NCBI GenBank assembly: GCA_018268255.1
Contig: JAFDWX010000005.1
Location: forward strand, 124,001 to 188,000
Reading direction: 5' to 3'
DNA from: Armatimonadota bacterium
GTDB lineage: Bacteria; Armatimonadota; Fimbriimonadia; Fimbriimonadales; Fimbriimonadaceae
DNA: 64,000 nt
The notes under the pieces were generated by a model that saw only the letters and a list, made by a program, of their open reading frames with translations, was not told where the DNA came from and did not search any database. Of the stretch, positions 1 to 64,000 are shown piece after piece. A program made the position numbers and the translations under genes. The stretch's first letter is position 1, and every line of letters starts with the position of its first letter.

Positions 1-1110
1 CAGGATGCCATGCGGCCAGTTCTGCCGCGCGAGCACGAGAATTCTTCCGATCGAATCTCGATTGGCCTCGATCTCGGCCAGAGCTTCCTCGACCATGAGT
101 GCCTGCTGACTCTGGCGCTCGACGTTGAGTTCCTCAAGCTTGTCGGCAAGGACTTGGGCCTCGGCATGGTCACTCGTGAGGAGGAGTTCGAGCGCAAGCT
201 TCGAATCGTCGATGCGCCCTGCAGCATTCAGCCTGGGAGCGATTTTGTACCCGATGTCGAACGAGGAAACCCCCTTAGAACTGTCGCACGCCTTGCTGAT
301 CAGTGCCTTGAGTCCCGGCTTGCCAGATGCCGGCAAAGCAATGAGACCTTGGCGCACCATAATTCGATTTTCATCGACCAGAGGCATCAGATCGGCGACG
401 GTGCCAATAGCCACCAGATCTAAAAATTTGCTGGTAAATCGGTCCCGGCGAATGTCGAGTTCTTCGGTCAGCCCCAACAGCAACTTGAAGACGACTCCCA
501 CGCCGCATAGGTCTTTGAACGGATACTGGGAGTCCTTACGGTGCGGATTGACGACTGCTTGGGCTTCCGGAAGGGTCTCTTTGGGTAGGTGATGGTCGGT
601 TACGACGACACGCATCCCTAGTTCTTGGGCATACCGAATGTTGTTGTGGGCTGTCACTCCGCAGTCACAGGTCAGGAAGAGCTTTGCACCAGCATCGTGC
701 GCCATCCGGACTGCGATTTCATGGATGCCATAGCCCTCACGGAACCTGTGCGGGGTGTGACTGATGACCTTTGCTCCGATGGACCGGAGAAAGCGGGTGA
801 AGAGGGCAGCGCTCGTGACGCCGTCGGCATCGTAATCGCCATGGACAAAGATCGTCTCCCCTCGCTCCTTCGCACCAAGGATCTCGTCTTTGGCTTTCTC
901 GTAATCCGGCAACAGACGGGGATCATGGAGATCGTCGAGACCAGAAAAGAGAAACTTGTGCGCTTCGGCGGGATCGGCGAGGCCACGCGAGGCTAGGACG
1001 AGGGCAGTCAGGGGAGAGATGCCCAGCTCCTTCATGAGAATCCCCTCAGCCGCGACATTTCTTTCGGAAATGGACCAGTGTTTTGTCGCGGCGGAAGGGA
1101 TCTGCACCAT
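1..1110 (-). CDS. recJ: RecJ single-strand-specific 5'-3' exonuclease, N-terminal 370 residues (cut by window edge)
   Basis: Reading the minus strand from an ATG at 1110 gives an uninterrupted frame to the window edge. It shows the RecJ/DHH phosphoesterase motifs: motif I DYDADG at residues 92-97, TCDCG around 148-151 with the metal-binding Asp149, DHH at 172-174, and later APRLNAAGRID. Family knowledge: RecJ degrades single-stranded DNA 5' to 3' in recombination and mismatch repair, using Mn/Mg ions bound by these motifs. It begins 42 nt after nusG on the same strand and so probably shares the secE-nusG transcript. The C-terminal OB-fold half lies outside the window. Family assignment is very secure. 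Confidence 0.95.
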   Translation of the reverse strand, partial: MVQIPSAATKHWSISERNVAAEGILMKELGISPLTALVLASRGLADPAEAHKFLFSGLDDLHDPRLLPDYEKAKDEILGAKERGETIFVHGDYDADGVTSAALFTRFLRSIGAKVISHTPHRFREGYGIHEIAVRMAHDAGAKLFLTCDCGVTAHNNIRYAQELGMRVVVTDHHLPKETLPEAQAVVNPHRKDSQYPFKDLCGVGVVFKLLLGLTEELDIRRDRFTSKFLDLVAIGTVADLMPLVDENRIMVRQGLIALPASGKPGLKALISKACDSSKGVSSFDIGYKIAPRLNAAGRIDDSKLALELLLTSDHAEAQVLADKLEELNVERQSQQALMVEEALAEIEANRDSIGRILVLARQNWPHGIL

Positions 1111-1152
1111 ACTCACAAAGGACGAGTCAGCATGAGCTAACTCATCATCCTT

Positions 1153-1680
1153 TTACATTTTTTCAACCTGTGCAAAGTCGAGTTCCACCGGAGTTTCTCG
1201 ACCAAAGATGTTGATAAGTACTTTCAATTTTTCCTTATCGCTCGTAACCTCTTCGATCTTTCCGGTGTAGTCGCTAAACGGCCCTTCCACAACTCGGATA
1301 ATGTCGTTTTTGCTGTAGGCAACCCGAGGTGCTTCCTTGCTCGATTCCAGGTTCGTTAGAATTCGCTTAACTTCATAGTCTTCGAGAGGCACCGGCTTGT
1401 TGCCACTTTGAACGAATCCCGTAACACCGCTCGTCGACTTCACCAGCTTGTAGGTGTCATCCGTCAGGTTCATTTGGATCAAAATGTATCCAGGAAAAAC
1501 CTTTCGATCTACGAGTACGCGCTTGCCCGACCTAGTGGCCAGTTCTTGTTCGATAGGGATCAGGATTTCGTAAAGATCGATATCCCAATATCCTTCCACC
1601 ATTGCGCGGCGAGTTAAAACGTCTTTGACTTTATTTTCGTGTCCAGCAATAGTGTGGACTGCATACCAAGCTTTTGCCAT
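1153..1680 (-). CDS. nusG: Transcription termination/antitermination protein NusG
   Basis: The 175-residue product has the NusG N-terminal (NGN) domain beginning WYAVHTIAGHE, the central FPGYILIQM segment, and a C-terminal KOW domain with VVEGPFSDYTGKIEEV near residues 128-143. NusG binds RNA polymerase, suppresses pausing and links it to Rho or the ribosome. Length matches the compact family form without inserts. It starts 2 nt after the secE stop, the usual bacterial pairing. The usual rplK-rplA neighbours are not downstream; recJ follows instead. Confidence 0.97.
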   Translation of the reverse strand: MAKAWYAVHTIAGHENKVKDVLTRRAMVEGYWDIDLYEILIPIEQELATRSGKRVLVDRKVFPGYILIQMNLTDDTYKLVKSTSGVTGFVQSGNKPVPLEDYEVKRILTNLESSKEAPRVAYSKNDIIRVVEGPFSDYTGKIEEVTSDKEKLKVLINIFGRETPVELDFAQVEKM

Positions 1681-1682
1681 GG

Positions 1683-1928
1683 TTATTTCCCCGTAAGCAT
1701 TACCAATATCGCGTGAAACGCGGTGGAAAGTCCGTAAAGAAGCAGCACTGAGCCAAAACAGAGAATAACCACAACTCCTGTCAGACGATTGGTATCGTGG
1801 CGAGCGGGCCAGTGCACTTTTTTCATCTCAGTGACCGTATCCTGCCAAAAACCCTTCAATCCTCTTTTGCTTTTTGGTATGGGGATGTGGGATGGGGCCG
1901 TGATTTCGGGACCCTTGCGTTCACTCAT
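1683..1928 (-). CDS. secE: Preprotein translocase subunit SecE
   Basis: This 81-residue protein has the SecE pattern: a basic amphipathic stretch (KGFWQDTVTEMKKVHWPAR, residues 26-44) followed by one hydrophobic transmembrane helix (about 51-77). SecE clamps SecY in the Sec translocon. The frame is open further upstream to 2171, but the start at 1928 gives a normal family length and is preceded by AGGAAA about 7 nt away, so it is preferred. It lies 2 nt from nusG. Confidence 0.95.
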   Translation of the reverse strand: MSERKGPEITAPSHIPIPKSKRGLKGFWQDTVTEMKKVHWPARHDTNRLTGVVVILCFGSVLLLYGLSTAFHAILVMLTGK

Positions 1929-1991
1929 AGTCGTTTTTCCTAAATGCTGGGCAACCTCCACTAGGGACCGGGGGGTTGCTGGACATAACAC

Positions 1992-1997
1992 ATTATA
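1992..1997 (-). promoter_or_regulatory. Candidate -10 box for the secE-nusG-recJ operon
   Basis: On the minus strand a perfect TATAAT lies about 64 nt upstream of the secE ATG. No good -35 hexamer is visible at 16-18 nt (ATCGTA), so this rests on the -10 match and its placement ahead of an operon with no upstream same-strand gene. Confidence 0.45.
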
Positions 1998-2088
1998 CCG
2001 GCCCTTTGCTTCCGTACGATGCGGTTCGACAAAATTGGACCTGAATTCTCTCAGCGCGGACCGCCCATTTGTGGCTAAAGTGAATCTG

Positions 2089-3549
2089 ATGCTGGTCCCA
2101 TTGATTTTATTCTCGTCCACTGCGTTGAACCCAATCGGCATCCCCGTCGACGGCGGTTTTCTCCAAACCACCGAAGCTGGGTCGCTCGCCCGATTCCAAT
2201 ACTCGTACGACCCTCAAGCCGATTTCCAGGAGTTGTTCGCTAGAGCACAGTCCCAAGCTGGAAAGCGTCCGCCCAGAATAATCAAAGTGCTTCAGGTGAT
2301 TGTGCCAGACATCGAAGCTGAGGTTGTTCAGGCTGATGGCAAGAAAGAAAAAGCACAGTCCTCAATGAGCCGCGGAGAGCAGGAGTTGTGTCGCAGATAC
2401 TTCCAAGGTTATCAATCATTGGTGTTTGCCAATACAAACGGCGCAGCGCGGATCCAGCCATTTGAAATGGTTCTCAAAAAGCCGGTTAAGAACTTGGACC
2501 CGATGGGCAACGGAGCCTATTGGTTAAGTGCCCCGACCGCACTAGCCGGGGTCGAAAAGGCCATTCGAGAGAACTTCTTCGACAGCATATGCGTGTACTA
2601 CAAAAAGCCAGATAATGTCAAAGCTGGACTGCTCGGCGGGGCGATCGGCCGCGATTATGGAGTCCGCGGCAGCGCATTTTGGACGCAGTGGGTCCACGAT
2701 TGGAAAGCTCCGGTCGGGCCGCTCAATCCAAATGCCATCGTGTCACTGCACGAATGGCTCCATAACGTCAGCTACTACACCCATCAGGTGATGGGTTTCA
2801 CCGCTGTCCCGGACTGCCACGCTGCCGAAGAGCACGGCTATTGGAGCCGAGATGGTGGCTATCCGCAATGGCAGGCGTGGAACCGCGACCTTGTTGGGAA
2901 GTTGATTCCGAGCGAGGTTTGGTACCGCTTCGATACTCGGTCACCGGAACGTGCTCCTTCCAGTCCCGCAAAGGGTGAAGAAATCGCCCCGGGGAAGTTC
3001 TACAGCTGGCAGCAAGTTTCGGGCGAATGGATGTCCAAGCTTCCGAAACTGACCGACAAGGGCCTTGCCCAGATGACCGGGATCACGGATCTCGAACTGA
3101 AGCTTGAGCAGTTCAGCGATCAGGCGGTCTGCTTGCGATTGACTACATCATCCGTTGTGGCATCCACGTACTCCACACAGGGCCTGGAGAGCCTGCCCGT
3201 GCGCTTGGACAATGTCCTCGCCATGAAACGGCTGTCCAAAGAGCCAGAGCTGGATGATCCGCGCGGCGGATACGGCTCTGCGCCGATAGAGAGCATCGCC
3301 TGGATACGACCGAAGGGAGCCGCAGGCGAAGCGCCGGATCTGGTTTTGGTCCGAACGGATATCGCAGGTCCGGTGATGCGGCTGTTGGATACCGTAGGGC
3401 GTCCGGCAGACCGTTCGGTGATTGGGTATATCCACCGTACAGAGCCAAAAACGAATGAGCAGGTAACCCTTATTGCTCTGAAGGTTCGTTTGGCAAACCC
3501 GAATTCCCCAACCGAGGTTGGGCTTCTCAAGCTAGGCAAAAAATCTTAG
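2089..3549 (+). CDS. Exported protein of unknown family with an HEWLH zinc-protease-like motif
   Basis: I do not recognise the family. The frame is open from 1789, but its first 100 codons lie opposite and just upstream of secE. The ATG at 2089 starts a hydrophobic signal-like segment (MLVPLILFSSTALNPIG), giving 486 residues. HEWLH at residues 221-225 fits the HExxH zinc signature and is followed by a segment rich in His and Glu (CHAAEEHGYW) that could hold a third ligand. The remainder shows no repeats or membrane spans. It ends 10 nt before the M42 peptidase gene, so the two may be cotranscribed. A metallopeptidase role is inference from the motif only. Confidence 0.7.
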   Translation: MLVPLILFSSTALNPIGIPVDGGFLQTTEAGSLARFQYSYDPQADFQELFARAQSQAGKRPPRIIKVLQVIVPDIEAEVVQADGKKEKAQSSMSRGEQELCRRYFQGYQSLVFANTNGAARIQPFEMVLKKPVKNLDPMGNGAYWLSAPTALAGVEKAIRENFFDSICVYYKKPDNVKAGLLGGAIGRDYGVRGSAFWTQWVHDWKAPVGPLNPNAIVSLHEWLHNVSYYTHQVMGFTAVPDCHAAEEHGYWSRDGGYPQWQAWNRDLVGKLIPSEVWYRFDTRSPERAPSSPAKGEEIAPGKFYSWQQVSGEWMSKLPKLTDKGLAQMTGITDLELKLEQFSDQAVCLRLTTSSVVASTYSTQGLESLPVRLDNVLAMKRLSKEPELDDPRGGYGSAPIESIAWIRPKGAAGEAPDLVLVRTDIAGPVMRLLDTVGRPADRSVIGYIHRTEPKTNEQVTLIALKVRLANPNSPTEVGLLKLGKKS

Positions 3550-3559
3550 GCTAAATAAC

Positions 3560-4621
3560 ATGAATCAACCGCTACTCAAACGACTGACCGAAGCCCATGG
3601 CATCCCAGGTCAGGAAACAGCCATCCGCGCGATCGTCAAAGAAGAACTGAAGGGATTGTGCGAATTTGAAACCGACCTGATGGGCAACCTGATTTGCACC
3701 AAAAAAGCCACGAAGCCTCCCAAATCCGGTGCGGCCAAGCGTGTGATGCTGGCTGCGCACATGGACGAAATCGGCTTTGTCGTCCGCTTCATCGACGGAT
3801 CCGGTTTTCTGCGCTTGCAGCCCCTCGGCGGATGGGATCCTCGTCAGATGGCGTCCCAGCGGGTTATCGTTCACACCCAAAAGGGACCCATCAACGGGCT
3901 ACTGGGTTTGGAGAGCAAACCGAAGCACATGCTCTCCGCCGAGGAAGCTAACAAGGCGCCGGCAGTGGATCAGTATTTTGTGGATTGCGGTCTTTCGGGA
4001 GATGAAGCCAAAGCCCAGGTACGACTCGGCGACATGGTGACCATGAATCGTGCATTCCAAACCATGGGCAAGCTGATGACTTGCAAGGCGATGGACGACC
4101 GTGTTGCGGTGTACACCATGATCGAGGCCATGCGAGCGGTCAAGGACCACTCAGTGGATATCGTGGGAGTGGCAACGGTACAGGAGGAGATCGGACTCCG
4201 CGGCGCATCGGCGTCCGGCTGGGCCGTCAAGCCCGATGTCGTGGTGGCAATCGACATCACACTCGCGAACGACATCCCAGGGATTAAGGAGCAAGATCAA
4301 ATCACCCGTTTGGGTGAAGGAACGGCAATCAAAATTCTGGACTCGTCATTGATCTGCCACCCGCTGTTGGTGGACCACTTCCGAACCGTCGCGGAAAAGA
4401 ACAAAATTTCGCATCAGATGGAAGTACTGCCAGCTGGTGGAACGGATGCGGGCGGCATCCAACGCCTGCACGGTGGCATCCCGGCGTTTACGCTCTCCAT
4501 TCCCTGCCGATATGTTCACACTGTGAATGAAACAGTTCACAGTGATGATGTGGATGCCTCGGTCCAGATTTTGGCCAAGTATCTTGAAGACGCCCACAAC
4601 GGCAAATACACCTGGGATTGA
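3560..4621 (+). CDS. M42 family metallopeptidase (glutamyl aminopeptidase / FrvX-like)
   Basis: The 353-residue product matches the M42 family of cytosolic, tetrahedral dodecameric aminopeptidases. Visible motifs are LAAHMDEIGF with zinc ligand His67 and Asp69, the AMDDR segment carrying the bridging Asp, the catalytic VQEEIGLRGA, AIDIT, and the C-terminal zinc histidine in YVHTVNETVHSDD. These enzymes trim N-terminal residues from peptides; some relatives were annotated as cellulases in error. There is no signal peptide, so it acts in the cytoplasm. A strong hairpin follows the stop codon. Confidence 0.93.
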   Translation: MNQPLLKRLTEAHGIPGQETAIRAIVKEELKGLCEFETDLMGNLICTKKATKPPKSGAAKRVMLAAHMDEIGFVVRFIDGSGFLRLQPLGGWDPRQMASQRVIVHTQKGPINGLLGLESKPKHMLSAEEANKAPAVDQYFVDCGLSGDEAKAQVRLGDMVTMNRAFQTMGKLMTCKAMDDRVAVYTMIEAMRAVKDHSVDIVGVATVQEEIGLRGASASGWAVKPDVVVAIDITLANDIPGIKEQDQITRLGEGTAIKILDSSLICHPLLVDHFRTVAEKNKISHQMEVLPAGGTDAGGIQRLHGGIPAFTLSIPCRYVHTVNETVHSDDVDASVQILAKYLEDAHNGKYTWD

Positions 4622-4642
4622 TCCACCATCGGCGTTGTTTTC

Positions 4643-4672
4643 ACGGGGATGTGATAAAAATCACATCCCCGT
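4643..4672 (+). terminator. Perfect 12-bp hairpin after the M42 peptidase gene
   Basis: ACGGGGATGTGA pairs perfectly with TCACATCCCCGT around a TAAAAA loop, 21 nt after the stop. The following TGTGTTCT is only moderately T-rich, so it is a probable but imperfect intrinsic terminator. Confidence 0.6.
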
Positions 4673-4710
4673 TGTGTTCTCTGTAACACACTTGGCTCGG
4701 TCCTGAATCC

Positions 4711-4716
4711 TATAAC
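4711..4716 (+). promoter_or_regulatory. Candidate -10 box of the exported caspase operon
   Basis: TATAAC lies 53 nt before the ATG at 4769 and directly downstream of the 4643-4672 terminator, where a new transcript is expected. No clear -35 box at normal spacing was found. Confidence 0.3.
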
Positions 4717-4768
4717 AAACACGGTTCCGTCCATTAAGGATATATTTCGAACCATAGAGGGATAAAAA

Positions 4769-5710
4769 ATGAAGGGCACGTTAAGAACCACCATTCTCTT
4801 GGGCTTGGCTCTCCTGGGAGCCACACCTGCACTCTGCAACTATTACGCCGAACCAGAAGAAAAGGAAGAAGCCACATATCGATTGGCGATTCCCGCCTTC
4901 ATCGTGCCGACTTCGATTGTGGAATCGGTCGGTCGATATTCCAGCGACCTGACGCAGGCCTATATGCGGGAGCAAATGGCAGACCTCCTCACGGAGCGCA
5001 TCAAAGAGGAAAGCCCCGATGTAGTCCTCTTGGAACGGCGCGAACTCGATCAAGCACTCAATGAGCTTGGCTTGGACGAGTCTGGACTCATGGAGACGGA
5101 CGGCGCAGTTCGATTGGGAAAGATGAAGAAGGCAAACTTCATCGTCATCGGCACGGTCTCGAGCATCAGCATCGGCGATGTTCCGGAAAACAGACGCTCG
5201 GTGATGGAATACGGGAAGGATGTAAAGGAAACCGTCGTTACCATTTCCGCGAGATTGGTGAATGTGGAAACCGCTGAGATCATCGTTACTCAGAACGTTT
5301 CGGGACGAGAGCGACTCGGCGTCATATCCAGCGATGCGCGAAACATCAAGAGCTTTTCCGATACTGTGATCAAAGCAGCTAACTATGCTGCTACAGAAAT
5401 TGAAAAGACATTCCGGCCGTTCTTCAACCCATTAGTCGAAGCCAAAGCGATCAGCAAAGATACGACGGATATCATTTTGCAGAAAGGAAAAGCTCACGGG
5501 CTAAAGAAAGGCGAACTCTTCAGAATCTACGGCATTAAGAGTAGGGACAAGGCGACTGGTTTTGAGGATCGTGAATTCCTTGGTACCGTCGAGGTGGTGG
5601 AAGTGCAGGCACAAGCGTGCCGCTGCAAGTTCAAATCTGAACCGACCATGCACCCCACCAAGTTCAAGAACGGTCTCAAGGCTATTCCCATCGCATTGGA
5701 CAAGGATTGA
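4769..5710 (+). CDS. Exported CsgG-like protein with C-terminal FlgT-type domain
   Basis: The 313-residue protein has a clear signal peptide (about residues 1-23, LLGLALLGATPALC). Residues 30-190 resemble the CsgG/TolB-like periplasmic fold: VVLLERRELDQALNELGL, then a D-x-x-x-x-RLGK segment and ANFIVIGTVSSI, the usual CsgG landmarks. The last 80 residues (IILQKGKAHGLKKGELFRIY onward) resemble the FlgT C-terminal beta domain. Such proteins are envelope assembly or channel factors; here the target is unknown. It begins an operon: the next gene starts 5 nt downstream and a caspase gene follows. Family call is by motif, not by search. Confidence 0.75.
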   Translation: MKGTLRTTILLGLALLGATPALCNYYAEPEEKEEATYRLAIPAFIVPTSIVESVGRYSSDLTQAYMREQMADLLTERIKEESPDVVLLERRELDQALNELGLDESGLMETDGAVRLGKMKKANFIVIGTVSSISIGDVPENRRSVMEYGKDVKETVVTISARLVNVETAEIIVTQNVSGRERLGVISSDARNIKSFSDTVIKAANYAATEIEKTFRPFFNPLVEAKAISKDTTDIILQKGKAHGLKKGELFRIYGIKSRDKATGFEDREFLGTVEVVEVQAQACRCKFKSEPTMHPTKFKNGLKAIPIALDKD

Positions 5711-5715
5711 TCGCC

Positions 5716-6477
5716 ATGGCACGAGCTTTTGCTTTCCTAACGGCACTCGCAGGATTGAGTACTGCGTTATCGGCAATACCCATCCAAAAAGGGCCAGAAG
5801 AGGATCTCTTATCGCAAGTCAAGCCGATCTTTATCCGGTCGATTCCGGCGAAAGTCATGACTCTTATTGGATACGACGATCCAAACGAGTTTGCGCAAGA
5901 CTCTGAGTTTGGTCTGACACAACAAGAGTACACGGCTATCAACGAAATCGTCGGAGCGGTGATCGACAAGTCCCAAAAGGTGTTTTTGGAGAACTTCAAA
6001 AAGATTGACGCAAAGAACGACGAGGATTTGCAGAAGAAGGCCAATGAACTTGTGGACTCGATTTGCAAAGTCATAGCGGGCATGGAATCTGACTTTCTCA
6101 AACCGCTTTCCAGTAAAAAGCAGAAGAGATTCGAACAGATTGCCACTTGGATCGCAGGTCCAGGGTGCCTGGTGGAAGATCAGCGCATCCAGTCCGCAGG
6201 AACGTCGGCGATTCTCAAGAAGATCAGTCTCGACGCCCAGCAGAAGAAACGCCTGGTCGATCTGGTGAATCAATTCCGAGAAGCTCTTGCTGATTACAGA
6301 AGACCGGACATCTATGACCCGATGGATGAACAGCAAGTCAAGGCCGCCTATGCCAAAGACTGGCAGACGTTTGAGACATTTGACCAGAAAATTTTGCAAG
6401 TTCTCACTCCAACACAGCGAAAAGTTTGGGAGCAATACAGAGGCTCCAAGTTTCGCATGGCTCAACCCAAGTGGTAG
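5716..6477 (+). CDS. Exported alpha-helical protein of unknown function, middle gene of caspase operon
   Basis: The 253-residue product begins with a signal peptide (MARAFAFLTALAGLSTALSA). The rest is mostly charged, helix-favouring sequence (for example FKKIDAKNDEDLQKKANEL and repeated LTPTQRKVW-type segments) with no Cys-rich or catalytic motif I recognise. The ATG at 5716 is chosen over an upstream TTG because it starts the signal peptide directly. It is 5 nt after the CsgG-like gene and 16 nt before the caspase gene, so it is very likely translated from the same mRNA. No function is claimed. Confidence 0.75.
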   Translation: MARAFAFLTALAGLSTALSAIPIQKGPEEDLLSQVKPIFIRSIPAKVMTLIGYDDPNEFAQDSEFGLTQQEYTAINEIVGAVIDKSQKVFLENFKKIDAKNDEDLQKKANELVDSICKVIAGMESDFLKPLSSKKQKRFEQIATWIAGPGCLVEDQRIQSAGTSAILKKISLDAQQKKRLVDLVNQFREALADYRRPDIYDPMDEQQVKAAYAKDWQTFETFDQKILQVLTPTQRKVWEQYRGSKFRMAQPKW

Positions 6478-6493
6478 TTAAATCGAGGGCACT

Positions 6494-7882
6494 ATGAAAC
6501 ACTTTAATAAAGTCACTATTCTGGCATTATTGGCAACAGTCACAATGCTGCCGACATTGGCTCAGGCAAAACGCTATGTCTTATCAGTCGGCGTGGTCCA
6601 ATCCCGCGACACGCTGAGATACACACTCAACGACGCAATTCTTGTAAAAGAAATGCTTTCGCAAGATGATAGCGAAGTTGTGGTTCTTACCAGTGATGGT
6701 AAGGGGCAAGGAATGCCGACCAAGGATAACATCTACAAGACTCTGCGGGATATGATCGGAAAAGCCGGATCAGAGGATACGGTTTGGTTCTACTATTCCG
6801 GACATGGTTCAACTGATGGTAACGAGAGCATCCTTTGCACATACGGCTATCTGGAGAATCCGAGAACTGAGTACATTTCGGCGAATGCTTTGCGAAAGGA
6901 AATCGATTCGAAGTCGCACTGCAAGGGTTTTGTAATGGTCTTGGATGCATGCCATTCTGGTTCCTTAAAGGCATTGCCAGGCTTGCCACTGTCTCAAGTT
7001 TTTGCGCCTATCAAAGGCATTTCAACTTGGGCATCCTGTGAAATCGGCGAGACATCGCTGGAGCTTCCGGAACTCAAGCATGGGCTTTTCACCTATGTCT
7101 TTGCCAGAGGCATCGCAGGCGCGGCTGCTGGCAAGGATACAACGGTTACCCTGAGCGACCTGAAGAACTACGTGACCAAAACCACAGCCGATTGGGCGAA
7201 GAAGTTTGCCCAGCATCCCCAGAATCCTGTGATTACGTTTACCGAGGGCAGCGGATCGACGCCGGTGGGTCAAACAAACGATGACGCCCTGACGCAAGTG
7301 CCGGAACCGACCCCCGATCAACAGGTGGCACGCCCCACTGAGCCACTTCCGCCCGGCGTGATTGTGACGTTTGAGGCAGCTGGGTCCACCACGGCCGAGT
7401 CCACCGAAGATGTCGAAACGGTGTTTCGCCAACAGCTTCTGGAAGGCAACTACCCGGTTGTCAGTTCAGAGCAGGCGACAGACATGCTCACGGTTCTCCG
7501 CAATCGAGATAGCGCCCAAGCCGCGCAACAGGCGCAGCGGATGTTCTGCCGGTTCCTCCTTCGTGGCAAGGTGACCGTGAAGACTCGAAGCACCACCGTA
7601 GGCAAGCGAACGGTTTTCGTTGCCGCCGTGACCATCAACGGACAGGTGGTGGACAGCGACGGCAGCGTGCTGGTTTCGCTCAACACGGATAGCGGTGAGG
7701 GAGTGCCAGTGGAAGGACAAGGCTTTTCCGAAGATCGAGCAATCAAGGTAGGCGTTCGGAAAGCTGCCGAGGCGGCGGTGAAAATCGCTATGCCAGCCAT
7801 GGACAAAGTCGTGCGACCCCGGTTAACGCAGGGTGGCAAAACCGCAGAGATCCTGAAGTTCGAGCAGATGATTGGTTTGTAG
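6494..7882 (+). CDS. Exported caspase-fold (C14, metacaspase-like) peptidase
   Basis: The 462-residue protein has a signal peptide (residues 1-25, ending AQA). A C14 caspase domain spans about 26-235: RYTLNDAILVKEML, the catalytic histidine in YYSGHG (His104), the catalytic cysteine in LDACHSG (Cys153) and the substrate-pocket region ASCEIGETS with HGLFTYVFARGI. A proline-rich linker (260-290) leads to a C-terminal beta domain (about 290-462) resembling the CsgG/FlgT/LPP20 type. Both catalytic residues are intact, so an active Cys protease cutting after basic or acidic residues is plausible. It closes a three-gene exported operon. Confidence 0.88.
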   Translation: MKHFNKVTILALLATVTMLPTLAQAKRYVLSVGVVQSRDTLRYTLNDAILVKEMLSQDDSEVVVLTSDGKGQGMPTKDNIYKTLRDMIGKAGSEDTVWFYYSGHGSTDGNESILCTYGYLENPRTEYISANALRKEIDSKSHCKGFVMVLDACHSGSLKALPGLPLSQVFAPIKGISTWASCEIGETSLELPELKHGLFTYVFARGIAGAAAGKDTTVTLSDLKNYVTKTTADWAKKFAQHPQNPVITFTEGSGSTPVGQTNDDALTQVPEPTPDQQVARPTEPLPPGVIVTFEAAGSTTAESTEDVETVFRQQLLEGNYPVVSSEQATDMLTVLRNRDSAQAAQQAQRMFCRFLLRGKVTVKTRSTTVGKRTVFVAAVTINGQVVDSDGSVLVSLNTDSGEGVPVEGQGFSEDRAIKVGVRKAAEAAVKIAMPAMDKVVRPRLTQGGKTAEILKFEQMIGL

Positions 7883-7915
7883 ACCTTCCCTCTTGTGAGT
7901 CCTTCAAAAAAGAAA

Positions 7916-7941
7916 GGGGCCGGAGCTTTGCTCCCGGCCCC
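7916..7941. terminator. Hairpin terminator between converging caspase and glgP genes
   Basis: GGGGCCGGAG pairs with CTCCCGGCCCC (one bulged C) around a short loop. It is preceded by an A-run and followed by AATTTATATAAT, and sits between two convergent genes, so it can serve both strands. Confidence 0.7.
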
Positions 7942-7957
7942 AATTTATATAATGGGC

Positions 7958-10534
7958 TTACGCTTTTTGCCAGGAAACCAGAGCCAGCTCTGTTTCGACC
8001 CGAACATTGGCATGTTTGGGCATTACCCGCGCGATATAGCCCAGGTGGCCGGGGCGGTCCAGCTTCACCGCGACCTTGAATCGATGGACTCCTGTTCCCT
8101 GCTCACTGTCGTGAACTGCATCCAAGTGTTGGAGGTTGTGGAGTTCCCGGCTGGTGCCCACTGTGCCCACCAATAGCTGAACTCGAACATCGTCTGGCTT
8201 TAAAGCGCCCAAGGCGACGTCGATGCTCACTTCGAATTTTCCACCCAAAGCGTTTGACCGCGAAGAGTCGTCGCTTACCTTTGCGATCGAGACGGTCTTC
8301 CAAGCCTCAAGCACGCGGCGCCGCCACTCGAATGCTTCTCGTCCGGCCGCCAGTGAGTTCTCCTGGAGCTTGTTGAAGCATGTCGAACTCGGCATGTAGA
8401 ACTTCGTGGCGTAGTCCTCCACCATACGCGAGGTGCTGAAATACGGCGCGAGTTCTTTCATTGATTTGCGCATCATTTCCAACCAGCCATTGGGCAAACC
8501 ATTTTCGCCTCGAGCGTAGAATGTTGGTGCGATCTCCTGCTCCAGCAGTTGGTAGAGCGATCGTGAATCCAGCCAATCTCGATGTCCCTGATCGGTTTCA
8601 TCGCTCTCATCACCGATGGCCCAACCACGGCCAGGGGCGTATCCCTCGGCCCACCAGCCATCCAAAACCGAGCAGTTTAGGCCACCGTTGGGAACTACTT
8701 TCATTCCGCTGGTGCCGCTTGCTTCCATCGGTCTTCGAGGATTGTTGAGCCACACATCCACACCCTGAACCAGCCAGCGTGCCACTTCCATATCGTAGTC
8801 CTCCAGGAACAGCATTCTTGCCGAGCCGCCTTCGTGGTTGATGAAGTTGTGGATCTCCTGAATCAGGTTCTTTCCGCCGTCGTCCCGCGGGTGGGACTTT
8901 CCAGCCAAAACGATTTGGACAGGTCGTTCGGCGTTAAACAGGATCGACTTGAGTCGCTCCTTGTCGGTGAACATTAGCGTGGCCCGCTTGTACGTGGCGA
9001 ATCGGCGAGCAAATCCAATCGTGAGCGCCCGAGGATCAAGCATGCTGCTGGCGTTGCTGATCTCTTGGCGCGACGCATTCCGCTTCATCAACGTATTCAC
9101 CAGTCGCCTCCGACAGAATCGGATGAAATCGCCGCGTTGATTTTCACGGAGCTCCCACAGGTCGTGGTCGGGAATGCTCTCTGCCGCAGCAGCCCAAACG
9201 TCCGGATCGGACGGGTTTCTTCGCCAATTCCCACCAACGTACTGGTCCATGAGCGAAGTCATTCGCCAACTGATCCAGGTCGGCGTGTGGATGCCGTTGG
9301 TGATCCCCTCGACGGGAACTTCATCCACCGGATAATCGGGCCAGCGAGCGCTGAACATCCCTCGCGAAACTTCTGCGTGGAGCAGGCTCACGCCATTGAC
9401 GTAATTGGCGTTGGCCATGGCGAGGATCGCCATGTTGAAACCTTCAGACGCGTCATCGCCATTGAACTTTCCAAGGCGGACAAATTCGTCGAACTTCCAG
9501 CCGCTCTGCTCGACCTCCTTGCGCATGAATTTCTCAAGGACGTCGCGGTGAAAGATATCGAAACCAGCCGGTACCGGCGTGTGAGTTGTAAAGACGTTCC
9601 CTGCCACCACAATCTGGCGTGCCAATCGGTTGTCGCAGCTGTGCTCTTCCATGATCTGCTGTAGGCGCTCGATCGTGAGGAACGCTGCATGGCCTTCGTT
9701 CATGTGGCAAACCGTAGGCTTGATTCCCAGAGTTTTGAGCGCTTTCATTCCGCCGATGCCGAGGATCATCTCCTGACGGATGCGCATTTGTTCATCGCCG
9801 CCATACAGAGTGTCGGTAATCGTTTGATCGTCGGGTGCATTTTCCAGGACGTTGCTATCCAAAAGGTACAGCTTGATCCGGCCGATATCCGCGCGCCAAA
9901 TTTGGCACGTTACGGTTCGATCCGGAAATTCTACGGTCACCCGAAGCGGCTGATGGTTGTCTCCCCGGAGAAGTTCCAGCGGCATCCGATAGAAGTCGTA
10001 ATCGGGATAGTATTCCTGCTGCCAACCTTCGGGCGAGAGCCGCTGCCGGAAATATCCTCTCGAATAGAGCAAGCCAACTCCGACCAATGGCAAACCAAGG
10101 TCACTGGCTGCTTTGAGATGGTCTCCAGCCAGAACACCGAGACCACCCGAGTAAATCGGGAGCGATTCAGAGACTCCAAATTCAGCACAGAAGTATGCGA
10201 TCTTGGTCTTTTCGCGCTCACCTTTGTAGGTCTCGTCGAACCAGTTTTCGCCTGTAAGATATTCGTCCAGATCCCGCTCGCAGAGTTGAAGTTTGACCAA
10301 AAAGACCTCGTCTTGAGCAAGTTTCTCTTTCCGCTCCGCACTGAGCCGATTGATGAGTTCAAGGGGGTTGTGTTCGACAGCTGTCCAAAGTTGCGGGTCT
10401 ACCTCAGAAAAAAGCTGTTGGGTCTCGTGGTGCCAGGTCCACCGAAAGTTCATGGCGAGTTTGCGGAGAGGTTGCAACGCCTCCGGAAGCTCAGAGACCA
10501 CTTCAAAAGAATGTGCGTACTTAAGAAACTTCAT
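7958..10534 (-). CDS. glgP: Alpha-glucan (glycogen/maltodextrin) phosphorylase, GT35
   Basis: The 858-residue protein matches the shorter GT35 phosphorylase type that starts with a DUF3417-like helical region (about residues 1-110), followed by the phosphorylase core. The pyridoxal-phosphate lysine lies in EASGTSGMK (Lys612), with CHMNEGHAAF and FTTHTPVPAGFD typical of the family. It releases glucose-1-phosphate from glycogen using phosphate. It has no signal peptide. It lies 65 nt downstream of a YdeI-like gene on the same strand; glgA lies about 50 kb away in this window, so glycogen genes are dispersed. Confidence 0.95.
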   Translation of the reverse strand: MKFLKYAHSFEVVSELPEALQPLRKLAMNFRWTWHHETQQLFSEVDPQLWTAVEHNPLELINRLSAERKEKLAQDEVFLVKLQLCERDLDEYLTGENWFDETYKGEREKTKIAYFCAEFGVSESLPIYSGGLGVLAGDHLKAASDLGLPLVGVGLLYSRGYFRQRLSPEGWQQEYYPDYDFYRMPLELLRGDNHQPLRVTVEFPDRTVTCQIWRADIGRIKLYLLDSNVLENAPDDQTITDTLYGGDEQMRIRQEMILGIGGMKALKTLGIKPTVCHMNEGHAAFLTIERLQQIMEEHSCDNRLARQIVVAGNVFTTHTPVPAGFDIFHRDVLEKFMRKEVEQSGWKFDEFVRLGKFNGDDASEGFNMAILAMANANYVNGVSLLHAEVSRGMFSARWPDYPVDEVPVEGITNGIHTPTWISWRMTSLMDQYVGGNWRRNPSDPDVWAAAAESIPDHDLWELRENQRGDFIRFCRRRLVNTLMKRNASRQEISNASSMLDPRALTIGFARRFATYKRATLMFTDKERLKSILFNAERPVQIVLAGKSHPRDDGGKNLIQEIHNFINHEGGSARMLFLEDYDMEVARWLVQGVDVWLNNPRRPMEASGTSGMKVVPNGGLNCSVLDGWWAEGYAPGRGWAIGDESDETDQGHRDWLDSRSLYQLLEQEIAPTFYARGENGLPNGWLEMMRKSMKELAPYFSTSRMVEDYATKFYMPSSTCFNKLQENSLAAGREAFEWRRRVLEAWKTVSIAKVSDDSSRSNALGGKFEVSIDVALGALKPDDVRVQLLVGTVGTSRELHNLQHLDAVHDSEQGTGVHRFKVAVKLDRPGHLGYIARVMPKHANVRVETELALVSWQKA

Positions 10535-10599
10535 GATGACTCGTATTATTATCAGTCATTTACGCGACTGACGTTAGGCGAGTCACCAGGATTCAGGTT

Positions 10600-11058
10600 C
10601 TATGGGCTCTCTCTTTTTTCCCGAAGCATACAAATCATTTCATCGATTCGTTTGGCGCGAGTTTCCGGCTTCTTTGCAGAATCAACCCACCGCATGTATT
10701 TTTTTCTGCAAAAGCTGTTCAAATTTTGGTAAATCCTCAGTTCCTCGGGATTTTGTTCAAGGGCTGCCACTACGTCCGAAGCCATGTTGGTGAGTTGAGG
10801 GCCTTCTGGTTCGAGTTCTCCGTCTATCTCCACGCCCAACTTAAAGGGATTGTCTCGACGCCACGCGGGGCCTGCGGCAATTCCCCACTCGTCGCCAAAG
10901 CGCGCGACAACGCCACGAATCCCACTGCCCCCTATTCGACCGCAGACCGAGTGCCTGTCACGCTCTCCCCAAACTTCATTGGGATCGAACGGCACTAAAA
11001 AGAAGGCTCTGGTCCCGAGTTGCCGTAGCTGAGTTCGGAACTGAATGAGGGGTTTCAT
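10600..11058 (-). CDS. DUF1905 / YdeI-OmpD-associated family protein
   Basis: The 152-residue product shows the two-part pattern of this family: an N-terminal DUF1905-like barrel (FLVPFDPNEVWGERDRHSVCGRIGGSGIRG) and a C-terminal helical segment (LNSFCRKKYMRWVDSAKKPETRAKRIDEMI) seen in YdeI/OmpD-associated proteins. The family is widespread and its biochemical role is not established; some members were linked to bacteriocin or peptide resistance. It precedes glgP by 65 nt on the same strand. Confidence 0.8.
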   Translation of the reverse strand: MKPLIQFRTQLRQLGTRAFFLVPFDPNEVWGERDRHSVCGRIGGSGIRGVVARFGDEWGIAAGPAWRRDNPFKLGVEIDGELEPEGPQLTNMASDVVAALEQNPEELRIYQNLNSFCRKKYMRWVDSAKKPETRAKRIDEMICMLREKRESP

Positions 11059-11402
11059 GGCGCATTTTTACCTAAAACCAGCTTAATTCGCCCTCAGGAA
11101 AATTTGCGAGTGTCCGTTCACAGGATCACTCGCAAAAGAGTGGCTAATTTTTGTTATATTGTGCGAACGATCATGCTGGATTCTCCCTCTTTACTGGTGA
11201 TGGTCGAAAGACTATCGAAAACTAAGCAAAAGGTGACGTTAAGCCACCTCCCTCTGCAATAATGGTCCCGCTTCCGGGATCGCGAGCCGGAGTCCCTGCA
11301 CCAGCGGGGGCGTCCGGTAATTTCTTGTCCTCATTCTGTTTTCGCTATGTAAAAGGGTAATGTTCGGACCGAGACTCTCCATATAGTCGAGGTAGAACCG
11401 CA
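11059..11402. other. Intergenic region with two strong hairpins, no gene seen
   Basis: No convincing reading frame occurs between the divergent YdeI-like and haloperoxidase genes. A hairpin at 11103-11136 has a perfect 10-bp arm pair (TTTGCGAGTG / CACTCGCAAA). A second at 11287-11317 pairs CCGGA with TCCGG and CCCTGC with GCGGGG inside. TATATT at about 11154-11159 could be a -10 for the plus-strand gene, which would then have a leader of roughly 240 nt containing the second hairpin. Confidence 0.45.
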
Positions 11403-12902
11403 ATGAAATCAGTTCGAAACAGTTGGGGAAGCAATGATCGGTACTCCCGCCGACAAGTCTTGGAGACGGGCGCAAAGGGCACCTTAGCTCTCGGAATGCT
11501 TCCATTTATGGCCAGTCTTGCCGGATGCGGTGGATCTGGTGTTACCGGATCGGGAGGTTCTTCGGGAACCCGCAGTCTTTCCTATCAGTGGACTGGCACG
11601 CTATTGGAGACCATTTCCGCTGTTCGACCAGGGCCACCCATGACCGCGCGAGCGATTGGTATGGTAGCCACTGCGATTTTTGACGCATGGGCTAACTACG
11701 ACTCAATTGCCGTCGGCACGAGACTCGGTTCCAGACTTCGCCGACCGACAGTGGAGCACACCCTTGAGAACAAGAACAAGGCGATCAGCTTTGCTGCCTA
11801 CCGTGTTTTGGTCGATTTGTATCCTGCGAGAACCACCCAGTTGACCCAGACGATGACCGATCTTGGTTACAACCCTTCGGATACATCGACGGACACATCT
11901 ACTCCAGAAGGCATCGGCAATACGGTTGCGGCAGCTCTTCTCCAGTTCCGACATCAAGACGGCTCCAACCAATTGAACAACTATGCGGACACCACCGGAT
12001 ATGTGCCCGTGAACACGGTTGACACCGTCAACGACCCAAGCCAGTGGCAGCCTCTTCGATTTGCTAATGGCGCGTCACCTGGATACATCGCGCCTCACTG
12101 GGGAAATGTCGTCCCATTCGCGCTATCCTCACCGTCCGTGATTCGGCCAACAGCTCCACCGGCCTTTGGTTCTCCCACGTACCTGGATCAGGCACAAGAA
12201 GTCATCGACGTTCTAAGCAGACTCAACGATCGCACCAAGGTCATCGCTGAATACTGGGCGGATGGTCCTGGTTCTGTTCTGCCGCCGGGTCACTGGCAGC
12301 TGTTCGGTCGATTCGTTTCCGAACGTGATGACCACACGCTGGATGACGATGTTAAGATGTTCTTCCTCCTGGGTAATGCAGTATTTGATGCTGGCATCGC
12401 GTGTTGGGACTGCAAACGAGCTTACAACTCCTCTCGCCCGATCACCGCAATTCGAAATCTGTTTGCCGGCCAGCAGGTAGCGAGCTTCGCTGGTCCAAAC
12501 CTAGGCGTTCAGATGGTGGACGGTTCGCAATGGATGCCCTACCAGAGCGTCAACTTTGTGACTCCACCATTCCCAGAGTTCACCTCGGGCCACAGCACTT
12601 TTAGCTCAGCGGGGGCCGAAATATTGAAGCGATTCACAGGCTCCGACAGCTTTGGTTTCACCATTGACATCGCCTCGGGATGGTCAGGATTCGAAACTGG
12701 CGTTCCAGCTGAACCTGTCAACCTTTCCTATTCGACATTCTCCGCAGCCGCGGATGATGCTGGAATCTCCCGCGTTTACGGTGGAATCCACTTTAGAGCG
12801 GCAAACATCGAGGGCCAGAGATGTGGCCGACTCGTCGGCGAGATGGTATGGAATGTCGGCATGAGCTACATCAACGGCACCGCTGGTGACCGAGTAGCCT
12901 GA
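11403..12902 (+). CDS. Tat-exported lipoprotein of the vanadium haloperoxidase / PAP2 superfamily
   Basis: The 499-residue protein starts with a twin-arginine signal (YSRRQVL, Arg16-Arg17), a hydrophobic run and a lipobox LAGC (Cys42), so it is probably exported folded and lipid-anchored. The vanadate/phosphate site of the superfamily is complete: K-x6-RP (Lys338 to Arg345), SGHS with His397, and SR-x5-H (Ser456-Arg457, His463). Vanadium haloperoxidases use peroxide to oxidise halides; acid phosphatases share the same pocket, so the substrate cannot be decided from sequence. A hairpin follows the gene. Confidence 0.88.
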   Translation: MKSVRNSWGSNDRYSRRQVLETGAKGTLALGMLPFMASLAGCGGSGVTGSGGSSGTRSLSYQWTGTLLETISAVRPGPPMTARAIGMVATAIFDAWANYDSIAVGTRLGSRLRRPTVEHTLENKNKAISFAAYRVLVDLYPARTTQLTQTMTDLGYNPSDTSTDTSTPEGIGNTVAAALLQFRHQDGSNQLNNYADTTGYVPVNTVDTVNDPSQWQPLRFANGASPGYIAPHWGNVVPFALSSPSVIRPTAPPAFGSPTYLDQAQEVIDVLSRLNDRTKVIAEYWADGPGSVLPPGHWQLFGRFVSERDDHTLDDDVKMFFLLGNAVFDAGIACWDCKRAYNSSRPITAIRNLFAGQQVASFAGPNLGVQMVDGSQWMPYQSVNFVTPPFPEFTSGHSTFSSAGAEILKRFTGSDSFGFTIDIASGWSGFETGVPAEPVNLSYSTFSAAADDAGISRVYGGIHFRAANIEGQRCGRLVGEMVWNVGMSYINGTAGDRVA

Positions 12903-12926
12903 GCCTTGCCGTAACTATTCGGAGAG

Positions 12927-12954
12927 TGGCCAAGGTCCTTGTGGATCTTGGCCA
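12927..12954 (+). terminator. Hairpin after the haloperoxidase gene
   Basis: TGGCCAAGGTCC pairs with GGATCTTGGCCA (one G-T wobble) around TTGT, 24 nt after the stop codon, followed by a weak TTGTCATTGG tract. Probable intrinsic terminator. Confidence 0.55.
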
Positions 12955-13053
12955 TTGTCATTGGCTCGGCCATAGCGCGTGTCGTGCCGAGTTATGTAAG
13001 CCGTGCCGATAGCAAGGCACGGCAAAACCACGATCCAGTACTATCGAGAGGCC

Positions 13054-14691
13054 ATGCTCGGGCTGATCGTCTACGCCAGTATTCTCGGAATTCCTACAAA
13101 CGTCGAGGGCCCCATTGCCCCTGACGGCTTTCCATGGACGACCTATCAGGCGGAGGACGCCAAAACCACGGGAACTGTCGTTCCTCGATCCTTGGAATAT
13201 TGGTCGGCAGGCCGAGAAGCAAGCGGACAAAGTTATGTTGTCCTTAAAGAAGGACAATCCATCGCACTGCAAAGCAAATCCTCGGCAAATGCTATCGTTA
13301 TCCGCTACAGTCTGCCTGCCTCAGAAGATGGATCCCTCTACACAGGTTTCCTTGCAGTCGAGGTTGGGAAAAAACGTCTTACACTCAACGTAAGCAATAA
13401 GTTTATGCACCAATTCGGCGCATATCCTTTTACAAAAAGGAAAGCTGACGGCAACCACAGGAATTATTGGGACGAAGTCCGGACCATTATTCCAAACATC
13501 GGTCTCAACGAGACGCTAACGATTTACAACACCAGCAAATCGCAGGAGTGCTTGATTGATCTGGTTGATATGGAGTTCGTGAAGGGTCCCCTATCACAGC
13601 CAGCTCAGTCAGTGTCGATTACAGATTTTGGCGCTGTACCAAACGATAGCATTGACGATACTGAGGGAATCACCGCTGCCCTAGCGGAGGCTCGAACCAC
13701 AAAGCGTCCGCTTTGGATTCCTCGCGGATCATTCGTCCTGAAAGGCACAGTACTCTTGGACAATATTACAATCTTGGGTGCAGGAATGTGGTACTCCACA
13801 TTGCAAGGTGTGGAGCAATATACTCCTGAGAACCGTGTCAATTTGTATGGTAATGGCTCGAACATCCATCTGAAAGACTTTGCAATCAATGGAAACCTGA
13901 CCTATCGCAATGATTCTGAACCAAATGATGCTGTTGGAGGGAGCTTTGGTAAAGGTTCGAGCCTTGCAAATTTATGGATTAAGCACTCCAAAGCCGGGAT
14001 GTGGCTGGTCAATAGCGAAGGGTTAACGATTGACGGGTGTCGATTCCGAAACACGCTAGCGGACGGTATCAACCTGTGTCTGGGTATGAAAGATACCATC
14101 GTGACTCGATGCAGCGCTCGTGGCACCGGTGATGATGGATTTGCCATGTGGCCTGCAACTTACGCTGCATCTCAATTCAGGCATTCAGGGAATTCCTTCG
14201 TCAATTGCCGCGCCGAACTTCCCTACCTGGCTCAGGGATTTTCGATCTATGGCGGTGAGAATAACCGTATTGTTAACTGCAAGGCAATCGACATTCCATA
14301 TGGCGCGGGAGTGATGGTGAGCTCTACGTTCCCTACGGAATTTGGTTTCGTGGGGATAACGCAGATTAGCAATTGTTCCATTGCTCGATCTGGCGCTGAT
14401 GATGGATGCATTGCCATTGTAGGCAATCAACGCTCCATTCGTGATGTCGATTTCCGCAATATTCGAATCTCCGAGCCATTCTCCGAGGCCGTGAAATTTA
14501 CTTGCTTCAATGGCAACGCGATTCAAGGCGTAACTTTCACCAGCTTCTACGTTGAAAACTCCACCGTACCCATTCTCGGATTTTCTGAAGATGCGAAAGG
14601 AAACGCGACTTTTACTTTCTTGACCACCAAGAACTGTAGCGAGCCCTTATTTCCAGAGACGCCCGAGGGTTTCTCGCTATCTATCAAATAG
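13054..14691 (+). CDS. Exported CBM35-like plus right-handed beta-helix protein (GH87/mycodextranase-like)
   Basis: The start at 13054 is chosen because it opens a signal-like segment (MLGLIVYASILGIPTNVEG); the frame is open 17 codons further up. The 545-residue product has an N-terminal domain (TYQAEDAKTTG, EASGQSYVVL, residues about 25-165) like CBM35/CBM6 binding domains. A pectate-lyase-type beta-helix follows (SITDFGAVPNDSIDDTEG, WIPRGSFVL, ILGAGMWYSTLQG, then ladder repeats). This order and the GAGMWYS element recall GH87 alpha-1,3-glucanases (mycodextranases). The substrate is therefore inferred as an alpha-glucan, with modest certainty. Confidence 0.7.
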   Translation: MLGLIVYASILGIPTNVEGPIAPDGFPWTTYQAEDAKTTGTVVPRSLEYWSAGREASGQSYVVLKEGQSIALQSKSSANAIVIRYSLPASEDGSLYTGFLAVEVGKKRLTLNVSNKFMHQFGAYPFTKRKADGNHRNYWDEVRTIIPNIGLNETLTIYNTSKSQECLIDLVDMEFVKGPLSQPAQSVSITDFGAVPNDSIDDTEGITAALAEARTTKRPLWIPRGSFVLKGTVLLDNITILGAGMWYSTLQGVEQYTPENRVNLYGNGSNIHLKDFAINGNLTYRNDSEPNDAVGGSFGKGSSLANLWIKHSKAGMWLVNSEGLTIDGCRFRNTLADGINLCLGMKDTIVTRCSARGTGDDGFAMWPATYAASQFRHSGNSFVNCRAELPYLAQGFSIYGGENNRIVNCKAIDIPYGAGVMVSSTFPTEFGFVGITQISNCSIARSGADDGCIAIVGNQRSIRDVDFRNIRISEPFSEAVKFTCFNGNAIQGVTFTSFYVENSTVPILGFSEDAKGNATFTFLTTKNCSEPLFPETPEGFSLSIK

Positions 14692-14817
14692 CGCACCATC
14701 TTCGGCACAAAGGAACTACTTAATTACGAACGTGTGTTCTGCTTTCCAGACGGCACCGGACTTGGTGATAGGTATCACGAGAGTTTCCTCGTCCTTATCC
14801 GCCCAGTTTCAGTGCTA

Positions 14818-16878
14818 TCACTCAAATCGGATGCCGTCTAGCCAGACGGTGAAGGGTTCGTAGCCCATGCTGTCCATTCCAATCCCCAGGGCGTCGACTT
14901 TTGTCAGGTCGAACTTCCCTTCTGCCTTGCGGTCCCACATAGCATCTCCGCCCAGAGGAACTTCGATGCGAAGCCACTGGTATCGAGCCTCACTGTTGGA
15001 GTTCAGCCAAGTAAAGAGGTTCTCATCCTTGGCAGGGTTCAGCTGGAGCGATCCGCCTTTGGAAAACAGCTTGATTATAGGCCCGGTTCCTTGGAACCCT
15101 GGGTTCGAGACCGCACGCGCCTTCATCCAGAAGACCAAGTGCTTTTTGCCGCTGAGGTTCCAGCCGGCATTTTTTGCCCTCGGGAAAATGCCCATCGCCA
15201 GGTTGCCCAAGTACGGCTTTTGGGTGAATCGCAAGGAATGGCGTCCCACCACGGCGTCATCGTCGTCGACAAGCACCAGCCCCCCATCTCCATCCTTCGA
15301 ATCCGGCTGGAAGCCGGTCCAATCCTTTGCCTGATGCTCAGATCCGAGTTCAGTGGCGACCCGCTCGGTGACGATCAGGTCGAGACTCGCAGAATCGCTC
15401 AGCGCTCCATTGGAAACATTCAGTGCAATCCGATAGAAGCCTGGGCGATCAAAAACTCGGGTGACCACGCTCCCAGTCGAGGCGTCGCTACCAAATCTCC
15501 ACGAGAAGGTCAGTGCTTTCCCATCGGCTTCTGTCGAAAGTGAGCCATCGAACTTGGCCTCTTCCCCAACCATGACCATGCTTGGGCCAACGATCTCCGC
15601 ACGAGGAGCCCGAAGGTTTTGCTCATCCACGTCCGCTTGCTGGAGGTCGGTTGTCTCCGTTACCTGCACATCCTTCTCATTGTTCGCAAAGTAATTCGAG
15701 TTGAGGTGGATGGAGTCCGCGAATCGGCCGAAGATGCCAACCTTATTGCCCTCAATCCGGTTCTGGCGAATCACCCAGTTGAACGGCTTAAATGCGGCAC
15801 CTTTGCCTGCCACATCACCACGAAACGCAACGCCCGAGCCTGAGTTGCCGATGAATGTGTTGCCGGAGATGAGCGTGTGTGAGCTGTTGAAGTTCGCGAT
15901 CACCAACCCTCCATTCCCGATTTCCCCTTCTGGAGCGTTGTGATAGCCCGATTGCAGCCCGTTGAAGTTGGCGGTGTTACCGATGAGCACCGTATGATCG
16001 CTTCCACCCAGCCAAAAGCCGTACGATCCTCGGTCAGCTCGATTTCGAACGTAGATAGTGCGCGGGCTCCACGATTCAACGCAGTTGTTGTTTGCGAAGC
16101 TGGTGTCGTTTTCGACAAAGATGTTGCCTTGCGAAATCCAACCGTTGAGGACCCGAATGAAGATCCCATCGCCTCCATGGGTGATGTCGTTCTTGTAGAA
16201 ATAGTTGTCGTCGGATCCAGACTCGATCAGAACGGACGTGGAATCGCGAGCATGGACCTCGCCCTTGTCGCGATCGATTCGAATTCCGTAACTCAGGTTG
16301 TTTTCAAGAAATTTATTACGGGACGAAGTCCACAACTTGGCGCAGGTGTTGGAAGTCCGAGAAAAATCGTTGCTGATGAAAAGATTATCGTGAGAATTGG
16401 TGAGGCTGACAGCATCCCAAACTCGGTTTGCTTTGTTGTTTCGAAACACTCCGAGATCGACGTCGTCGAGGATGATGCCACCGCGCGGAGGCAGGTCTCC
16501 CCAACCGTGGTCCATATTGTGGTAGTTATCGGAAAAATCACAGTTTTCCACGAGAACTGCCTTACACTTAGCCATCCGGAGGCCATTGGCGAAGCCTTTT
16601 GCACTGATGTTCTTGATCGTGACGTTCGAGCAGTGTTCCACGGTGATCCCATTGCCCGCGCCTTCCAGAACCTTGGAATCTCCAGGCTTTCCAGGGCCGC
16701 TGAGTGTAAGGCCCCCACCGTCGAGAGTCACGTTATCCGCCTTGATGATGATTCGGCGGTGGAGCACCTCCGATGCTGTCAAGACGGTGTCTTTGGTGAT
16801 AACAAGATCAGAGTATTGCGACTGACTCATGGGTAATCCAAGAACAGCCAAGCTCACGGCAAGGGTCGCGCCTAGCAT
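14818..16878 (-). CDS. Exported right-handed beta-helix protein with PKD domain
   Basis: The 686-residue protein has a signal peptide (MLGATLAVSLAVLGLPMSQS). Residues about 25-420 form a parallel beta-helix with NosD-like rungs (NGITVEHCSNVTIKNIS, GNTFIGNSGSGVAF). A PKD domain follows (about 425-510; AEIVGPSMVMVGEEAKFDGSL to SWRFGSDAST). The last 170 residues look like a jelly-roll carbohydrate-binding module. The family includes polysaccharide lyases and epimerases, but I see no decisive catalytic signature. It converges on the GH87-like gene. Confidence 0.75.
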   Translation of the reverse strand: MLGATLAVSLAVLGLPMSQSQYSDLVITKDTVLTASEVLHRRIIIKADNVTLDGGGLTLSGPGKPGDSKVLEGAGNGITVEHCSNVTIKNISAKGFANGLRMAKCKAVLVENCDFSDNYHNMDHGWGDLPPRGGIILDDVDLGVFRNNKANRVWDAVSLTNSHDNLFISNDFSRTSNTCAKLWTSSRNKFLENNLSYGIRIDRDKGEVHARDSTSVLIESGSDDNYFYKNDITHGGDGIFIRVLNGWISQGNIFVENDTSFANNNCVESWSPRTIYVRNRADRGSYGFWLGGSDHTVLIGNTANFNGLQSGYHNAPEGEIGNGGLVIANFNSSHTLISGNTFIGNSGSGVAFRGDVAGKGAAFKPFNWVIRQNRIEGNKVGIFGRFADSIHLNSNYFANNEKDVQVTETTDLQQADVDEQNLRAPRAEIVGPSMVMVGEEAKFDGSLSTEADGKALTFSWRFGSDASTGSVVTRVFDRPGFYRIALNVSNGALSDSASLDLIVTERVATELGSEHQAKDWTGFQPDSKDGDGGLVLVDDDDAVVGRHSLRFTQKPYLGNLAMGIFPRAKNAGWNLSGKKHLVFWMKARAVSNPGFQGTGPIIKLFSKGGSLQLNPAKDENLFTWLNSNSEARYQWLRIEVPLGGDAMWDRKAEGKFDLTKVDALGIGMDSMGYEPFTVWLDGIRFE

Positions 16879-16976
16879 AAATCCAGGTTACCCATCGGCT
16901 CGACAATCAGAACCGTGTGATCGCCTTTAGGAGTCAACTCCCTTTGCCATGCTTTGGACAAGAGGTTTAATTTGCT

Positions 16977-17732
16977 ATGCCGTTCCGTTTTCGCCGCTCC
17001 GTGGGTCTTCAGGATCTCTCCGAGATGAGAGCCAGGATGTGTGAGTCGGCTGGATGCCAAATCGTGCGATTTACCAACCTACCCCGGGGTCTCGCCTATC
17101 CGGTTGGAGTCGAATGCGACGGAGACCTGATCGCGTACGCGGCGATTCGAACTTATGATGACGAGGAAGCCTTAGTCGAGTTCTTTGTGGAAAAGCCGTA
17201 TGAAGGTTCTGCTGATGAAATCGGGCGCCTGATCCTCCAGGAAACCGGTGCGCCATGGGTCGAAGCGCAAACGAATCTTCCTTTGCTCCACTCGCTGTTC
17301 AAGGCGGTTTCCACAACCGAGATTCTCGGGCCAACCTTGTTTAAGAATGGTGGGCCGGTTAATCTGAACCTGCCAGGAGCGACGTATCGGCGCAAGTCCT
17401 CTACCGACAGAATCTTTCCGCATGAATCCGAGCCGGAGGGCGACTGGGTCATCGAAGCGGATGGCCAAGTTGTTGCGACCGGTGGCTACCTTACGCACTA
17501 TAACCCACCCTACGCGGACCTCTACATGGAGGTAGCTCCCGAGTTCCGGCAGCTTGGTTTTGGCAGTTTTCTTGTTGGGAAGTTGCGGGAAACTTGCCTG
17601 GAGGCAGGGCTAATCCCTGCGGCTCGTTGCAACGCAGATAATGAGGCCTCCCGCCGGTGCCTTTTGAAGGCAGGAATGTCGATTTGCGGCCAACTCGTTT
17701 CCGGCTCAGTGGATGCCACTCGATTGTCCTAG
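16977..17732 (+). CDS. GNAT family N-acetyltransferase (two-lobed)
   Basis: The 251-residue product ends with a clear GNAT domain: VATGGYLTHYNPPYADLYMEV, then FRQLGFGSFLVGKL for the pyrophosphate-binding loop, and CNADNEASRRCLLKAGM. The N-terminal half (residues 1-130) looks like a degenerate second GNAT lobe. Substrate unknown. It diverges from the beta-helix gene and converges on the GH89 gene, with only 15 nt between stop codons. Confidence 0.8.
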   Translation: MPFRFRRSVGLQDLSEMRARMCESAGCQIVRFTNLPRGLAYPVGVECDGDLIAYAAIRTYDDEEALVEFFVEKPYEGSADEIGRLILQETGAPWVEAQTNLPLLHSLFKAVSTTEILGPTLFKNGGPVNLNLPGATYRRKSSTDRIFPHESEPEGDWVIEADGQVVATGGYLTHYNPPYADLYMEVAPEFRQLGFGSFLVGKLRETCLEAGLIPAARCNADNEASRRCLLKAGMSICGQLVSGSVDATRLS

Positions 17733-17747
17733 CCGTTTGTTTTTCAG

Positions 17748-19769
17748 TCAGTCGATCCGACTTAAGACGGCGTTTGAAGTCCAGTCAAGCTCCCATTTCT
17801 GCATATCAGGAGTTTCGCCACGGTCGCATGCCGCAAAGTAAAAGCGCCAGCGAGGGATGTAGAACTCCGCAATGAGCCCTGACCAGTCCTTTCCGGCGTA
17901 GTCGTTCAAGATGCCTTTTCGGTCCCAGGTGGTTACCTGCATCCGAGCTCCGTACTCCATGAGGTTCTTTTCGGCCTCGGTTGCTCCCCATGTTCGAGCC
18001 GCATCCAACCAGGTGCTCAACCGGTGCTCGCTCCGGCAACTTAGAATCTGGTCCATTCGCTCTAGGGCGTCAAAGAATGCCTCTCGCGCATCATGGATCC
18101 CCTTGATTGCAGCGGGAAGCACTGAATCCGCTACTAAGCTGAGCCAGTGCTTGGTGAAATCCACAAGATCGCGTTCCCACAGGTCACCTTGGGATAGATC
18201 GACTCCCTCTAGGGCGATGAGTAGATCGGCAACGATCTGTCGTGCGGAGCGGACCAAACTTGGACTCGGCGCCGAGGCATCCGCAGAGGGCCGCATCCTC
18301 CAGCGCGGACTTTTATATTCAAATTCGCCATAGATGGTTTCGTGAATCCCCTCCCAGGCCCGGCGGTAGGCATCGCGGTGCGCATTGGTTGCGTCTGAGT
18401 TCCAGGTCACTCGCTGATTCGCATAGTCCATCAGCCACGACTCGACCGACGGCTCAACGGGGGACCACATGCGATCCGCCATCAGCTCATACAGAACGGG
18501 ATTCTGGTCGATCCCCTCCATGGTGAGCCCCGTACCCACAAGATTTCCCCGATCAGGAGAGGTCACCGCGTCTTCGATCGCCTCGGCATAGCCGCGTAGG
18601 TTTCCGTACAGCGCAGTGTTCTGCCCGTAGTTATGGAGCGTGTTGGTAATCCAACCTTTGGCGGTCATGGATGGGTGTTCCTTCCATACTGGGCACTCGT
18701 AGGTCGCCAGATCCAAAACGATCACGCGGCCCGCCGGGAGGGCATCCAAAAGAGCTTCCACTTCGGGCTTGCCCCAGTAGTTGCGGGCGTAATAGAACAT
18801 CCATCCCTGCATGACCCAAATCCCATCCGGATCGCCCTGCGTGATGCCCTCGATTACAGCTTTGCCCGCGTTGCGGAGGTCTCCGTATTTTGTTGAGTCC
18901 GGATATTGGGGATCCAACTCATTGAAGGTGTCGCAAAGGTAATGATGGATACCTTCGCCATACTCACGCCGATATTCGTGTATATATCGACTGCCTATCT
19001 CGGCGAATAGGGGTTCCTGAACATCGACAAAGCGGGTGGGTTCAAACCCGTTCCAACCAGGACCCGTGGTTACCTTGGCCCCACGGACATACTCATCAAA
19101 ATCCACGGGAACAAACCCGCTGAAACCCGAAACCACCGGCGTCATTCCGAGTTCCAACTGCCGTTTCAGGATCTTCTTCTGGAGCTCGGCTTGTCCCTCG
19201 ATCCAGGATTCCGGGGGTGGACCACCATGTCCATTGAGATTGCCACCAATCCGGAAAGACTGAAATGCGGGCCCGCAAAGAAAGTTCGAAATGGATTGCT
19301 CGGGCAGTCGATAAGATCGCCACAATCGCCTCCAAACCACGTCTTGCCCCGCCAGGCTCAAGGGCATGTTGATCCCGTGCAGGGCCATCCAGTCCAGTTC
19401 CCTTTCCCACCGGGGCCAGTCCCAAAATGCGGTGGAATAGCTGCACGTGCACATATTGTAGTAGTGGCGATATCGAGTTCGCGCCCGGACCTCTACTTCG
19501 AATACCTGCGGGTGGCAAAGGGGACGTGGCAAATGCTGTCCAGACCAGTTGACCTGCGCTTGGCAGCCAACCTTGAGGTAGGTATAGGCAGCTCGGGCGG
19601 CCGCGACGGACGAGCTGGCCGCGATTTGGATCTCGCCCCTGCGGGACTGGACGTGAAACCAGTCAGCCCTTTCTGAACTGGGTTCAATCTTGAACTCAAA
19701 CCGCGCTGCCTCATCCCCAACTAACCTCCGAATGATGCCCTTAACGATAGCCTCTGATTGACTCTCCAT
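17748..19769 (-). CDS. Alpha-N-acetylglucosaminidase, GH89
   Basis: The 673-residue protein aligns in order with NAGLU: an N-terminal small domain, then YRHYYNMCTCSYSTAFWDWPRWERELDWMALHGINMPL, the acid/base segment CDTFNELDPQ and the nucleophile segment TMEGIDQNPVLYELM. Human NAGLU removes terminal alpha-GlcNAc from heparan sulfate; bacterial forms act on alpha-GlcNAc-capped glycans. No signal peptide is visible at the chosen start, which would place it in the cytoplasm and imply uptake of oligosaccharides, unless export uses another route. Confidence 0.92.
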   Translation of the reverse strand: MESQSEAIVKGIIRRLVGDEAARFEFKIEPSSERADWFHVQSRRGEIQIAASSSVAAARAAYTYLKVGCQAQVNWSGQHLPRPLCHPQVFEVEVRARTRYRHYYNMCTCSYSTAFWDWPRWERELDWMALHGINMPLSLAGQDVVWRRLWRSYRLPEQSISNFLCGPAFQSFRIGGNLNGHGGPPPESWIEGQAELQKKILKRQLELGMTPVVSGFSGFVPVDFDEYVRGAKVTTGPGWNGFEPTRFVDVQEPLFAEIGSRYIHEYRREYGEGIHHYLCDTFNELDPQYPDSTKYGDLRNAGKAVIEGITQGDPDGIWVMQGWMFYYARNYWGKPEVEALLDALPAGRVIVLDLATYECPVWKEHPSMTAKGWITNTLHNYGQNTALYGNLRGYAEAIEDAVTSPDRGNLVGTGLTMEGIDQNPVLYELMADRMWSPVEPSVESWLMDYANQRVTWNSDATNAHRDAYRRAWEGIHETIYGEFEYKSPRWRMRPSADASAPSPSLVRSARQIVADLLIALEGVDLSQGDLWERDLVDFTKHWLSLVADSVLPAAIKGIHDAREAFFDALERMDQILSCRSEHRLSTWLDAARTWGATEAEKNLMEYGARMQVTTWDRKGILNDYAGKDWSGLIAEFYIPRWRFYFAACDRGETPDMQKWELDWTSNAVLSRID

Positions 19770-19879
19770 CTCCTCTGTGCCATGTTATCTCCAATCTTCG
19801 AGAACTAACTGTTGCGCTAGGACCCGCACGAATTGAGGTTCGCGTTGTCAAAGGTCCGCAAGTGCAGTAGAGTAGCAAA

Positions 19880-20401
19880 ATGACTTTTCGAATGTTTGCG
19901 GCAGTGGTCGCATCGGTTGCGGCAACGGTTCCAGCAATTGGACAAGAACTGAAACCGCTCAAAGAGATTGAGAACTTGAGTTGGATGGTGGGTACATGGA
20001 GTGGTTCGGGGGAGATTAGCTTTGGAGGCAACAAAGTTACCATCAAGACCACTATGGTTGTTTCAATGGATGGTCAGTTCCTTAAGGCGACAGCGACAGA
20101 TGAATCTTCTGGTTTTAAGATGACCAAAATGACAATGACGGAATGGAATGCGGCCAAGAAGCAGTACATCAGCTATACGTTCACCAATATTGGATCAACC
20201 GCGCGCGTTGCCCATGGTACGTTCGCAGACAAGAGCTTGTCCATGATTTCCGACCCGTGGGAAGCAGAGGGAATGACTGCTGTAATGAGAGAAACCGTTA
20301 CTAAGCTGGATACCACAAAGTGCGGCTATAGCTTGGAGCTCAAGCAAGACAACAAATGGGCCAAAGTAATGGACTTTGTACTGGACCGAGTCAAAGCATA
20401 G
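19880..20401 (+). CDS. Exported DUF1579-like protein
   Basis: The 173-residue product has a signal peptide (MTFRMFAAVVASVAATVPAIGQ). The mature part has the DUF1579 start LSWMVGTWSGSGEISF followed by alternating beta strands typical of a lipocalin-like barrel. No ligand is known for this family. The gene stands alone on the plus strand, 49 nt before the DinB-like gene. Confidence 0.75.
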   Translation: MTFRMFAAVVASVAATVPAIGQELKPLKEIENLSWMVGTWSGSGEISFGGNKVTIKTTMVVSMDGQFLKATATDESSGFKMTKMTMTEWNAAKKQYISYTFTNIGSTARVAHGTFADKSLSMISDPWEAEGMTAVMRETVTKLDTTKCGYSLELKQDNKWAKVMDFVLDRVKA

Positions 20402-20450
20402 CAGTGGTTCTACGTTAAGCATAGTCCCAGGTTAGAGTACAATCAATCAG

Positions 20451-20933
20451 ATGGATATGAGAGAACTTGCGAAACAAAGAGCCACAACTAGCATGGAGAT
20501 GTTTCTTCGCAATTTCTCTCATGTACCCGACGACAAACTCAATTGGACCGCTTCGCCCACTTCAAAATCGGCACTGAGGATTGCAGCCCATACGGCGCTC
20601 TATTCGGCACGATTTGCGGCTATGATCCGACATCGATCTCTACCCGTGTATGACAGTCTCGAGGAGTGGCTGAATCAACGTGATCAAGAGGAACTTGCTA
20701 TCACACAGCGAGAGGACATCGATCGAATCTTCCGTGAAGGAACAGCCGAGGTACTTGCAGCAATCGATACTTTGACCGAGGCAGACCTTGAAGGCTCGCT
20801 CGATTCGGGCCAAGGCTGGTCGATGTCTATGAAAGACGTCATTAATCTCCCAGGCTTTCACGCAGTCTTACACACTGGGCAAATCGATTTTCTTCAAACT
20901 TGTTGGGACGATCAGCAAGTGTATGTTGGGTAA
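20451..20933 (+). CDS. DinB family putative metal-dependent four-helix protein
   Basis: The 160-residue product fits DinB: LAKQRATTSMEMFLRNFSHVPDDKLNW, then AALRIAAHTALYSARFA with one metal histidine, and a final helix with GFHAVLHTGQIDFLQ carrying the second histidine pair region. Members are often thiol-dependent transferases or of unknown function. Cytoplasmic. Confidence 0.85.
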   Translation: MDMRELAKQRATTSMEMFLRNFSHVPDDKLNWTASPTSKSALRIAAHTALYSARFAAMIRHRSLPVYDSLEEWLNQRDQEELAITQREDIDRIFREGTAEVLAAIDTLTEADLEGSLDSGQGWSMSMKDVINLPGFHAVLHTGQIDFLQTCWDDQQVYVG

Positions 20934-20992
20934 ACACGAGCCGGTTCAGCTTTCGTCGGCCCTTATACCCTTACTCCCTCTATAATTGGAAT

Positions 20993-21379
20993 GTGAAACG
21001 CCTGCATCCTTACATGAACTTTGGCGGACATTGCCAAGAAGCGATGACCGCCTACCACGCCTGGCTTGGAGGTGATCTGTCCATTACTCTGGTCGTAGAT
21101 TCGCCCGCGGCCGGTCAGTGGACAGGCAGTGAAACCGCCGTCTATCATTCCACCCTTGCGACGCAGGAATTCACCCTAATGGGATCTGACTCGGATCTGG
21201 ATGGTTCTCCAACCTCACTAGTTGCCCAGACCAGCAGCAAAGACGAAATTCGGCGTCTCTTCGAACTCGCATCTGAGGGTGGAATAGTCCACTGCGATCT
21301 AGGTGAAGCGCCGTGGGGTGGATATTACGCTCAAGTTACCGATCGATTTGGTACCACGTGGCATATGACCTGCGACTGA
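20993..21379 (+). CDS. VOC superfamily (PhnB-like) protein
   Basis: With a GTG start at 20993 the 128-residue product begins KRLHPYMNFGGHCQEAMTAYHAWLGG, the usual PhnB-like opening, and ends with WGGYYAQVTDRFGTTWHMT. These proteins are glyoxalase-fold dimers whose substrates are mostly unknown. The upstream frame is longer but lies inside the preceding gene. TATAAT at 20981-20986 ends 6 nt before the GTG, so the transcript could be leaderless if this is a real -10. Confidence 0.85.
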   Translation: MKRLHPYMNFGGHCQEAMTAYHAWLGGDLSITLVVDSPAAGQWTGSETAVYHSTLATQEFTLMGSDSDLDGSPTSLVAQTSSKDEIRRLFELASEGGIVHCDLGEAPWGGYYAQVTDRFGTTWHMTCD

Positions 21380-21413
21380 GGTCCAATAAAACTGACTCGA
21401 CCCATACGAGTAG

Positions 21414-22079
21414 TTAGTTTGTTCGCTTGACAGGTTCGCCCCAGGTCTTCCTCATGAGCTCATAAGCTCCTTTGTCGAAGGTAAGAAGCTCTGCGCGCAC
21501 AAATGGATAGAAATCGTTGGTTCCGAAGTACGATTCAGTAGTTTCTGCGAAAAACTCCATCGGGTTGTTCATTGCGTAGTGCTTAGAACGCTGGCCGTCC
21601 CAATGGAGTACAGACTCATAGCTCTTGCTCTTCAGTGAAGTATTGTAGGTATCGATCACATCTTTGTTCTCAAACCCACTTTTCAGGTTCTGATGATGAT
21701 AAGCATGGGCCAGCTCATGCATCACCATCCACGGCTGTTCGTATGTCCAGGATACGAAGTTCTTACAGCTTCCCAGTTCGACGCACCCCGCCATTTCCGT
21801 GTTTGCTTTATGTTCTTTCAGCCACTCGACGCTTGGATGATAAGCCATGCAAGGGGTAATTTCGCTGTTAATATTGATCCATATCACAACCTCTTTGAGA
21901 CGGGTTTGAGGGCCATCGGCAACGACTCGACTGATTTGCTGAAGTTGACGTGTGAGTTCCAGTTTTGCCGAGTTCCAAGAGCTGTCCTGGGTCACTCCAT
22001 CTCCAAGGCGGATCTTCCAACCTTCGATATTGATTTCACTCGCGTAAGCGGCTGCGAAAAGAGCGAGCGCGGTAATCAT
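21414..22079 (-). CDS. Exported HELAH-motif zinc metallopeptidase
   Basis: The 221-residue product has a short signal peptide (MITALALFAAAYASE). HELAHAYHH at residues 121-129 gives the HExxH zinc motif, and a downstream NPMEFFAETTESYFG supplies a third-ligand glutamate (Glu179) in the manner of gluzincins. Mature domain is about 200 residues. It is 2 nt downstream of an ATPase gene on the same strand and the AraC gene lies before that, so the three look cotranscribed. Confidence 0.8.
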   Translation of the reverse strand: MITALALFAAAYASEINIEGWKIRLGDGVTQDSSWNSAKLELTRQLQQISRVVADGPQTRLKEVVIWININSEITPCMAYHPSVEWLKEHKANTEMAGCVELGSCKNFVSWTYEQPWMVMHELAHAYHHQNLKSGFENKDVIDTYNTSLKSKSYESVLHWDGQRSKHYAMNNPMEFFAETTESYFGTNDFYPFVRAELLTFDKGAYELMRKTWGEPVKRTN

Positions 22080-22081
22080 GA

Positions 22082-22630
22082 TCAGATATTAGCTCCATTT
22101 GTAAGCTGGGATAGAATGACGATTTCTCCATCATCATAGAATGAGACTTCTTCGAGGGTTGGTGGTTCAAAACCCGACCACTTTGGCTCGTGATCCTCCC
22201 GGCGCATCACCCAAATGGGACTATCGAGAGTCTGGTTGCGGAGTTCGATCCTGCGCCACAATTCGTCCAAATCGGAAGAGTCCATTGCGTATAACTCTAT
22301 TCTCGCGCCAAGATCGATGGCTTCCATGGCATATTGCGTCCGCTCCTCCTCAGCCCAGAATCCGTTCTCCAATATCACAGTCAATCCCTTAACCAAGTAA
22401 CTTTTTGCAAGGTCCCACTGCAGGTTCTCAACTGCATCTCTGAGTCGATCCTTTTCGCGGGTGTCATCGGAATTTAATAGTATCGACTCAATCCAATCAT
22501 CCGGGCACATCCGGATTGCGGTGCGCTGAATTTCAATCTGCTTTGCAAGCGTGGTTTTGCCAGAGCCCGGTAATCCACAAACCAAGATCAGAGTTCCTTG
22601 CTTTGAAATCGATTTGTCCATAGTTTTCAA
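22082..22630 (-). CDS. P-loop AAA/kinase-like ATPase
   Basis: The 182-residue protein has a Walker A GLPGSGKTT at residues 19-27, followed by the pattern of small P-loop kinases (polynucleotide kinase/zeta-toxin-like fold): MCPDDWIESIL, VILENGFW and RRIELRNQ. Its substrate is unknown. No antitoxin-like gene lies next to it, so a toxin-antitoxin role is unsupported. It sits between araC-type and metallopeptidase genes with gaps of 24 and 2 nt. Confidence 0.8.
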   Translation of the reverse strand: MKTMDKSISKQGTLILVCGLPGSGKTTLAKQIEIQRTAIRMCPDDWIESILLNSDDTREKDRLRDAVENLQWDLAKSYLVKGLTVILENGFWAEEERTQYAMEAIDLGARIELYAMDSSDLDELWRRIELRNQTLDSPIWVMRREDHEPKWSGFEPPTLEEVSFYDDGEIVILSQLTNGANI

Positions 22631-22654
22631 AATGCCTTGGCCGATCTGACCTGG

Positions 22655-23470
22655 TTACGGTCCATCAATAGTGCTCATGCTTTTGGGCTCGATAAACTCG
22701 TAATGAGAACGAAGGTCTCTAGGACCGTGGCCATAAGAGTAGTGCATCAGTTTGTAGAATTGGGTGAGCCGCGGAATCCCTACGGCTTGCGCGATCGATT
22801 TAATCGGCATGTTCGTTGAGGTAAGGAGGTGATAGGCTTGAGCCGCCCGACGTTTTCTAATGTATTCGGACACTGAGAGTCCCAAATGGCGGCTGAATAA
22901 TCGTGTCAAGTATCCGTACGAAACGCCTATTTCTTCACAAAGGCCCCTGACCGAAATCGGGATGGAAAGTCTTTGCTCCAAGTGCAGAATTGCTGCCGAT
23001 ACCAGGGGATGTCCGACGCTTGGATGAGATTCGGCTTTTCCACTGGATAGGTCCGCATATTCCCACAGCAAAGTCCAAAATGCCGATATTGAATAGGCCA
23101 TGTCCGTTGTCCCACGAATCACGGCGAGGCGTGCTCTCCGATCCATCGACTCATAGTGGCTGCCAAGCGACATGACCATGGGGACCCTTAGCTGCGAGTT
23201 TCCGTTCTTAAGTTTGAAGTGGCAGTAGACGTGCTCGCTGGGACCGCAGTAGCGATAGACCATGCGTACTCCTGGCGGGATCAAACTAGAGTAACCGGGT
23301 TGGATTTCATGACTCTCATCGTTTAACTCGAGCACTCCTTGATAGCCGTAGATGTGGAAGCACCAATGGTTCGGAAGTAAGTACTGATCCATGTGGGTTG
23401 CCTCGCCGTGGCGAGGAATTCCCATCGCGCTGATCTCAGGCGGTGAATCAAGCGAGACTTCGGCAACCAT
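22655..23470 (-). CDS. AraC family transcriptional regulator
   Basis: The 271-residue product has an N-terminal cupin-like sensing domain (DQYLLPNHWCFHIYGYQGVLEL, IQPGYSSLIPPGVR) and a C-terminal double helix-turn-helix of about 100 residues (ISVRGLCEEIGVSYGYLTRLFSRHLG and KSIAQAVGIPRLTQFYKLMHYSYG). AraC proteins of this type usually bind a sugar and activate a nearby operon. It diverges from the GH5-GH39 hydrolase genes, 140 nt away, which makes it the obvious candidate regulator of that locus. Confidence 0.92.
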   Translation of the reverse strand: MVAEVSLDSPPEISAMGIPRHGEATHMDQYLLPNHWCFHIYGYQGVLELNDESHEIQPGYSSLIPPGVRMVYRYCGPSEHVYCHFKLKNGNSQLRVPMVMSLGSHYESMDRRARLAVIRGTTDMAYSISAFWTLLWEYADLSSGKAESHPSVGHPLVSAAILHLEQRLSIPISVRGLCEEIGVSYGYLTRLFSRHLGLSVSEYIRKRRAAQAYHLLTSTNMPIKSIAQAVGIPRLTQFYKLMHYSYGHGPRDLRSHYEFIEPKSMSTIDGP

Positions 23471-23505
23471 CGTGTGAGTTTATCTTCGCCCATCAAAAAC
23501 TTTCC

Positions 23506-23515
23506 TCCATATGGA
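23506..23515. promoter_or_regulatory. Palindrome in the AraC-GH5 divergent intergenic region
   Basis: TCCATATGGA is a perfect 10-bp palindrome in the 140-nt divergent region. TTATCT at 23480 and AGATAA at 23517 form an additional inverted pair. A candidate operator for the AraC-type regulator; binding is inference. Confidence 0.25.
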
Positions 23516-23610
23516 CAGATAAGATATTGCCTCGCCTTGTCGCCGCGCTGCGGTTACACTCAAGTTAGATCCAGAGATTGAGCTAGGAACTTCAGGGAAG
23601 CGGGCATAAA

Positions 23611-25203
23611 ATGAAAAGATCGAGCGGCATAAGAAACGCGGCTGTTACAGTCGCGTTATTCGAATTCATTACCCAAGGTGCATTCGCCCAGTTGCCAAAT
23701 CCTACGTATGGGTGGAATTTGGGCAACACCTTGGAGCCGCCCAGCGGCGTTGGCACCTGGGGTGGATCACCATCGCAGCCCTTAATCAACGCAGCTGCAA
23801 ATGCCGGGTTCAACGCCGTGCGAATTCCCTGCGCCTGGGATAGCCACGCCAACCAAACCACCTACAAAATAGATCCGGCTTACATGGCGCAAGTCAAGCA
23901 GGTTGTTGACTGGTGTCTTGCCAAAAACATGCACGTCGTCATCAACTGCCACTGGGATGGAGGGTGGTTGGAAAATCACCTTACGGGAACCGTCAATCCC
24001 ATCATCGACGCCAAGATGAAGGCGTACTGGTCCCAGATCGCCACCGCTTTCTCAGCTTACGATTCTCGGTTGCTGTTCGCCGCCGCAAACGAACCGAATG
24101 TGGACTCCGCGGCCAAAATGGCTGAGCTCAAGACCTACTACCAGTCCTTCGTCAATGCGGTGCGGCTCGCTAGGGGAAAGAACTCTGATCGTTGGCTTGT
24201 TTTCCAGGGCCCCGTTGAATTCTGGACTGGTTTTCCAAATGAATATCGATCGGTCTCTCCCGGAGAAAGGTTGAACGGAACTCCGCGCGGTTCTTCGCCA
24301 CAATCAAGTTCCCGATTTGTGTACGAAGCCCACTGGTATACACCTTCCCTCTTTACGATCATCCATGACGACCCCAGCTGGGGCCGATCGATCTACTATT
24401 GGGGCCAGGGCTACCACTCGGCAACCGATCCCACTCGAAACGCGACCTGGGGAGAGGAAAACGAAATCAACGCCGAATTTCAGACGCTGTACGAGAGATT
24501 CGTGAGCAAAGGTATCCCCGTGATACTTGGCGAATACGGTGCATTTCGAACTCCAAACCTTACCGGACCAAACTCGGACCTGAACTTCGCGGCAACCACC
24601 TATTGGAACAAGTACATCCAGGATGCGGCGAGAAGTCGCGGAATTTCACCATTCTTCTGGAGCACACCCGGAAGCATTTTTAATTGGGCCACTGGCGCGG
24701 TGACCAACCAGGACACTCTAAATTCCGTATCGTCCGTTTCGGCGGCTGTGGCACCCGCTGGTGGCGATGGGGCCCAATGTTGTTTTGAACTCAGCACCCA
24801 AGGTTGGGGCGGCACCGGGTCCCCCATCGGCAGTACTTCCATAAGTCAGAACCAGAAGTTTAAAGGAACCTCTTCACTGGCGGTCAATTTCAATGGCACT
24901 CTCGCTGGGGTCGCGAGCGCGTACGTCAGTTCTCCCGCTGTGCCGCCAGGAAGGACAGTCTCCTTCAATCTCTATGTACCCAGCAATCACCCGTTCGGAT
25001 GGGTGCAAGCCTACGCTATGGATCGTAACTGGGCGTGGCTCGGAGCCTGGCGCTCCGGCGCATCGCTCACCAAAGGGGCTTGGAACACCATCTCGGTGAC
25101 GATTCCTGCAAATGCCCATGTTCCGCTGCAACAAATTGGAATCCAGTTCTCGACAACGTCGGCGTGGACAGGAACTTGCTATGTCGATTCTGTCTCGTGG
25201 TGA
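23611..25203 (+). CDS. Exported GH5 endoglucanase with C-terminal carbohydrate-binding domain
   Basis: The 530-residue protein has a signal peptide (ending GAFAQ). The GH5 barrel spans about 30-385: GWNLGNTLEPP, FNAVRIPCAW, VVINCHWDGGWLEN, the acid/base glutamate in AANEPN (Glu161) and the nucleophile in LGEYGAF (Glu308). Residues about 390-530 form a beta-sandwich (FELSTQGWGG, TGTCYVDSVSW) like a CBM. GH5 enzymes cut beta-1,4-glucan, mannan or xyloglucan backbones; the subfamily cannot be fixed by eye. It opens a hydrolase cluster with a fucosidase gene 77 nt downstream. Confidence 0.92.
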   Translation: MKRSSGIRNAAVTVALFEFITQGAFAQLPNPTYGWNLGNTLEPPSGVGTWGGSPSQPLINAAANAGFNAVRIPCAWDSHANQTTYKIDPAYMAQVKQVVDWCLAKNMHVVINCHWDGGWLENHLTGTVNPIIDAKMKAYWSQIATAFSAYDSRLLFAAANEPNVDSAAKMAELKTYYQSFVNAVRLARGKNSDRWLVFQGPVEFWTGFPNEYRSVSPGERLNGTPRGSSPQSSSRFVYEAHWYTPSLFTIIHDDPSWGRSIYYWGQGYHSATDPTRNATWGEENEINAEFQTLYERFVSKGIPVILGEYGAFRTPNLTGPNSDLNFAATTYWNKYIQDAARSRGISPFFWSTPGSIFNWATGAVTNQDTLNSVSSVSAAVAPAGGDGAQCCFELSTQGWGGTGSPIGSTSISQNQKFKGTSSLAVNFNGTLAGVASAYVSSPAVPPGRTVSFNLYVPSNHPFGWVQAYAMDRNWAWLGAWRSGASLTKGAWNTISVTIPANAHVPLQQIGIQFSTTSAWTGTCYVDSVSW

Positions 25204-25280
25204 TGGATCGTCAGGCGAGCTTATACGCTAAAACAACGCAAGAACTGAGTTCAGAACGAAAACGAAAAACAACGACCACT

Positions 25281-27179
25281 ATGATTTCCTTTCAGGCTCT
25301 ATTACTCATGCTAACTATCCAAACTCAGTCCCCTAATCTAATCCACAGATATGAAGCCACTTGGGAAAGCTTAGGCGCGTACCAGGCTCCTGATTGGTTT
25401 AGAGATGCAAAGTTCGGGATCTGGTCGCATTGGGGTCCACAGGCCGTTCCAATGCAAGGCGATTGGTACGCGCGACACATGTACGAGGAGGGTAGCCCAG
25501 TCTATAAAGCTCATCTGGCCGAATACGGTCACCCATCTGAGCACGGCTTTGTCGAGATTCTTGAGAAGTGGAAAGCGGAAAAGTGGGACCCGGACCGGCT
25601 CATGCGCCTCTACAAGGCTGCAGGCGCAAAGTACTTCGTCAGTATGGGCGTTCATCATGACAACTTCGACCTTTGGAACTCCAAGTTCCATCGATGGAAC
25701 GCTGTAGAACACGGCCCCCACAAAGACGTAGTTGGGTTATGGGAAAAGGCAGCGCGTAAATACGGTTTGAAATTCGGAGTATCGGAGCACCTTGGAGCAA
25801 GCTACACCTGGTGGCGAGGGAGCAAAAGTGCGGATAAAACCGGGCCGAAGACCGGAGTTCCTTACGATGGCAACGATCCAAACCTCCAAGACCTTTACCA
25901 CCCTCTGCCCGCAGCGAACGACACGGACTGGTACACCAAAAATGAGGCTTGGCATTCCGAGTGGTACTTGAGAGTGAATGATCTCGTCTCCAATTACCAA
26001 CCCGACCTACTTTACTCAGATGGAGGACTACCGTTCGATAGATATGGATTGCAAACGGTTGCCAATTTGTACAACCAAAATCATGAAGCGGTCTATCTGG
26101 CAAAGGGTAAGGAAACGAGTGCCTACGTCGAGGACCGGGAGCGTGGTTCTGCAAAGGACATTGTCCCGAATCCATGGCAAACAGACACCTCGATCGGGGA
26201 TTGGTTTTACAACAAGAATTGGGCTTACCGTAAGGCCGATTGGGTCATCAAGAACCTCGTCGATACCTGCAGCAAGAACGGAAATCTTCTGCTCAATATC
26301 GTGCAGAAACCCGATGGCAGTTTGGATGACGAGGTTGAGACGCTCCTTGTCGATCTCGCTGAGTGGATGAAGGTCAACGGCGAATCGATATTCGGAACGA
26401 GACCTTGGATCACTTTTGGCGAAGGTCCGACTCGGATTTCGAGCGGAAGCTTCAAAGAAGACTTTCCGTATACGACCCGCGATGTAAGATTTGTTACAAA
26501 AGGCAAAGAAACCCTCTACGCGACCCTGTTGGGAGAAGTCTCTGATGAAGATGTCACGATAACGAGTCTGCGAAAGTCAGCGAAGGCCACCGCGATCATC
26601 AAAACTGTCCACTTGCTTGGAGTCGAGACACCGTTGACGTTTAAGCAGGATAACAATGAGGTCAAAGTTCATATCCCGAAAAGCTCTAGCCGATTCGTGA
26701 CAGTTCTTAAATTCAGTTGCACGGACGTCAACAACTTCGACCCACCGCCATACGTTGCTCCACCGCTCAAGGTTTTTCACTTCACAGGAGACACCGTGGT
26801 CTTGGATCCGCTGGAGGCCCGATTGGACGGCTCTGTCTCATGCGAAACGCGAGAGGGACAAAGCAATTTCGGATACTGGTTTGACGAACGATCGATGGTC
26901 GTCTGGCGACTGGACGTCAAGCAGCCATCAAGAGTCAAGATAACAAGTGAATGGTCATGTTTGGATCCTTCCCATCTTGAGGTCGTTTTCAAGGGAAAAA
27001 CGCAACATTTCGAGCTCGTTAAAGAACTCACCCCGACGCATGATTGGGGGAGTTTCTCACCTTTAGAATTCGGAACTCTCGACCTTCCAACCGACAGCTA
27101 TGAAGTTATGGTTCGGCCCGTGCCAGGCAAGTGGAGCCCGATCAATTTGCGAGGCTTGCGATTGGTGCCCGCCAAATGA
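25281..27179 (+). CDS. Exported alpha-L-fucosidase, GH29
   Basis: The start at 25281 gives a signal-like N-terminus and 632 residues. The GH29 barrel shows WFRDAKFGIWSHWGP, YFVSMGVHHDNFDLW, FGVSEHLGASY and the nucleophile aspartate in PDLLYSDGG (Asp247), then GNLLLNIVQKPDG. The C-terminal 200 residues form beta domains. These enzymes remove terminal fucose. The gene ends in an ATGA overlap with the GH42 gene. Confidence 0.95.
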   Translation: MISFQALLLMLTIQTQSPNLIHRYEATWESLGAYQAPDWFRDAKFGIWSHWGPQAVPMQGDWYARHMYEEGSPVYKAHLAEYGHPSEHGFVEILEKWKAEKWDPDRLMRLYKAAGAKYFVSMGVHHDNFDLWNSKFHRWNAVEHGPHKDVVGLWEKAARKYGLKFGVSEHLGASYTWWRGSKSADKTGPKTGVPYDGNDPNLQDLYHPLPAANDTDWYTKNEAWHSEWYLRVNDLVSNYQPDLLYSDGGLPFDRYGLQTVANLYNQNHEAVYLAKGKETSAYVEDRERGSAKDIVPNPWQTDTSIGDWFYNKNWAYRKADWVIKNLVDTCSKNGNLLLNIVQKPDGSLDDEVETLLVDLAEWMKVNGESIFGTRPWITFGEGPTRISSGSFKEDFPYTTRDVRFVTKGKETLYATLLGEVSDEDVTITSLRKSAKATAIIKTVHLLGVETPLTFKQDNNEVKVHIPKSSSRFVTVLKFSCTDVNNFDPPPYVAPPLKVFHFTGDTVVLDPLEARLDGSVSCETREGQSNFGYWFDERSMVVWRLDVKQPSRVKITSEWSCLDPSHLEVVFKGKTQHFELVKELTPTHDWGSFSPLEFGTLDLPTDSYEVMVRPVPGKWSPINLRGLRLVPAK

Positions 27180-29299
27180 TGAGTCCCGTTGCTGCGTTCT
27201 TGGCGATGGGCGCCCTCACCTCATTTCCGTTGCTCCCTGGCGGAACACATGCCGAAGGCTCGCCGGGCCAATCTAGTGCCACCATGATCTATCCACCCAA
27301 TATTTCCGGCAAACCGAAAGCATTTCCAGGGCCTGGCGACCTCTTCGTCGGGACTTGCTACCAACCCATAGATCGAACACCAGAGCAGATTAAGGCCGAT
27401 ATCGCGATCATGCGGAAAGCTGGATTCAACGTGGTTCGAATGGGCGACCTCTCGTGGGATTCCTTTGAGCCAGCCGAAGAAAAATTTGAGTTTGGGTGGT
27501 CCGATCGGATTCTCGACCAAATGCACGAAGCTGGAATCCGGGTTGTGCTGGACATCCCGGGCTCCCCCGCTCCGATCTGGCTGCATCGCAAGTACCCGGG
27601 CGTCGATATCGTTAACGAACAGGGTAATCGAGTGCCGCCTGCCGAGCGTTACATCGATGACATCAGCGATCCGGACTACAGGCGGTGCTCCAAGCAGCTC
27701 GCGGAAGCGATGCTGCAGCGATACGCTAAGCATCCCGCGATCATAGCCGTGGGCTACGACAACGAGATTGGACACGGGTACATGTCATATTCCGAAGCGA
27801 CGCGGCTGCGATTTATCGAATGGTTGCGGAGACGGTACGGGACGATCGAAAGTTTGAACAAAGCCTGGGCGACCCAGCGATGGTCGCGGCGCCTAAGCAG
27901 TTTCGACGATGTGGATCTGCCACTTAAGAGCGGCCCCGGTCCAGCTGAACGGTATCTTGATCTCCACCGGTATTGGTCGGACGTCACGATAGACCACTTG
28001 CTGGATCTTGAAGCCGTGCGTCTTAAGCATATGCCAGAGATCCCAACACTTTCTAATCTCTGGGACTATTCCGGACGCAGGGGTTTCGATTACTTGTCAA
28101 CCTACAAGCGGTATGTGTCCTTTGGCGCGATGGGTTTCTATGCTGGCGGCCCCGTCGACGGTTCTTTTCAGATCATGATGACCAAAGGCGCCGTACAAAC
28201 CCCCACCTGGTTGAACGAATTCACGGCTGGTGGCGGTGGTTGGTACGGAGACCCAGGTCGGAGCCGTATGCTTGCACTCTCGACCTTGCTTGTGGGGGCC
28301 CAAGGAGTCTTGGCATGGACTTTCAACAGCCATTCTGGCGGAGAGGAGCAAGCACTATTCGGTTTGGTGGATCATGACGGCCAGCCTTCTTGGAAGGTAG
28401 ATGAATGGGCTCAGATCGCAAAGGATTTTCGGGTCCTTTCGAAATTCGGCTTTCCGCGGTATTTCAAGCCCGAGATTGCCATCGCGTACTCTTTTGAAGC
28501 GGCTGTGTCGTCGGCTCCAAACGGTCCCTCCAATACGACGAGACAATATTTCAAAACGGGATACTACGATCAAGTAATGGCAGCTTTCGAGCCTCTTTAC
28601 AAGAAGAATATCGATGCGGCAATTATCAATATTGGACACGAAAACTTGAAGGAATATAAGTTGGTCGTGGTTCCTGCCCTTTACCTTATGGACGAGGCTG
28701 CCGCAAAGGCAATCCGCGACTACGTTTCAAATGGGGGCACTGTGCTGATGACAGGCTATTCAGCAAAGATCAATGAAAATGCTCAGTGGTTTGAATCCAC
28801 GCTGCCGGGACGACTCTCCGACGTTTTCGGATTGAGAACAGCTGGCTTCTATCGTAACGACCAAGGAGTCAGTTTCACTCTCGAAGGCAAGAGTTTCGAC
28901 TCGAAAGCCACGTACTATGAGCTTTTGGAGCCGCGCACAGCAACGGAATTGGGCACCATCACAAACTCCTATTTACCTAGCCACTTCCCTTCAGTAACTG
29001 TAAACAAATTCGGCAAGGGTCACGCCTATTACCTCGCCACCGAATCAACCGCATCATCGATGGGTCCCATTCTGGACCTAGTACGAAAGACCGCCGGAGT
29101 TTCCGACGGGCCAACCACGCCAGAAGGCGTCTATGCTCGTGTTGTGGACGGCCGCACCTTTTATGTAAATTCAAACTGGAACGAGGTCTCAGTACCTGTG
29201 AGCAAGCCCTGCGTCGGGTTGCTCTCCGGGAAACACTTCACAAACGAAGTTTCCATTCCTGCAAAGGGTGCCGAGCTAGTGGAGGTTAAAAAGTTATGA
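27176..29299 (+). CDS. Exported beta-galactosidase, GH42
   Basis: Beginning at the ATG that overlaps the fucosidase stop, the 707-residue product has an N-terminal signal-like segment (AFLAMGALTSFPLLPGGTHA). The A domain contains FNVVRMGDLSWDSFEP, the acid/base in GYDNEIGHG (Glu197) and the nucleophile in TWLNEFTAGG (Glu348). The trimerisation and C-terminal domains follow. GH42 enzymes are usually cytosolic in other bacteria, so an exported form is less common. It is coupled to GH39 by another 4-nt overlap. Confidence 0.94.
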   Translation: MMSPVAAFLAMGALTSFPLLPGGTHAEGSPGQSSATMIYPPNISGKPKAFPGPGDLFVGTCYQPIDRTPEQIKADIAIMRKAGFNVVRMGDLSWDSFEPAEEKFEFGWSDRILDQMHEAGIRVVLDIPGSPAPIWLHRKYPGVDIVNEQGNRVPPAERYIDDISDPDYRRCSKQLAEAMLQRYAKHPAIIAVGYDNEIGHGYMSYSEATRLRFIEWLRRRYGTIESLNKAWATQRWSRRLSSFDDVDLPLKSGPGPAERYLDLHRYWSDVTIDHLLDLEAVRLKHMPEIPTLSNLWDYSGRRGFDYLSTYKRYVSFGAMGFYAGGPVDGSFQIMMTKGAVQTPTWLNEFTAGGGGWYGDPGRSRMLALSTLLVGAQGVLAWTFNSHSGGEEQALFGLVDHDGQPSWKVDEWAQIAKDFRVLSKFGFPRYFKPEIAIAYSFEAAVSSAPNGPSNTTRQYFKTGYYDQVMAAFEPLYKKNIDAAIINIGHENLKEYKLVVVPALYLMDEAAAKAIRDYVSNGGTVLMTGYSAKINENAQWFESTLPGRLSDVFGLRTAGFYRNDQGVSFTLEGKSFDSKATYYELLEPRTATELGTITNSYLPSHFPSVTVNKFGKGHAYYLATESTASSMGPILDLVRKTAGVSDGPTTPEGVYARVVDGRTFYVNSNWNEVSVPVSKPCVGLLSGKHFTNEVSIPAKGAELVEVKKL

Positions 29300-30870
29300 G
29301 CATCGGCGCGCTGACATCACTGCTTACTTTGGGCCTTGCATTGCTCAGTACACGTTCGCTTGGAGATACTGTGAGCACCGTAGACTTTGCTTCAAAACCA
29401 CGACCTACAAACCAAATGCCATTCTTCAGCGTCGGGTCGGATCGGGCCGCAATCTTCTTGCGAGATTCGCATCAGCGGGACCTGACCGCGCTTCAAAAGT
29501 CGTTGCACTTTCGATACTTGCGCTGCCACGGGATCTTCAACGAAGAGATGGAAGTCGTCCACCGCAAGCCCGATGGTTCCTTAGCTTACAACTGGGAGAA
29601 AGTCGATAAGTTCCTCCACCGGTTGAAGGCCGTCGGTCTGCGGCCCTTTGTCGAGTTCGGCTTTATGCCCGAAGCGCTCGCCAGCGGCAAAGAAACTGTT
29701 TTCTGGTATCGCGGAAACAGCACGCCTCCCAACTCGTACAAGGAGTGGTCGGACTTGGTTACCGAATTCATTCGCCACGAAATCTCGAGTTTCGGCCTAA
29801 AAGAGGTGCGCCAATGGTATTTCGAAATCTGGAATGAGCCCAATTTGAGCTACTTTTGGAGAGGGACCCTGGAAGAGTACTTCAAGCTCTATGAGACTTC
29901 CGCTCGAGCCGTCAAGGCGGTCGATCCGAAGCTCAGAGTCGGCGGACCTTCGACAGCCGGTTTGGGTTGGATTGAGCCATTCCTCGCTTACTGCTCCAAA
30001 AACCAAGTCCCTATCGACTTTGTCAGCAGCCACCACTACGGCGCAACGGAAGGATTTGTTGATCCAGATGGCAAGGGACACACCGTTTTGGACACGAGAC
30101 CCACTGCCCTTTTTGCTGACCTTGCAATAGCGAGGCAGGAAATTCGATCGAGCCCATATCCGAAACTGCCTTTCTATATCACAGAGTGGGGGCCCAGCTA
30201 TAGCCAAGTCGATCCGATCCACGACAATTACATTTGCGCCGCATGGATACTCGACAAGCTCACCAAGAGCGCTCCTGATGTCGACGGGATGTCCTATTGG
30301 GCTTTCTCTGACCAATTTGAGGAGGGCGGTCCTCAACAAGATCCCTTCCCCGGCGGATTTGGCTTGCTCAATTACGACGGATTGAAGAAGCCAGGTTTTT
30401 TCGCCTATCTGTTTCTGGCAAAACTTGAAAAGCAGACGTATGCAACCAGCGACCCAAGGCTCATCGCCACTCGAAACGACGATCGGATCGCGCTTTTAGC
30501 GTGGGACTATACCGAGCCCAAGATCACTCAGCCAAACAATCCGTTCTTTCATGGGGATATCAAGCCGGAGTCGCTAGGGTTCAAGACGATCGAATTGCGC
30601 GGCCTTCAACCTGGCATCTATCACCTCCAGCGGACCTGCACGGGCTACATGAGGAATGACGTTTACGGCACTTACCTTTCCTTGGGCAAGCCCAAAGGCG
30701 ACGGAGCCAGCCTGCCAGATCCCGTGCTCAAGAAGCTCCGAGAAGCTACCGACTGTCGTCCGGAGCGCTTGCACGACATCCAAGTTCCCGCCGATGGCCG
30801 GGCAACAGTTTCGTTGCCGATGAGGACCAATGACTGCTGGCTGGTCGAACTGGAGCGAGTCCGGACTTGA
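29296..30870 (+). CDS. Exported beta-xylosidase-like enzyme, GH39
   Basis: The 524-residue product has a signal peptide (SLLTLGLALLSTRSLGD). GH39 hallmarks are RYLRCHGIF, WYFEIWNEPNLSYFW with the acid/base Glu181, DFVSSHHYG and FYITEWGP with the nucleophile Glu297, then a C-terminal beta-sandwich. Family members are beta-xylosidases or alpha-L-iduronidases; xylosidase is favoured by the neighbouring GH5 and fucosidase genes. It is translationally coupled to GH42 (ATGA). Confidence 0.9.
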   Translation: MSIGALTSLLTLGLALLSTRSLGDTVSTVDFASKPRPTNQMPFFSVGSDRAAIFLRDSHQRDLTALQKSLHFRYLRCHGIFNEEMEVVHRKPDGSLAYNWEKVDKFLHRLKAVGLRPFVEFGFMPEALASGKETVFWYRGNSTPPNSYKEWSDLVTEFIRHEISSFGLKEVRQWYFEIWNEPNLSYFWRGTLEEYFKLYETSARAVKAVDPKLRVGGPSTAGLGWIEPFLAYCSKNQVPIDFVSSHHYGATEGFVDPDGKGHTVLDTRPTALFADLAIARQEIRSSPYPKLPFYITEWGPSYSQVDPIHDNYICAAWILDKLTKSAPDVDGMSYWAFSDQFEEGGPQQDPFPGGFGLLNYDGLKKPGFFAYLFLAKLEKQTYATSDPRLIATRNDDRIALLAWDYTEPKITQPNNPFFHGDIKPESLGFKTIELRGLQPGIYHLQRTCTGYMRNDVYGTYLSLGKPKGDGASLPDPVLKKLREATDCRPERLHDIQVPADGRATVSLPMRTNDCWLVELERVRT

Positions 30871-30907
30871 TCGCACCAATGATGGGACTCCGACCGCATC
30901 GGGTTAT

Positions 30908-30939
30908 GGAGCGGGTGTCTTTCCTTTGGAACCCGCTCC
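30908..30939. terminator. Hairpin terminator at the end of the glycosidase operon
   Basis: GGAGCGGGT pairs perfectly with ACCCGCTCC across a 14-nt loop, 38 nt after the GH39 stop, between convergent genes. Only weak T-tracts flank it. Confidence 0.5.
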
Positions 30940-30952
30940 CTCGACCTTGAAC

Positions 30953-31999
30953 TTAGCGACGCCAAACGCTCAGCGTGGTTCCCGAACCGGGCGGAGAGGA
31001 GAATTCAATCGGCCTCGGCTCGCCCGGCAGTGCGAAGCAGAAGCGGACCTCGCCGTCGCCAATCCACTCCATAATCCCTAGCTGGTGCGAAAGCCGGTCT
31101 CCCGGGGCACGGCAGAGATAGTCCACGTGGATCGGGTTGTGGGCGTCGTCGATGTTGGTCTCAGCTTCCAGCATCTTCTGGCCCATGACCTTGACCTCAA
31201 CGTTTCTCCCAACGCTAGTTCTGGTCGCGCCCTTCAGAAAATCAGGTGGCAACGGTTGGCCCCCGCTTACGATCTGCACGGCTTTCCACGTTCCTTGGAG
31301 GCGGTCATGATGCGAAGTGATCGGTCCTGGAACCCACTCGAACTCTACATCAGAGGAGAGACGCTCGCCACCTGTTACGCCAACTGGCCGAGAGGGGTCC
31401 GAGCGCTTGAGAACTTCCAAAGCGTGACCAGAACCCGGTGTAGTGACGAACTCCGTTGGCCTCGGTGCTCCCGTCAGTCCCAGGCAAATCGTCCAGGTAT
31501 CTCCTTGAAGTTCGAAGATCCCGTACGACCAGTTGCCTGCCTCAGGACCTTGGACGAACTCGATGTCGAGCGTGTGGGGCTTAACATCCGCGTCGATCGT
31601 AAACTCACCGTCGTAGTTAGCCATCGGGGATTCGGTACGGAACCGGTCGCCATCCACCAAGATACGCGAACCAGCGAAACCTGCCGTAGGAACTGCGTTC
31701 CCCTCGACCTCTAGGGACTGGAACTCCCACGTGCCTTCAAGAGCACGCAGAAGTTCGACATACCGCGATAAGCCTGGCCAACTTGCGAAGCCGTTCTTTC
31801 GGGCAATAGCCGACTGCGCGTCGGCCAACCGGAAGCCCGCTTCCCGGACCTCCTCTGGAGACATTCCTCCCGCAGCGGGGAGATAGTCAATCATCAAATT
31901 GGCAGCTTCTAATGAGCCACCGCGCAACTCGACAAGGAGTTGTTTGGCTTGACCTTTGAGGTGTTGCAGGTTGGGCCTGCTGGGTAATTTGTTATCCAT
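30953..31999 (-). CDS. TIGR03067-type repeat protein
   Basis: The 348-residue protein has an N-terminal helical segment (about residues 1-85) and then two copies of a barrel repeat: LEGTWEFQSLEVEGNAVP and LQGTWKAVQIVSGGQPLP, each ending in a PRPIEF/PRPTEF...PGSG segment. This matches TIGR03067, common in Planctomycetes and Armatimonadota and of unknown function. There is no signal peptide. It is convergent with the GH39 gene. Confidence 0.85.
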   Translation of the reverse strand: MDNKLPSRPNLQHLKGQAKQLLVELRGGSLEAANLMIDYLPAAGGMSPEEVREAGFRLADAQSAIARKNGFASWPGLSRYVELLRALEGTWEFQSLEVEGNAVPTAGFAGSRILVDGDRFRTESPMANYDGEFTIDADVKPHTLDIEFVQGPEAGNWSYGIFELQGDTWTICLGLTGAPRPTEFVTTPGSGHALEVLKRSDPSRPVGVTGGERLSSDVEFEWVPGPITSHHDRLQGTWKAVQIVSGGQPLPPDFLKGATRTSVGRNVEVKVMGQKMLEAETNIDDAHNPIHVDYLCRAPGDRLSHQLGIMEWIGDGEVRFCFALPGEPRPIEFSSPPGSGTTLSVWRR

Positions 32000-32183
32000 C
32001 GTTCCTCCATGCTTCTCCCGAGATCCGCAGCCGGGTGCACAAAGGACGTGCAGACGTTTGACAATTTAGTTCGGCGAGGTTGGACCTTTTCCGCGGATCC
32101 GGCGGCCCACCGCAGGCCAGACGATATTTTATCCCGATGAGCGCAACTTCATGCCAGTTTTGGGGTTGGATCTGCCGTTTACG

Positions 32184-32537
32184 TTAGGACGCTTGAGGTC
32201 CGATGACGAAGACTGTGTTATCGTCGGGATCTTGAAACCCAAATGTGCGAGCACCCCATGCTTGGTCCTGAATCGGCTTTAACTCAGCCATCCGGGCGGA
32301 CCACTCCTCAAAGAGCTCATCCAGATTCTCGACTTCTAGACTGACGCACGCCTTTCTGCCGTGCCCGTCCATTGGAGCATCGAGATTGATCCTCATTCCA
32401 TCCCGTTCAAGCCCGATAAGGCCGGTCTTACCATCCTCTGTTGCCTCAAAAATCGCCGAAAAACCGAGTAGCTCAACGTAAAACCGCTTCGAAACCGAGA
32501 GATCTGAACAGGGCAGGTTCGGGACAGCGATGGCCAT
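32184..32537 (-). CDS. VOC superfamily (glyoxalase/bleomycin-resistance-like) protein
   Basis: The 117-residue product opens AIAVPNLPCSDLSVSKRFYVELLGF and ends ARTFGFQDPDDNTVFVIG, the standard single-VOC fold. It resembles bleomycin-resistance-type proteins that sequester a ligand without catalysis; three metal ligands are not obvious, so enzymatic activity is uncertain. Standalone gene. Confidence 0.87.
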   Translation of the reverse strand: MAIAVPNLPCSDLSVSKRFYVELLGFSAIFEATEDGKTGLIGLERDGMRINLDAPMDGHGRKACVSLEVENLDELFEEWSARMAELKPIQDQAWGARTFGFQDPDDNTVFVIGPQAS

Positions 32538-32814
32538 GCCAGATTGTGCCTTTTGACTCGCGGATGGCGCAACTGCTCCATGGACACGCCTTCATACAGG
32601 CAAATTCTGCGTTCAAACTCCCTTTGAAAAGCATCACGTCGGAAGAGAAGCAATCGAACCAAATTTCAACCTCTTGCCGATGTCGTCACAAATAGTGATT
32701 CAACTGACAATATGAAGTACTCGACTGTAGGCATGAGGTCTGGGCAATCACGCAATGCTGCGGAGGGTTCGCCCAGAAAACCTCGATTAACCTGCACCCC
32801 GATGGATCAACATA

Positions 32815-33570
32815 ATGCTCAACCCAAAGGCCGCACTGATTTTCTGCTCCGCAATTCTTTCGACTTTCGCCCACGCGGTAGTGGTGGGTTACGATGACAC
32901 CTCCGATCCCGCCTACAGCTCGGGATGGACTGCTTTATCAAATGGCGGATTCGGGTTTGGCCCATGGTACTTCTCCAGCGTTTCGACCAACGGGCTCGGC
33001 GATTCGAACACGAACGGCTCCTCGGGCGGACCCGGTATCAATGTCGCTGGAAAATCCTGGAAGAGTCAGCAGGGGATTGGCTGGAACGGCGCGATGGTCT
33101 CGCGCAACATCGGCAATTTTGCGGTGGGCAATCTCTTTGAAATCGATGTGGATTTTGGGGATTTGCCGACGGGGGTGCAAGCAATTTCGCTGTTCGATAG
33201 TGCGCTGACGGACTTCCTCCAGGTGCGCAGCTCCGGCGGCACTGGCTTGATGACGATTCAGTCGACGTACAACTTCATCACGACCTCGGTGCCCTATAGC
33301 GACGGCGGCTTTCGCCTCGGATTTGCCTATACTTCCGGCACGAATATCAATGTCAGCATCACGTCCCTGGCAACGAGTGTCACTTCGACGTATGCCGTAT
33401 CGTATACGGGCGTTGCTGGCTCGCACGAACTCTCGATTGGAGGCAACAACCCCGTGCCCGGCCAGGAAATTTACACTAATCGCCTCGTGATGAATTCCCC
33501 AGTGCCCGAGCCGATGTCGATCCTCGCCCTCTCGCTCGGAATGGCCTGTGTGCGCAAGCGACGGCGGTGA
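32815..33570 (+). CDS. Exported protein with PEP-CTERM sorting signal
   Basis: The 251-residue product has a signal peptide (NPKAALIFCSAILSTFAHA) and ends with the PEP-CTERM motif: PVPEP, a hydrophobic run (MSILALSLGMAC) and a basic tail RKRRR. Such proteins are handled by exosortase at the envelope. The middle is Gly/Ser/Thr-rich beta sequence without an assigned domain. No exosortase gene lies in this window. Confidence 0.9.
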   Translation: MLNPKAALIFCSAILSTFAHAVVVGYDDTSDPAYSSGWTALSNGGFGFGPWYFSSVSTNGLGDSNTNGSSGGPGINVAGKSWKSQQGIGWNGAMVSRNIGNFAVGNLFEIDVDFGDLPTGVQAISLFDSALTDFLQVRSSGGTGLMTIQSTYNFITTSVPYSDGGFRLGFAYTSGTNINVSITSLATSVTSTYAVSYTGVAGSHELSIGGNNPVPGQEIYTNRLVMNSPVPEPMSILALSLGMACVRKRRR

Positions 33571-33702
33571 CAGCACCCGGCCTTTCCCAATGCGATCGGT
33601 CAAGGTGGAATATACGTCGCTGACCCCTTCGGACAATCACTCATTTGCGGAACTTTGAACTGGCATAATGGTGGTCAAGGGCTCTTCTGAGCGACTCCGC
33701 AC

Positions 33703-34470
33703 ATGGACACACTGATCCTCTTTGCCAGTCTCCTCCTCGGTTTCTTGATCGTTCTCCGCATCGGGGCAAAATGGAGCCGGACTGCCGAAGCGCAACTTGA
33801 TGATCATGGATCCAAGACTGTCGAGGGTGCCGTCTTCGCCCTGGTGGCGTTCTTCATCGCGTTCAGCTTCAGTTCAGCCCAAAGCCGGTTGGAACATCGA
33901 ACTCAGTTATTGATCGAAGAATCCAATGCGGTGAGCACTGCCTATGCGCGCGTCGATCTGTGCGAACCCAGTTCCCAGGCAAACCTTCGAAAGCTGTACG
34001 CTGAGTACCTTCGATTGCGCAGGGATGGCACGCGCCTCCTGCCTGATATCAAAGCCGCCAAGACGATCTGGGGGCAGGCTGAAACCGTGGGTACTGAAAT
34101 ATGGAAATTGAGCATCGCTAGCTCGCCCGCTGGTCGGCCGGAAAGAACTCTTATTTTGCAGGCTACCAACGAGATGCTGGACGCCGCGAATCGGCGATCG
34201 CGGAATGCGGAAGTTCACGTGCCATCGATCATTTTGGGGGCTTTGGTCCTTATGAGCGCGTTGGCGGCACTCCTTGCCGGAAGGTCATTTGGTTCGAAAT
34301 CAAAATTCCCGGACCTGCATCAGTGGACGCTAGCGTGCACGTTTGCATTGACTCTTACAATCCTGGTCGATCTCGATCATCCCCGCCTTGGGTCGATCCG
34401 AATCGAGGCGGGAGACGAGGCGATGTCGGCCATACAGCAAACGATCGAACGCGACGTTAACCGCGGCTAA
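33703..34470 (+). CDS. Inner-membrane protein, DUF4239/bestrophin-like
   Basis: The 255-residue protein has predicted membrane helices at about residues 3-20, 43-60, 173-193 and 206-224. The loop between helices 2 and 3 is charged and includes EHRTQLLIEESNAVSTAYARVD, the pattern used to define DUF4239 bestrophin-like proteins. Function is unknown; possible ion channel relationship is family-level inference. Confidence 0.8.
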   Translation: MDTLILFASLLLGFLIVLRIGAKWSRTAEAQLDDHGSKTVEGAVFALVAFFIAFSFSSAQSRLEHRTQLLIEESNAVSTAYARVDLCEPSSQANLRKLYAEYLRLRRDGTRLLPDIKAAKTIWGQAETVGTEIWKLSIASSPAGRPERTLILQATNEMLDAANRRSRNAEVHVPSIILGALVLMSALAALLAGRSFGSKSKFPDLHQWTLACTFALTLTILVDLDHPRLGSIRIEAGDEAMSAIQQTIERDVNRG

Positions 34471-34558
34471 CGCTATCGCCCAGCCGCATCCGGCGAGTGG
34501 AACTGCCAGCTCTTTCCATCAGCGCGTTGTTGCTCAACATCAACCTCCGTGGGCGGTG

Positions 34559-35467
34559 TTACTTCGCGAAACCATGCATCTTGAGCCACGCGGCGAAGGC
34601 GTCGAACCAGCCGGTGCTGGTTGTCTCCTTTGGATACATCCCGAAGCCGTGTCCGCCTTGCTCAAAGAGGTGAAACTCAACCGGTCGCTTAACAGCTTTC
34701 CAACTTTCGATCAGACCGAAGCCAGCGTTGGCAAAGAATGGATCGTCGGCTGCGAGTGCGATGAAAAGCGGCGGAGCGTCCTCGGGAGCTTTGACTGCGG
34801 CGAGTGGTCCGTAGATGTTGCCGAGGAAAGCAGGCTTGGCTTCCTTGCTGTAGAGCGCAGTCGAAAGCGTGAGCATTGCCCCCGCTGAGAAGCCGACCAT
34901 GCCGACCTTTTTCGGGTCGATTTGCCATTCTGCCGAGCGACTTCGGATAAGGGCAAAGGCTGCGTTTGCATCGGCAATTTGCGGAGCGAGTTGCACGGCC
35001 GGGTCGCTCGACGCAGGTGCACGGCGAGCGGCTCCCGAAAACATTTTCTGCATCGACTTTTCAAACTCGGCCATATCAGCCGGAGTTTGGTTGAGTCGGT
35101 ATTTCAACACGAACGCGGCAACACCTCGTTTGGCGAGAGCTTTCGCGACGTCCCAGCCTTCGTTTTGCATCGAAAGTGTTCTGAATCCACCTCCGGGAGC
35201 GACGATGCAGGCTGCGCCCGTTGCAATCGACTTATCGGGCAAGAACGGCGTGAGGGTTGCGACGACGACATTGCGAGCGAATGCGCTGCCGTACTGGGAA
35301 TGCCATGCTTCGTCGGCGATTGCACCGGGCAGCTTGCCCGTATTAAGAGTGATCGCCGTCGGCTGCGCCGGGATGGGGATCGGGGTCATTTTGTCATTCT
35401 GAGCAAGAGCGGAGGTCATGGCGGTGAGCACAAGCAAAAGAGCAGAGAGTTTCAATATGCAGGTCAC
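34559..35467 (-). CDS. Exported alpha/beta hydrolase (esterase/acetylxylan esterase-like)
   Basis: A GTG at 35467, preceded by AAGGAA, starts a signal peptide (ILKLSALLLVLTAMTSALAQ) and gives 302 residues. The fold is alpha/beta hydrolase: PGGGFRTLS for the oxyanion region, nucleophile Ser in GFSAGA, the acidic residue in ALAADDPFF and histidine in QGGHGFG. Related proteins are acetylxylan esterases or esterase/lipases. The longer upstream frame lacks a better ribosome site, so the shorter start is used. Confidence 0.85.
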   Translation of the reverse strand: MTCILKLSALLLVLTAMTSALAQNDKMTPIPIPAQPTAITLNTGKLPGAIADEAWHSQYGSAFARNVVVATLTPFLPDKSIATGAACIVAPGGGFRTLSMQNEGWDVAKALAKRGVAAFVLKYRLNQTPADMAEFEKSMQKMFSGAARRAPASSDPAVQLAPQIADANAAFALIRSRSAEWQIDPKKVGMVGFSAGAMLTLSTALYSKEAKPAFLGNIYGPLAAVKAPEDAPPLFIALAADDPFFANAGFGLIESWKAVKRPVEFHLFEQGGHGFGMYPKETTSTGWFDAFAAWLKMHGFAK

Positions 35468-35542
35468 GATGTCGTTCCTTTTTGAGCCGAGTCGTTTACG
35501 CGACTTGACATTGGATATACCGTATCTTGAGATCGAGGTGGG

Positions 35543-36340
35543 ATGTTTCGTGAAACACTGGCATGGCTCGGCAATAACAAGACCATGAATAAGAAGCACT
35601 GGTTGCATCTCCTAAACGAAGATAGGAAAAGGACCCCTGATTCCGCCACTACTGGAGACGGCTGGATTCGGGTGGACTATCTGGATGAATCTTCGGTGAT
35701 TTGGTCGGAGTTGACCGAAGAAACGGCTGATTCGGCGATTCAAGCCCAAGTGGAGTTCGTGCGATCGTGCCGTCGGAGTTTTGAGTGGAAGCTCTACGAT
35801 TACGACTCTCCGGCCGATTTGGGTACCCGACTCAGGGCTGCTGGGTTTCGGGAGGAGCCGTCTGAGACGGTCCTCGTCATCTCCGTTTCAGAAGCTCTCA
35901 AATGGACGGTAGCTGCCGACTTTGAGGTCCGTGTTTGCGCTTCAGAAGATGATGTCGAAGCCTACAAACAAGTTGCAGAAACCGTATTCGCCAAGAATTA
36001 CCAACCAACTTGCGACGAGCTGCTTTGCGAAATCCGCAAAGGGCGCAATAGCAATGTGGGGTTCGTGTGCTACCAGGATTCTACGCCCGTGGGGTGTGGG
36101 CGGCTCTATCCCAACCCGGGCTGTCATTTCGCTGGGCTCTACGGAGGCGGCACCCTCCCCTCTCATCGTGGTCGAGGCGTGTACCACAGCCTTCTCGCCG
36201 CTCGCGCTCGGTACGCCTACCAGGCTGGGTGCAAAAACCTCCTGATCGACGCCCTCCCGACCAGCAAGCCAATCGTGGAAAGGCTTGGCTTTCGAGCGAT
36301 AGCCATCACAACTCCGTACAAGCTACTTCCAGAGATCTAG
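35543..36340 (+). CDS. GNAT family N-acetyltransferase
   Basis: The 265-residue protein has the GNAT core in its C-terminal half: VGFVCYQDSTPVGCGRLYPNPG, then AGLYGGGTLPSHRGRGVYHSLLAARARYAYQAGCKNLLIDA with the RGRG cofactor loop and KPIVERLGFRAI. The N-terminal half is a degenerate lobe. The first 14 codons may be dispensable since a second ATG follows at 35588. Substrate unknown. Confidence 0.87.
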   Translation: MFRETLAWLGNNKTMNKKHWLHLLNEDRKRTPDSATTGDGWIRVDYLDESSVIWSELTEETADSAIQAQVEFVRSCRRSFEWKLYDYDSPADLGTRLRAAGFREEPSETVLVISVSEALKWTVAADFEVRVCASEDDVEAYKQVAETVFAKNYQPTCDELLCEIRKGRNSNVGFVCYQDSTPVGCGRLYPNPGCHFAGLYGGGTLPSHRGRGVYHSLLAARARYAYQAGCKNLLIDALPTSKPIVERLGFRAIAITTPYKLLPEI

Positions 36341-36557
36341 TCCTTGTGCTGAGCCTGAGAGGGGTGCTTGTTCTGATTTGATCTTGAGGAATCGCGGCGG
36401 GTGGGACCACCCAGTAGCCAGTGGCTCAACAAGCTCCGTTGGCGTGGACTTTTGCTCATCGAAGTTCCAGCGCCTGTATCTGAGTCCAACGGGGTCCCCG
36501 GTGCAGGGCTGGTAAACGGCTTTGTCCGGTGCGGGCCCCGGCAGGACCCTACGTGAA
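36341..36557. other. GC-rich spacer between convergent GNAT and VOC genes, potentially structured
   Basis: No gene is seen. Short self-complementary blocks occur: GGGTGG/CCACCC at about 36399-36413, AGCCA/TGGCT next to it, and GGGTCCCCGG/CCGGCAGGACCC across 36490-36549. It may contain terminators for both genes or a small structured RNA; the evidence does not separate these. Confidence 0.3.
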
Positions 36558-36908
36558 TTAGCTAGGCAGGACTTGTCCGACCAAAAGCAGACATTTCGTC
36601 TCTGGGATCACAACGTGAAACTCACGCATCCCGTAGGGCTGGTCAAATGGAGGTTTGAACTTCGTTCCGTCAAGCGCCGAACCGGCCGAGGCAAGGAGAC
36701 TCTCGACATCATCCACTTCCAAATACACGGCCATTTCGCCAGCGCCCTCGCCCATCGGCTGAATATGGATGGTGAGACCATCCTTTTCACAGATCGCGTA
36801 TCCCCCGCCATAGTCCTTTGTCGCAAACCCGAAGGACTCCAGAAACCTTGTACTAGCGTTCGTGTCGCCTGAAGGGACGATGGGAGACAGGAATAGCACC
36901 TTAGCCAT
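36558..36908 (-). CDS. VOC superfamily protein
   Basis: The start at 36908 gives a 116-residue VOC protein (AKVLFLSPIVPSGDTNASTRFLESFGF, then VYLEVDDVESLLASAG). An upstream open frame of 59 codons has no typical homology pattern and is left out. The protein probably forms a dimer; the ligand is unknown. Metal-binding residues are not clearly conserved. Confidence 0.82.
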   Translation of the reverse strand: MAKVLFLSPIVPSGDTNASTRFLESFGFATKDYGGGYAICEKDGLTIHIQPMGEGAGEMAVYLEVDDVESLLASAGSALDGTKFKPPFDQPYGMREFHVVIPETKCLLLVGQVLPS

Positions 36909-37074
36909 GGCTCCGACAATACCTGAGGGAAAGCTTCTAGCCATCGTGCGGTCATGAGCAAGACCGAGGCCCGTGGAAACATCGAAGATGCTGGACCTCC
37001 GTGGTGTTGCAGTCTGCCGTAGAGGCGTGCAGTAGCCAAGAATTACGCCAAAGGATATGGTGTACTCTTTCGCG

Positions 37075-38055
37075 ATGCTTTCCACATTGTCGGCAGCTTT
37101 CCTCTGTGCAGTCGCTCAATCGTCCCCTACGGAGCCGCTAGACCGCTTCGAGAACCTGAGTATTCCAGCGCTACCCGCAATGGCACCGTCTACGAATGGG
37201 ACAACCAAAATCTGGAACGGAAAACTGGAAATTTTGGAGTCAGGCCAAGCTCTGACGTTTAAGCAGGTTGGCGAAGTGCAGTTGACCGTCACCGACTTTA
37301 CCGATACCAAGCCAACGCCAATTCCAGAGCGAGTACTGGTGAATTATGAGGTGGCAGTTCTCGGTAACAAGACCCTCGCTGGTTCACACCTTAGAAAGAC
37401 AATTTGCAAGTTCGGTGAGAAAAACGTGGTCGTGTTCGACGGCTCGACGATATTCAAGACACCTCAGCGAGTCTCTCCAATGTTCCTGATCTCGTTTGCC
37501 TTTGTCGATGGCACGCAACTGTACCAGTTCCAGGCAATTACACGCGATCAAGATAAGTATGAGCGGATGCTAGGAAAGCTGGACGGCATGACGTTAACTG
37601 GGAAAAAGATCACCGAATGGCCCTCCGCCGCTGCAGGCACCTTTTCGATCGCGGGATCGCCATTTTCTATCAAGTCACCAAAAGCGCTGTTTCCTGTACT
37701 CGGGGAAAAGGTCGACGAGTCCCTGGAGGGCCAGTACACCGGTGCGGTGTACGTGCCAAAGGGGGCCAACTACCGCTACGTTCTCGCGACGCTCAAAGAA
37801 TCCGATAGTCGCACCGACGAGGAAATTCTCGCGCTCCTAACTCGCGCTGCTCTCAACGTCGAGGTTCCGAAGGGTCTGAAACTAGACCCGAAGACCCGGA
37901 AAGGGCAGTTCACATTCGATAAGGGCACCGTCAAATATGAGGCCCAGCTTCAGTTTCGGCGGAAAGGGCGACTCGCGGCAATAGTTGCAGCATCGCGCGT
38001 TCCGACCGGCTATCCTTTTGGTGGCGTCGAGTTGGTGGAAGCGAAGCAGCCTTAA
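37075..38055 (+). CDS. Exported protein of unknown family
   Basis: From 37075 the 326-residue product has a signal peptide (LSTLSAAFLCAVAQS). The mature part is beta-rich with no Cys and no recognised catalytic signature; it shows no dockerin or PEP-CTERM tail. A tRNA-Glu gene lies 123 nt downstream on the opposite strand. I do not recognise the family and propose no function. Confidence 0.7.
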   Translation: MLSTLSAAFLCAVAQSSPTEPLDRFENLSIPALPAMAPSTNGTTKIWNGKLEILESGQALTFKQVGEVQLTVTDFTDTKPTPIPERVLVNYEVAVLGNKTLAGSHLRKTICKFGEKNVVVFDGSTIFKTPQRVSPMFLISFAFVDGTQLYQFQAITRDQDKYERMLGKLDGMTLTGKKITEWPSAAAGTFSIAGSPFSIKSPKALFPVLGEKVDESLEGQYTGAVYVPKGANYRYVLATLKESDSRTDEEILALLTRAALNVEVPKGLKLDPKTRKGQFTFDKGTVKYEAQLQFRRKGRLAAIVAASRVPTGYPFGGVELVEAKQP

Positions 38056-38178
38056 TTTCTTTGCGCCTGTTGATGGTTCACCGCAGCATCCATCGGCGAT
38101 CTCCAAAGCATAGTTATCTCGCCCAGTTGGTTCACAACTTAAACCTGAGCAAAACTGTCCTTTGAACCTAAGGGGCTG

Positions 38179-38255
38179 TGGTACTCCCGAAGGGATTCGA
38201 ACCCTCGATCTTCGCCGTGAGAGGGCGATGTCCTAAACCGCTAGACGACGGGAGC
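38179..38255 (-). tRNA. tRNA-Glu (anticodon CUC)
   Basis: On the minus strand the sequence folds into a full cloverleaf: acceptor GCTCCCG/CGGGAGT (one G-U), anticodon stem TCGCC/GGCGA with loop CTCTCAC giving CUC, and T-arm GAGGG TTCGAAT CCCTT. The 3' CCA is encoded at 38181-38179. GAG codons are decoded by this minor Glu isoacceptor. Confidence 0.95.
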
Positions 38256-38346
38256 ACGCGCGAACCAAGAGAATACCTCAGGCAGGAGCAGTTTTCTCGG
38301 GGGCCAGGGGGGGGCGTTCTAAGGTCGAATTTTCAGACAAACCAGG

Positions 38347-38766
38347 GTGCCAGCCGAGCGACCGAACACGGCGCAGTCCATCCTCGTAGATTCAGAAATG
38401 CAGGCGATCGTCAGCGGTTCTGGCTCACCCATCTCGGCCACGGGGTCGAGTTTTTCGGTTTACGAATGGCAGGGCGACGGAGGCGGTTTCCTCCATGTCC
38501 ACCACGAAGACGACGAGTGCTGGCACGTTCTGGAGGGCACGCTGACCTTTCGGCTCCCGGGCGGCGAGATCCAGGCTCCCGCCGGGACCACTGTGTTTGT
38601 CCCCGCTGGAACTCCGCACGACTACCGATGCTCCACGCCCACAGACCGGTATCTCATCATGCTCACCCCTCGCTTGGATGAACTCATCCAAAAGCTGCAT
38701 TCAACGCCCCGAGACCGTTGGAGGGACTTGTACATCGAGTACAAATCGGAGATTTTGGAAGGCTAG
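38347..38766 (+). CDS. Cupin-domain protein
   Basis: The 139-residue product has the two cupin motifs: FLHVHHEDDECWHVLEGTLTF (His/Glu metal ligands) and AGTTVFVPAGTPHDYRCS. An internal ATG at 38398 could be the true start, since the first frame opens with GTG and lacks a clear ribosome site. Cupins of this size bind a metal and small ligand; substrate unknown. A strong hairpin follows. Confidence 0.82.
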   Translation: MPAERPNTAQSILVDSEMQAIVSGSGSPISATGSSFSVYEWQGDGGGFLHVHHEDDECWHVLEGTLTFRLPGGEIQAPAGTTVFVPAGTPHDYRCSTPTDRYLIMLTPRLDELIQKLHSTPRDRWRDLYIEYKSEILEG

Positions 38767-38818
38767 GCGCCATCCCCTCGTACCCGTTCCACCGCCATTC
38801 TCGCCGCATATGGCACAA

Positions 38819-38855
38819 AAACGCGCCGCGTCCGATTTTTGGACGCGGCGCGTTT
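38819..38855. terminator. Perfect 15-bp bidirectional terminator
   Basis: AAACGCGCCGCGTCC pairs perfectly with GGACGCGGCGCGTTT around GATTTTT, between the cupin gene and the convergent M32 carboxypeptidase gene. The A and T runs at both feet of the stem support termination on both strands. Confidence 0.88.
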
Positions 38856-38862
38856 CTTTGGC

Positions 38863-40353
38863 TTAGCTCAGGTGGTAAATCTCGCGATACTTGGCGTTGA
38901 GCGCAGTCACGTAATCCTCTGCTCCCATCGGCTTGCCCGTGACCTGCATCACCAGCTCCTTAGGCGGATACTTTTTGCCCTTGGAATAGATGTTTTCCCG
39001 GAGCCAACCCAGGATCGGGGCGAACTCACCCTTCTCAATGAGAGCATCCGTGTCGCCCAGATCTCGACGCAGGCAAGCCCAGAATTGGTAGCTCAGCAGG
39101 TTGCCCATCGAGTAGGTCGGGAAGTATCCGATCGATCCCATCGACCAGTGGACGTCTTGCAGGCATCCCTGGCTGTCGTTTGGAACATCCACACCCAAAT
39201 ACTCTTTGTACTTGGCGTTCCAGGCGGCGGGCAGATCGCGCACATCCAGCTTTTTGGTCAGCACGTCACACTCGATTTCGAACCGAACCAGCACGTGGAG
39301 GTTATAGGTCACCTCGTCGGCTTCAACACGGATCAACGAGGGTTCGACCTTGTTGATCATGCGATAGAACTGGTCCACATCATAGGCCTGAAGGGCCAAG
39401 AATTCGCTGCGCAGACTTGGCAGATACCTTTTCCAAAAGGCTTTGCTGCGACCCACGATATTTTCCCAGGTGCGGCTTTGGCTTTCGTGGACTCCGAGCG
39501 ACACACCCCCTGCAAGCGGAGTTCGATCCCATTCCATGGGGCTACCCTGCTCGTACATGCCGTGTCCAGCCTCGTGCAGAGAGCCAAAAATGGCGGAGCC
39601 CAAGTAATCCTTGAACCGCGTGGTGAGCCGGATATCGCCAACCGACCAGCCCGTGCAGAACGGGTGCGGTGCTGTGTCCTGGCGCCCTCGATCCATATCG
39701 AACCCGATCTCCCGAATCAGCTTTTCTGTAAATCGACGCTGTTTTTCGACTTCCCAATCGCCATACAGCACCCGATCGTCCACGGGCTTGCCGTTCTCAG
39801 CAATGTCCTTGACCAGACTCACTGTGTTCGCCTTGAGCACATCGAACATCCGGGTGCAATCGGCCGCCGTGGCACCTTCCTCATACATATCGAGCAAGGC
39901 ATCGTAAATGTGGTCGGTGTAGCCCAGATACTCGGCTTCCTGCCGCGCGATTTCGAACATGCGCTCCAAGGTCGGCGCGAACGAAGCAAAATCGTTCGTG
40001 GCTCGAGCATGAACCCACGATTCGTGAGCCTCGCTGCTCAGGCGAGATTTTTCCCCCACCAGATCGCTGGGAATCTTGCGACTCAGGTCAAAATCCCGCT
40101 TCACATTGCGCACGATGGCCGCATCATTGGAACCGGGCTCGATCTCTGCTTTGGCTCCCTCCAGGAGTTCACCCGTCGAGTCATCGGTAAAAGTCTCGTG
40201 CGCCAATTGGGAGAGGATTCCGAGATGTTGGGCGCGGGCAGATGCTCCACCCTTGGGCATGTACGTTTGCTGGTCCCAATCCATGATGGCGGTTGCCGCA
40301 TGGAGAGCATTCAGCTGCTCCATTCGGGACTTTAGTTGCGCGAGTTTGGACAT
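38863..40353 (-). CDS. M32 family (Taq-type) metallocarboxypeptidase
   Basis: The 496-residue protein begins with the M32 helical domain and contains GSLHEAGHGMYEQG, the HExxH zinc site, followed by WDRTPLAGGVSLGVHESQSRTWENIVG with the third ligand glutamate. These are cytosolic enzymes that release C-terminal residues from peptides. Length matches the family (about 500). A short opposite-strand frame of 498 codons lies on the complementary strand but is a coding shadow. Confidence 0.95.
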   Translation of the reverse strand: MSKLAQLKSRMEQLNALHAATAIMDWDQQTYMPKGGASARAQHLGILSQLAHETFTDDSTGELLEGAKAEIEPGSNDAAIVRNVKRDFDLSRKIPSDLVGEKSRLSSEAHESWVHARATNDFASFAPTLERMFEIARQEAEYLGYTDHIYDALLDMYEEGATAADCTRMFDVLKANTVSLVKDIAENGKPVDDRVLYGDWEVEKQRRFTEKLIREIGFDMDRGRQDTAPHPFCTGWSVGDIRLTTRFKDYLGSAIFGSLHEAGHGMYEQGSPMEWDRTPLAGGVSLGVHESQSRTWENIVGRSKAFWKRYLPSLRSEFLALQAYDVDQFYRMINKVEPSLIRVEADEVTYNLHVLVRFEIECDVLTKKLDVRDLPAAWNAKYKEYLGVDVPNDSQGCLQDVHWSMGSIGYFPTYSMGNLLSYQFWACLRRDLGDTDALIEKGEFAPILGWLRENIYSKGKKYPPKELVMQVTGKPMGAEDYVTALNAKYREIYHLS

Positions 40354-40362
40354 GCGCAGAGT

Positions 40363-40557
40363 CTACACCGCGCATGCCCACACTGGCTTATTCGTCCCCG
40401 GATTGGTCAAAGGAGTCCTGAGGATGAGGTAGTCGAAGAACTTTATCTTTGCGTCACCATTCACCTCTCGATAGATGAAACGAGCCTCAATATTGAGATG
40501 ATCTCTAAAGGAATCACGACTTTCCTGCCCCGCTTGGCAGTGATGGTTATCGAACAT
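40363..40557 (-). pseudogene. Possible remnant or stray fragment of a dockerin-tail gene
   Basis: This minus-strand frame of 64 codons contains VNGDAKIKFFDYLIL, which matches the calcium-loop sequence VDGDNSVTVFDYLVL in the window's dockerin-tailed proteins. It has no signal peptide and no second repeat. It ends 9 nt before the start codon of the carboxypeptidase gene and starts 10 nt after the desaturase stop. I treat it as a decayed copy; chance similarity remains possible given the short match. Confidence 0.35.
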
Positions 40558-40567
40558 ACAAAAGTGC

Positions 40568-41665
40568 CTATCGGAGGTGCGGGTTGTCCTTTGGCTTCAA
40601 TCCAAACTCTTCCTCTAATCCGTGACCCAAAGTTCCAATTCGTTGATCAGCTTGCGGATCGATGAACGTCGTATGCGTTTCATAGATCCAGGGAGTTTTC
40701 CAAAGCAGCACCAACGCCGTAGTCAGGGGCATCGAGTGATATCGATCCGGAAAAAGCTCCTTTGCTTTATCCTCGATGTAGCGAGTGTTCCTCGCGGAAA
40801 CCTGAGGGAAAAGATGGTGGGCGACATGCGCACCGAAGTACTGATGCCATGGATCCAACCAGCGGAGAGCAGGCGGAAGCGTAACAGTAAGCGAGGAGCC
40901 CAGCACGTCGCTTTCGTCGGCGAGTGGATTAAGGAAGTGGTTGGTGGCAATATAGCTGATGACCAGCGCATTGGCAACCAAGAGTGGCAGCAGATAGCCC
41001 CAAATCAGGACCTGACTCCCCAGATACCACGAGACCCCGATCCACGCTGATGCCTGCAACACCAGTTCCAAGACCATCTGGACTTTCTCGCGAGGCTTGG
41101 TCGGCCTCTTGAAGAGGTACAGAACCAGCATCCTAAGGTTCTGCTGTGTCATCCGGAAAGAAAAGCTACCAAAAATGATAATATTCCGCAGAACTGGAGA
41201 TAATCTGTACAAGAATCGCAGAACAGGGTTATTCTTGTAGTGCTCCATTGTGAACAGAGCATCGGGATCTTCCCCATCGACTTGAGTGTGGCCATGGTGC
41301 TCCCCGTTATGCCATTTTCTCCAAAGCAACGGCGAAATCCAGAAAGGCGAAAATGCGATGCCCGCGAGGATATCGCGCATTCGCATGCTCTTGAACGTCC
41401 CTCCGTGAGCGATATCGTGGCCGATGAATCCCATGCATCCAAAACTGTGCCCGATGGCGATGCTCAGGAATGGAGCAACCCAGAAGCTGAAGTGGTTCCT
41501 GAGGACGTACCAAGAGCCACCGATGATGGCGGCGTGCACGGCGAACCACAGGAGATTCTGGTGGTCTGGTCTGAACACGTGGTCAGGCAACTCACGACGA
41601 ATTTGCTGTCTGTAGTTCGGAATAGCCTTTTCCGGTGTCTCTGGCGGGGTAAGAATCGTTGCCAT
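40568..41665 (-). CDS. Membrane fatty acid desaturase
   Basis: The 365-residue integral membrane protein has the three histidine boxes of the family: HDIAH (residues 83-87), HNGEHH (119-124) and HVAHH near residue 280. Hydrophobic helices surround the first box and lie between the second and third. The di-iron centre introduces a cis double bond into acyl chains, using O2 and an electron donor. It is downstream of the large dockerin protein gene on the same strand with a 197-nt gap. Confidence 0.92.
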   Translation of the reverse strand: MATILTPPETPEKAIPNYRQQIRRELPDHVFRPDHQNLLWFAVHAAIIGGSWYVLRNHFSFWVAPFLSIAIGHSFGCMGFIGHDIAHGGTFKSMRMRDILAGIAFSPFWISPLLWRKWHNGEHHGHTQVDGEDPDALFTMEHYKNNPVLRFLYRLSPVLRNIIIFGSFSFRMTQQNLRMLVLYLFKRPTKPREKVQMVLELVLQASAWIGVSWYLGSQVLIWGYLLPLLVANALVISYIATNHFLNPLADESDVLGSSLTVTLPPALRWLDPWHQYFGAHVAHHLFPQVSARNTRYIEDKAKELFPDRYHSMPLTTALVLLWKTPWIYETHTTFIDPQADQRIGTLGHGLEEEFGLKPKDNPHLR

Positions 41666-41783
41666 TGAATCTAAGTACGTATTTTGGCACTAGCCTGCAC
41701 CGAATGGCTCCCTTCCGAACATCAATTGTTGGCGTATTTGTCGCCCTATTTGGTCCAACGTCTCCTTTCGTGCGAAGTCTTGC

Positions 41784-41838
41784 GAACCCGGTGCTCCGCA
41801 AGAGGCTACACCGGGTTCGAACTGCCGCTCAGGGCGGC
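41784..41838 (-). terminator. Two adjacent hairpins between dockerin-propeller and desaturase genes
   Basis: GAACCCGGTG/CACCGGGTTC (10 perfect bp, 41784-41818) is followed by GCCGC/GCGGC (41824-41838). On the minus strand they lie just downstream of the dockerin-propeller stop. No U-tract follows, so intrinsic termination is uncertain. Confidence 0.35.
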
Positions 41839-41862
41839 TGATTCCTAGATCGGCAGATTCAC

Positions 41863-44550
41863 TTAGTCGTACGTCCGCCCCTGGTTCTGGCTGCAGATTA
41901 GGAGATCGAAAACGGTAACCGCTCCATCGCAATCAAGATCGTAACGGGTGTCGAATGAGCCATCCCCGATACGATCCTGCATATAGTACATATCCCACCA
42001 GTTGATCTTTCCATTTCCGTCGACATCACCAGCAATGAAATCAAGCTCACCAAGGTCCAAGTCATCGTCAAACCTGCCGTCAACTTTCCGCTTTAGGAAA
42101 CCATCAAAAGCGATGACCACTGTGTAGTTCTTATAACCCTCCAACGCTAACTTGACAGGCTGACCCGGATAGGCGCGGGTGGGCGTATAGAACTCTGTAT
42201 CTGGAGTGGAATAGACCGATGTGTAGACCGACCCCTCCATTGGCTCTGGACCGTAGTAGTCAGCGGCTCGAGGCGTAAAGCTAATCGATCCGCTATTGAT
42301 GTTGGGCCACGTGTTAACTACAATGTTACTTGTAAGTTCAGGGTGAGTTTCGAATACATCACATATCGCAACTGCATCCCCATATCGTGAAATCCTCACT
42401 GGTGGATCATCTTCCGGCATTTCTCTATAGGATTGAGAAAAAGAAAGAGGACGTTCAGATCCCGTAACTGTGTTCAGCAACCGAATGTTTGACCACGACG
42501 GTTCAGTGATCAGGAGCTTTGTGCCGTCCATATTCGCGTCCAACACATTTGGCAATCCATAGACAACCTTGCCTGAAGTTACGTCCAGCCTTACATTAAT
42601 TCCTGTGAGGTAAAGGAACTTGGAATTTCCGGAGTAGAGCATTTTGCCGGCAGTTCCACTAATATTCCTATTCTTAGAGTCCAGAACAGTGATCGATTTT
42701 GAGCGCATGGTGTCCGTGTCGAGAATTTCTAGGAAGTAGTTGTACTTGGAGTAGCTCTTACCGTCTCGGTATTTGATGTAGGCAATCTGCCTCCCGTCGG
42801 GACTTACGACGGGCAAAGCTGCGTTGGAAGGATACTGGCGGAAATAATCTGACGTTGGAATTGGAAAGGACTTGTTCGTTTGCAAGTCCACCACTCGTAA
42901 TCTCATTGTATTGTCGACCCATTCGGGCCCGATGTAAGTCTCCAACACAATATAGCGGCCATTATCGGAAATAGAAATTGGAATTGCTCGATATTCCGTA
43001 TCGGCGTTGCTGATGGAAAACAGCGCTGTCTGATCCGTTTTCTGAACGACGCAAACACCATGATGCTGTTCGTTTGTGACTAAGTTTGACGAATAAGTTT
43101 CGTAGGCGACATATTCTCCATTTGCCGACATAAGAGGATACAAACACTTACCGTTTGCCGATTCCCCGTGCAGACCGACGGAAAAGTGTCGTACCTCCCC
43201 CAGTACTTGGTCCGAAATAAAGAGTTGTGACACTCGCCCGAATCCATCCAGGGTAAGGTTGTTGGCACTCGCTACAAATGCAATTTTCGTCAAATCTCCA
43301 CTACAAGCCATCGCAGATTGACTTCCACCAACAGTGAATGAAGGCCCCTCCGAAATAGGCTCCATTGTATTTGTGCTTCGCCGGTAAACGTACGGTACCT
43401 CCCCCTCTCCTACATCGGAGGTATATGCCAAGTTCGATTCGAACAAGACCAAATCTCCATCCTTGCTCAGTTTCGGATGTTGGATCGCATCATAGGAAAA
43501 TGTTGTGACCGGCTGGGGTATTCGATACTCGTCTGATGATTCCAGATTGGCGATCGTTAACTGCGGAGCAGATCCAAGTTGTGAAGTGCTTGAGCTTTCA
43601 ACTCGAACTGCAGCCAGTAAGGGGCCGTCATCGGAAAGGAATGCACTACGCCTAGGGGTAGTGAAATAGCCAGTACTAACGTTCACCGCAGGCCCAAACT
43701 CAATTAGCCTGCCGGATGGTACTTCCATTGCATAAGCCTCGATTTCGCCCAGCCTATGTGGAAGCGCAGGATCGCTTGTTTCGAAGAGTAACCAATGGAG
43801 TGAGGGAGAAACGGCAGTGAGTTCAACGTTGGCGATTTGGTTCCCCTGATAATTACTCAAGCGGGTGATCTTCCTGTCGGAACGATTCCACAAGAACATG
43901 TCACCACTCCAGTGATCGGGTACGACCAAGTTTCCAGCGAGGCTTCCAAAAATCACGTTTCCTGTATCGCCTATCCACGCCCGAGCGCTGGCTCCAGCAG
44001 CTCTCCCGTTGTTTCCAAGCGAAACAAGGCTAACTGTCTTTTCGTCTAAGTTAATGCAATACACATCATCCGATATATTGATATCGACCGGGTCAAGCGA
44101 TTGCCTTGTGACCAGGGAGGCAAAAGACCCATTGGGCGACAAACTGAAATCCGTGTACATTGAGATGTCCAGGGAAATCGGCAGCGTAATTTCCTCGGTT
44201 TCATCAGTGTGGAGATTTCGGCGGAAAAGTGAACCGAAGAAAATGTTGGCGTCCGAATAGACAAGATAATCACCACCATACGATAGTAACGCCATGCAGT
44301 TCGAAATTCTTGGGTCATTGAGGGTAATGGTCCTTACCTGACCCGTCTTTCGGTCGTAGAGCCGCACCTTGCCTTTCGCAACGCCGCTAACAAATCTCCC
44401 ATCACCTGTCATATCGCACGAAAAGCCCAAAGGTTGGTGTGCTGGACGATCAATTGAGTCTGGCACTGGGGTGACAAACGGAAGTTGGCCAAGGGCCACA
44501 CCCGCTAATGATAGAATGATGAATGTTAAGAATGATCTTGGTATAAACAT
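41863..44550 (-). CDS. Large exported beta-propeller-like protein with dockerin-type tail
   Basis: The 895-residue protein has a signal peptide (TFIILSLAGVALGQ). Most of it is a series of WD40/TolB-like blades with recurrent segments such as LSKDGDLVLFESN, SANGEYVAYETY, SDNGRYIVLETY and SPDGRQIAYIKY. The C-terminal 60 residues carry two calcium-loop repeats, DVDGNGKINWWD and DLDCDGAVTVFD, like a dockerin. The first loop keeps WWD in place of VFD. DNA composition looks AT-richer than neighbouring genes. The function is probably envelope attachment or sugar/peptide recognition; not established. Confidence 0.82.
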   Translation of the reverse strand: MFIPRSFLTFIILSLAGVALGQLPFVTPVPDSIDRPAHQPLGFSCDMTGDGRFVSGVAKGKVRLYDRKTGQVRTITLNDPRISNCMALLSYGGDYLVYSDANIFFGSLFRRNLHTDETEEITLPISLDISMYTDFSLSPNGSFASLVTRQSLDPVDINISDDVYCINLDEKTVSLVSLGNNGRAAGASARAWIGDTGNVIFGSLAGNLVVPDHWSGDMFLWNRSDRKITRLSNYQGNQIANVELTAVSPSLHWLLFETSDPALPHRLGEIEAYAMEVPSGRLIEFGPAVNVSTGYFTTPRRSAFLSDDGPLLAAVRVESSSTSQLGSAPQLTIANLESSDEYRIPQPVTTFSYDAIQHPKLSKDGDLVLFESNLAYTSDVGEGEVPYVYRRSTNTMEPISEGPSFTVGGSQSAMACSGDLTKIAFVASANNLTLDGFGRVSQLFISDQVLGEVRHFSVGLHGESANGKCLYPLMSANGEYVAYETYSSNLVTNEQHHGVCVVQKTDQTALFSISNADTEYRAIPISISDNGRYIVLETYIGPEWVDNTMRLRVVDLQTNKSFPIPTSDYFRQYPSNAALPVVSPDGRQIAYIKYRDGKSYSKYNYFLEILDTDTMRSKSITVLDSKNRNISGTAGKMLYSGNSKFLYLTGINVRLDVTSGKVVYGLPNVLDANMDGTKLLITEPSWSNIRLLNTVTGSERPLSFSQSYREMPEDDPPVRISRYGDAVAICDVFETHPELTSNIVVNTWPNINSGSISFTPRAADYYGPEPMEGSVYTSVYSTPDTEFYTPTRAYPGQPVKLALEGYKNYTVVIAFDGFLKRKVDGRFDDDLDLGELDFIAGDVDGNGKINWWDMYYMQDRIGDGSFDTRYDLDCDGAVTVFDLLICSQNQGRTYD

Positions 44551-44716
44551 GGGATACTCCCATGTTCATCTTACAACCGATCCTGGTAAATGGTGACACA
44601 AAGTTTGCAGTCAGACGCATCTGCCCAAGGTCTAGCCAAGTAGGGCATCTCTAAAGAAACACCAGACGTGAGTTGCCCCAGAGTCGGCACCAATGAGACC
44701 AACTCGAAAACACTAA

Positions 44717-44752
44717 AAAGCCTCCCGCTTCCCTAAGGAAACGAGAGGCTTT
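44717..44752 (-). terminator. Intrinsic terminator of tuf
   Basis: On the minus strand AAAGCCTC pairs with GAGGCTTT, with an inner TTCC/GGAA stem, followed by TTTTT. It starts 22 nt after the tuf stop codon. Confidence 0.8.
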
Positions 44753-44774
44753 GTGCTACAGAGACTAAATGCCC

Positions 44775-45983
44775 TTATTCGAGAACTTTGGTCACGGTGC
44801 CAGCGCCAACCGTTCGGCCACCCTCTCGGATAGCGAACTTTGAGCCTTCTTCCATAGCGATGGGAGCAATGAGCTCGATCGTCATGGTGATGTTGTCACC
44901 AGGCATAACCATCTCGACGCCGGTTGGCAGGTTCAGCGTTCCGGTAACGTCCGTCGTTCGGAAGTAGAACTGAGGTCGGTAACCCGAAAAGAACGGGGTG
45001 TGTCGTCCACCCTCATCTTTCGAAAGAACGTAGACCTGGCCTTCGAACTTGGTGTGCGGAGTGATCGAACCCGGCTTGCAGATAACCATGCCTCGCTCGA
45101 TGTCGTCTCGGCCGATGCCTCGAAGGAGCAGTCCGACGTTGTCGCCCGCTTCTGCGCTGTCCAGCAACTTGCGGAACATTTCAACACCCGTGCAAACCGT
45201 TTTGCGGGTTGCGCCGAGTCCAACGATCTCGACTTCGGTATTGACGTTCAGCGTGCCTCGCTCGACACGACCGGTAGCAACTGTACCGCGGCCAGTGATG
45301 GTGAACACGTCTTCGACGGCCATCAGGAACGGCTTTTCGGTTTCGCGCGGCGGCGTCGGGATCTTCTCGTCGACTGCGTCCATCAGCTCGAGGACGCCCT
45401 TGACCCACTTGTCGTCAAAATCCACAGTGCCAGCTTCAACAAGGTCAAGTGCCTTGCGAGCCGAACCGCGAATGACAGCTGCATCGTCGCCGGGGAACCC
45501 GTACTTGCTGAGCAGTTCTCGGATTTCGAGTTCGACGAGGTCGAGCAGCTCTTCGTCTTCCACGTCGTCGCACTTGTTGATGTAAACGACGATGTGAGGA
45601 ACACCGACCTGGCGAGCCAGAAGGATGTGCTCTCGAGTCTGCTGCATCGGACCATCGGTACCAGCAACAACCAGAATCGCACCGTCCATCTGGGCGGCGC
45701 CGGTGATCATGTTCTTGATGAAGTCAGCGTGTCCCGGACAGTCGACGTGGGCATAGTGTCGCTTCTCCGTCTCGTATTCCTGGTGCGAAATGTTGATGGT
45801 GATACCGCGTGCCTTCTCTTCGGGCGCGGAGTCGATCTCATCATAGCGTCTCGCCTGGGCCAAGCCCTTGGTCTGCAGGATGCCGGTGATAGCGGCGGTC
45901 AGGGTAGTTTTTCCGTGGTCAACGTGACCAATGGTGCCAATGTTGACGTGCGGCTTTTTGCGTTCAAATTTAGCTCTTGCCAT
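44775..45983 (-). CDS. tuf: Elongation factor Tu
   Basis: The 402-residue product has the G1 loop GHVDHGKTT near residue 19, effector threonine in [22 protein letters not shown] and the [16 protein letters not shown] domain III segment. It delivers aminoacyl-tRNA to the ribosome. AGGAA lies 5 nt upstream of the ATG. Unlike the usual rpsL-rpsG-fusA-tuf order, tuf is separated from fusA by a gene on the opposite strand, so it needs its own promoter. Confidence 0.98.
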
Positions 45984-46005
45984 TGAGTTCCTAGAATTCC
46001 TCTTG

Positions 46006-46053
46006 GTGGTTGTAGGGCGACCCGTCGCCCAATTTCGGTCTCAACCCAACCAC
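46006..46053 (-). promoter_or_regulatory. Structured tuf leader (nested hairpins)
   Basis: GTGGTTG (46006-46012) pairs with CAACCAC (46047-46053) and encloses GGGCGA/TCGCCC (46015-46030). The structure lies 22-70 nt upstream of the tuf ATG. A weak promoter (TTGCGC-18-TAAACT) lies farther up. Possible translational or stability control; inference only. Confidence 0.3.
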
Positions 46054-46231
46054 AAGGAGGGGTCTGCGACAATCTGTAGTTTACCGCGCGACCATTTCAG
46101 TGCGCAATACACTCACCCAGCAACCTTGAAGTTAGTCCCTGAGCCAAGTTATCGTGGGTTAAAGTAACCAACCGCCGGCGCACTGCGTCCCTTCATTGAA
46201 CAGCATCCGGCCTGGATGCAGGGGGCAAAAC

Positions 46232-47851
46232 ATGACTCGTACTCTTCGCGTTTTTGGGGCAGTTCTTTTGACATTGGCGATCACCGCTTGCGGCTGGGCT
46301 CAAGGTGGTTCTGGCGGAGGATTCGGAGGTGGTCGAATCGGATCAGAGCAGGTCAATCTACCGGGCGATGGAGCCTTTATGGATTGGGCAAAGACCCAAA
46401 ACCAGACGATGGTTCTTTCTACGGGAGACCGCTTGGAATGGAAGATCAAACTTGAGAAGAATATGGGGCTGTGGGCCAGAGCCTCAAGCGGAAACGTCGA
46501 TCCTGCGTTGGAAATTTTCGATCCGAACGGAAAATCGATTGCAAAGAACGATGACATCCGCGATGGCAACCAGACCGCCCAGACTCTTATCTGCCCAGAT
46601 CACGAAGGTGAATACAAGGTCGTCATCAAGAGCTTTAAAGGAGCAGACGGAGGGCAGATCGCGGTCTCCTTTCGCACGTTCTACTTTCGCGACGCGACGA
46701 TGGGCCAACAAGTAAACCAGCCGCAATCGGAACCCGATCCATGGGTCTATCGGGCCAAAATCAAGAAGGACGAGATCGTATCTGTTGACGGAGGGCATCC
46801 AGCTTTTGGCATGGACAGCCTCCCCGTAGTCCCCATATCGACCACGTGGAACTCCGACAAGTATTTTTATCGTGCGGCTTCAGATACGACCGTACTCATG
46901 GTGCCCGAAGGCAACGAATCCCGCTCTTTCCGAGCCGATGTCGTTCCCCAGATCAAGGCTCAAATTGGGACGCGGGTCTCGAAAGTGCCTGGCGATATCG
47001 TTTGTTTGGAGTTTGATGCCAAGCCGGGCCAAGTTCTGCAATCGCTGTTTGCGAATTCCTCTAATTCGTCTCTGTACGGCTTTTCGTCCCGAGATGATAA
47101 GCCAGTAGGCACAAGAATCGAAGGCATAAGTACATGCCTTTTCAACAGCGCTGCTTACATTGTCAGGGAGGCAATCCCCGTTTGGATTTTCATGAATACT
47201 TCGAGCGATGGCCCTGGCCCGCTTCAAGATCTGGCACTGGACCTCACTCCAGGAAACCATGACCTCAAACTGCCCATGGGAGGAGAGCATTTCTTCCGAA
47301 TCCACGTGTCGCCGCTGGATGCATTCCAACTCACGCTCACCACAGCCGCGTTTGTGCCAGATATGGATCTCAAGACGAGCGAAGATCGAGTCCAAGAGGC
47401 GCAGAACGAACACAGTTCCCTCTCTTCTTGCGCCTTTGATTTTATCGGAACCCAAGATGAAATTTTGGTCTTCTCCACAATGTCGAGGGGCTTCGGTGGT
47501 GGTGGCAACTACACTCTCCGCTACACTCAGCAGCAGAAAATTAGCGCAACCATCAACACTCCGCTCAAAATCACCGACCAGAAGGCGATCATCCAGCTAG
47601 AGCCCAAGGCTTCAGACTTGGTCGCGATCAAGATTTCAGGCGACTCTCCGTTTTACGATCCCCCAATCTACAACTCAAAGGGTCAGCGGCTCAATCACTC
47701 AACGTATATGGGCCAGGAAGATCAGACCATCGTCATCGAGTTGCCCAAGGACCATTCGGGCCCGATCTTCTTACGTCCTAACCGAGAAGTCAAGAAGGTG
47801 GAATGCACAGTTACGTGGACGGTTTTGTCTAACGGAGTCGTCAAGAAGTAA
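46232..47851 (+). CDS. Exported protein with pre-peptidase C-terminal-like domain
   Basis: The ATG at 46232, preceded by GCAGGGGG, starts a signal peptide (RVFGAVLLTLAITACGWAQ). The mature 515 or so residues open with a Gly-rich stretch, then a domain resembling pre-peptidase C-terminal (PPC) sequence: MVLSTGDRLEWKIKLEKNMG, ALEIFDPNGKSIAKNDD, YKVVIKSF. The rest is beta-rich and unassigned. It stands alone on the plus strand between tuf and fusA, and a bidirectional hairpin separates it from fusA. Confidence 0.75.
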   Translation: MTRTLRVFGAVLLTLAITACGWAQGGSGGGFGGGRIGSEQVNLPGDGAFMDWAKTQNQTMVLSTGDRLEWKIKLEKNMGLWARASSGNVDPALEIFDPNGKSIAKNDDIRDGNQTAQTLICPDHEGEYKVVIKSFKGADGGQIAVSFRTFYFRDATMGQQVNQPQSEPDPWVYRAKIKKDEIVSVDGGHPAFGMDSLPVVPISTTWNSDKYFYRAASDTTVLMVPEGNESRSFRADVVPQIKAQIGTRVSKVPGDIVCLEFDAKPGQVLQSLFANSSNSSLYGFSSRDDKPVGTRIEGISTCLFNSAAYIVREAIPVWIFMNTSSDGPGPLQDLALDLTPGNHDLKLPMGGEHFFRIHVSPLDAFQLTLTTAAFVPDMDLKTSEDRVQEAQNEHSSLSSCAFDFIGTQDEILVFSTMSRGFGGGGNYTLRYTQQQKISATINTPLKITDQKAIIQLEPKASDLVAIKISGDSPFYDPPIYNSKGQRLNHSTYMGQEDQTIVIELPKDHSGPIFLRPNREVKKVECTVTWTVLSNGVVKK

Positions 47852-47863
47852 GAAAGCAAAAAG

Positions 47864-47897
47864 AGAGTTCTCTGGCCACATTTGACCAGAGAACTCT
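47864..47897. terminator. Bidirectional terminator between exported gene and fusA
   Basis: AGAGTTCTCTGG pairs perfectly with CCAGAGAACTCT, with TCGTTTTT after it on the plus strand and an A-rich foot before it (T-run on minus). It sits between convergent genes. Confidence 0.85.
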
Positions 47898-47919
47898 TCG
47901 TTTTTACGTAGGGTAGTTC

Positions 47920-50043
47920 CTACTTCCCTTGCTTGCCCATGATTTCCTGAGCAATGCTCGGCGGAACAGCTTCATAGTGCGAAGGCGTGACGTTGGGTGT
48001 CGCACGGCCCTGAGTGAGCGAGCGCAGAGTCGTCACGTAGCCAAACATTTCGGAAAGTGGAACGTGAGCATTGATGACGGTAACGCCACCGAGTGCCTGC
48101 TCCATTCCTTCCATGCGGCCTCGTCGCGAGTTGATGTCGCCCACGACGTCGCCAACATTCTGTTCCGGAGTCGTGACCTCCACGTGCATGATCGGCTCCT
48201 TGATAATCGGGCTCGCCTTCTTCATGCACTCCTTGAATCCAAGAATTCCAGCCTGCTTGAACGCGTTTTCGTTCGAGTCCACGTCGTGGTAGCTTCCATC
48301 CACAACGGTTACCTTCACGTCGACCACCGGATATCCCGCCAAGACGCCTTGACCCAGTGCTTCGCGCACACCTTTCTCGATTGCCGGAATGTATTCCTTG
48401 GGGATCGAACCGCCGACGACTTTGTTTTCAAAAATGAACCCTTGCCCGACTTCGAGCGGCTCCATTTCCAAAATACAAACGCCGTACTGACCCGAACCAC
48501 CCGTCTGGCGGACGAATCGGCCTTCGGCTTTGCTCTTGGAGGTCACGGTCTCGCGATAGGCAACCTGAGGCTTGCCCTGGTTTGCCTGGACACCAAACTC
48601 TCTGTTCAGGCGGTCCACGATAATTTCCAAGTGGAGCTCGCCCATTCCGCTGATGATGGTTTGGCCGCTTTCGGGGTCGGTAAAGACTCGGAATGTCGGA
48701 TCTTCCTCGGCCAGTCGCTGAAGCGACGTACCCAGCTTCTCCTGGTCCGCGCGGCTCTTTGGCTCGATCGCAATTTGGATAACCGGCTCAGGGAACTTGA
48801 TCGATTCCAGTGAGACAGGATGGTCATCAGCTGCAATCGTATATCCTGTGCGGACGTCGCTCAAACCGATCACGCCCACGATTTCGCCCGCATAGACCTC
48901 TTCGATGTCCTGCCGGTTATTCGCGTGCATTTCCATAATTCGGCCGATACGCTCGGTACGAGTACGGAATTCGTTCGTCTGCGGGTCGCGATAGCTGACG
49001 CTGACGGCCGTGCCCTTTTTGAGCACACCGCTGTAAACACGGATGAAGGTCAGGCGGCCAACATACTTGTCCGACATGATCTTGAACGCAAGGGCCGTAA
49101 ACGGATCTTTGTCGTCCGGCTGCCGAAGCAGTTCGTCTTCGGTCCGCGGGTTAACGCCCTTCACCGCGCCTGCATCAAGCGGAGACGGTAGGTATTCCAC
49201 AACGGCATCAACCATCGCCTGCACGCCCTTGTTCTTGAAGGATGAGCCCGAAATGCAGGGCACAAACTTGTTGGCGAGCACGCCGGTGCGGATAGCCGTG
49301 CGGATCTGATCTGCACTGAGCTCTTCGCCTTCCAGGAATCGCTCCATGATGGAGTCATCGAAGTCCGCAATGGATTCGATCATGGTTTCGCGCCATTTAT
49401 TGGCTTCATCCACCATGTTCGCAGGAATTTCGCCTTCTTCAAAGACCTTTCCGTCATCCGACTTGTAGATCGTGGCCTTCATGGTGATCAGGTCCACATA
49501 TCCCTGGTAGTTGGATTCAGCTCCGATAGGAATCTGGATGGGAGCAGCATTCGCGCCCAACCGATCTCGGAGTCGGCTCACGACACTATAAAAATCAGCG
49601 CCCAACCGGTCCATCTTGTTGACGTACGCGATTCGGGGAACCATGTACTTGTTCGCCTGACGCCAAACCGTTTCGGACTGCGGCTGAACTCCACCGACGG
49701 CGCAATAGACGGCGACCAAGCCATCCAACACGCGCAGCGACCGTTCCACTTCAACGGTAAAGTCGACGTGGCCCGGAGTGTCGATGATGTTGATCTTGTG
49801 CTCGGGCTTGTCACCATTCGAACCGCGCCAGAAACACGAAGTTGCAGCAGAGGTGATCGTGATGCCTCGCTCCTGCTCCTGCTCCATCCAGTCCATCGTG
49901 GCGGCACCGTCATGGACTTCGCCGATCTTGTGCGACTTTCCGGTGTAATACAGAATTCGCTCGGTGGTAGTGGTTTTACCGGCGTCGATGTGAGCAGCGA
50001 TACCGATATTGCGGACTAGTTCAAGAGGGTGGCTACGGGGCAT
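47920..50043 (-). CDS. fusA: Elongation factor G
   Basis: The 707-residue product has [17 protein letters not shown] (G1), [36 protein letters not shown] and [10 protein letters not shown], followed by the EF-G domains II-V ([40 protein letters not shown]). It drives translocation on the ribosome. It is the third gene of the str operon, 27 nt after rpsG. Canonical full length. Confidence 0.98.
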
Positions 50044-50070
50044 AAAGTTGTTCGTGTCTCCAGAATCAGA

Positions 50071-50544
50071 TTAGAACCGATAGTGGGAGAACGCTTTGTT
50101 GGCGTCTGCCATTCGGTGAGTGTCTTCTTTCTTTTTTACAGAAGCACCGGTATTGTTATACGCATCGACAAACTCCGCTGTGAGCTTGTCCACCATACTT
50201 TTTCCGCTGCGGCGTCGAGAGTATTCGACCAGCCATCGGAAAGCGAGGGTGCGCTTGCGACCGGGCCGTACTTCCATCGGCACCTGGTAGGTTTGACCGC
50301 CCACGCGGCGGGGGCGGACCTCAAAGACCGGCATCACGTTTTGGATCGCTTTCTCAAAAATCTCGATCTCAGAAACTCCTTCGAGCTTCTCAGAGGCATT
50401 TTTCAGCGACGTATAGACAATGTGTTCGGCGATGGCTTTCTTGCCATCCAACATCAAACGGTTGATAAAACGCTGCACCAGCTCACTGCCGTAAACAGGA
50501 TCCGGGTTGATGGCGCGCGGTTCGATTCGTCCTTTTCGTGGCAT
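50071..50544 (-). CDS. rpsG: 30S ribosomal protein S7
   Basis: The 157-residue product matches S7: [54 protein letters not shown] and [37 protein letters not shown]7 nucleates the head of the small subunit and is a typical regulator of the str operon. It lies 16 nt after rpsL. Confidence 0.98.
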
Positions 50545-50560
50545 CTCTTTCTAAATCTCC

Positions 50561-50950
50561 TTACTTCTTGCCAGCATCCTGCTTGGGTCGCTTGGCGCCG
50601 TACTTGGATCGGCCCTGCTTTCGGTTGGATGTACCCGAAGTCTGCTGGGTGCCACGGACGATGTGGTAGCGCACGCCCGGGAGGTCCTTAACGCGGCCCC
50701 CGCGAACAAGCACAACCGAGTGCTCCTGAAGGTTATGTCCGATGCCTGGGATATAGGCCGTAACTTCGACTCCGTTGGTCAAACGCACACGAGCCACTTT
50801 GCGCAGAGCTGAGTTCGGCTTCTTGGGCGTTTGGGTTCGGACGATCGTGCAAACTCCTCGCTTGAAGGGGTTGCCCTTAAGCGCGGGAGCTTTCGATTTT
50901 TCGGCGGGCGTTCTCCGCCCTTTTCGAACAAGCTGGTTAACTGTCGGCAT
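50561..50950 (-). CDS. rpsL: 30S ribosomal protein S12
   Basis: The 129-residue product matches S12: [71 protein letters not shown]. The PKKPNSA segment carries the lysine where streptomycin resistance substitutions occur; here it is the sensitive-type Lys. First gene of the str operon; CTGAGGAATGA precedes its ATG. Confidence 0.98.
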
Positions 50951-50997
50951 TCATTCCTCAGGTTCTACTTTGGTTGCTTTCTCCTCAGAGCTGACAT

Positions 50998-51024
50998 AAA
51001 AAAGCCCTGCAGAATTCGCAGGGG
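50998..51024 (-). terminator. Intrinsic terminator in the str operon leader (candidate attenuator)
   Basis: On the minus strand CCCTGC pairs with GCAGGG (loop GAATTCT), followed by C and seven T residues, 48 nt upstream of the rpsL ATG. No minus-strand gene lies upstream for over 460 nt, so it does not end another operon; it fits an attenuator that controls read-through into rpsL. Confidence 0.65.
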
Positions 51025-51127
51025 TACACAGACATCGGGTTCGTTTTGCGGTTTTGACGTACGAATTCCGAGCGCCGGTGACCTCCTAATTTGCGTCTTT
51101 AAGGGAATACACCCTCAAAGCATCGTG

Positions 51128-51157
51128 ATTATTACGCACCACAAGCGCGTGTGTCAA
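51128..51157 (-). promoter_or_regulatory. Promoter of the rpsL-rpsG-fusA operon
   Basis: On the minus strand a perfect TTGACA (51152-51157) is followed after 18 nt by AATAAT (51128-51133), giving a sigma-70-type promoter. Transcription would start near 51121, producing a leader of about 170 nt ahead of rpsL. The leader carries AGGAGGT (complement of 51081-51087) without an obvious following start codon. The rest of 50951-51413 shows no gene. Confidence 0.65.
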
Positions 51158-51413
51158 GTCCACGCGTGCGGGATTCCTATCTCCAGCGGTCCAAACCGAG
51201 GAACCCCTTAGCCAAATTCGAGTTGCTCACCGATCAGACCGGTAATAACGCGGGATCAACGGCTTTTTTTGTCATATGCGCCACAACATATACACCCTAC
51301 TGTGATAGAGTATGGACATATCCCCGCGTTGGTGTTGCGGGCCCGATTCTCTAATAATAACCGGCTGCCATACCGCGCGGAGAGACAAAGTCAGTCCGTG
51401 ATTGGTGGTACTC

Positions 51414-52613
51414 ATGAAATTTGGTCGTTTGGTTCTTGGCGCGCTCGCGGTTCTTTCCGCATCGAACTTGCTTGCTTCAGAAGTCGCACATTACTCCTTT
51501 GATGAGGGCAAAGGAATCAACATTGCCGATTCTTCCGGCACCGGAAACTTCGGCGCGCTCGTAAACGCTCTGACAGACACTTGGACCATGGGGCGGTTCC
51601 GTACTGCCCTCTACTTCAATGGGACAACTGGGCCGAACTGTGCCCGCGTGGAAATTCCCGACAGCGTTTCTCTTCGACTCTCCAAGTCGCTGACGTTTGC
51701 CGCCTGGGTTCGAAGCGACGATACGGGCCGCGACGCACCCATCTTAGCGAAAGAAGGTCCCAACGGGACCCTTTCCTATTGGTTTGGCACGTATGGACCA
51801 TCGGGCGGGGGCCACTGGGGATGCCTGATGGACCAAGATGGCAACCAAACATGGGACTTCAATGGTCGAGACCAAGGCTCGGTGCCGGGTGGAGTCTGGA
51901 CTCACCTCGCCGTAACGTGGGATGGTACGACCGTAAAGTACTTCGTCAACGGATCGCAAACCAACCAGGCAACATGGACCGGAACGATCCACTCATCCGA
52001 TGCACGGGTCTTCATCGGGTCCAACGCCGAGTACACCTTCCAAAGCAACCATACGGCTTTCCGAGGTGCGATCGATGAGGTCCATATCTATAACGAGGCT
52101 CTCCCCGCCTCGGAGATCCTGTCTCTGGCTTCCCTTCCTTACGAGGGTGATGTTACGGGACAAATCGTGCTCCAGCATTTCGCCCACCCCGAAGGAGAAA
52201 TCGTGGCGCTCGAGGTTGTGGATGATCAGGGCAATGTGCTGGAATCTCAGAATCTGGTGCTGGGTCCCCTGGGAGACTATCTCTTTACGACCGGCGTGCG
52301 CGGAACTAAGACGCTCCGGTTCAAGGGTCGCCACTGGCTTTCCAAGGTGGTTCCGAATGTCAATCTGGACCAGGGCCAGTGGGGCAGAACAACCACGCTG
52401 CTGAATGGCGACGTCGATGGAGACAACTCGGTGACCGTTTTCGATTACCTCGTCTTGTCCGACTACTTCGATCTGAACTCGTCTGCTTCCAATTGGTTCA
52501 TGGTCGGTTCCAACGGGTCCGCGCCCGAATCCGCCGACTTGGATGGCGACGGCTCGATCACGGTATTCGACTACCTCATCCTGAGCGAGAACTTCGACAA
52601 AAACGGCGAGTGA
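51414..52613 (+). CDS. Exported LamG-domain protein with dockerin-type tail
   Basis: The 399-residue product has a signal peptide (RLVLGALAVLSASNLLAS). Residues 22-240 form a LamG/concanavalin-like sandwich (VAHYSFDEGKGINIADSSG to GAIDEVHIYNEALPASEI). A 75-residue beta domain (DVTGQIVLQHFAHPEGEIV, LGPLGDYLFTTG) precedes two dockerin loops, DVDGDNSVTVFD and DLDGDGSITVFD. Its role is probably extracellular glycan or cell-surface binding. It diverges from rpsL and is followed by another dockerin gene. Confidence 0.85.
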   Translation: MKFGRLVLGALAVLSASNLLASEVAHYSFDEGKGINIADSSGTGNFGALVNALTDTWTMGRFRTALYFNGTTGPNCARVEIPDSVSLRLSKSLTFAAWVRSDDTGRDAPILAKEGPNGTLSYWFGTYGPSGGGHWGCLMDQDGNQTWDFNGRDQGSVPGGVWTHLAVTWDGTTVKYFVNGSQTNQATWTGTIHSSDARVFIGSNAEYTFQSNHTAFRGAIDEVHIYNEALPASEILSLASLPYEGDVTGQIVLQHFAHPEGEIVALEVVDDQGNVLESQNLVLGPLGDYLFTTGVRGTKTLRFKGRHWLSKVVPNVNLDQGQWGRTTTLLNGDVDGDNSVTVFDYLVLSDYFDLNSSASNWFMVGSNGSAPESADLDGDGSITVFDYLILSENFDKNGE

Positions 52614-52789
52614 GCTTTGAAGTGATTTTGAATAGGACTTAAAAGCCGAATACATAGATCATAGCGAAATTCCTCCTTGATCAGGTGAAACCATTATAAG
52701 TAACTAAATCTGTCAAAAATATCGCATAAGTCTCGACTAACCCACAAAATTGCTGGTACGGTGTCTCGAAATCGTGCTATGGTTTCAAG

Positions 52790-53728
52790 ATGGTCAAAAG
52801 ACTATTAATTTGCACTTTGGCGCTTGGGTGCAGTTTGGGCACGTCGGCAAGCCAATTTACCATCACATATGCGGATACTGCTGGGTCAGGGGAAGTTCGT
52901 TCGGAAACAATTATGCAGAATCAGTACGAGGCGGATACCGATTCAAATCCGCAGATCGGCCACTATGCATACAGTTTCTCATTCGAAACCGAGTTCAGTG
53001 AGTACGAAACTCTCGACGTCTTGGACGAAGCAGTAGACAAGTGGACCTTTTCCAACTCGACGTCATTTGCGCAGGGCTTCTATACAGATAATACGAGCTG
53101 CGTGCTGGTCGATTCTTCGGGAAGTGCAATCTCTTCGGATGCAAGCTCGATGACGATGAACGGTCCTTGGGAGTCTGGAACGTTCAGTTCACGATCAAGT
53201 TCATTCGGGGGCCAAGACGTGACCATTCATGGTGGGCAGGTATTGGCGGTCAATGGAGTCTATATGCCTGCTCCGGGAGTCCTTCGAGGCGACGTGACAT
53301 TCAATGGCTGGGGCGCCAGCTATTCAGCACGCCAGGTTGACGTGATCCTAGTTGACCCCTCGAACAAAGCCACAACGTTCGCGGCGGTGACTCTGTTGGG
53401 AAGCGGAACATTTGCGATCCAAACAAACTTAGGTGGCACACAGCGGGTTTTCGTAAAGTCGGAAGGACATTTGATGCAATTTGCTGGCACTGTAAATCTC
53501 GATTCAGCCGGCTCCGTGGTTGCCCCGAGCCTCACCCCAGGAGATATTGACGGCGACAATGTCACTTCGGTGTTCGACTATCTCCTTCTGTCGGAAGCGT
53601 TCGATACAACTGTTGGCGATGCGAAGTACAGGCCTGCAGCCGACCTAGACGGAGATCAGACTATCACCGTCTTTGATTACCTTCTATTCTCCACTTACTT
53701 CGATCTAGTCGGTGACGAACCTTTGTAA
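52790..53728 (+). CDS. Exported PEP-like beta protein with dockerin-type tail
   Basis: The 312-residue product has a signal peptide (LLICTLALGCSLGTSAS). The first 180 residues are Ser/Thr-rich beta sequence without an assigned family. A beta domain follows (VLRGDVTFNGWGASYSARQVDVILVD, TLLGSGTFAIQT), like that in the LamG protein, then two calcium loops, DIDGDNVTSVFD and DLDGDQTITVFD. It converges on the Lrp gene with only 13 nt between stop codons. Low composition bias; likely surface or cell-wall associated. Confidence 0.8.
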   Translation: MVKRLLICTLALGCSLGTSASQFTITYADTAGSGEVRSETIMQNQYEADTDSNPQIGHYAYSFSFETEFSEYETLDVLDEAVDKWTFSNSTSFAQGFYTDNTSCVLVDSSGSAISSDASSMTMNGPWESGTFSSRSSSFGGQDVTIHGGQVLAVNGVYMPAPGVLRGDVTFNGWGASYSARQVDVILVDPSNKATTFAAVTLLGSGTFAIQTNLGGTQRVFVKSEGHLMQFAGTVNLDSAGSVVAPSLTPGDIDGDNVTSVFDYLLLSEAFDTTVGDAKYRPAADLDGDQTITVFDYLLFSTYFDLVGDEPL

Positions 53729-53741
53729 TAACCGCAGGTAA

Positions 53742-54212
53742 CTAAAGGGGCAGTCGGACGGAGTCTTTGTTCTTGGCCAACACAAAGGATGTTACAACGC
53801 GGCTGACCCCTGCCACTTTGGTGAGCTTTTGGGTGATGAATTCCTGGTACGCCTGCATATCTTCCACCACCACTTCGAGCATGTAGTCGAACTCGCCGCT
53901 GACGTGATAGCAGGAGACCACCTCGGGAAGCTTGACGAGCATGGCACGGAACTTCTCGACTGGCTGGGGTTCCGGCAAAACGAGATTAATGTGGACAAAC
54001 GCGGTGAGACTGAACCCGAGCCGCTCTGAATCCAGCAGAGCCGCGTACCCCTTGATAATGTGCATCTCCTCCAGCTTGCGAACTCGCTGGAGGACACTCG
54101 GGGCGCTTAATCCAACCTGACGCGCCAAATCAGCATGCGTTGTCCGGCCATCTTCCTGCAACAATCGCAGGATGTTCAGATCGATGTCGTCCAACTCGTC
54201 GCGAAGGGACAT
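53742..54212 (-). CDS. Lrp/AsnC family transcriptional regulator
   Basis: The start at 54212 gives 156 residues: an N-terminal HTH (LDDIDLNILRLLQEDGRTTHADLARQVGLSAPSVLQRVRKLEEMHII) and a C-terminal RAM effector domain (VVSCYHVSGEFDYMLEVVVEDMQAYQEFI). It is 8 nt after pdhB on the same strand, so it is the third gene of that operon and may control it in response to an amino acid or 2-oxoacid. The target genes are inference. Confidence 0.92.
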   Translation of the reverse strand: MSLRDELDDIDLNILRLLQEDGRTTHADLARQVGLSAPSVLQRVRKLEEMHIIKGYAALLDSERLGFSLTAFVHINLVLPEPQPVEKFRAMLVKLPEVVSCYHVSGEFDYMLEVVVEDMQAYQEFITQKLTKVAGVSRVVTSFVLAKNKDSVRLPL

Positions 54213-54220
54213 GCCTTCCT

Positions 54221-55201
54221 TTACTTGATCTTTTCGATAGCTTTCAGAACGTCGTTCTCGTTCGGGATGCAAAGCAGTTCGAGTTTACGAACATAGGGCA
54301 TCGGAACGTTCAGTCCGCCGACTCGAACCACTGGCGCGTCCAAATCATCAAAGCAATCCTCAACAATCCGCGCTGCGATTTCGGCACCAAAGCCACCGCT
54401 CTTCCAGTCTTCGTAAACCACCACAGCCCTGTGCGTTTTGCGAACCGAATTGTAAATGGTCTCGGTATCCAACGGAAGGAGCGAGCGTACATCGACGACC
54501 TCTGCAGAGATGCCTTGCTCGGCGAGTTTCTCAGCCGCGGCAAGACACACGTGGGTCATGCGGGAGTAGCCAATCAGGGTCATATCCGACCCTTGGCGAA
54601 CGACATTCGCCTTGCCGAATGGCACCGACTTCCCTTCTCCCACGGTGATCGAAGCTTTGAGACCGTACAAGCCTGGATTCTCGGTGAAGATGACCGGATT
54701 GTCGTCGCGAATCGCGGTTCGAAGCATGCCGTAAGCATCCTCCACCGTCGCGGGAGCCACAACTTTCAGTCCTGGAACGTGCGCGTACCAGCCTTCCATC
54801 GAGTGGGAGTGCTGGGCAGAAAGCTGATTGGCGGCGCCGCCGGGACCACGAATGACGAGCGGAACCTTCGCCTGACCGCCGGTCATGTACCGCATCTTGG
54901 CAGCGTGGTTGATGGTTTGATCCAGCGCCAAAATCGAGAACGACATGGTCATCATCTCGACGATGGGTCTCAGACCTACGAGCGCGGCGCCGGTGGCGAT
55001 TCCCACGATTCCCGGCTCGACAATCGGGGTGTCCACAATTCGTTTCGGACCGTACTTATCGAAAAGCCCTTGGGTAACGCGAAACGTGCCCTGGTACCGT
55101 CCGATATCCTCTCCCATAACGAGCACATTGGGATCGGAATCCATTTCTTCGATAATGCATGTTCGCAGCGCCTCGCGGTAGGTTAGCTCTTGGAGCGGCA
55201 T
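54221..55201 (-). CDS. pdhB: Pyruvate (2-oxoacid) dehydrogenase E1 component, beta subunit
   Basis: The 326-residue product matches E1 beta: LTYREALRTCIIEEMDSDPNVLVMGEDIGRYQGTFRVTQGLFDKYG, DTPIVEPGIVGIATGAALVGLRPIVE and RGPGGAANQLSAQHSHSMEGW. With the alpha subunit it decarboxylates a 2-oxoacid using thiamine diphosphate. The ATG shares its A with the alpha stop codon (TAATG). No E2 or E3 gene lies in the window, so the exact substrate (pyruvate, acetoin or branched chain) is inferred. Confidence 0.95.
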   Translation of the reverse strand: MPLQELTYREALRTCIIEEMDSDPNVLVMGEDIGRYQGTFRVTQGLFDKYGPKRIVDTPIVEPGIVGIATGAALVGLRPIVEMMTMSFSILALDQTINHAAKMRYMTGGQAKVPLVIRGPGGAANQLSAQHSHSMEGWYAHVPGLKVVAPATVEDAYGMLRTAIRDDNPVIFTENPGLYGLKASITVGEGKSVPFGKANVVRQGSDMTLIGYSRMTHVCLAAAEKLAEQGISAEVVDVRSLLPLDTETIYNSVRKTHRAVVVYEDWKSGGFGAEIAARIVEDCFDDLDAPVVRVGGLNVPMPYVRKLELLCIPNENDVLKAIEKIK

Positions 55202-56217
55202 TAGTGGCCCACCTCCGGTTCCATGTCGGTATACACGTCTCGATAAACCTCTTCATCGTCGGGGAATGGCGACTTGTCCGCTTCTTCCAACACGCCGTCT
55301 GCCCATTCTTCTGCGGCCAACTGCATCGCTTCCATTTTCTCGTCGGTCATCAAGTTGCTCTTTCGCAAGTAGTCTTCCAACCTCTTGATCGGGTCGCGAA
55401 GCATGTTCTCCTGCTCTTCTTCCTTGGTCCGATAGAGCTGCCGGTCATTGTCGGCGGCTCCGTGGCCGGAGAATCGGTAGTTCATGATCTCGACGAGATA
55501 CGGCTTCTGCTCTTTGCGAACGTAGTCCACGATCCGCCGCGCGTCGCTCAGAACCTGGAGCAGGTCCATGCCATCCACTCGCTCGTGCTTGATGCCGAAC
55601 GGAAAGCCGCGCTTATGGAGTTCGGTGTCGGAAGCGTGGTATTCCAGCCGAGTGCCCATCGCAAACTCGTTGTTCTCGATGAGGTAGATGACCGGAAGAT
55701 CCCATAGGGCAGCCATATTCAGGCTCTCGAAGAACACACCAGCGTTGGAGGCACCATCTCCGAGGAAGCACAAGGTGACCCGGTCTTCGCCGAGATATTT
55801 GCTTCCAAAAGCCAGACCTGCACCCAACGGCGTGTGTCCGCCAACGATGCCCCAGCCCCCGTAAAAGCGCTTTTCGAAATCGTACAAGTGCATGGAGCCG
55901 CCCTTGCCCTTGCTGTAGCCATCTTTTCGACCCATAATCTCGGCCATGAGCCGAACCGGGTCGGATCCGAGCACCAACGGCTGCGCGTGGTCTCGATAGG
56001 CAGTCATGACGTTGTCGTAGCCCTGCTTGATCGCGTGAAGCCAGCCCACACCGGTTGCTTCCATTCCGATGTAAACGTGGAGATAGCCTCCTGCTTTACC
56101 TTGGCGGTAGATCTGGTTGCATCGCGTCTCGAAGGCGCGTATTTCAAGCATTTGGCGGTAATAAAGTTCTAAATCAGCGGCGCTCTCTTTCAATTCGACT
56201 TGAGCTGGTTTGGCCAC
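55201..56217 (-). CDS. pdhA: Pyruvate (2-oxoacid) dehydrogenase E1 component, alpha subunit
   Basis: The 338-residue product matches E1 alpha: YYRQMLEIRAFETRCNQIYRQGKAGGYLHVYIGMEATGVG, the ThDP-binding GDGASNAGVFFESLNMAALWDLPVIYLIENNEFAMGT, and the phosphorylation-loop segment RFSGHGAADN. It is first in the pdhA-pdhB-lrp unit. The lipoamide E2 and E3 partners must come from elsewhere. Confidence 0.95.
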   Translation of the reverse strand: MAKPAQVELKESAADLELYYRQMLEIRAFETRCNQIYRQGKAGGYLHVYIGMEATGVGWLHAIKQGYDNVMTAYRDHAQPLVLGSDPVRLMAEIMGRKDGYSKGKGGSMHLYDFEKRFYGGWGIVGGHTPLGAGLAFGSKYLGEDRVTLCFLGDGASNAGVFFESLNMAALWDLPVIYLIENNEFAMGTRLEYHASDTELHKRGFPFGIKHERVDGMDLLQVLSDARRIVDYVRKEQKPYLVEIMNYRFSGHGAADNDRQLYRTKEEEQENMLRDPIKRLEDYLRKSNLMTDEKMEAMQLAAEEWADGVLEEADKSPFPDDEEVYRDVYTDMEPEVGH

Positions 56218-56394
56218 GCGTTATTCTCCTGGTCGTTGCAATTAGGGGGAATGTAAGCACGCTGCAGCGTCGGAGCGATCTTCAGACATTCCCTGCTGTT
56301 ATACCTTCTACGTTACCGGGTGACGGCAGTTTCTGAGGTTGAGCCTGGCGTACGGGCCGCAGACGACTCGCCCGGGCTACGCAATGTCAGGACA

Positions 56395-57030
56395 CTACTC
56401 TTGCAGCGAGCACCCTGTCGCATCTTCGTCCGGCGCGCCGCGAAGGTCAAGCTTGATCGGCTCCACTCCGGCTGTTTTCGCCAGTGTTTCGTTGATTTCT
56501 GTGAGGAGCTTTTTGCTGTAGCCCGGCCACAACTTGGTGATTTTGCCATCGGTGCCGATCAGAGCAGAGTATGCGGAATTGGGAACATCGTAGGCCTTGG
56601 CCACCTCGCCGTGCTCATCGCGCGCCATGGGAAAGCTCACGGTGAGGTTGACGCGGTAATTGCTGCAATCGACTTTGCTGCCCTTGGTCACCGCCAGGAA
56701 GTTGATCTTCTCCCCGTAAGCATTAGCCATAGAATTGAAGAATGGTTGTGCTTGCATGCTGCAAGGGCACTCGGTCAGCGTGAAAATCAGGAGGGCTGGT
56801 TTGTACTTCCATAGCGAGGAGAGTTGGACATCAGCAGCATCGACTCCGGGCAAATTGGCATCGTGCGCGGACTTGAGTTTCTGTCTTTCGGCACCTTCAC
56901 GCAGCGAGTCCGTCAGCGGGTGCCGAATGTCCTCGGACTGAATGTTGATGTTGTTCGATTTAGTCCACAAAACAGCAGTGCCAAGAGCAAGCACTGCCAC
57001 GACCACCGCTGTGAAGTACCAAGACTTCAT
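56395..57030 (-). CDS. Membrane-anchored thioredoxin-fold (redoxin) protein with CPC motif
   Basis: The start at 57030 opens a single N-terminal helix (WYFTAVVVAVLALGTAVLW) and gives 211 residues. The redoxin domain has TLTECPCSMQAQPFF, with Cys88 and Cys90 separated by one residue instead of the usual two (CPC), then a region like the TlpA/AhpC barrel and DCSNYRVNLTVSFPMARDEHGEVAKAYDV. A role in periplasmic thiol handling or cytochrome assembly is possible. The CPC spacing is unusual and I could not assign a subfamily. Confidence 0.75.
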   Translation of the reverse strand: MKSWYFTAVVVAVLALGTAVLWTKSNNINIQSEDIRHPLTDSLREGAERQKLKSAHDANLPGVDAADVQLSSLWKYKPALLIFTLTECPCSMQAQPFFNSMANAYGEKINFLAVTKGSKVDCSNYRVNLTVSFPMARDEHGEVAKAYDVPNSAYSALIGTDGKITKLWPGYSKKLLTEINETLAKTAGVEPIKLDLRGAPDEDATGCSLQE

Positions 57031-57076
57031 AGCAGAATTGTACTTGAAGGCAGACCATGCCAGATAAAATGAAACC

Positions 57077-57856
57077 ATGAGAAAACTGGCTGCTATCATC
57101 ATGGTTTTGGCTGTTGCCCTTGGAGCGACCGCCCAGACTACACGAGCTGGAATCACCACCCGCGGCACGGGAAGCTTCCAACTCGGATTTCAAACTAAGC
57201 AATCCGTCCGGCGAATTCAGGTGAACCTCAATCGGGATTACCGGTTTCAGCTCCGAGTGACGGCCGACAAAACACTGCTTCTGGAGGGTCGCTGGGAGGA
57301 AGGCCGAGACCGAAACAATACGTTCAACCTCTATATCGAGTCGGGGTTTGACAAAGACGGCGCGCAGGGAAACGGCGTCGTGGTTCTCAATCGCACGACG
57401 GTCGAGCGAGTTGATCTCAACGGCAAAACCAAAGGCCAGAAATTCACCATCGAATTCGACTCTGCGAATTCCTCGTCGGGGTCCGGCTCGGGATCTGGAT
57501 CTGGATCTGACAATTCCAACTCGGGCAAGTTCAACCAATTCTCCAAATCCAAGTCCGGCAAAGGCACGGTCAAAGTCCAGACTCAAAACGATAAGTCGCT
57601 AAACCGAGTTGAGATCGCGCTGTACAGGAGCGGATCGTTTGATTTGGGGTTCTCGGGCGATAGTCGGTTTCGAGTAAAGGGCAAATGGCAGTGGAGCGGC
57701 AATGACATTCGCCTTGAGATCAAAGATGCTCTCGGCGACGGCCGAGCGATGGGATCTGGGACCGTTTACATCAACCGTCAGGGCAACGACGTATGGAAGA
57801 TTGACTTGAGCGGTATGGCCAACAATCGAAAGTTCAGCGTATCGTTCCGTGAATAG
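57077..57856 (+). CDS. Exported protein with two related beta domains joined by a Ser-Gly linker
   Basis: The 259-residue product has a signal peptide (AAIIMVLAVALGATAQ). The two halves share a pattern: GSFQLGFQTKQSVR... GRW... NGVVVLNRTTVERVDLNGK and GSFDLGFSGDSRFRVKGKW... GSGTVYINRQGNDVWKIDLSG. A Ser-Gly repeat (GSGSGSGSGS, about residues 137-148) connects them. It looks like an internal duplication. I do not recognise the family. It sits 6 nt before the FmdB gene. Confidence 0.75.
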   Translation: MRKLAAIIMVLAVALGATAQTTRAGITTRGTGSFQLGFQTKQSVRRIQVNLNRDYRFQLRVTADKTLLLEGRWEEGRDRNNTFNLYIESGFDKDGAQGNGVVVLNRTTVERVDLNGKTKGQKFTIEFDSANSSSGSGSGSGSGSDNSNSGKFNQFSKSKSGKGTVKVQTQNDKSLNRVEIALYRSGSFDLGFSGDSRFRVKGKWQWSGNDIRLEIKDALGDGRAMGSGTVYINRQGNDVWKIDLSGMANNRKFSVSFRE

Positions 57857-57862
57857 CCTGCA

Positions 57863-58210
57863 ATGCCGATCTACGAATACGAGCCTACCGAATTCGATTG
57901 TCTGATCTGCGACGGCAGAGTCGGAGTGCTCCAAGGAGTAAACGAAGAGGCCTTGGAGCACTGCCCTCACTGCGGGATGAAGGTGAAACGCGTCGTGAGT
58001 ACGGTTCAGATTTCCACCCGTTCGAGCGTGGATTTTGACAAGGCTGCAGGAAAGGGATTCACCACCTTTCGGAAATCCGAGAAAGGGGTGTGGGAAAAGA
58101 TCGCCGGAGAGGGCGCCAATACGCTAGCCACTGCTCCGGACTCAGGAGCCGCGCCACCAGAAACCGCAAATAAGCCCAAAGTATTGGATCTCGATAAGAA
58201 GAACCCATAA
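57863..58210 (+). CDS. FmdB-family zinc-ribbon protein
   Basis: The 115-residue product begins MPIYEYEPTEFDCLIC, the FmdB signature, with the zinc cysteines Cys13, Cys16, Cys34 and Cys37 (CLIC ... CPHC). The C-terminal half is disordered and low-complexity. FmdB-type proteins are thought to be small regulators; no target is evident. It is closely spaced after the duplicated-domain gene. Confidence 0.85.
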   Translation: MPIYEYEPTEFDCLICDGRVGVLQGVNEEALEHCPHCGMKVKRVVSTVQISTRSSVDFDKAAGKGFTTFRKSEKGVWEKIAGEGANTLATAPDSGAAPPETANKPKVLDLDKKNP

Positions 58211-58263
58211 GGAAGCGCCGCAGGTCCGTCGATCTGCGGCGCCTCTCCTTGAGCCTCAATAAT

Positions 58264-59076
58264 TTACTTGCGCTTGATGTCGAGGACTTCGATATCGAAC
58301 AGCAGAAACGCATTGGGTGGAATGGGATTGCGGCCACCGGGTCCGTAGGCCACCTCAGGTGGTGCGTGGAGCATGAATCGATCACCCTTCTTTGCACCCA
58401 CCAGACCAGCGTCCCAAGCCTTGATGACTCCACCTTCGCCCAATTTGAACGAGAACGGCTCGTTCCGATCGCGAGAGGAATCAAATTTTTTCCCGTTCAA
58501 CTGCGTTCCCGTGTAGTGGACCGTCACAGTGTCGCCAACCTTGGCGGGCTCGCCTGAACCGTTCTTCATCATGTCCTTCCAATACTCCGCCTCCCGGCCT
58601 TTCTTGACGATTTCGAGGAGCTTGACATCGAAGTTCAGGTCAGCATTCGGTGGAATCGGATCTTGGCCTTTTGAACCATAGGCCAACAGCGCGGGGATCG
58701 TCAGTTTTCGCTCACCGCCCTTTTTCATGCCGACAATTCCCAAATCCCAGCCCTTTATGACGGCGGCTTGGCCCACGACGAACGAGAATGGATCCTTCTC
58801 GGGTGCCGTATTGGAGTCGAATTCTTTGCCACCTTCTTTCAGAGTTCCGGTGTAGAGAACCCACACCATGTCTCCATTTTCGACGGTTTCATTGCCTGTA
58901 CCCACCTTGACATCCTCTTTGACGAGTGCCTTTTCGGCTTTCTCAAAGTCAGCAGGCGTGGGATCTTTGGTTGCCTCGGTGGTCTTGATGGCTTTGGGCT
59001 CATCGCTTGAGGATTCGCTGTTGCAGCCGACCAGCAGCAGGGCTACCCCAAGTCCAAGCAAGTGCATTCGCTTCAT
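58264..59076 (-). CDS. Lipoprotein with two FKBP-type peptidyl-prolyl isomerase domains
   Basis: The start at 59076 gives 270 residues: a lipoprotein signal (GVALLLVGC, Cys about residue 19) and two FKBP domains, each with VxxxGxGxE/VTVHYTG, DSSRDRNEPFSFKLGEGGVI and the Phe-Trp-Tyr pocket pattern (PIPPNADLNFDVKLLEI and PIPPNAFLLFDIEVLDI). It assists folding of exported proteins. Two domains in tandem is uncommon but known. It diverges from smpB. Confidence 0.92.
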   Translation of the reverse strand: MKRMHLLGLGVALLLVGCNSESSSDEPKAIKTTEATKDPTPADFEKAEKALVKEDVKVGTGNETVENGDMVWVLYTGTLKEGGKEFDSNTAPEKDPFSFVVGQAAVIKGWDLGIVGMKKGGERKLTIPALLAYGSKGQDPIPPNADLNFDVKLLEIVKKGREAEYWKDMMKNGSGEPAKVGDTVTVHYTGTQLNGKKFDSSRDRNEPFSFKLGEGGVIKAWDAGLVGAKKGDRFMLHAPPEVAYGPGGRNPIPPNAFLLFDIEVLDIKRK

Positions 59077-59123
59077 GCCAGATAATTTACCCGGCGACGT
59101 GATTCGGTACACTCCGCCGCGCC

Positions 59124-59606
59124 GTGGCTAAAAAGGACAAAGGCCAAAAAGAGCCCCAAGGCCCTGCAACGATCCAGAATCGCCGGGCCAGGTACGACTA
59201 CCACATCGAGGATTCGATGGAGGCTGGCATTGTGCTGGCTGGCTCCGAGGTGAAAAGCGTGTTCTTGGGTCGGGTGAATCTCACCGACGCCTACTGCCGG
59301 GTTATCCATGGCGAACTGTGGCTGATGAACGCTGACATCGAGCCGTACACACACTCCAGCGTATTCACCCCCGAACGGCGGCGCGACCGCAAACTGCTTG
59401 CCCATAAAAAGGAGATTTTGAACCTCGAGCGCAAGGCCCAGGAGAAGGGCTTCGCCTTGATCCCACTCAAGATGTACTTCAAGCGCGGTAAGGCCAAAGT
59501 TGAGGTGGGACTCGGCCGAGGAAAGCAGCAATACGATAAGCGGCAGCAACTCCAAGAGAAGGAGACGCGGAAAGAAAAAGAGCGCGCTCGGTCGGAGCGA
59601 TACTAG
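59124..59606 (+). CDS. smpB: SsrA-binding protein SmpB
   Basis: The 160-residue product matches SmpB: ATIQNRRARYDYHIEDSMEAGIVLAGSEVKSVFLGRVNLTDAYC, HSSVFTPERRRDRKLLAHKKEI, LIPLKMYFKRGKAKVEVGLGRGKQQYDKR, and a basic tail that enters the mRNA channel. With tmRNA it rescues stalled ribosomes. The start codon is GTG. The ssrA gene is not in the window. Confidence 0.97.
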   Translation: MAKKDKGQKEPQGPATIQNRRARYDYHIEDSMEAGIVLAGSEVKSVFLGRVNLTDAYCRVIHGELWLMNADIEPYTHSSVFTPERRRDRKLLAHKKEILNLERKAQEKGFALIPLKMYFKRGKAKVEVGLGRGKQQYDKRQQLQEKETRKEKERARSERY

Positions 59607-59698
59607 AGTTCCCTTTCACCTGTCACATCCAACGCTCAAAGGGATGCCTTGAGGTTCTGGCTCGCATCAAACCTTCAATCCACCGTCGAGAGTAAGTT

Positions 59699-59733
59699 CC
59701 CCCTCACAAGCGCGAAGCCGCGCGTTGAGGGGG
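59699..59733. repeat. Palindromic repeat with TCCCCCTCA/TGAGGGGGA arms, copy 1
   Basis: CCCCCTCA (59699-59706) pairs with TGAGGGGG (59726-59733), with an inner GCGCG/CGCGC stem. The same 9-bp arms recur at 60379-60410, so this is likely a dispersed REP-like element. Confidence 0.55.
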
Positions 59734-59777
59734 AGTAAGGGGGGAGAATTTGCGACCGAGTATGCCAATCTCAGCAG

Positions 59778-60362
59778 ATGGGTGAACTTGTCGTCTGCGA
59801 GTTGAATGCCGCAACATGGCCCGCTTATGAGGCACTTCTTGTCAAACACAACGGCATTTGGGGTGGGTGCTGGTGCATGGAGTTCCAGCGGAAGCGTGCG
59901 GAGAAATACGCCACCGTCGACGCAAAAATCCAGGACAAGCGAGAACTCGTTGCAGCAGGAGAGGCGAGGGCCGCCTTAGTATTCGATGGGGAGACTGCAG
60001 TCGGGTGGTGCCAGTTTGGTCGGGGTCACGATCTCACCGCGAAGCGCAAATTTAAGAGGCATTACGAGAAAGACCTGGTGACCGAGCCTGATTGGCGTAT
60101 CACCTGCTTTTTTGTGGATCGGCATAACCGTGGCAGGGGAATCGCCAATCTTGCACTCGACGGAGCGTTGGCCGCAATCGCCCGTGAAGGCGGCGGTCTG
60201 GTGGAAGCCTACCCAGAGTCCATCGAGGGCCGAAAAGTCAAAGGAACTTTCATCTATCTCGGCACGGTGCCGATGTTCGAGCGCAGAGGATTTGCGCCGC
60301 AACGCCAAGTCGCGATGCATCATTGGGTCATGACCAAAGTCGTGGAACCAGACCCCTCCTAA
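59778..60362 (+). CDS. GNAT family N-acetyltransferase
   Basis: The 194-residue product has the pattern of a GNAT subgroup: WGGCWCMEFQRKR, VGWCQFGRG, ITCFFVDRHNRGRGIANLALDGALAAIAREGG with the RGRG loop, and FIYLGTVPMFERRGF. Function unknown; related proteins are annotated as acetyltransferases without a known substrate. The gene is flanked on both sides by the same palindromic repeat. Confidence 0.85.
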   Translation: MGELVVCELNAATWPAYEALLVKHNGIWGGCWCMEFQRKRAEKYATVDAKIQDKRELVAAGEARAALVFDGETAVGWCQFGRGHDLTAKRKFKRHYEKDLVTEPDWRITCFFVDRHNRGRGIANLALDGALAAIAREGGGLVEAYPESIEGRKVKGTFIYLGTVPMFERRGFAPQRQVAMHHWVMTKVVEPDPS

Positions 60363-60378
60363 GGCATCCGTAGCCTTG

Positions 60379-60410
60379 TCCCCCTCAACGCACTCCGCTG
60401 GTGAGGGGGA
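60379..60410. repeat. Palindromic repeat with TCCCCCTCA/TGAGGGGGA arms, copy 2
   Basis: The arms match copy 1 at 59698-59734 exactly (9 bp). The spacer differs. Located between the GNAT stop and the end of glgA, so it may also act as a terminator. Confidence 0.55.
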
Positions 60411-60419
60411 ACAGATCGG

Positions 60420-61874
60420 CTAGATCTTCGCGGCGGTCTTGCGGGCCAATAGCGCGTCCTGATACATCTTCACGTACTCTTGGGCACGCTCTTCCCAACC
60501 GAAATCGGTTGTCATCCCTGTGCGGACCAACTCATTCCACTTAGGCTTATCGGTCACAAAGGTCTTGGCTGCCCTCGTGATCGTATCGAACATGTCGCGA
60601 GGATCTTTGTGCTCGTAGACGAAACCATTTTCGCCATCGAACACCGTATCGGCCAACCCGCCTGTTCGACGAACCATCGGGACGGTGCCGTACCGCATCG
60701 CTATCAACTGACCCAAGCCGCACGGTTCGAAGTTGCTGGGCATCAGGAATATGTCGCTCCCTGCATAAAGGCGCTGGGCCAACGGAGCGTCGAACCGCTC
60801 GATAAAGCGGAATCGATCCGGCCATTCTGCTTGGAGTTTGTGGAGTTCACCCGCAGCCCAAGGATCTCCCACTGCGAGGACCACCCACTGCGCCGGCAAT
60901 CCCAAAATTCCATAGGCAGTCCGAATTAACTGGTCGAAGCCCTTTTGGTCGCTCAGTCTTGAGATCACCGACATCAACGGAACGTTGGGATCAGTACTTA
61001 GCCCCAGTTCCCGCTGGACGGTCTCCTTGCACCGAGCTTTCCCAGTAAGGTCATCCGCGGAGTAGTTGAACGTGAGAGCTTTGTCCGTGCTTGGATTGAA
61101 GAAGTCCGTGTCGATCCCGTTTAGAATCCCTCGGAGACGACCGAGTTTGTCCAAATCACGCATCAAGCCCCATTGTCTGAAGCCGTACTCCTCGGTCGTG
61201 ATTTCTTTGGCATAGTTCGGAGAAACCGTGTTCACCTGATCGGCATAGACGCAACCGCTCTTGATGAAATTCACACCGCCGAAGGTCTCCAACTTGTCCA
61301 TGGTAAACAAGCTTTGCGGGAGGCCGGCTGCATCCAAGGTGTCTTGGCCGAATTCACCCTGATAAGCCAAATTGTGGATGGTGAAGACGCTCGCGGTCTC
61401 GTCCCACTCGGGTCCAGCCAATTCGCGCAACATGACCGGTACAAACCCGGTGTGCCAATCGTTGCAGTGGATGATGTCAGGAATCCATCCTGCCTTTTCG
61501 CACGCAGCCAAAATTGCTCGGGAGAAGAACAGATAGGCGTCGCGATTCGGCGAATAGATCTGTTCGCTGGTGTGGATATGCTCGAAGAGTCCAACACCAT
61601 TGAGAAGCCATACGGGCACACCGTCGCTGGATGTTTCGTGAAGTGTGGTCCTGGCACGCCAGTACGGATTGACCTGCGTGTCGAAGGGCTTCACAACTTC
61701 TCGGACCGGCTCGGTAGTTTCGTGAAGGACCTTGCCGTACGCCGGCATCACGATTCGGGCGTCGTGGCCCATGGCGCGAAGTGCCTTGGGAAGTGACGCT
61801 GCAACGTCTGCAAGACCACCCACTTTGGCAAACGGAGCAACCTCAACCGAAACAATAAGAACCTTTAAACCCAT
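60420..61874 (-). CDS. glgA: Glycogen synthase, GT5
   Basis: The start at 61874 gives 484 residues. Motifs are KVGGLADVAASLPKAL near the N-terminus (ADP-glucose binding), HCNDWHTGFVPVM, and the C-terminal GPSNFEPCGLGQ-type segment (here PSNFEPCGLGQLIAMRYGTVPMVRRTGGL). It elongates alpha-1,4-glucan using ADP-glucose. It is likely at the end of the rsmA-queG-epimerase unit or transcribed alone (91-nt gap). Confidence 0.95.
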   Translation of the reverse strand: MGLKVLIVSVEVAPFAKVGGLADVAASLPKALRAMGHDARIVMPAYGKVLHETTEPVREVVKPFDTQVNPYWRARTTLHETSSDGVPVWLLNGVGLFEHIHTSEQIYSPNRDAYLFFSRAILAACEKAGWIPDIIHCNDWHTGFVPVMLRELAGPEWDETASVFTIHNLAYQGEFGQDTLDAAGLPQSLFTMDKLETFGGVNFIKSGCVYADQVNTVSPNYAKEITTEEYGFRQWGLMRDLDKLGRLRGILNGIDTDFFNPSTDKALTFNYSADDLTGKARCKETVQRELGLSTDPNVPLMSVISRLSDQKGFDQLIRTAYGILGLPAQWVVLAVGDPWAAGELHKLQAEWPDRFRFIERFDAPLAQRLYAGSDIFLMPSNFEPCGLGQLIAMRYGTVPMVRRTGGLADTVFDGENGFVYEHKDPRDMFDTITRAAKTFVTDKPKWNELVRTGMTTDFGWEERAQEYVKMYQDALLARKTAAKI

Positions 61875-61965
61875 ATTCCCTCCCTTTGACACCACTACCC
61901 TGTAAGAGTTCCAGGATAGACGCTACACACCTACTACACCAACGATTCCATGTTCAGTGGCTCAG

Positions 61966-62916
61966 TCACGGGTTCAAATTCACCAGTTTGAGTTTCTCCC
62001 GGAAATATGCCAGGGTCAATTCCAGACCGCCCTCCAACCCGGTTGAAGGATGCCATCCGAGAATCTCCTTGGCTCGAGTGAGATCGGGTCGGCGCTTCCG
62101 AGGATCATCAGGCAATGCAGGCAGATGCTCGATTCGGCTTCCGCTGCCGGTTAACTTGAGAACCGTCTGCGCAAACTCCATCACCGTGCGCTCGTCCTCG
62201 CTCCCGATATTGATCGGCTCGTGAAAATCAGATCCCGCCAATCGCACAACGCCGTCGATGATATCCGCAACGTAGCCGAAACTTCGCGTCTGCTCCCCAT
62301 CGCCATAAACTGTGAGGGGTTTTCCGCTGAGAGCTTGGGAAACCAGGTTGGGCACGACACGCCCATCGTCCAACCGCATTCGCGGACCATAGGTGTTAAA
62401 AAACCTAACGATCCTGGTGTCGACCTTGTGGAAATGGTGGTAAGCCATCGTCATCGCCTCGGCATACCGTTTGGCTTCATCATAGACGCCCCTCGGGCCG
62501 ATGGGATTTACGTTGCCCCAATAGGTTTCTGGCTGAGGGGAAACGAGCGGATCCCCATACACCTCGGATGTTGAAGCGAGCATGAACTTGGCGCATTTGT
62601 CCTTGGCAAGTCCAAGCGCTTTGTGGGTTCCCAACGCGCCAACTTTGAGAACTTGAATTGGGAACCGCTCAAAGTCGACGGGGCTTGCCGGGGAGGCAAA
62701 GTGAAAAACGAAGTCGATGTCGCCTTTCACGTATAGAAACTCAGTGACATCTTGCTTGATGAATTGAAACCGCTCGTGGCCAAAAAGGTGCTCGATGTTC
62801 GCCAGATCGCCCGTGATCAGATTGTCGAGAACCACCACGCTCCAGCCGTCGTGGATGAGGCGATCCGTAAGGTGGGATCCTAAGAATCCCGCTCCTCCGG
62901 TAACAACGGCTCGCAT
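61966..62916 (-). CDS. UDP-glucuronate decarboxylase-like SDR epimerase/dehydratase
   Basis: The start at 62916 gives 316 residues with the NAD site [10 protein letters not shown] (residues 6-15), the catalytic Tyr145/Lys149 pair (YDEAK), STSEVYGDP, and [13 protein letters not shown]. Sequence pattern ([25 protein letters not shown]) is closest to UDP-glucuronate decarboxylase, which makes UDP-xylose. Its start overlaps the end of queG by 37 nt on the same strand. Confidence 0.85.
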
Positions 62917-63866
62917 GGCTCGGTTATACCGGCTTGGCGCAAGTTGGCGCGGGCGTTTCTCCTCCACTGCTCGACCTTCGCCCTGCGTGCAGCAGATCCC
63001 TCGGTTGCTGTGTCCCAATCGGATTCGGTCCATTGTGCGATCCTAACCAAGGTGGGCCAAACTCTACGATCGAGAAAATCCTGCTCACGCGTAACCTGGG
63101 CGCGGAGCGGCTGAGATTCGCGTGGCTGGTTGAACGGACAAACCTCTTGGCAGATGTCGCACCCGAACGTCCACCCATCCGTTGTGGCAACGAGGGCGTC
63201 CACGGTGGCTGTTTTGTTCTCGATGGTCAGCGCCGAGATGCACACCCGTGAATCCACGCTCCACCGGCCGTTGAGCATTTTGATCGCTCCCGTCGGACAG
63301 GCATCGATGCACGCACGGCAGGTGCCGCAGGATCCTATTGCAGGGGGGTCGGGGTCGATATCGGCCGTGGTGAGCAGCAGCCCGATTAGGAACCAACTTC
63401 CGCGTTGGGAGTTGATGAGGCACGTATTTTTGCCGAACCAGCCGAGTCCAGCCCGCTGGGCCAGTTCCCTATCCAGAGTGGGCGCGGAATCGACACAGGG
63501 TCTAAAGCGTACCGACGGGAAGTTCTCGGATAAGTCCCTGCCCAGCTTTCGAAGCTTGGATCGCATGAGTTTGTGATAGTCCCTTCCGAGAGCGTATCGC
63601 GCCAGTTTCGGAGTGCCGGGTTCGGGTTCCAACTCCTGATAATAGTTGAGCCCGACAGCAATGACACTTCGGACCCCGGGGAGCACGTTCTCCAGGTCTT
63701 CGCGAAGCTCAAGAGAGCTTTCCATAAAGGCCATATCGCCATGCCAACCCTCCTGAACCCAAAGCCGCACGTGCGATAGTCCTGCCATGGGCTCCGGACG
63801 GCACACTCCCACGAGCTCAAATCCGAGTTCGTTGGCGAATCGTGCCAGTTCTTGGCGAATGTCCAT
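62880..63866 (-). CDS. queG: Epoxyqueuosine reductase QueG
   Basis: The ATG at 63866 is chosen over an upstream GTG. The 328-residue protein has the corrinoid-binding N-terminal domain, the active-site region [25 protein letters not shown] (Asp126), and two 4Fe-4S motifs: [14 protein letters not shown] (Cys180, 183, 186, 190) and [11 protein letters not shown]. It reduces epoxyqueuosine to queuosine in tRNA, using cobalamin. It starts 8 nt after the rsmA stop. Confidence 0.95.
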
Positions 63867-63874
63867 GGCCAGCC

Positions 63875-64000
63875 CTATTGTAGGCTCTGGAACAGGATCT
63901 GCCACTTTGCGAGGCCCAACTGGTGGGGACGAGTTGTCGCTGAAAGGCCCATGTGCCGCAACGCCCCTTCCAATTTCTCCACATCTGTGTTGCCTCGTAA
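63875..64000 (-). CDS. rsmA: C-terminal 41 residues of an RsmA-like 16S rRNA dimethyltransferase (cut by window edge)
   Basis: The frame enters from the window edge and ends at a TAG (63877-63875). Residues include DVEKLEGALRHMGLSATTRP and HQLGLAKWQILFQSL, which resembles the C-terminal helical domain of RsmA/KsgA (LG-x-x-x-x-x-R-x-x-x-LS). It lies 8 nt before queG. The catalytic domain is outside the window, so the assignment is moderate. Confidence 0.55.
   Translation of the reverse strand, partial: LRGNTDVEKLEGALRHMGLSATTRPHQLGLAKWQILFQSLQ

Follow-up and report, generated by a model that had tools for sequence, protein, structure and literature searches.

A gene for an exported caspase-type peptidase and a gene for a CsgG-type protein are kept side by side in distant relatives within the Armatimonadota, and this conserved pairing points to an undescribed envelope protein-cutting module. 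In the window, the whole 64,000-nucleotide stretch of Fimbriimonadaceae DNA analysed here, the pair belongs to a three-gene operon. What is new is the domain architecture of this caspase operon and the partner of its caspase; exported metacaspases and metacaspase operons were already known. The operon and the hairpins on either side of it are as follows:

4769-5710, plus strand: gene 1, CsgG plus FlgT_C protein, 313 aa (open reading frame)
5716-6477, plus strand: gene 2, helical exported protein, 253 aa from ATG (open reading frame)
6494-7882, plus strand: gene 3, exported caspase (Peptidase C14) with a CsgG-fold C-terminal domain, 462 aa (open reading frame)
4643-4672, plus strand: terminator-like hairpin formed by a perfect inverted repeat of 13 bp (ACGGGGATGTGAT / ATCACATCCCCGT), after the presumed M42-type gene and before the operon
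7916-7941, no strand assigned: GC-rich hairpin between the caspase gene and the presumed glycogen phosphorylase gene, with a T-run on the minus strand

The reading frames, their order, their common strand and the gaps of 5 nt (genes 1 and 2) and 16 nt (genes 2 and 3) are as the initial annotation had claimed. Its signal peptides are likewise borne out, in that each product starts with a hydrophobic N-terminus and a type-I-like cleavage site according to a simple hydropathy heuristic (not SignalP); the same heuristic gave no later transmembrane segment in any of the three proteins. Upstream lies a gene (3560-4621) that, from reading its sequence, we take to encode an M42-type aminopeptidase, and a gene on the minus strand (7958-10534), convergent with the caspase gene and named in the same way, presumably encodes glycogen phosphorylase. 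In a genome of the same genus (G002) these two flanking genes are approximately 6 kb apart and in a different order, and in G001 they are on separate contigs. The inverted repeat at 4643-4672 may act as a terminator or as an operator. Since terminator-like matches are not enriched relative to shuffled sequence, both hairpins are only suggestive.

The gene 3 product matches Peptidase_C14 (Pfam, 1e-15) and, by profile comparison, metacaspases (E 1.7e-18). For its AF2 model (mean pLDDT 75), the best structure matches are metacaspase-4 and -9, with Z scores of 22 and 21 over 211-217 residues and rmsd values of 2.5-3.0 (metacaspase-4: Z 22, rmsd 3.0, 217 residues). The catalytic dyad, described at the outset as intact, is present and is invariant in 5/5 members of the family:

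6803-6805, plus strand: codon of the catalytic His104
6950-6952, plus strand: codon of the catalytic Cys153

Two acidic S1-type residues, Asp47 and Asp151, are also invariant in all five members and align with acidic residues of metacaspase-9. In TbMCA2, Asp95 and Asp211 receive basic P1 residues (PMC4357240, PMC6426788). Because the metacaspase aspartates that accept basic P1 residues are the ones aligned with Asp47 and Asp151, the window caspase is predicted to cut after Arg or Lys.

Behind the catalytic domain, the caspase carries a further domain, its fold assigned by profile comparison and predicted topology:

7340-7828, plus strand: CsgG-fold C-terminal domain of the caspase, residues 283-445

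A profile of this region matches the CsgG profile with an hhalign probability of 93.6% (E 2.1e-7, 134 columns), in agreement with the CsgG/FlgT-like tail noted initially; among the controls, 20 column shuffles gave at most 0.3% and the caspase catalytic domain 0.4%. The predicted topology is beta-alpha-beta-alpha-alpha-beta-beta-beta-alpha, an order that we take to agree with the CsgG/LpoB fold. Searched on its own, the C-terminus has no significant Pfam family, the best relevant match being LpoB at 0.019 in the L119 homologue, and when the whole caspase model was compared with known structures, caspase domains filled the match list. On the basis of the profile comparison and the predicted topology, the C-terminal domain is a remote relative of the CsgG fold.

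The gene 1 product is itself a CsgG/FlgT-like protein, as proposed, with a Pfam CsgG match above cut-off (3.6e-9) and a sub-threshold FlgT_C match:

4967-5317, plus strand: CsgG domain of gene 1, residues 67-183, covering profile positions 37-154 of 210
5471-5650, plus strand: FlgT_C-like domain of gene 1, residues 235-294, Pfam 0.0025, below cut-off

Gene 1 is the sole CsgG match in the 3.19 Mb of the window genome. A five-sequence profile built on it matches E. coli CsgG structures, and its FlgT_C part finds TsaP as well (E 0.007).

Is the pairing of these two genes conserved? Full-length caspases, with both the catalytic and the C-terminal domain, occur in 5/291 Armatimonadota genomes, a set bounded by a sharp gap in E values (at most 1e-166, against 1e-52 for the next match); those of the relatives are only 25-36% identical. 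A scan of GTDB r220, with one genome per species, placed full-length relatives, among the matches listed, in four MAGs, including Armatimonadetes, Fimbriimonas and Chthonomonadales. In four of the five full-length caspase loci a CsgG gene is directly adjacent, or lies in the same tight operon with the helical gene between. The order of the complete triple is kept in G031, with identities to the window of 30% (CsgG), 20% (helical protein) and 33% (caspase). G071 encodes a 582-aa protein in which the CsgG-FlgT_C-type unit occurs twice in tandem (L111:8531-10279), the gene of which overlaps the caspase start by one base, and has no helical gene in the locus. In G074 the caspase gene leads, followed by CsgG and then by a gene for a CHASE2-like membrane protein. 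At the fifth locus (G143/L119, a Chthonomonadales MAG), a gene for an exported WD40 protein (L119:4387-5859) lies 16 nt upstream of the caspase. The C-terminus of this protein is weakly TolB_N/CsgG-like, with matches below the Pfam cut-offs (TolB_N 0.012, CsgG 0.025), a likeness not recovered by hhalign (3%).

Some further features of these loci may be recorded here. In G031, a lytic-transglycosylase-like gene is found just upstream of the CsgG gene (L009:153-1232). The CHASE2-like membrane protein of G074 (L112:7939-9591, minus strand; Pfam E 0.016) is encoded 3' of the CsgG gene; a caspase-CHASE2 fusion has been reported in a cyanobacterium (PMC3501461). The WD40 protein of L119 looks like a TolB in which the two domains have changed places.

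An LTXXQ gene is present at two of the five loci; the other three have a tandem CsgG without a third gene, the CHASE2-like membrane protein and an outer-membrane-barrel-like gene, respectively, and the flanking genes differ from locus to locus. Because gene order and the third gene both vary, the conserved unit is the caspase-CsgG pair and not the triple. The check proposed in the initial annotation, co-occurrence across the phylum, therefore holds for the pair at 4/5 loci, but the triple recurs in one further genome only (2/291 with the window genome). Treating the four CsgG-adjacent cases as independent, although they are only partly so, gives a rough chance probability of 6e-13; over the whole phylum, chance would give 0.5 caspase-CsgG pairs no more than 5 kb apart, and at least six are seen. 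The broader proposition, a CsgG partner for every Armatimonadota caspase, was rejected: the majority of the other caspases in the phylum lack a CsgG/FlgT-like gene nearby, so the pairing is a feature of particular groups.

A second, separate Armatimonadota family consists of S-layer-domain caspases, followed by one or more unassigned exported proteins and by CsgG-like and FlgT/DUF3280-like proteins:

L197:2247-7407: S-layer-domain caspase cluster
L198:6189-13494, minus strand: S-layer-domain caspase cluster
L220:7064-12916: S-layer-domain caspase cluster

The FlgT/DUF3280-like gene is found in all three clusters and the CsgG-like gene in two (L197 and L198). The C-terminal HMM of the window family matches the separate FlgT-like protein in L197 (E 1.8e-6, hhalign 91%). 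A domain that is fused in one lineage and encoded by a neighbouring gene in another is the usual sign of a functional link, and the CsgG-type fold, part of the caspase in the window family and of a neighbouring protein in the S-layer family, suggests such a link here.

The middle gene had been described as encoding an unknown helical protein. Helical and exported it is, but it is not unclassifiable, given an LTXXQ homologue at E 2e-8. Directly, the protein has no Pfam family match, LTXXQ included. Its homologues among the relatives have E values of 2e-8 to 1e-4, and the three that were read are exported LTXXQ proteins (Pfam PF07813 at 3.2e-10, 4e-6 and 8.5e-6), the best Pfam value belonging to the nearest homologue, in L002. 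The alignment keeps both LTxxQ-type motifs, together with a GP between them and a terminal G..F:

6229-6243, plus strand: first LTxxQ-type motif of gene 2, a degenerate LDAQQ (LTETQ at the aligned site of the orthologue)
6403-6417, plus strand: second LTxxQ motif of gene 2, LTPTQ

STV, NccX, CnrX, CpxP and Spy are prominent among the structure matches (Z 6-7.7); the AF2 model is weak (mean pLDDT 54), so that these fold matches only support the sequence evidence. Taken together, the LTXXQ homologues, the kept motifs and the low-confidence structure matches suggest that gene 2 encodes a diverged, Spy/CpxP-like member of the LTXXQ family.

What might the operon do? Our leading reading, which we hold tentatively and rate a little short of even, is an extracytoplasmic (periplasmic) module for proteolysis specific for basic residues, with a CsgG-fold scaffold and a chaperone or adaptor, serving envelope protein processing or quality control. 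The caspase would be an active metacaspase-type cysteine peptidase, cutting after Arg or Lys, and its C-terminal domain would dock onto, or co-assemble with, the separate CsgG/FlgT_C protein. The latter may oligomerise into a scaffold by which the peptidase is positioned or activated at the envelope. As a chaperone or substrate adaptor, the LTXXQ protein could bind envelope proteins that are misfolded or still immature, for which there is a precedent in CpxP, proposed to deliver substrates to DegP (PMC6737893). Such an adaptor would be an optional part, and with an LTXXQ gene at only two of the five loci we place this step outside the core. In effect, envelope proteins would be processed in a regulated way or checked for quality; given its sporadic presence (5/291 genomes), an accessory trait fits better than a general quality-control pathway.

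An unlikely alternative, albeit one worth weighing, is a periplasmic death or lysis switch. Here, the CsgG/FlgT_C protein (elsewhere CHASE2 or WD40) would sense envelope damage and oligomerise, gathering and activating caspases via their CsgG-fold tails so that the envelope is destroyed, much like an apoptosome but extracytoplasmic. The sensor- or platform-type partners in G074 (CHASE2-like) and L119 (WD40) would suit this, as would a sporadic distribution resembling that of conditional systems. On activation, the precedents diverge: in clan CD there are members that become active on dimerisation, whereas metacaspases are described as active monomers (PMC4357240). Against a switch of this kind, the operon has no membrane-lytic part, and no anti-phage family was matched beyond a generic caspase model. 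The latter result comes from the PADLOC anti-phage profiles, which gave the generic model for the caspase (1.8e-12) and no match for genes 1 and 2; a role in anti-phage defence was considered and is unsupported.

Processing of the surface, the S-layer or the cell wall we also consider rather improbable. The peptidase would trim or anchor secreted surface proteins, held at the peptidoglycan or outer membrane by CsgG/FlgT-type proteins in the way that FlgT and TsaP act with other rings. The TsaP match of the gene 1 FlgT_C region is consistent with this, as are the related caspases that bear S-layer domains beside CsgG-like and FlgT-like genes, but the window proteins have no peptidoglycan-binding or S-layer domain.

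More speculative, and quite unlikely in our judgement, is an extracytoplasmic caspase platform, in which the CsgG-fold tails would assemble caspases on a CsgG/FlgT_C ring (elsewhere WD40 or CHASE2) and envelope signals would switch the caspase on. If true, this would in principle parallel, in a bacterium, the platforms that activate caspases.

We give very little credence to secretion or assembly, in which the CsgG-like protein would be a curli-type outer-membrane pore and the caspase would mature an exported substrate. The CsgG domain and the profile match to E. coli CsgG structures speak for it. However, no lipobox is present in the gene 1 protein or in any CsgG partner of the caspase family, whereas E. 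coli CsgG has one (LSGC). The CsgG match covers the profile only up to position 154 of 210 and leaves out most of the second hairpin; in the gene 1 alignment, the first hairpin region is of similar length and the second is shorter and charged. Moreover, no csgA/B/E/F-like gene was seen around the operon when the neighbours were read by eye. With no lipobox, an unmatched second hairpin and no nearby curli genes, a curli-type pore is unlikely. The envelope proteolysis or assembly module of the initial annotation stays the best reading of the probable function. That three unrelated exported proteins are adjacent by accident can hardly be right: the triple itself is rare (2/291 genomes), but the pair is kept in altered order and context by caspases only 25-36% identical, the caspase tail is homologous to the partner domain, the chance estimate is approximately 1e-12, and the co-occurrence contradicts it.

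For most caspase homologues in bacteria no function is known; a 2012 survey could assign none to 70 of its 217 metacaspase operons (PMC3501461). A conserved pairing with a CsgG-fold partner, whose fold recurs in the caspase itself, offers for an exported caspase a specific partner and site of action that can be tested, and it would add protease scaffolding to the roles of the CsgG/FlgT/LpoB superfamily. In line with the initial annotation, a search of the open-access literature turned up no account of a caspase that has a CsgG partner, nor a relevant paper on CsgG with FlgT. CsgG is unmentioned in the metacaspase survey (PMC3501461) and in one later survey.

Compared to known systems, gene 2 shares with Spy/CpxP (LTXXQ) proteins, and with the CpxP-DegP pair, two LTxxQ-type motifs, a helical and exported nature and a position beside a protease gene, but it is strongly diverged, lacks a direct Pfam match, and its protease is a caspase and not DegP. 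The gene 1 protein resembles the CsgG curli secretion channel in its CsgG domain and its match to the E. coli structures; it differs in the missing lipobox, the unmatched second hairpin, the added FlgT_C and the absence of curli genes around it. With the FlgT/LpoB/TsaP/TolB-type periplasmic proteins it has in common a CsgG-like fold and a FlgT_C-like domain in a soluble, exported protein, but its partner is a caspase instead of the product of flagellum, penicillin-binding protein, pilus or Tol-Pal genes. The closest kin of the peptidase are the bacterial metacaspases and orthocaspases (Peptidase C14), many of which are encoded in operons, and some of which have a probable signal peptide or belong to operons with surface functions (PMC3501461). 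The window family shares their p20 fold, His-Cys dyad and acidic specificity residues, and adds to these a C-terminal domain of the CsgG fold and, next to it, a gene for a CsgG/FlgT_C or TolB-type partner.
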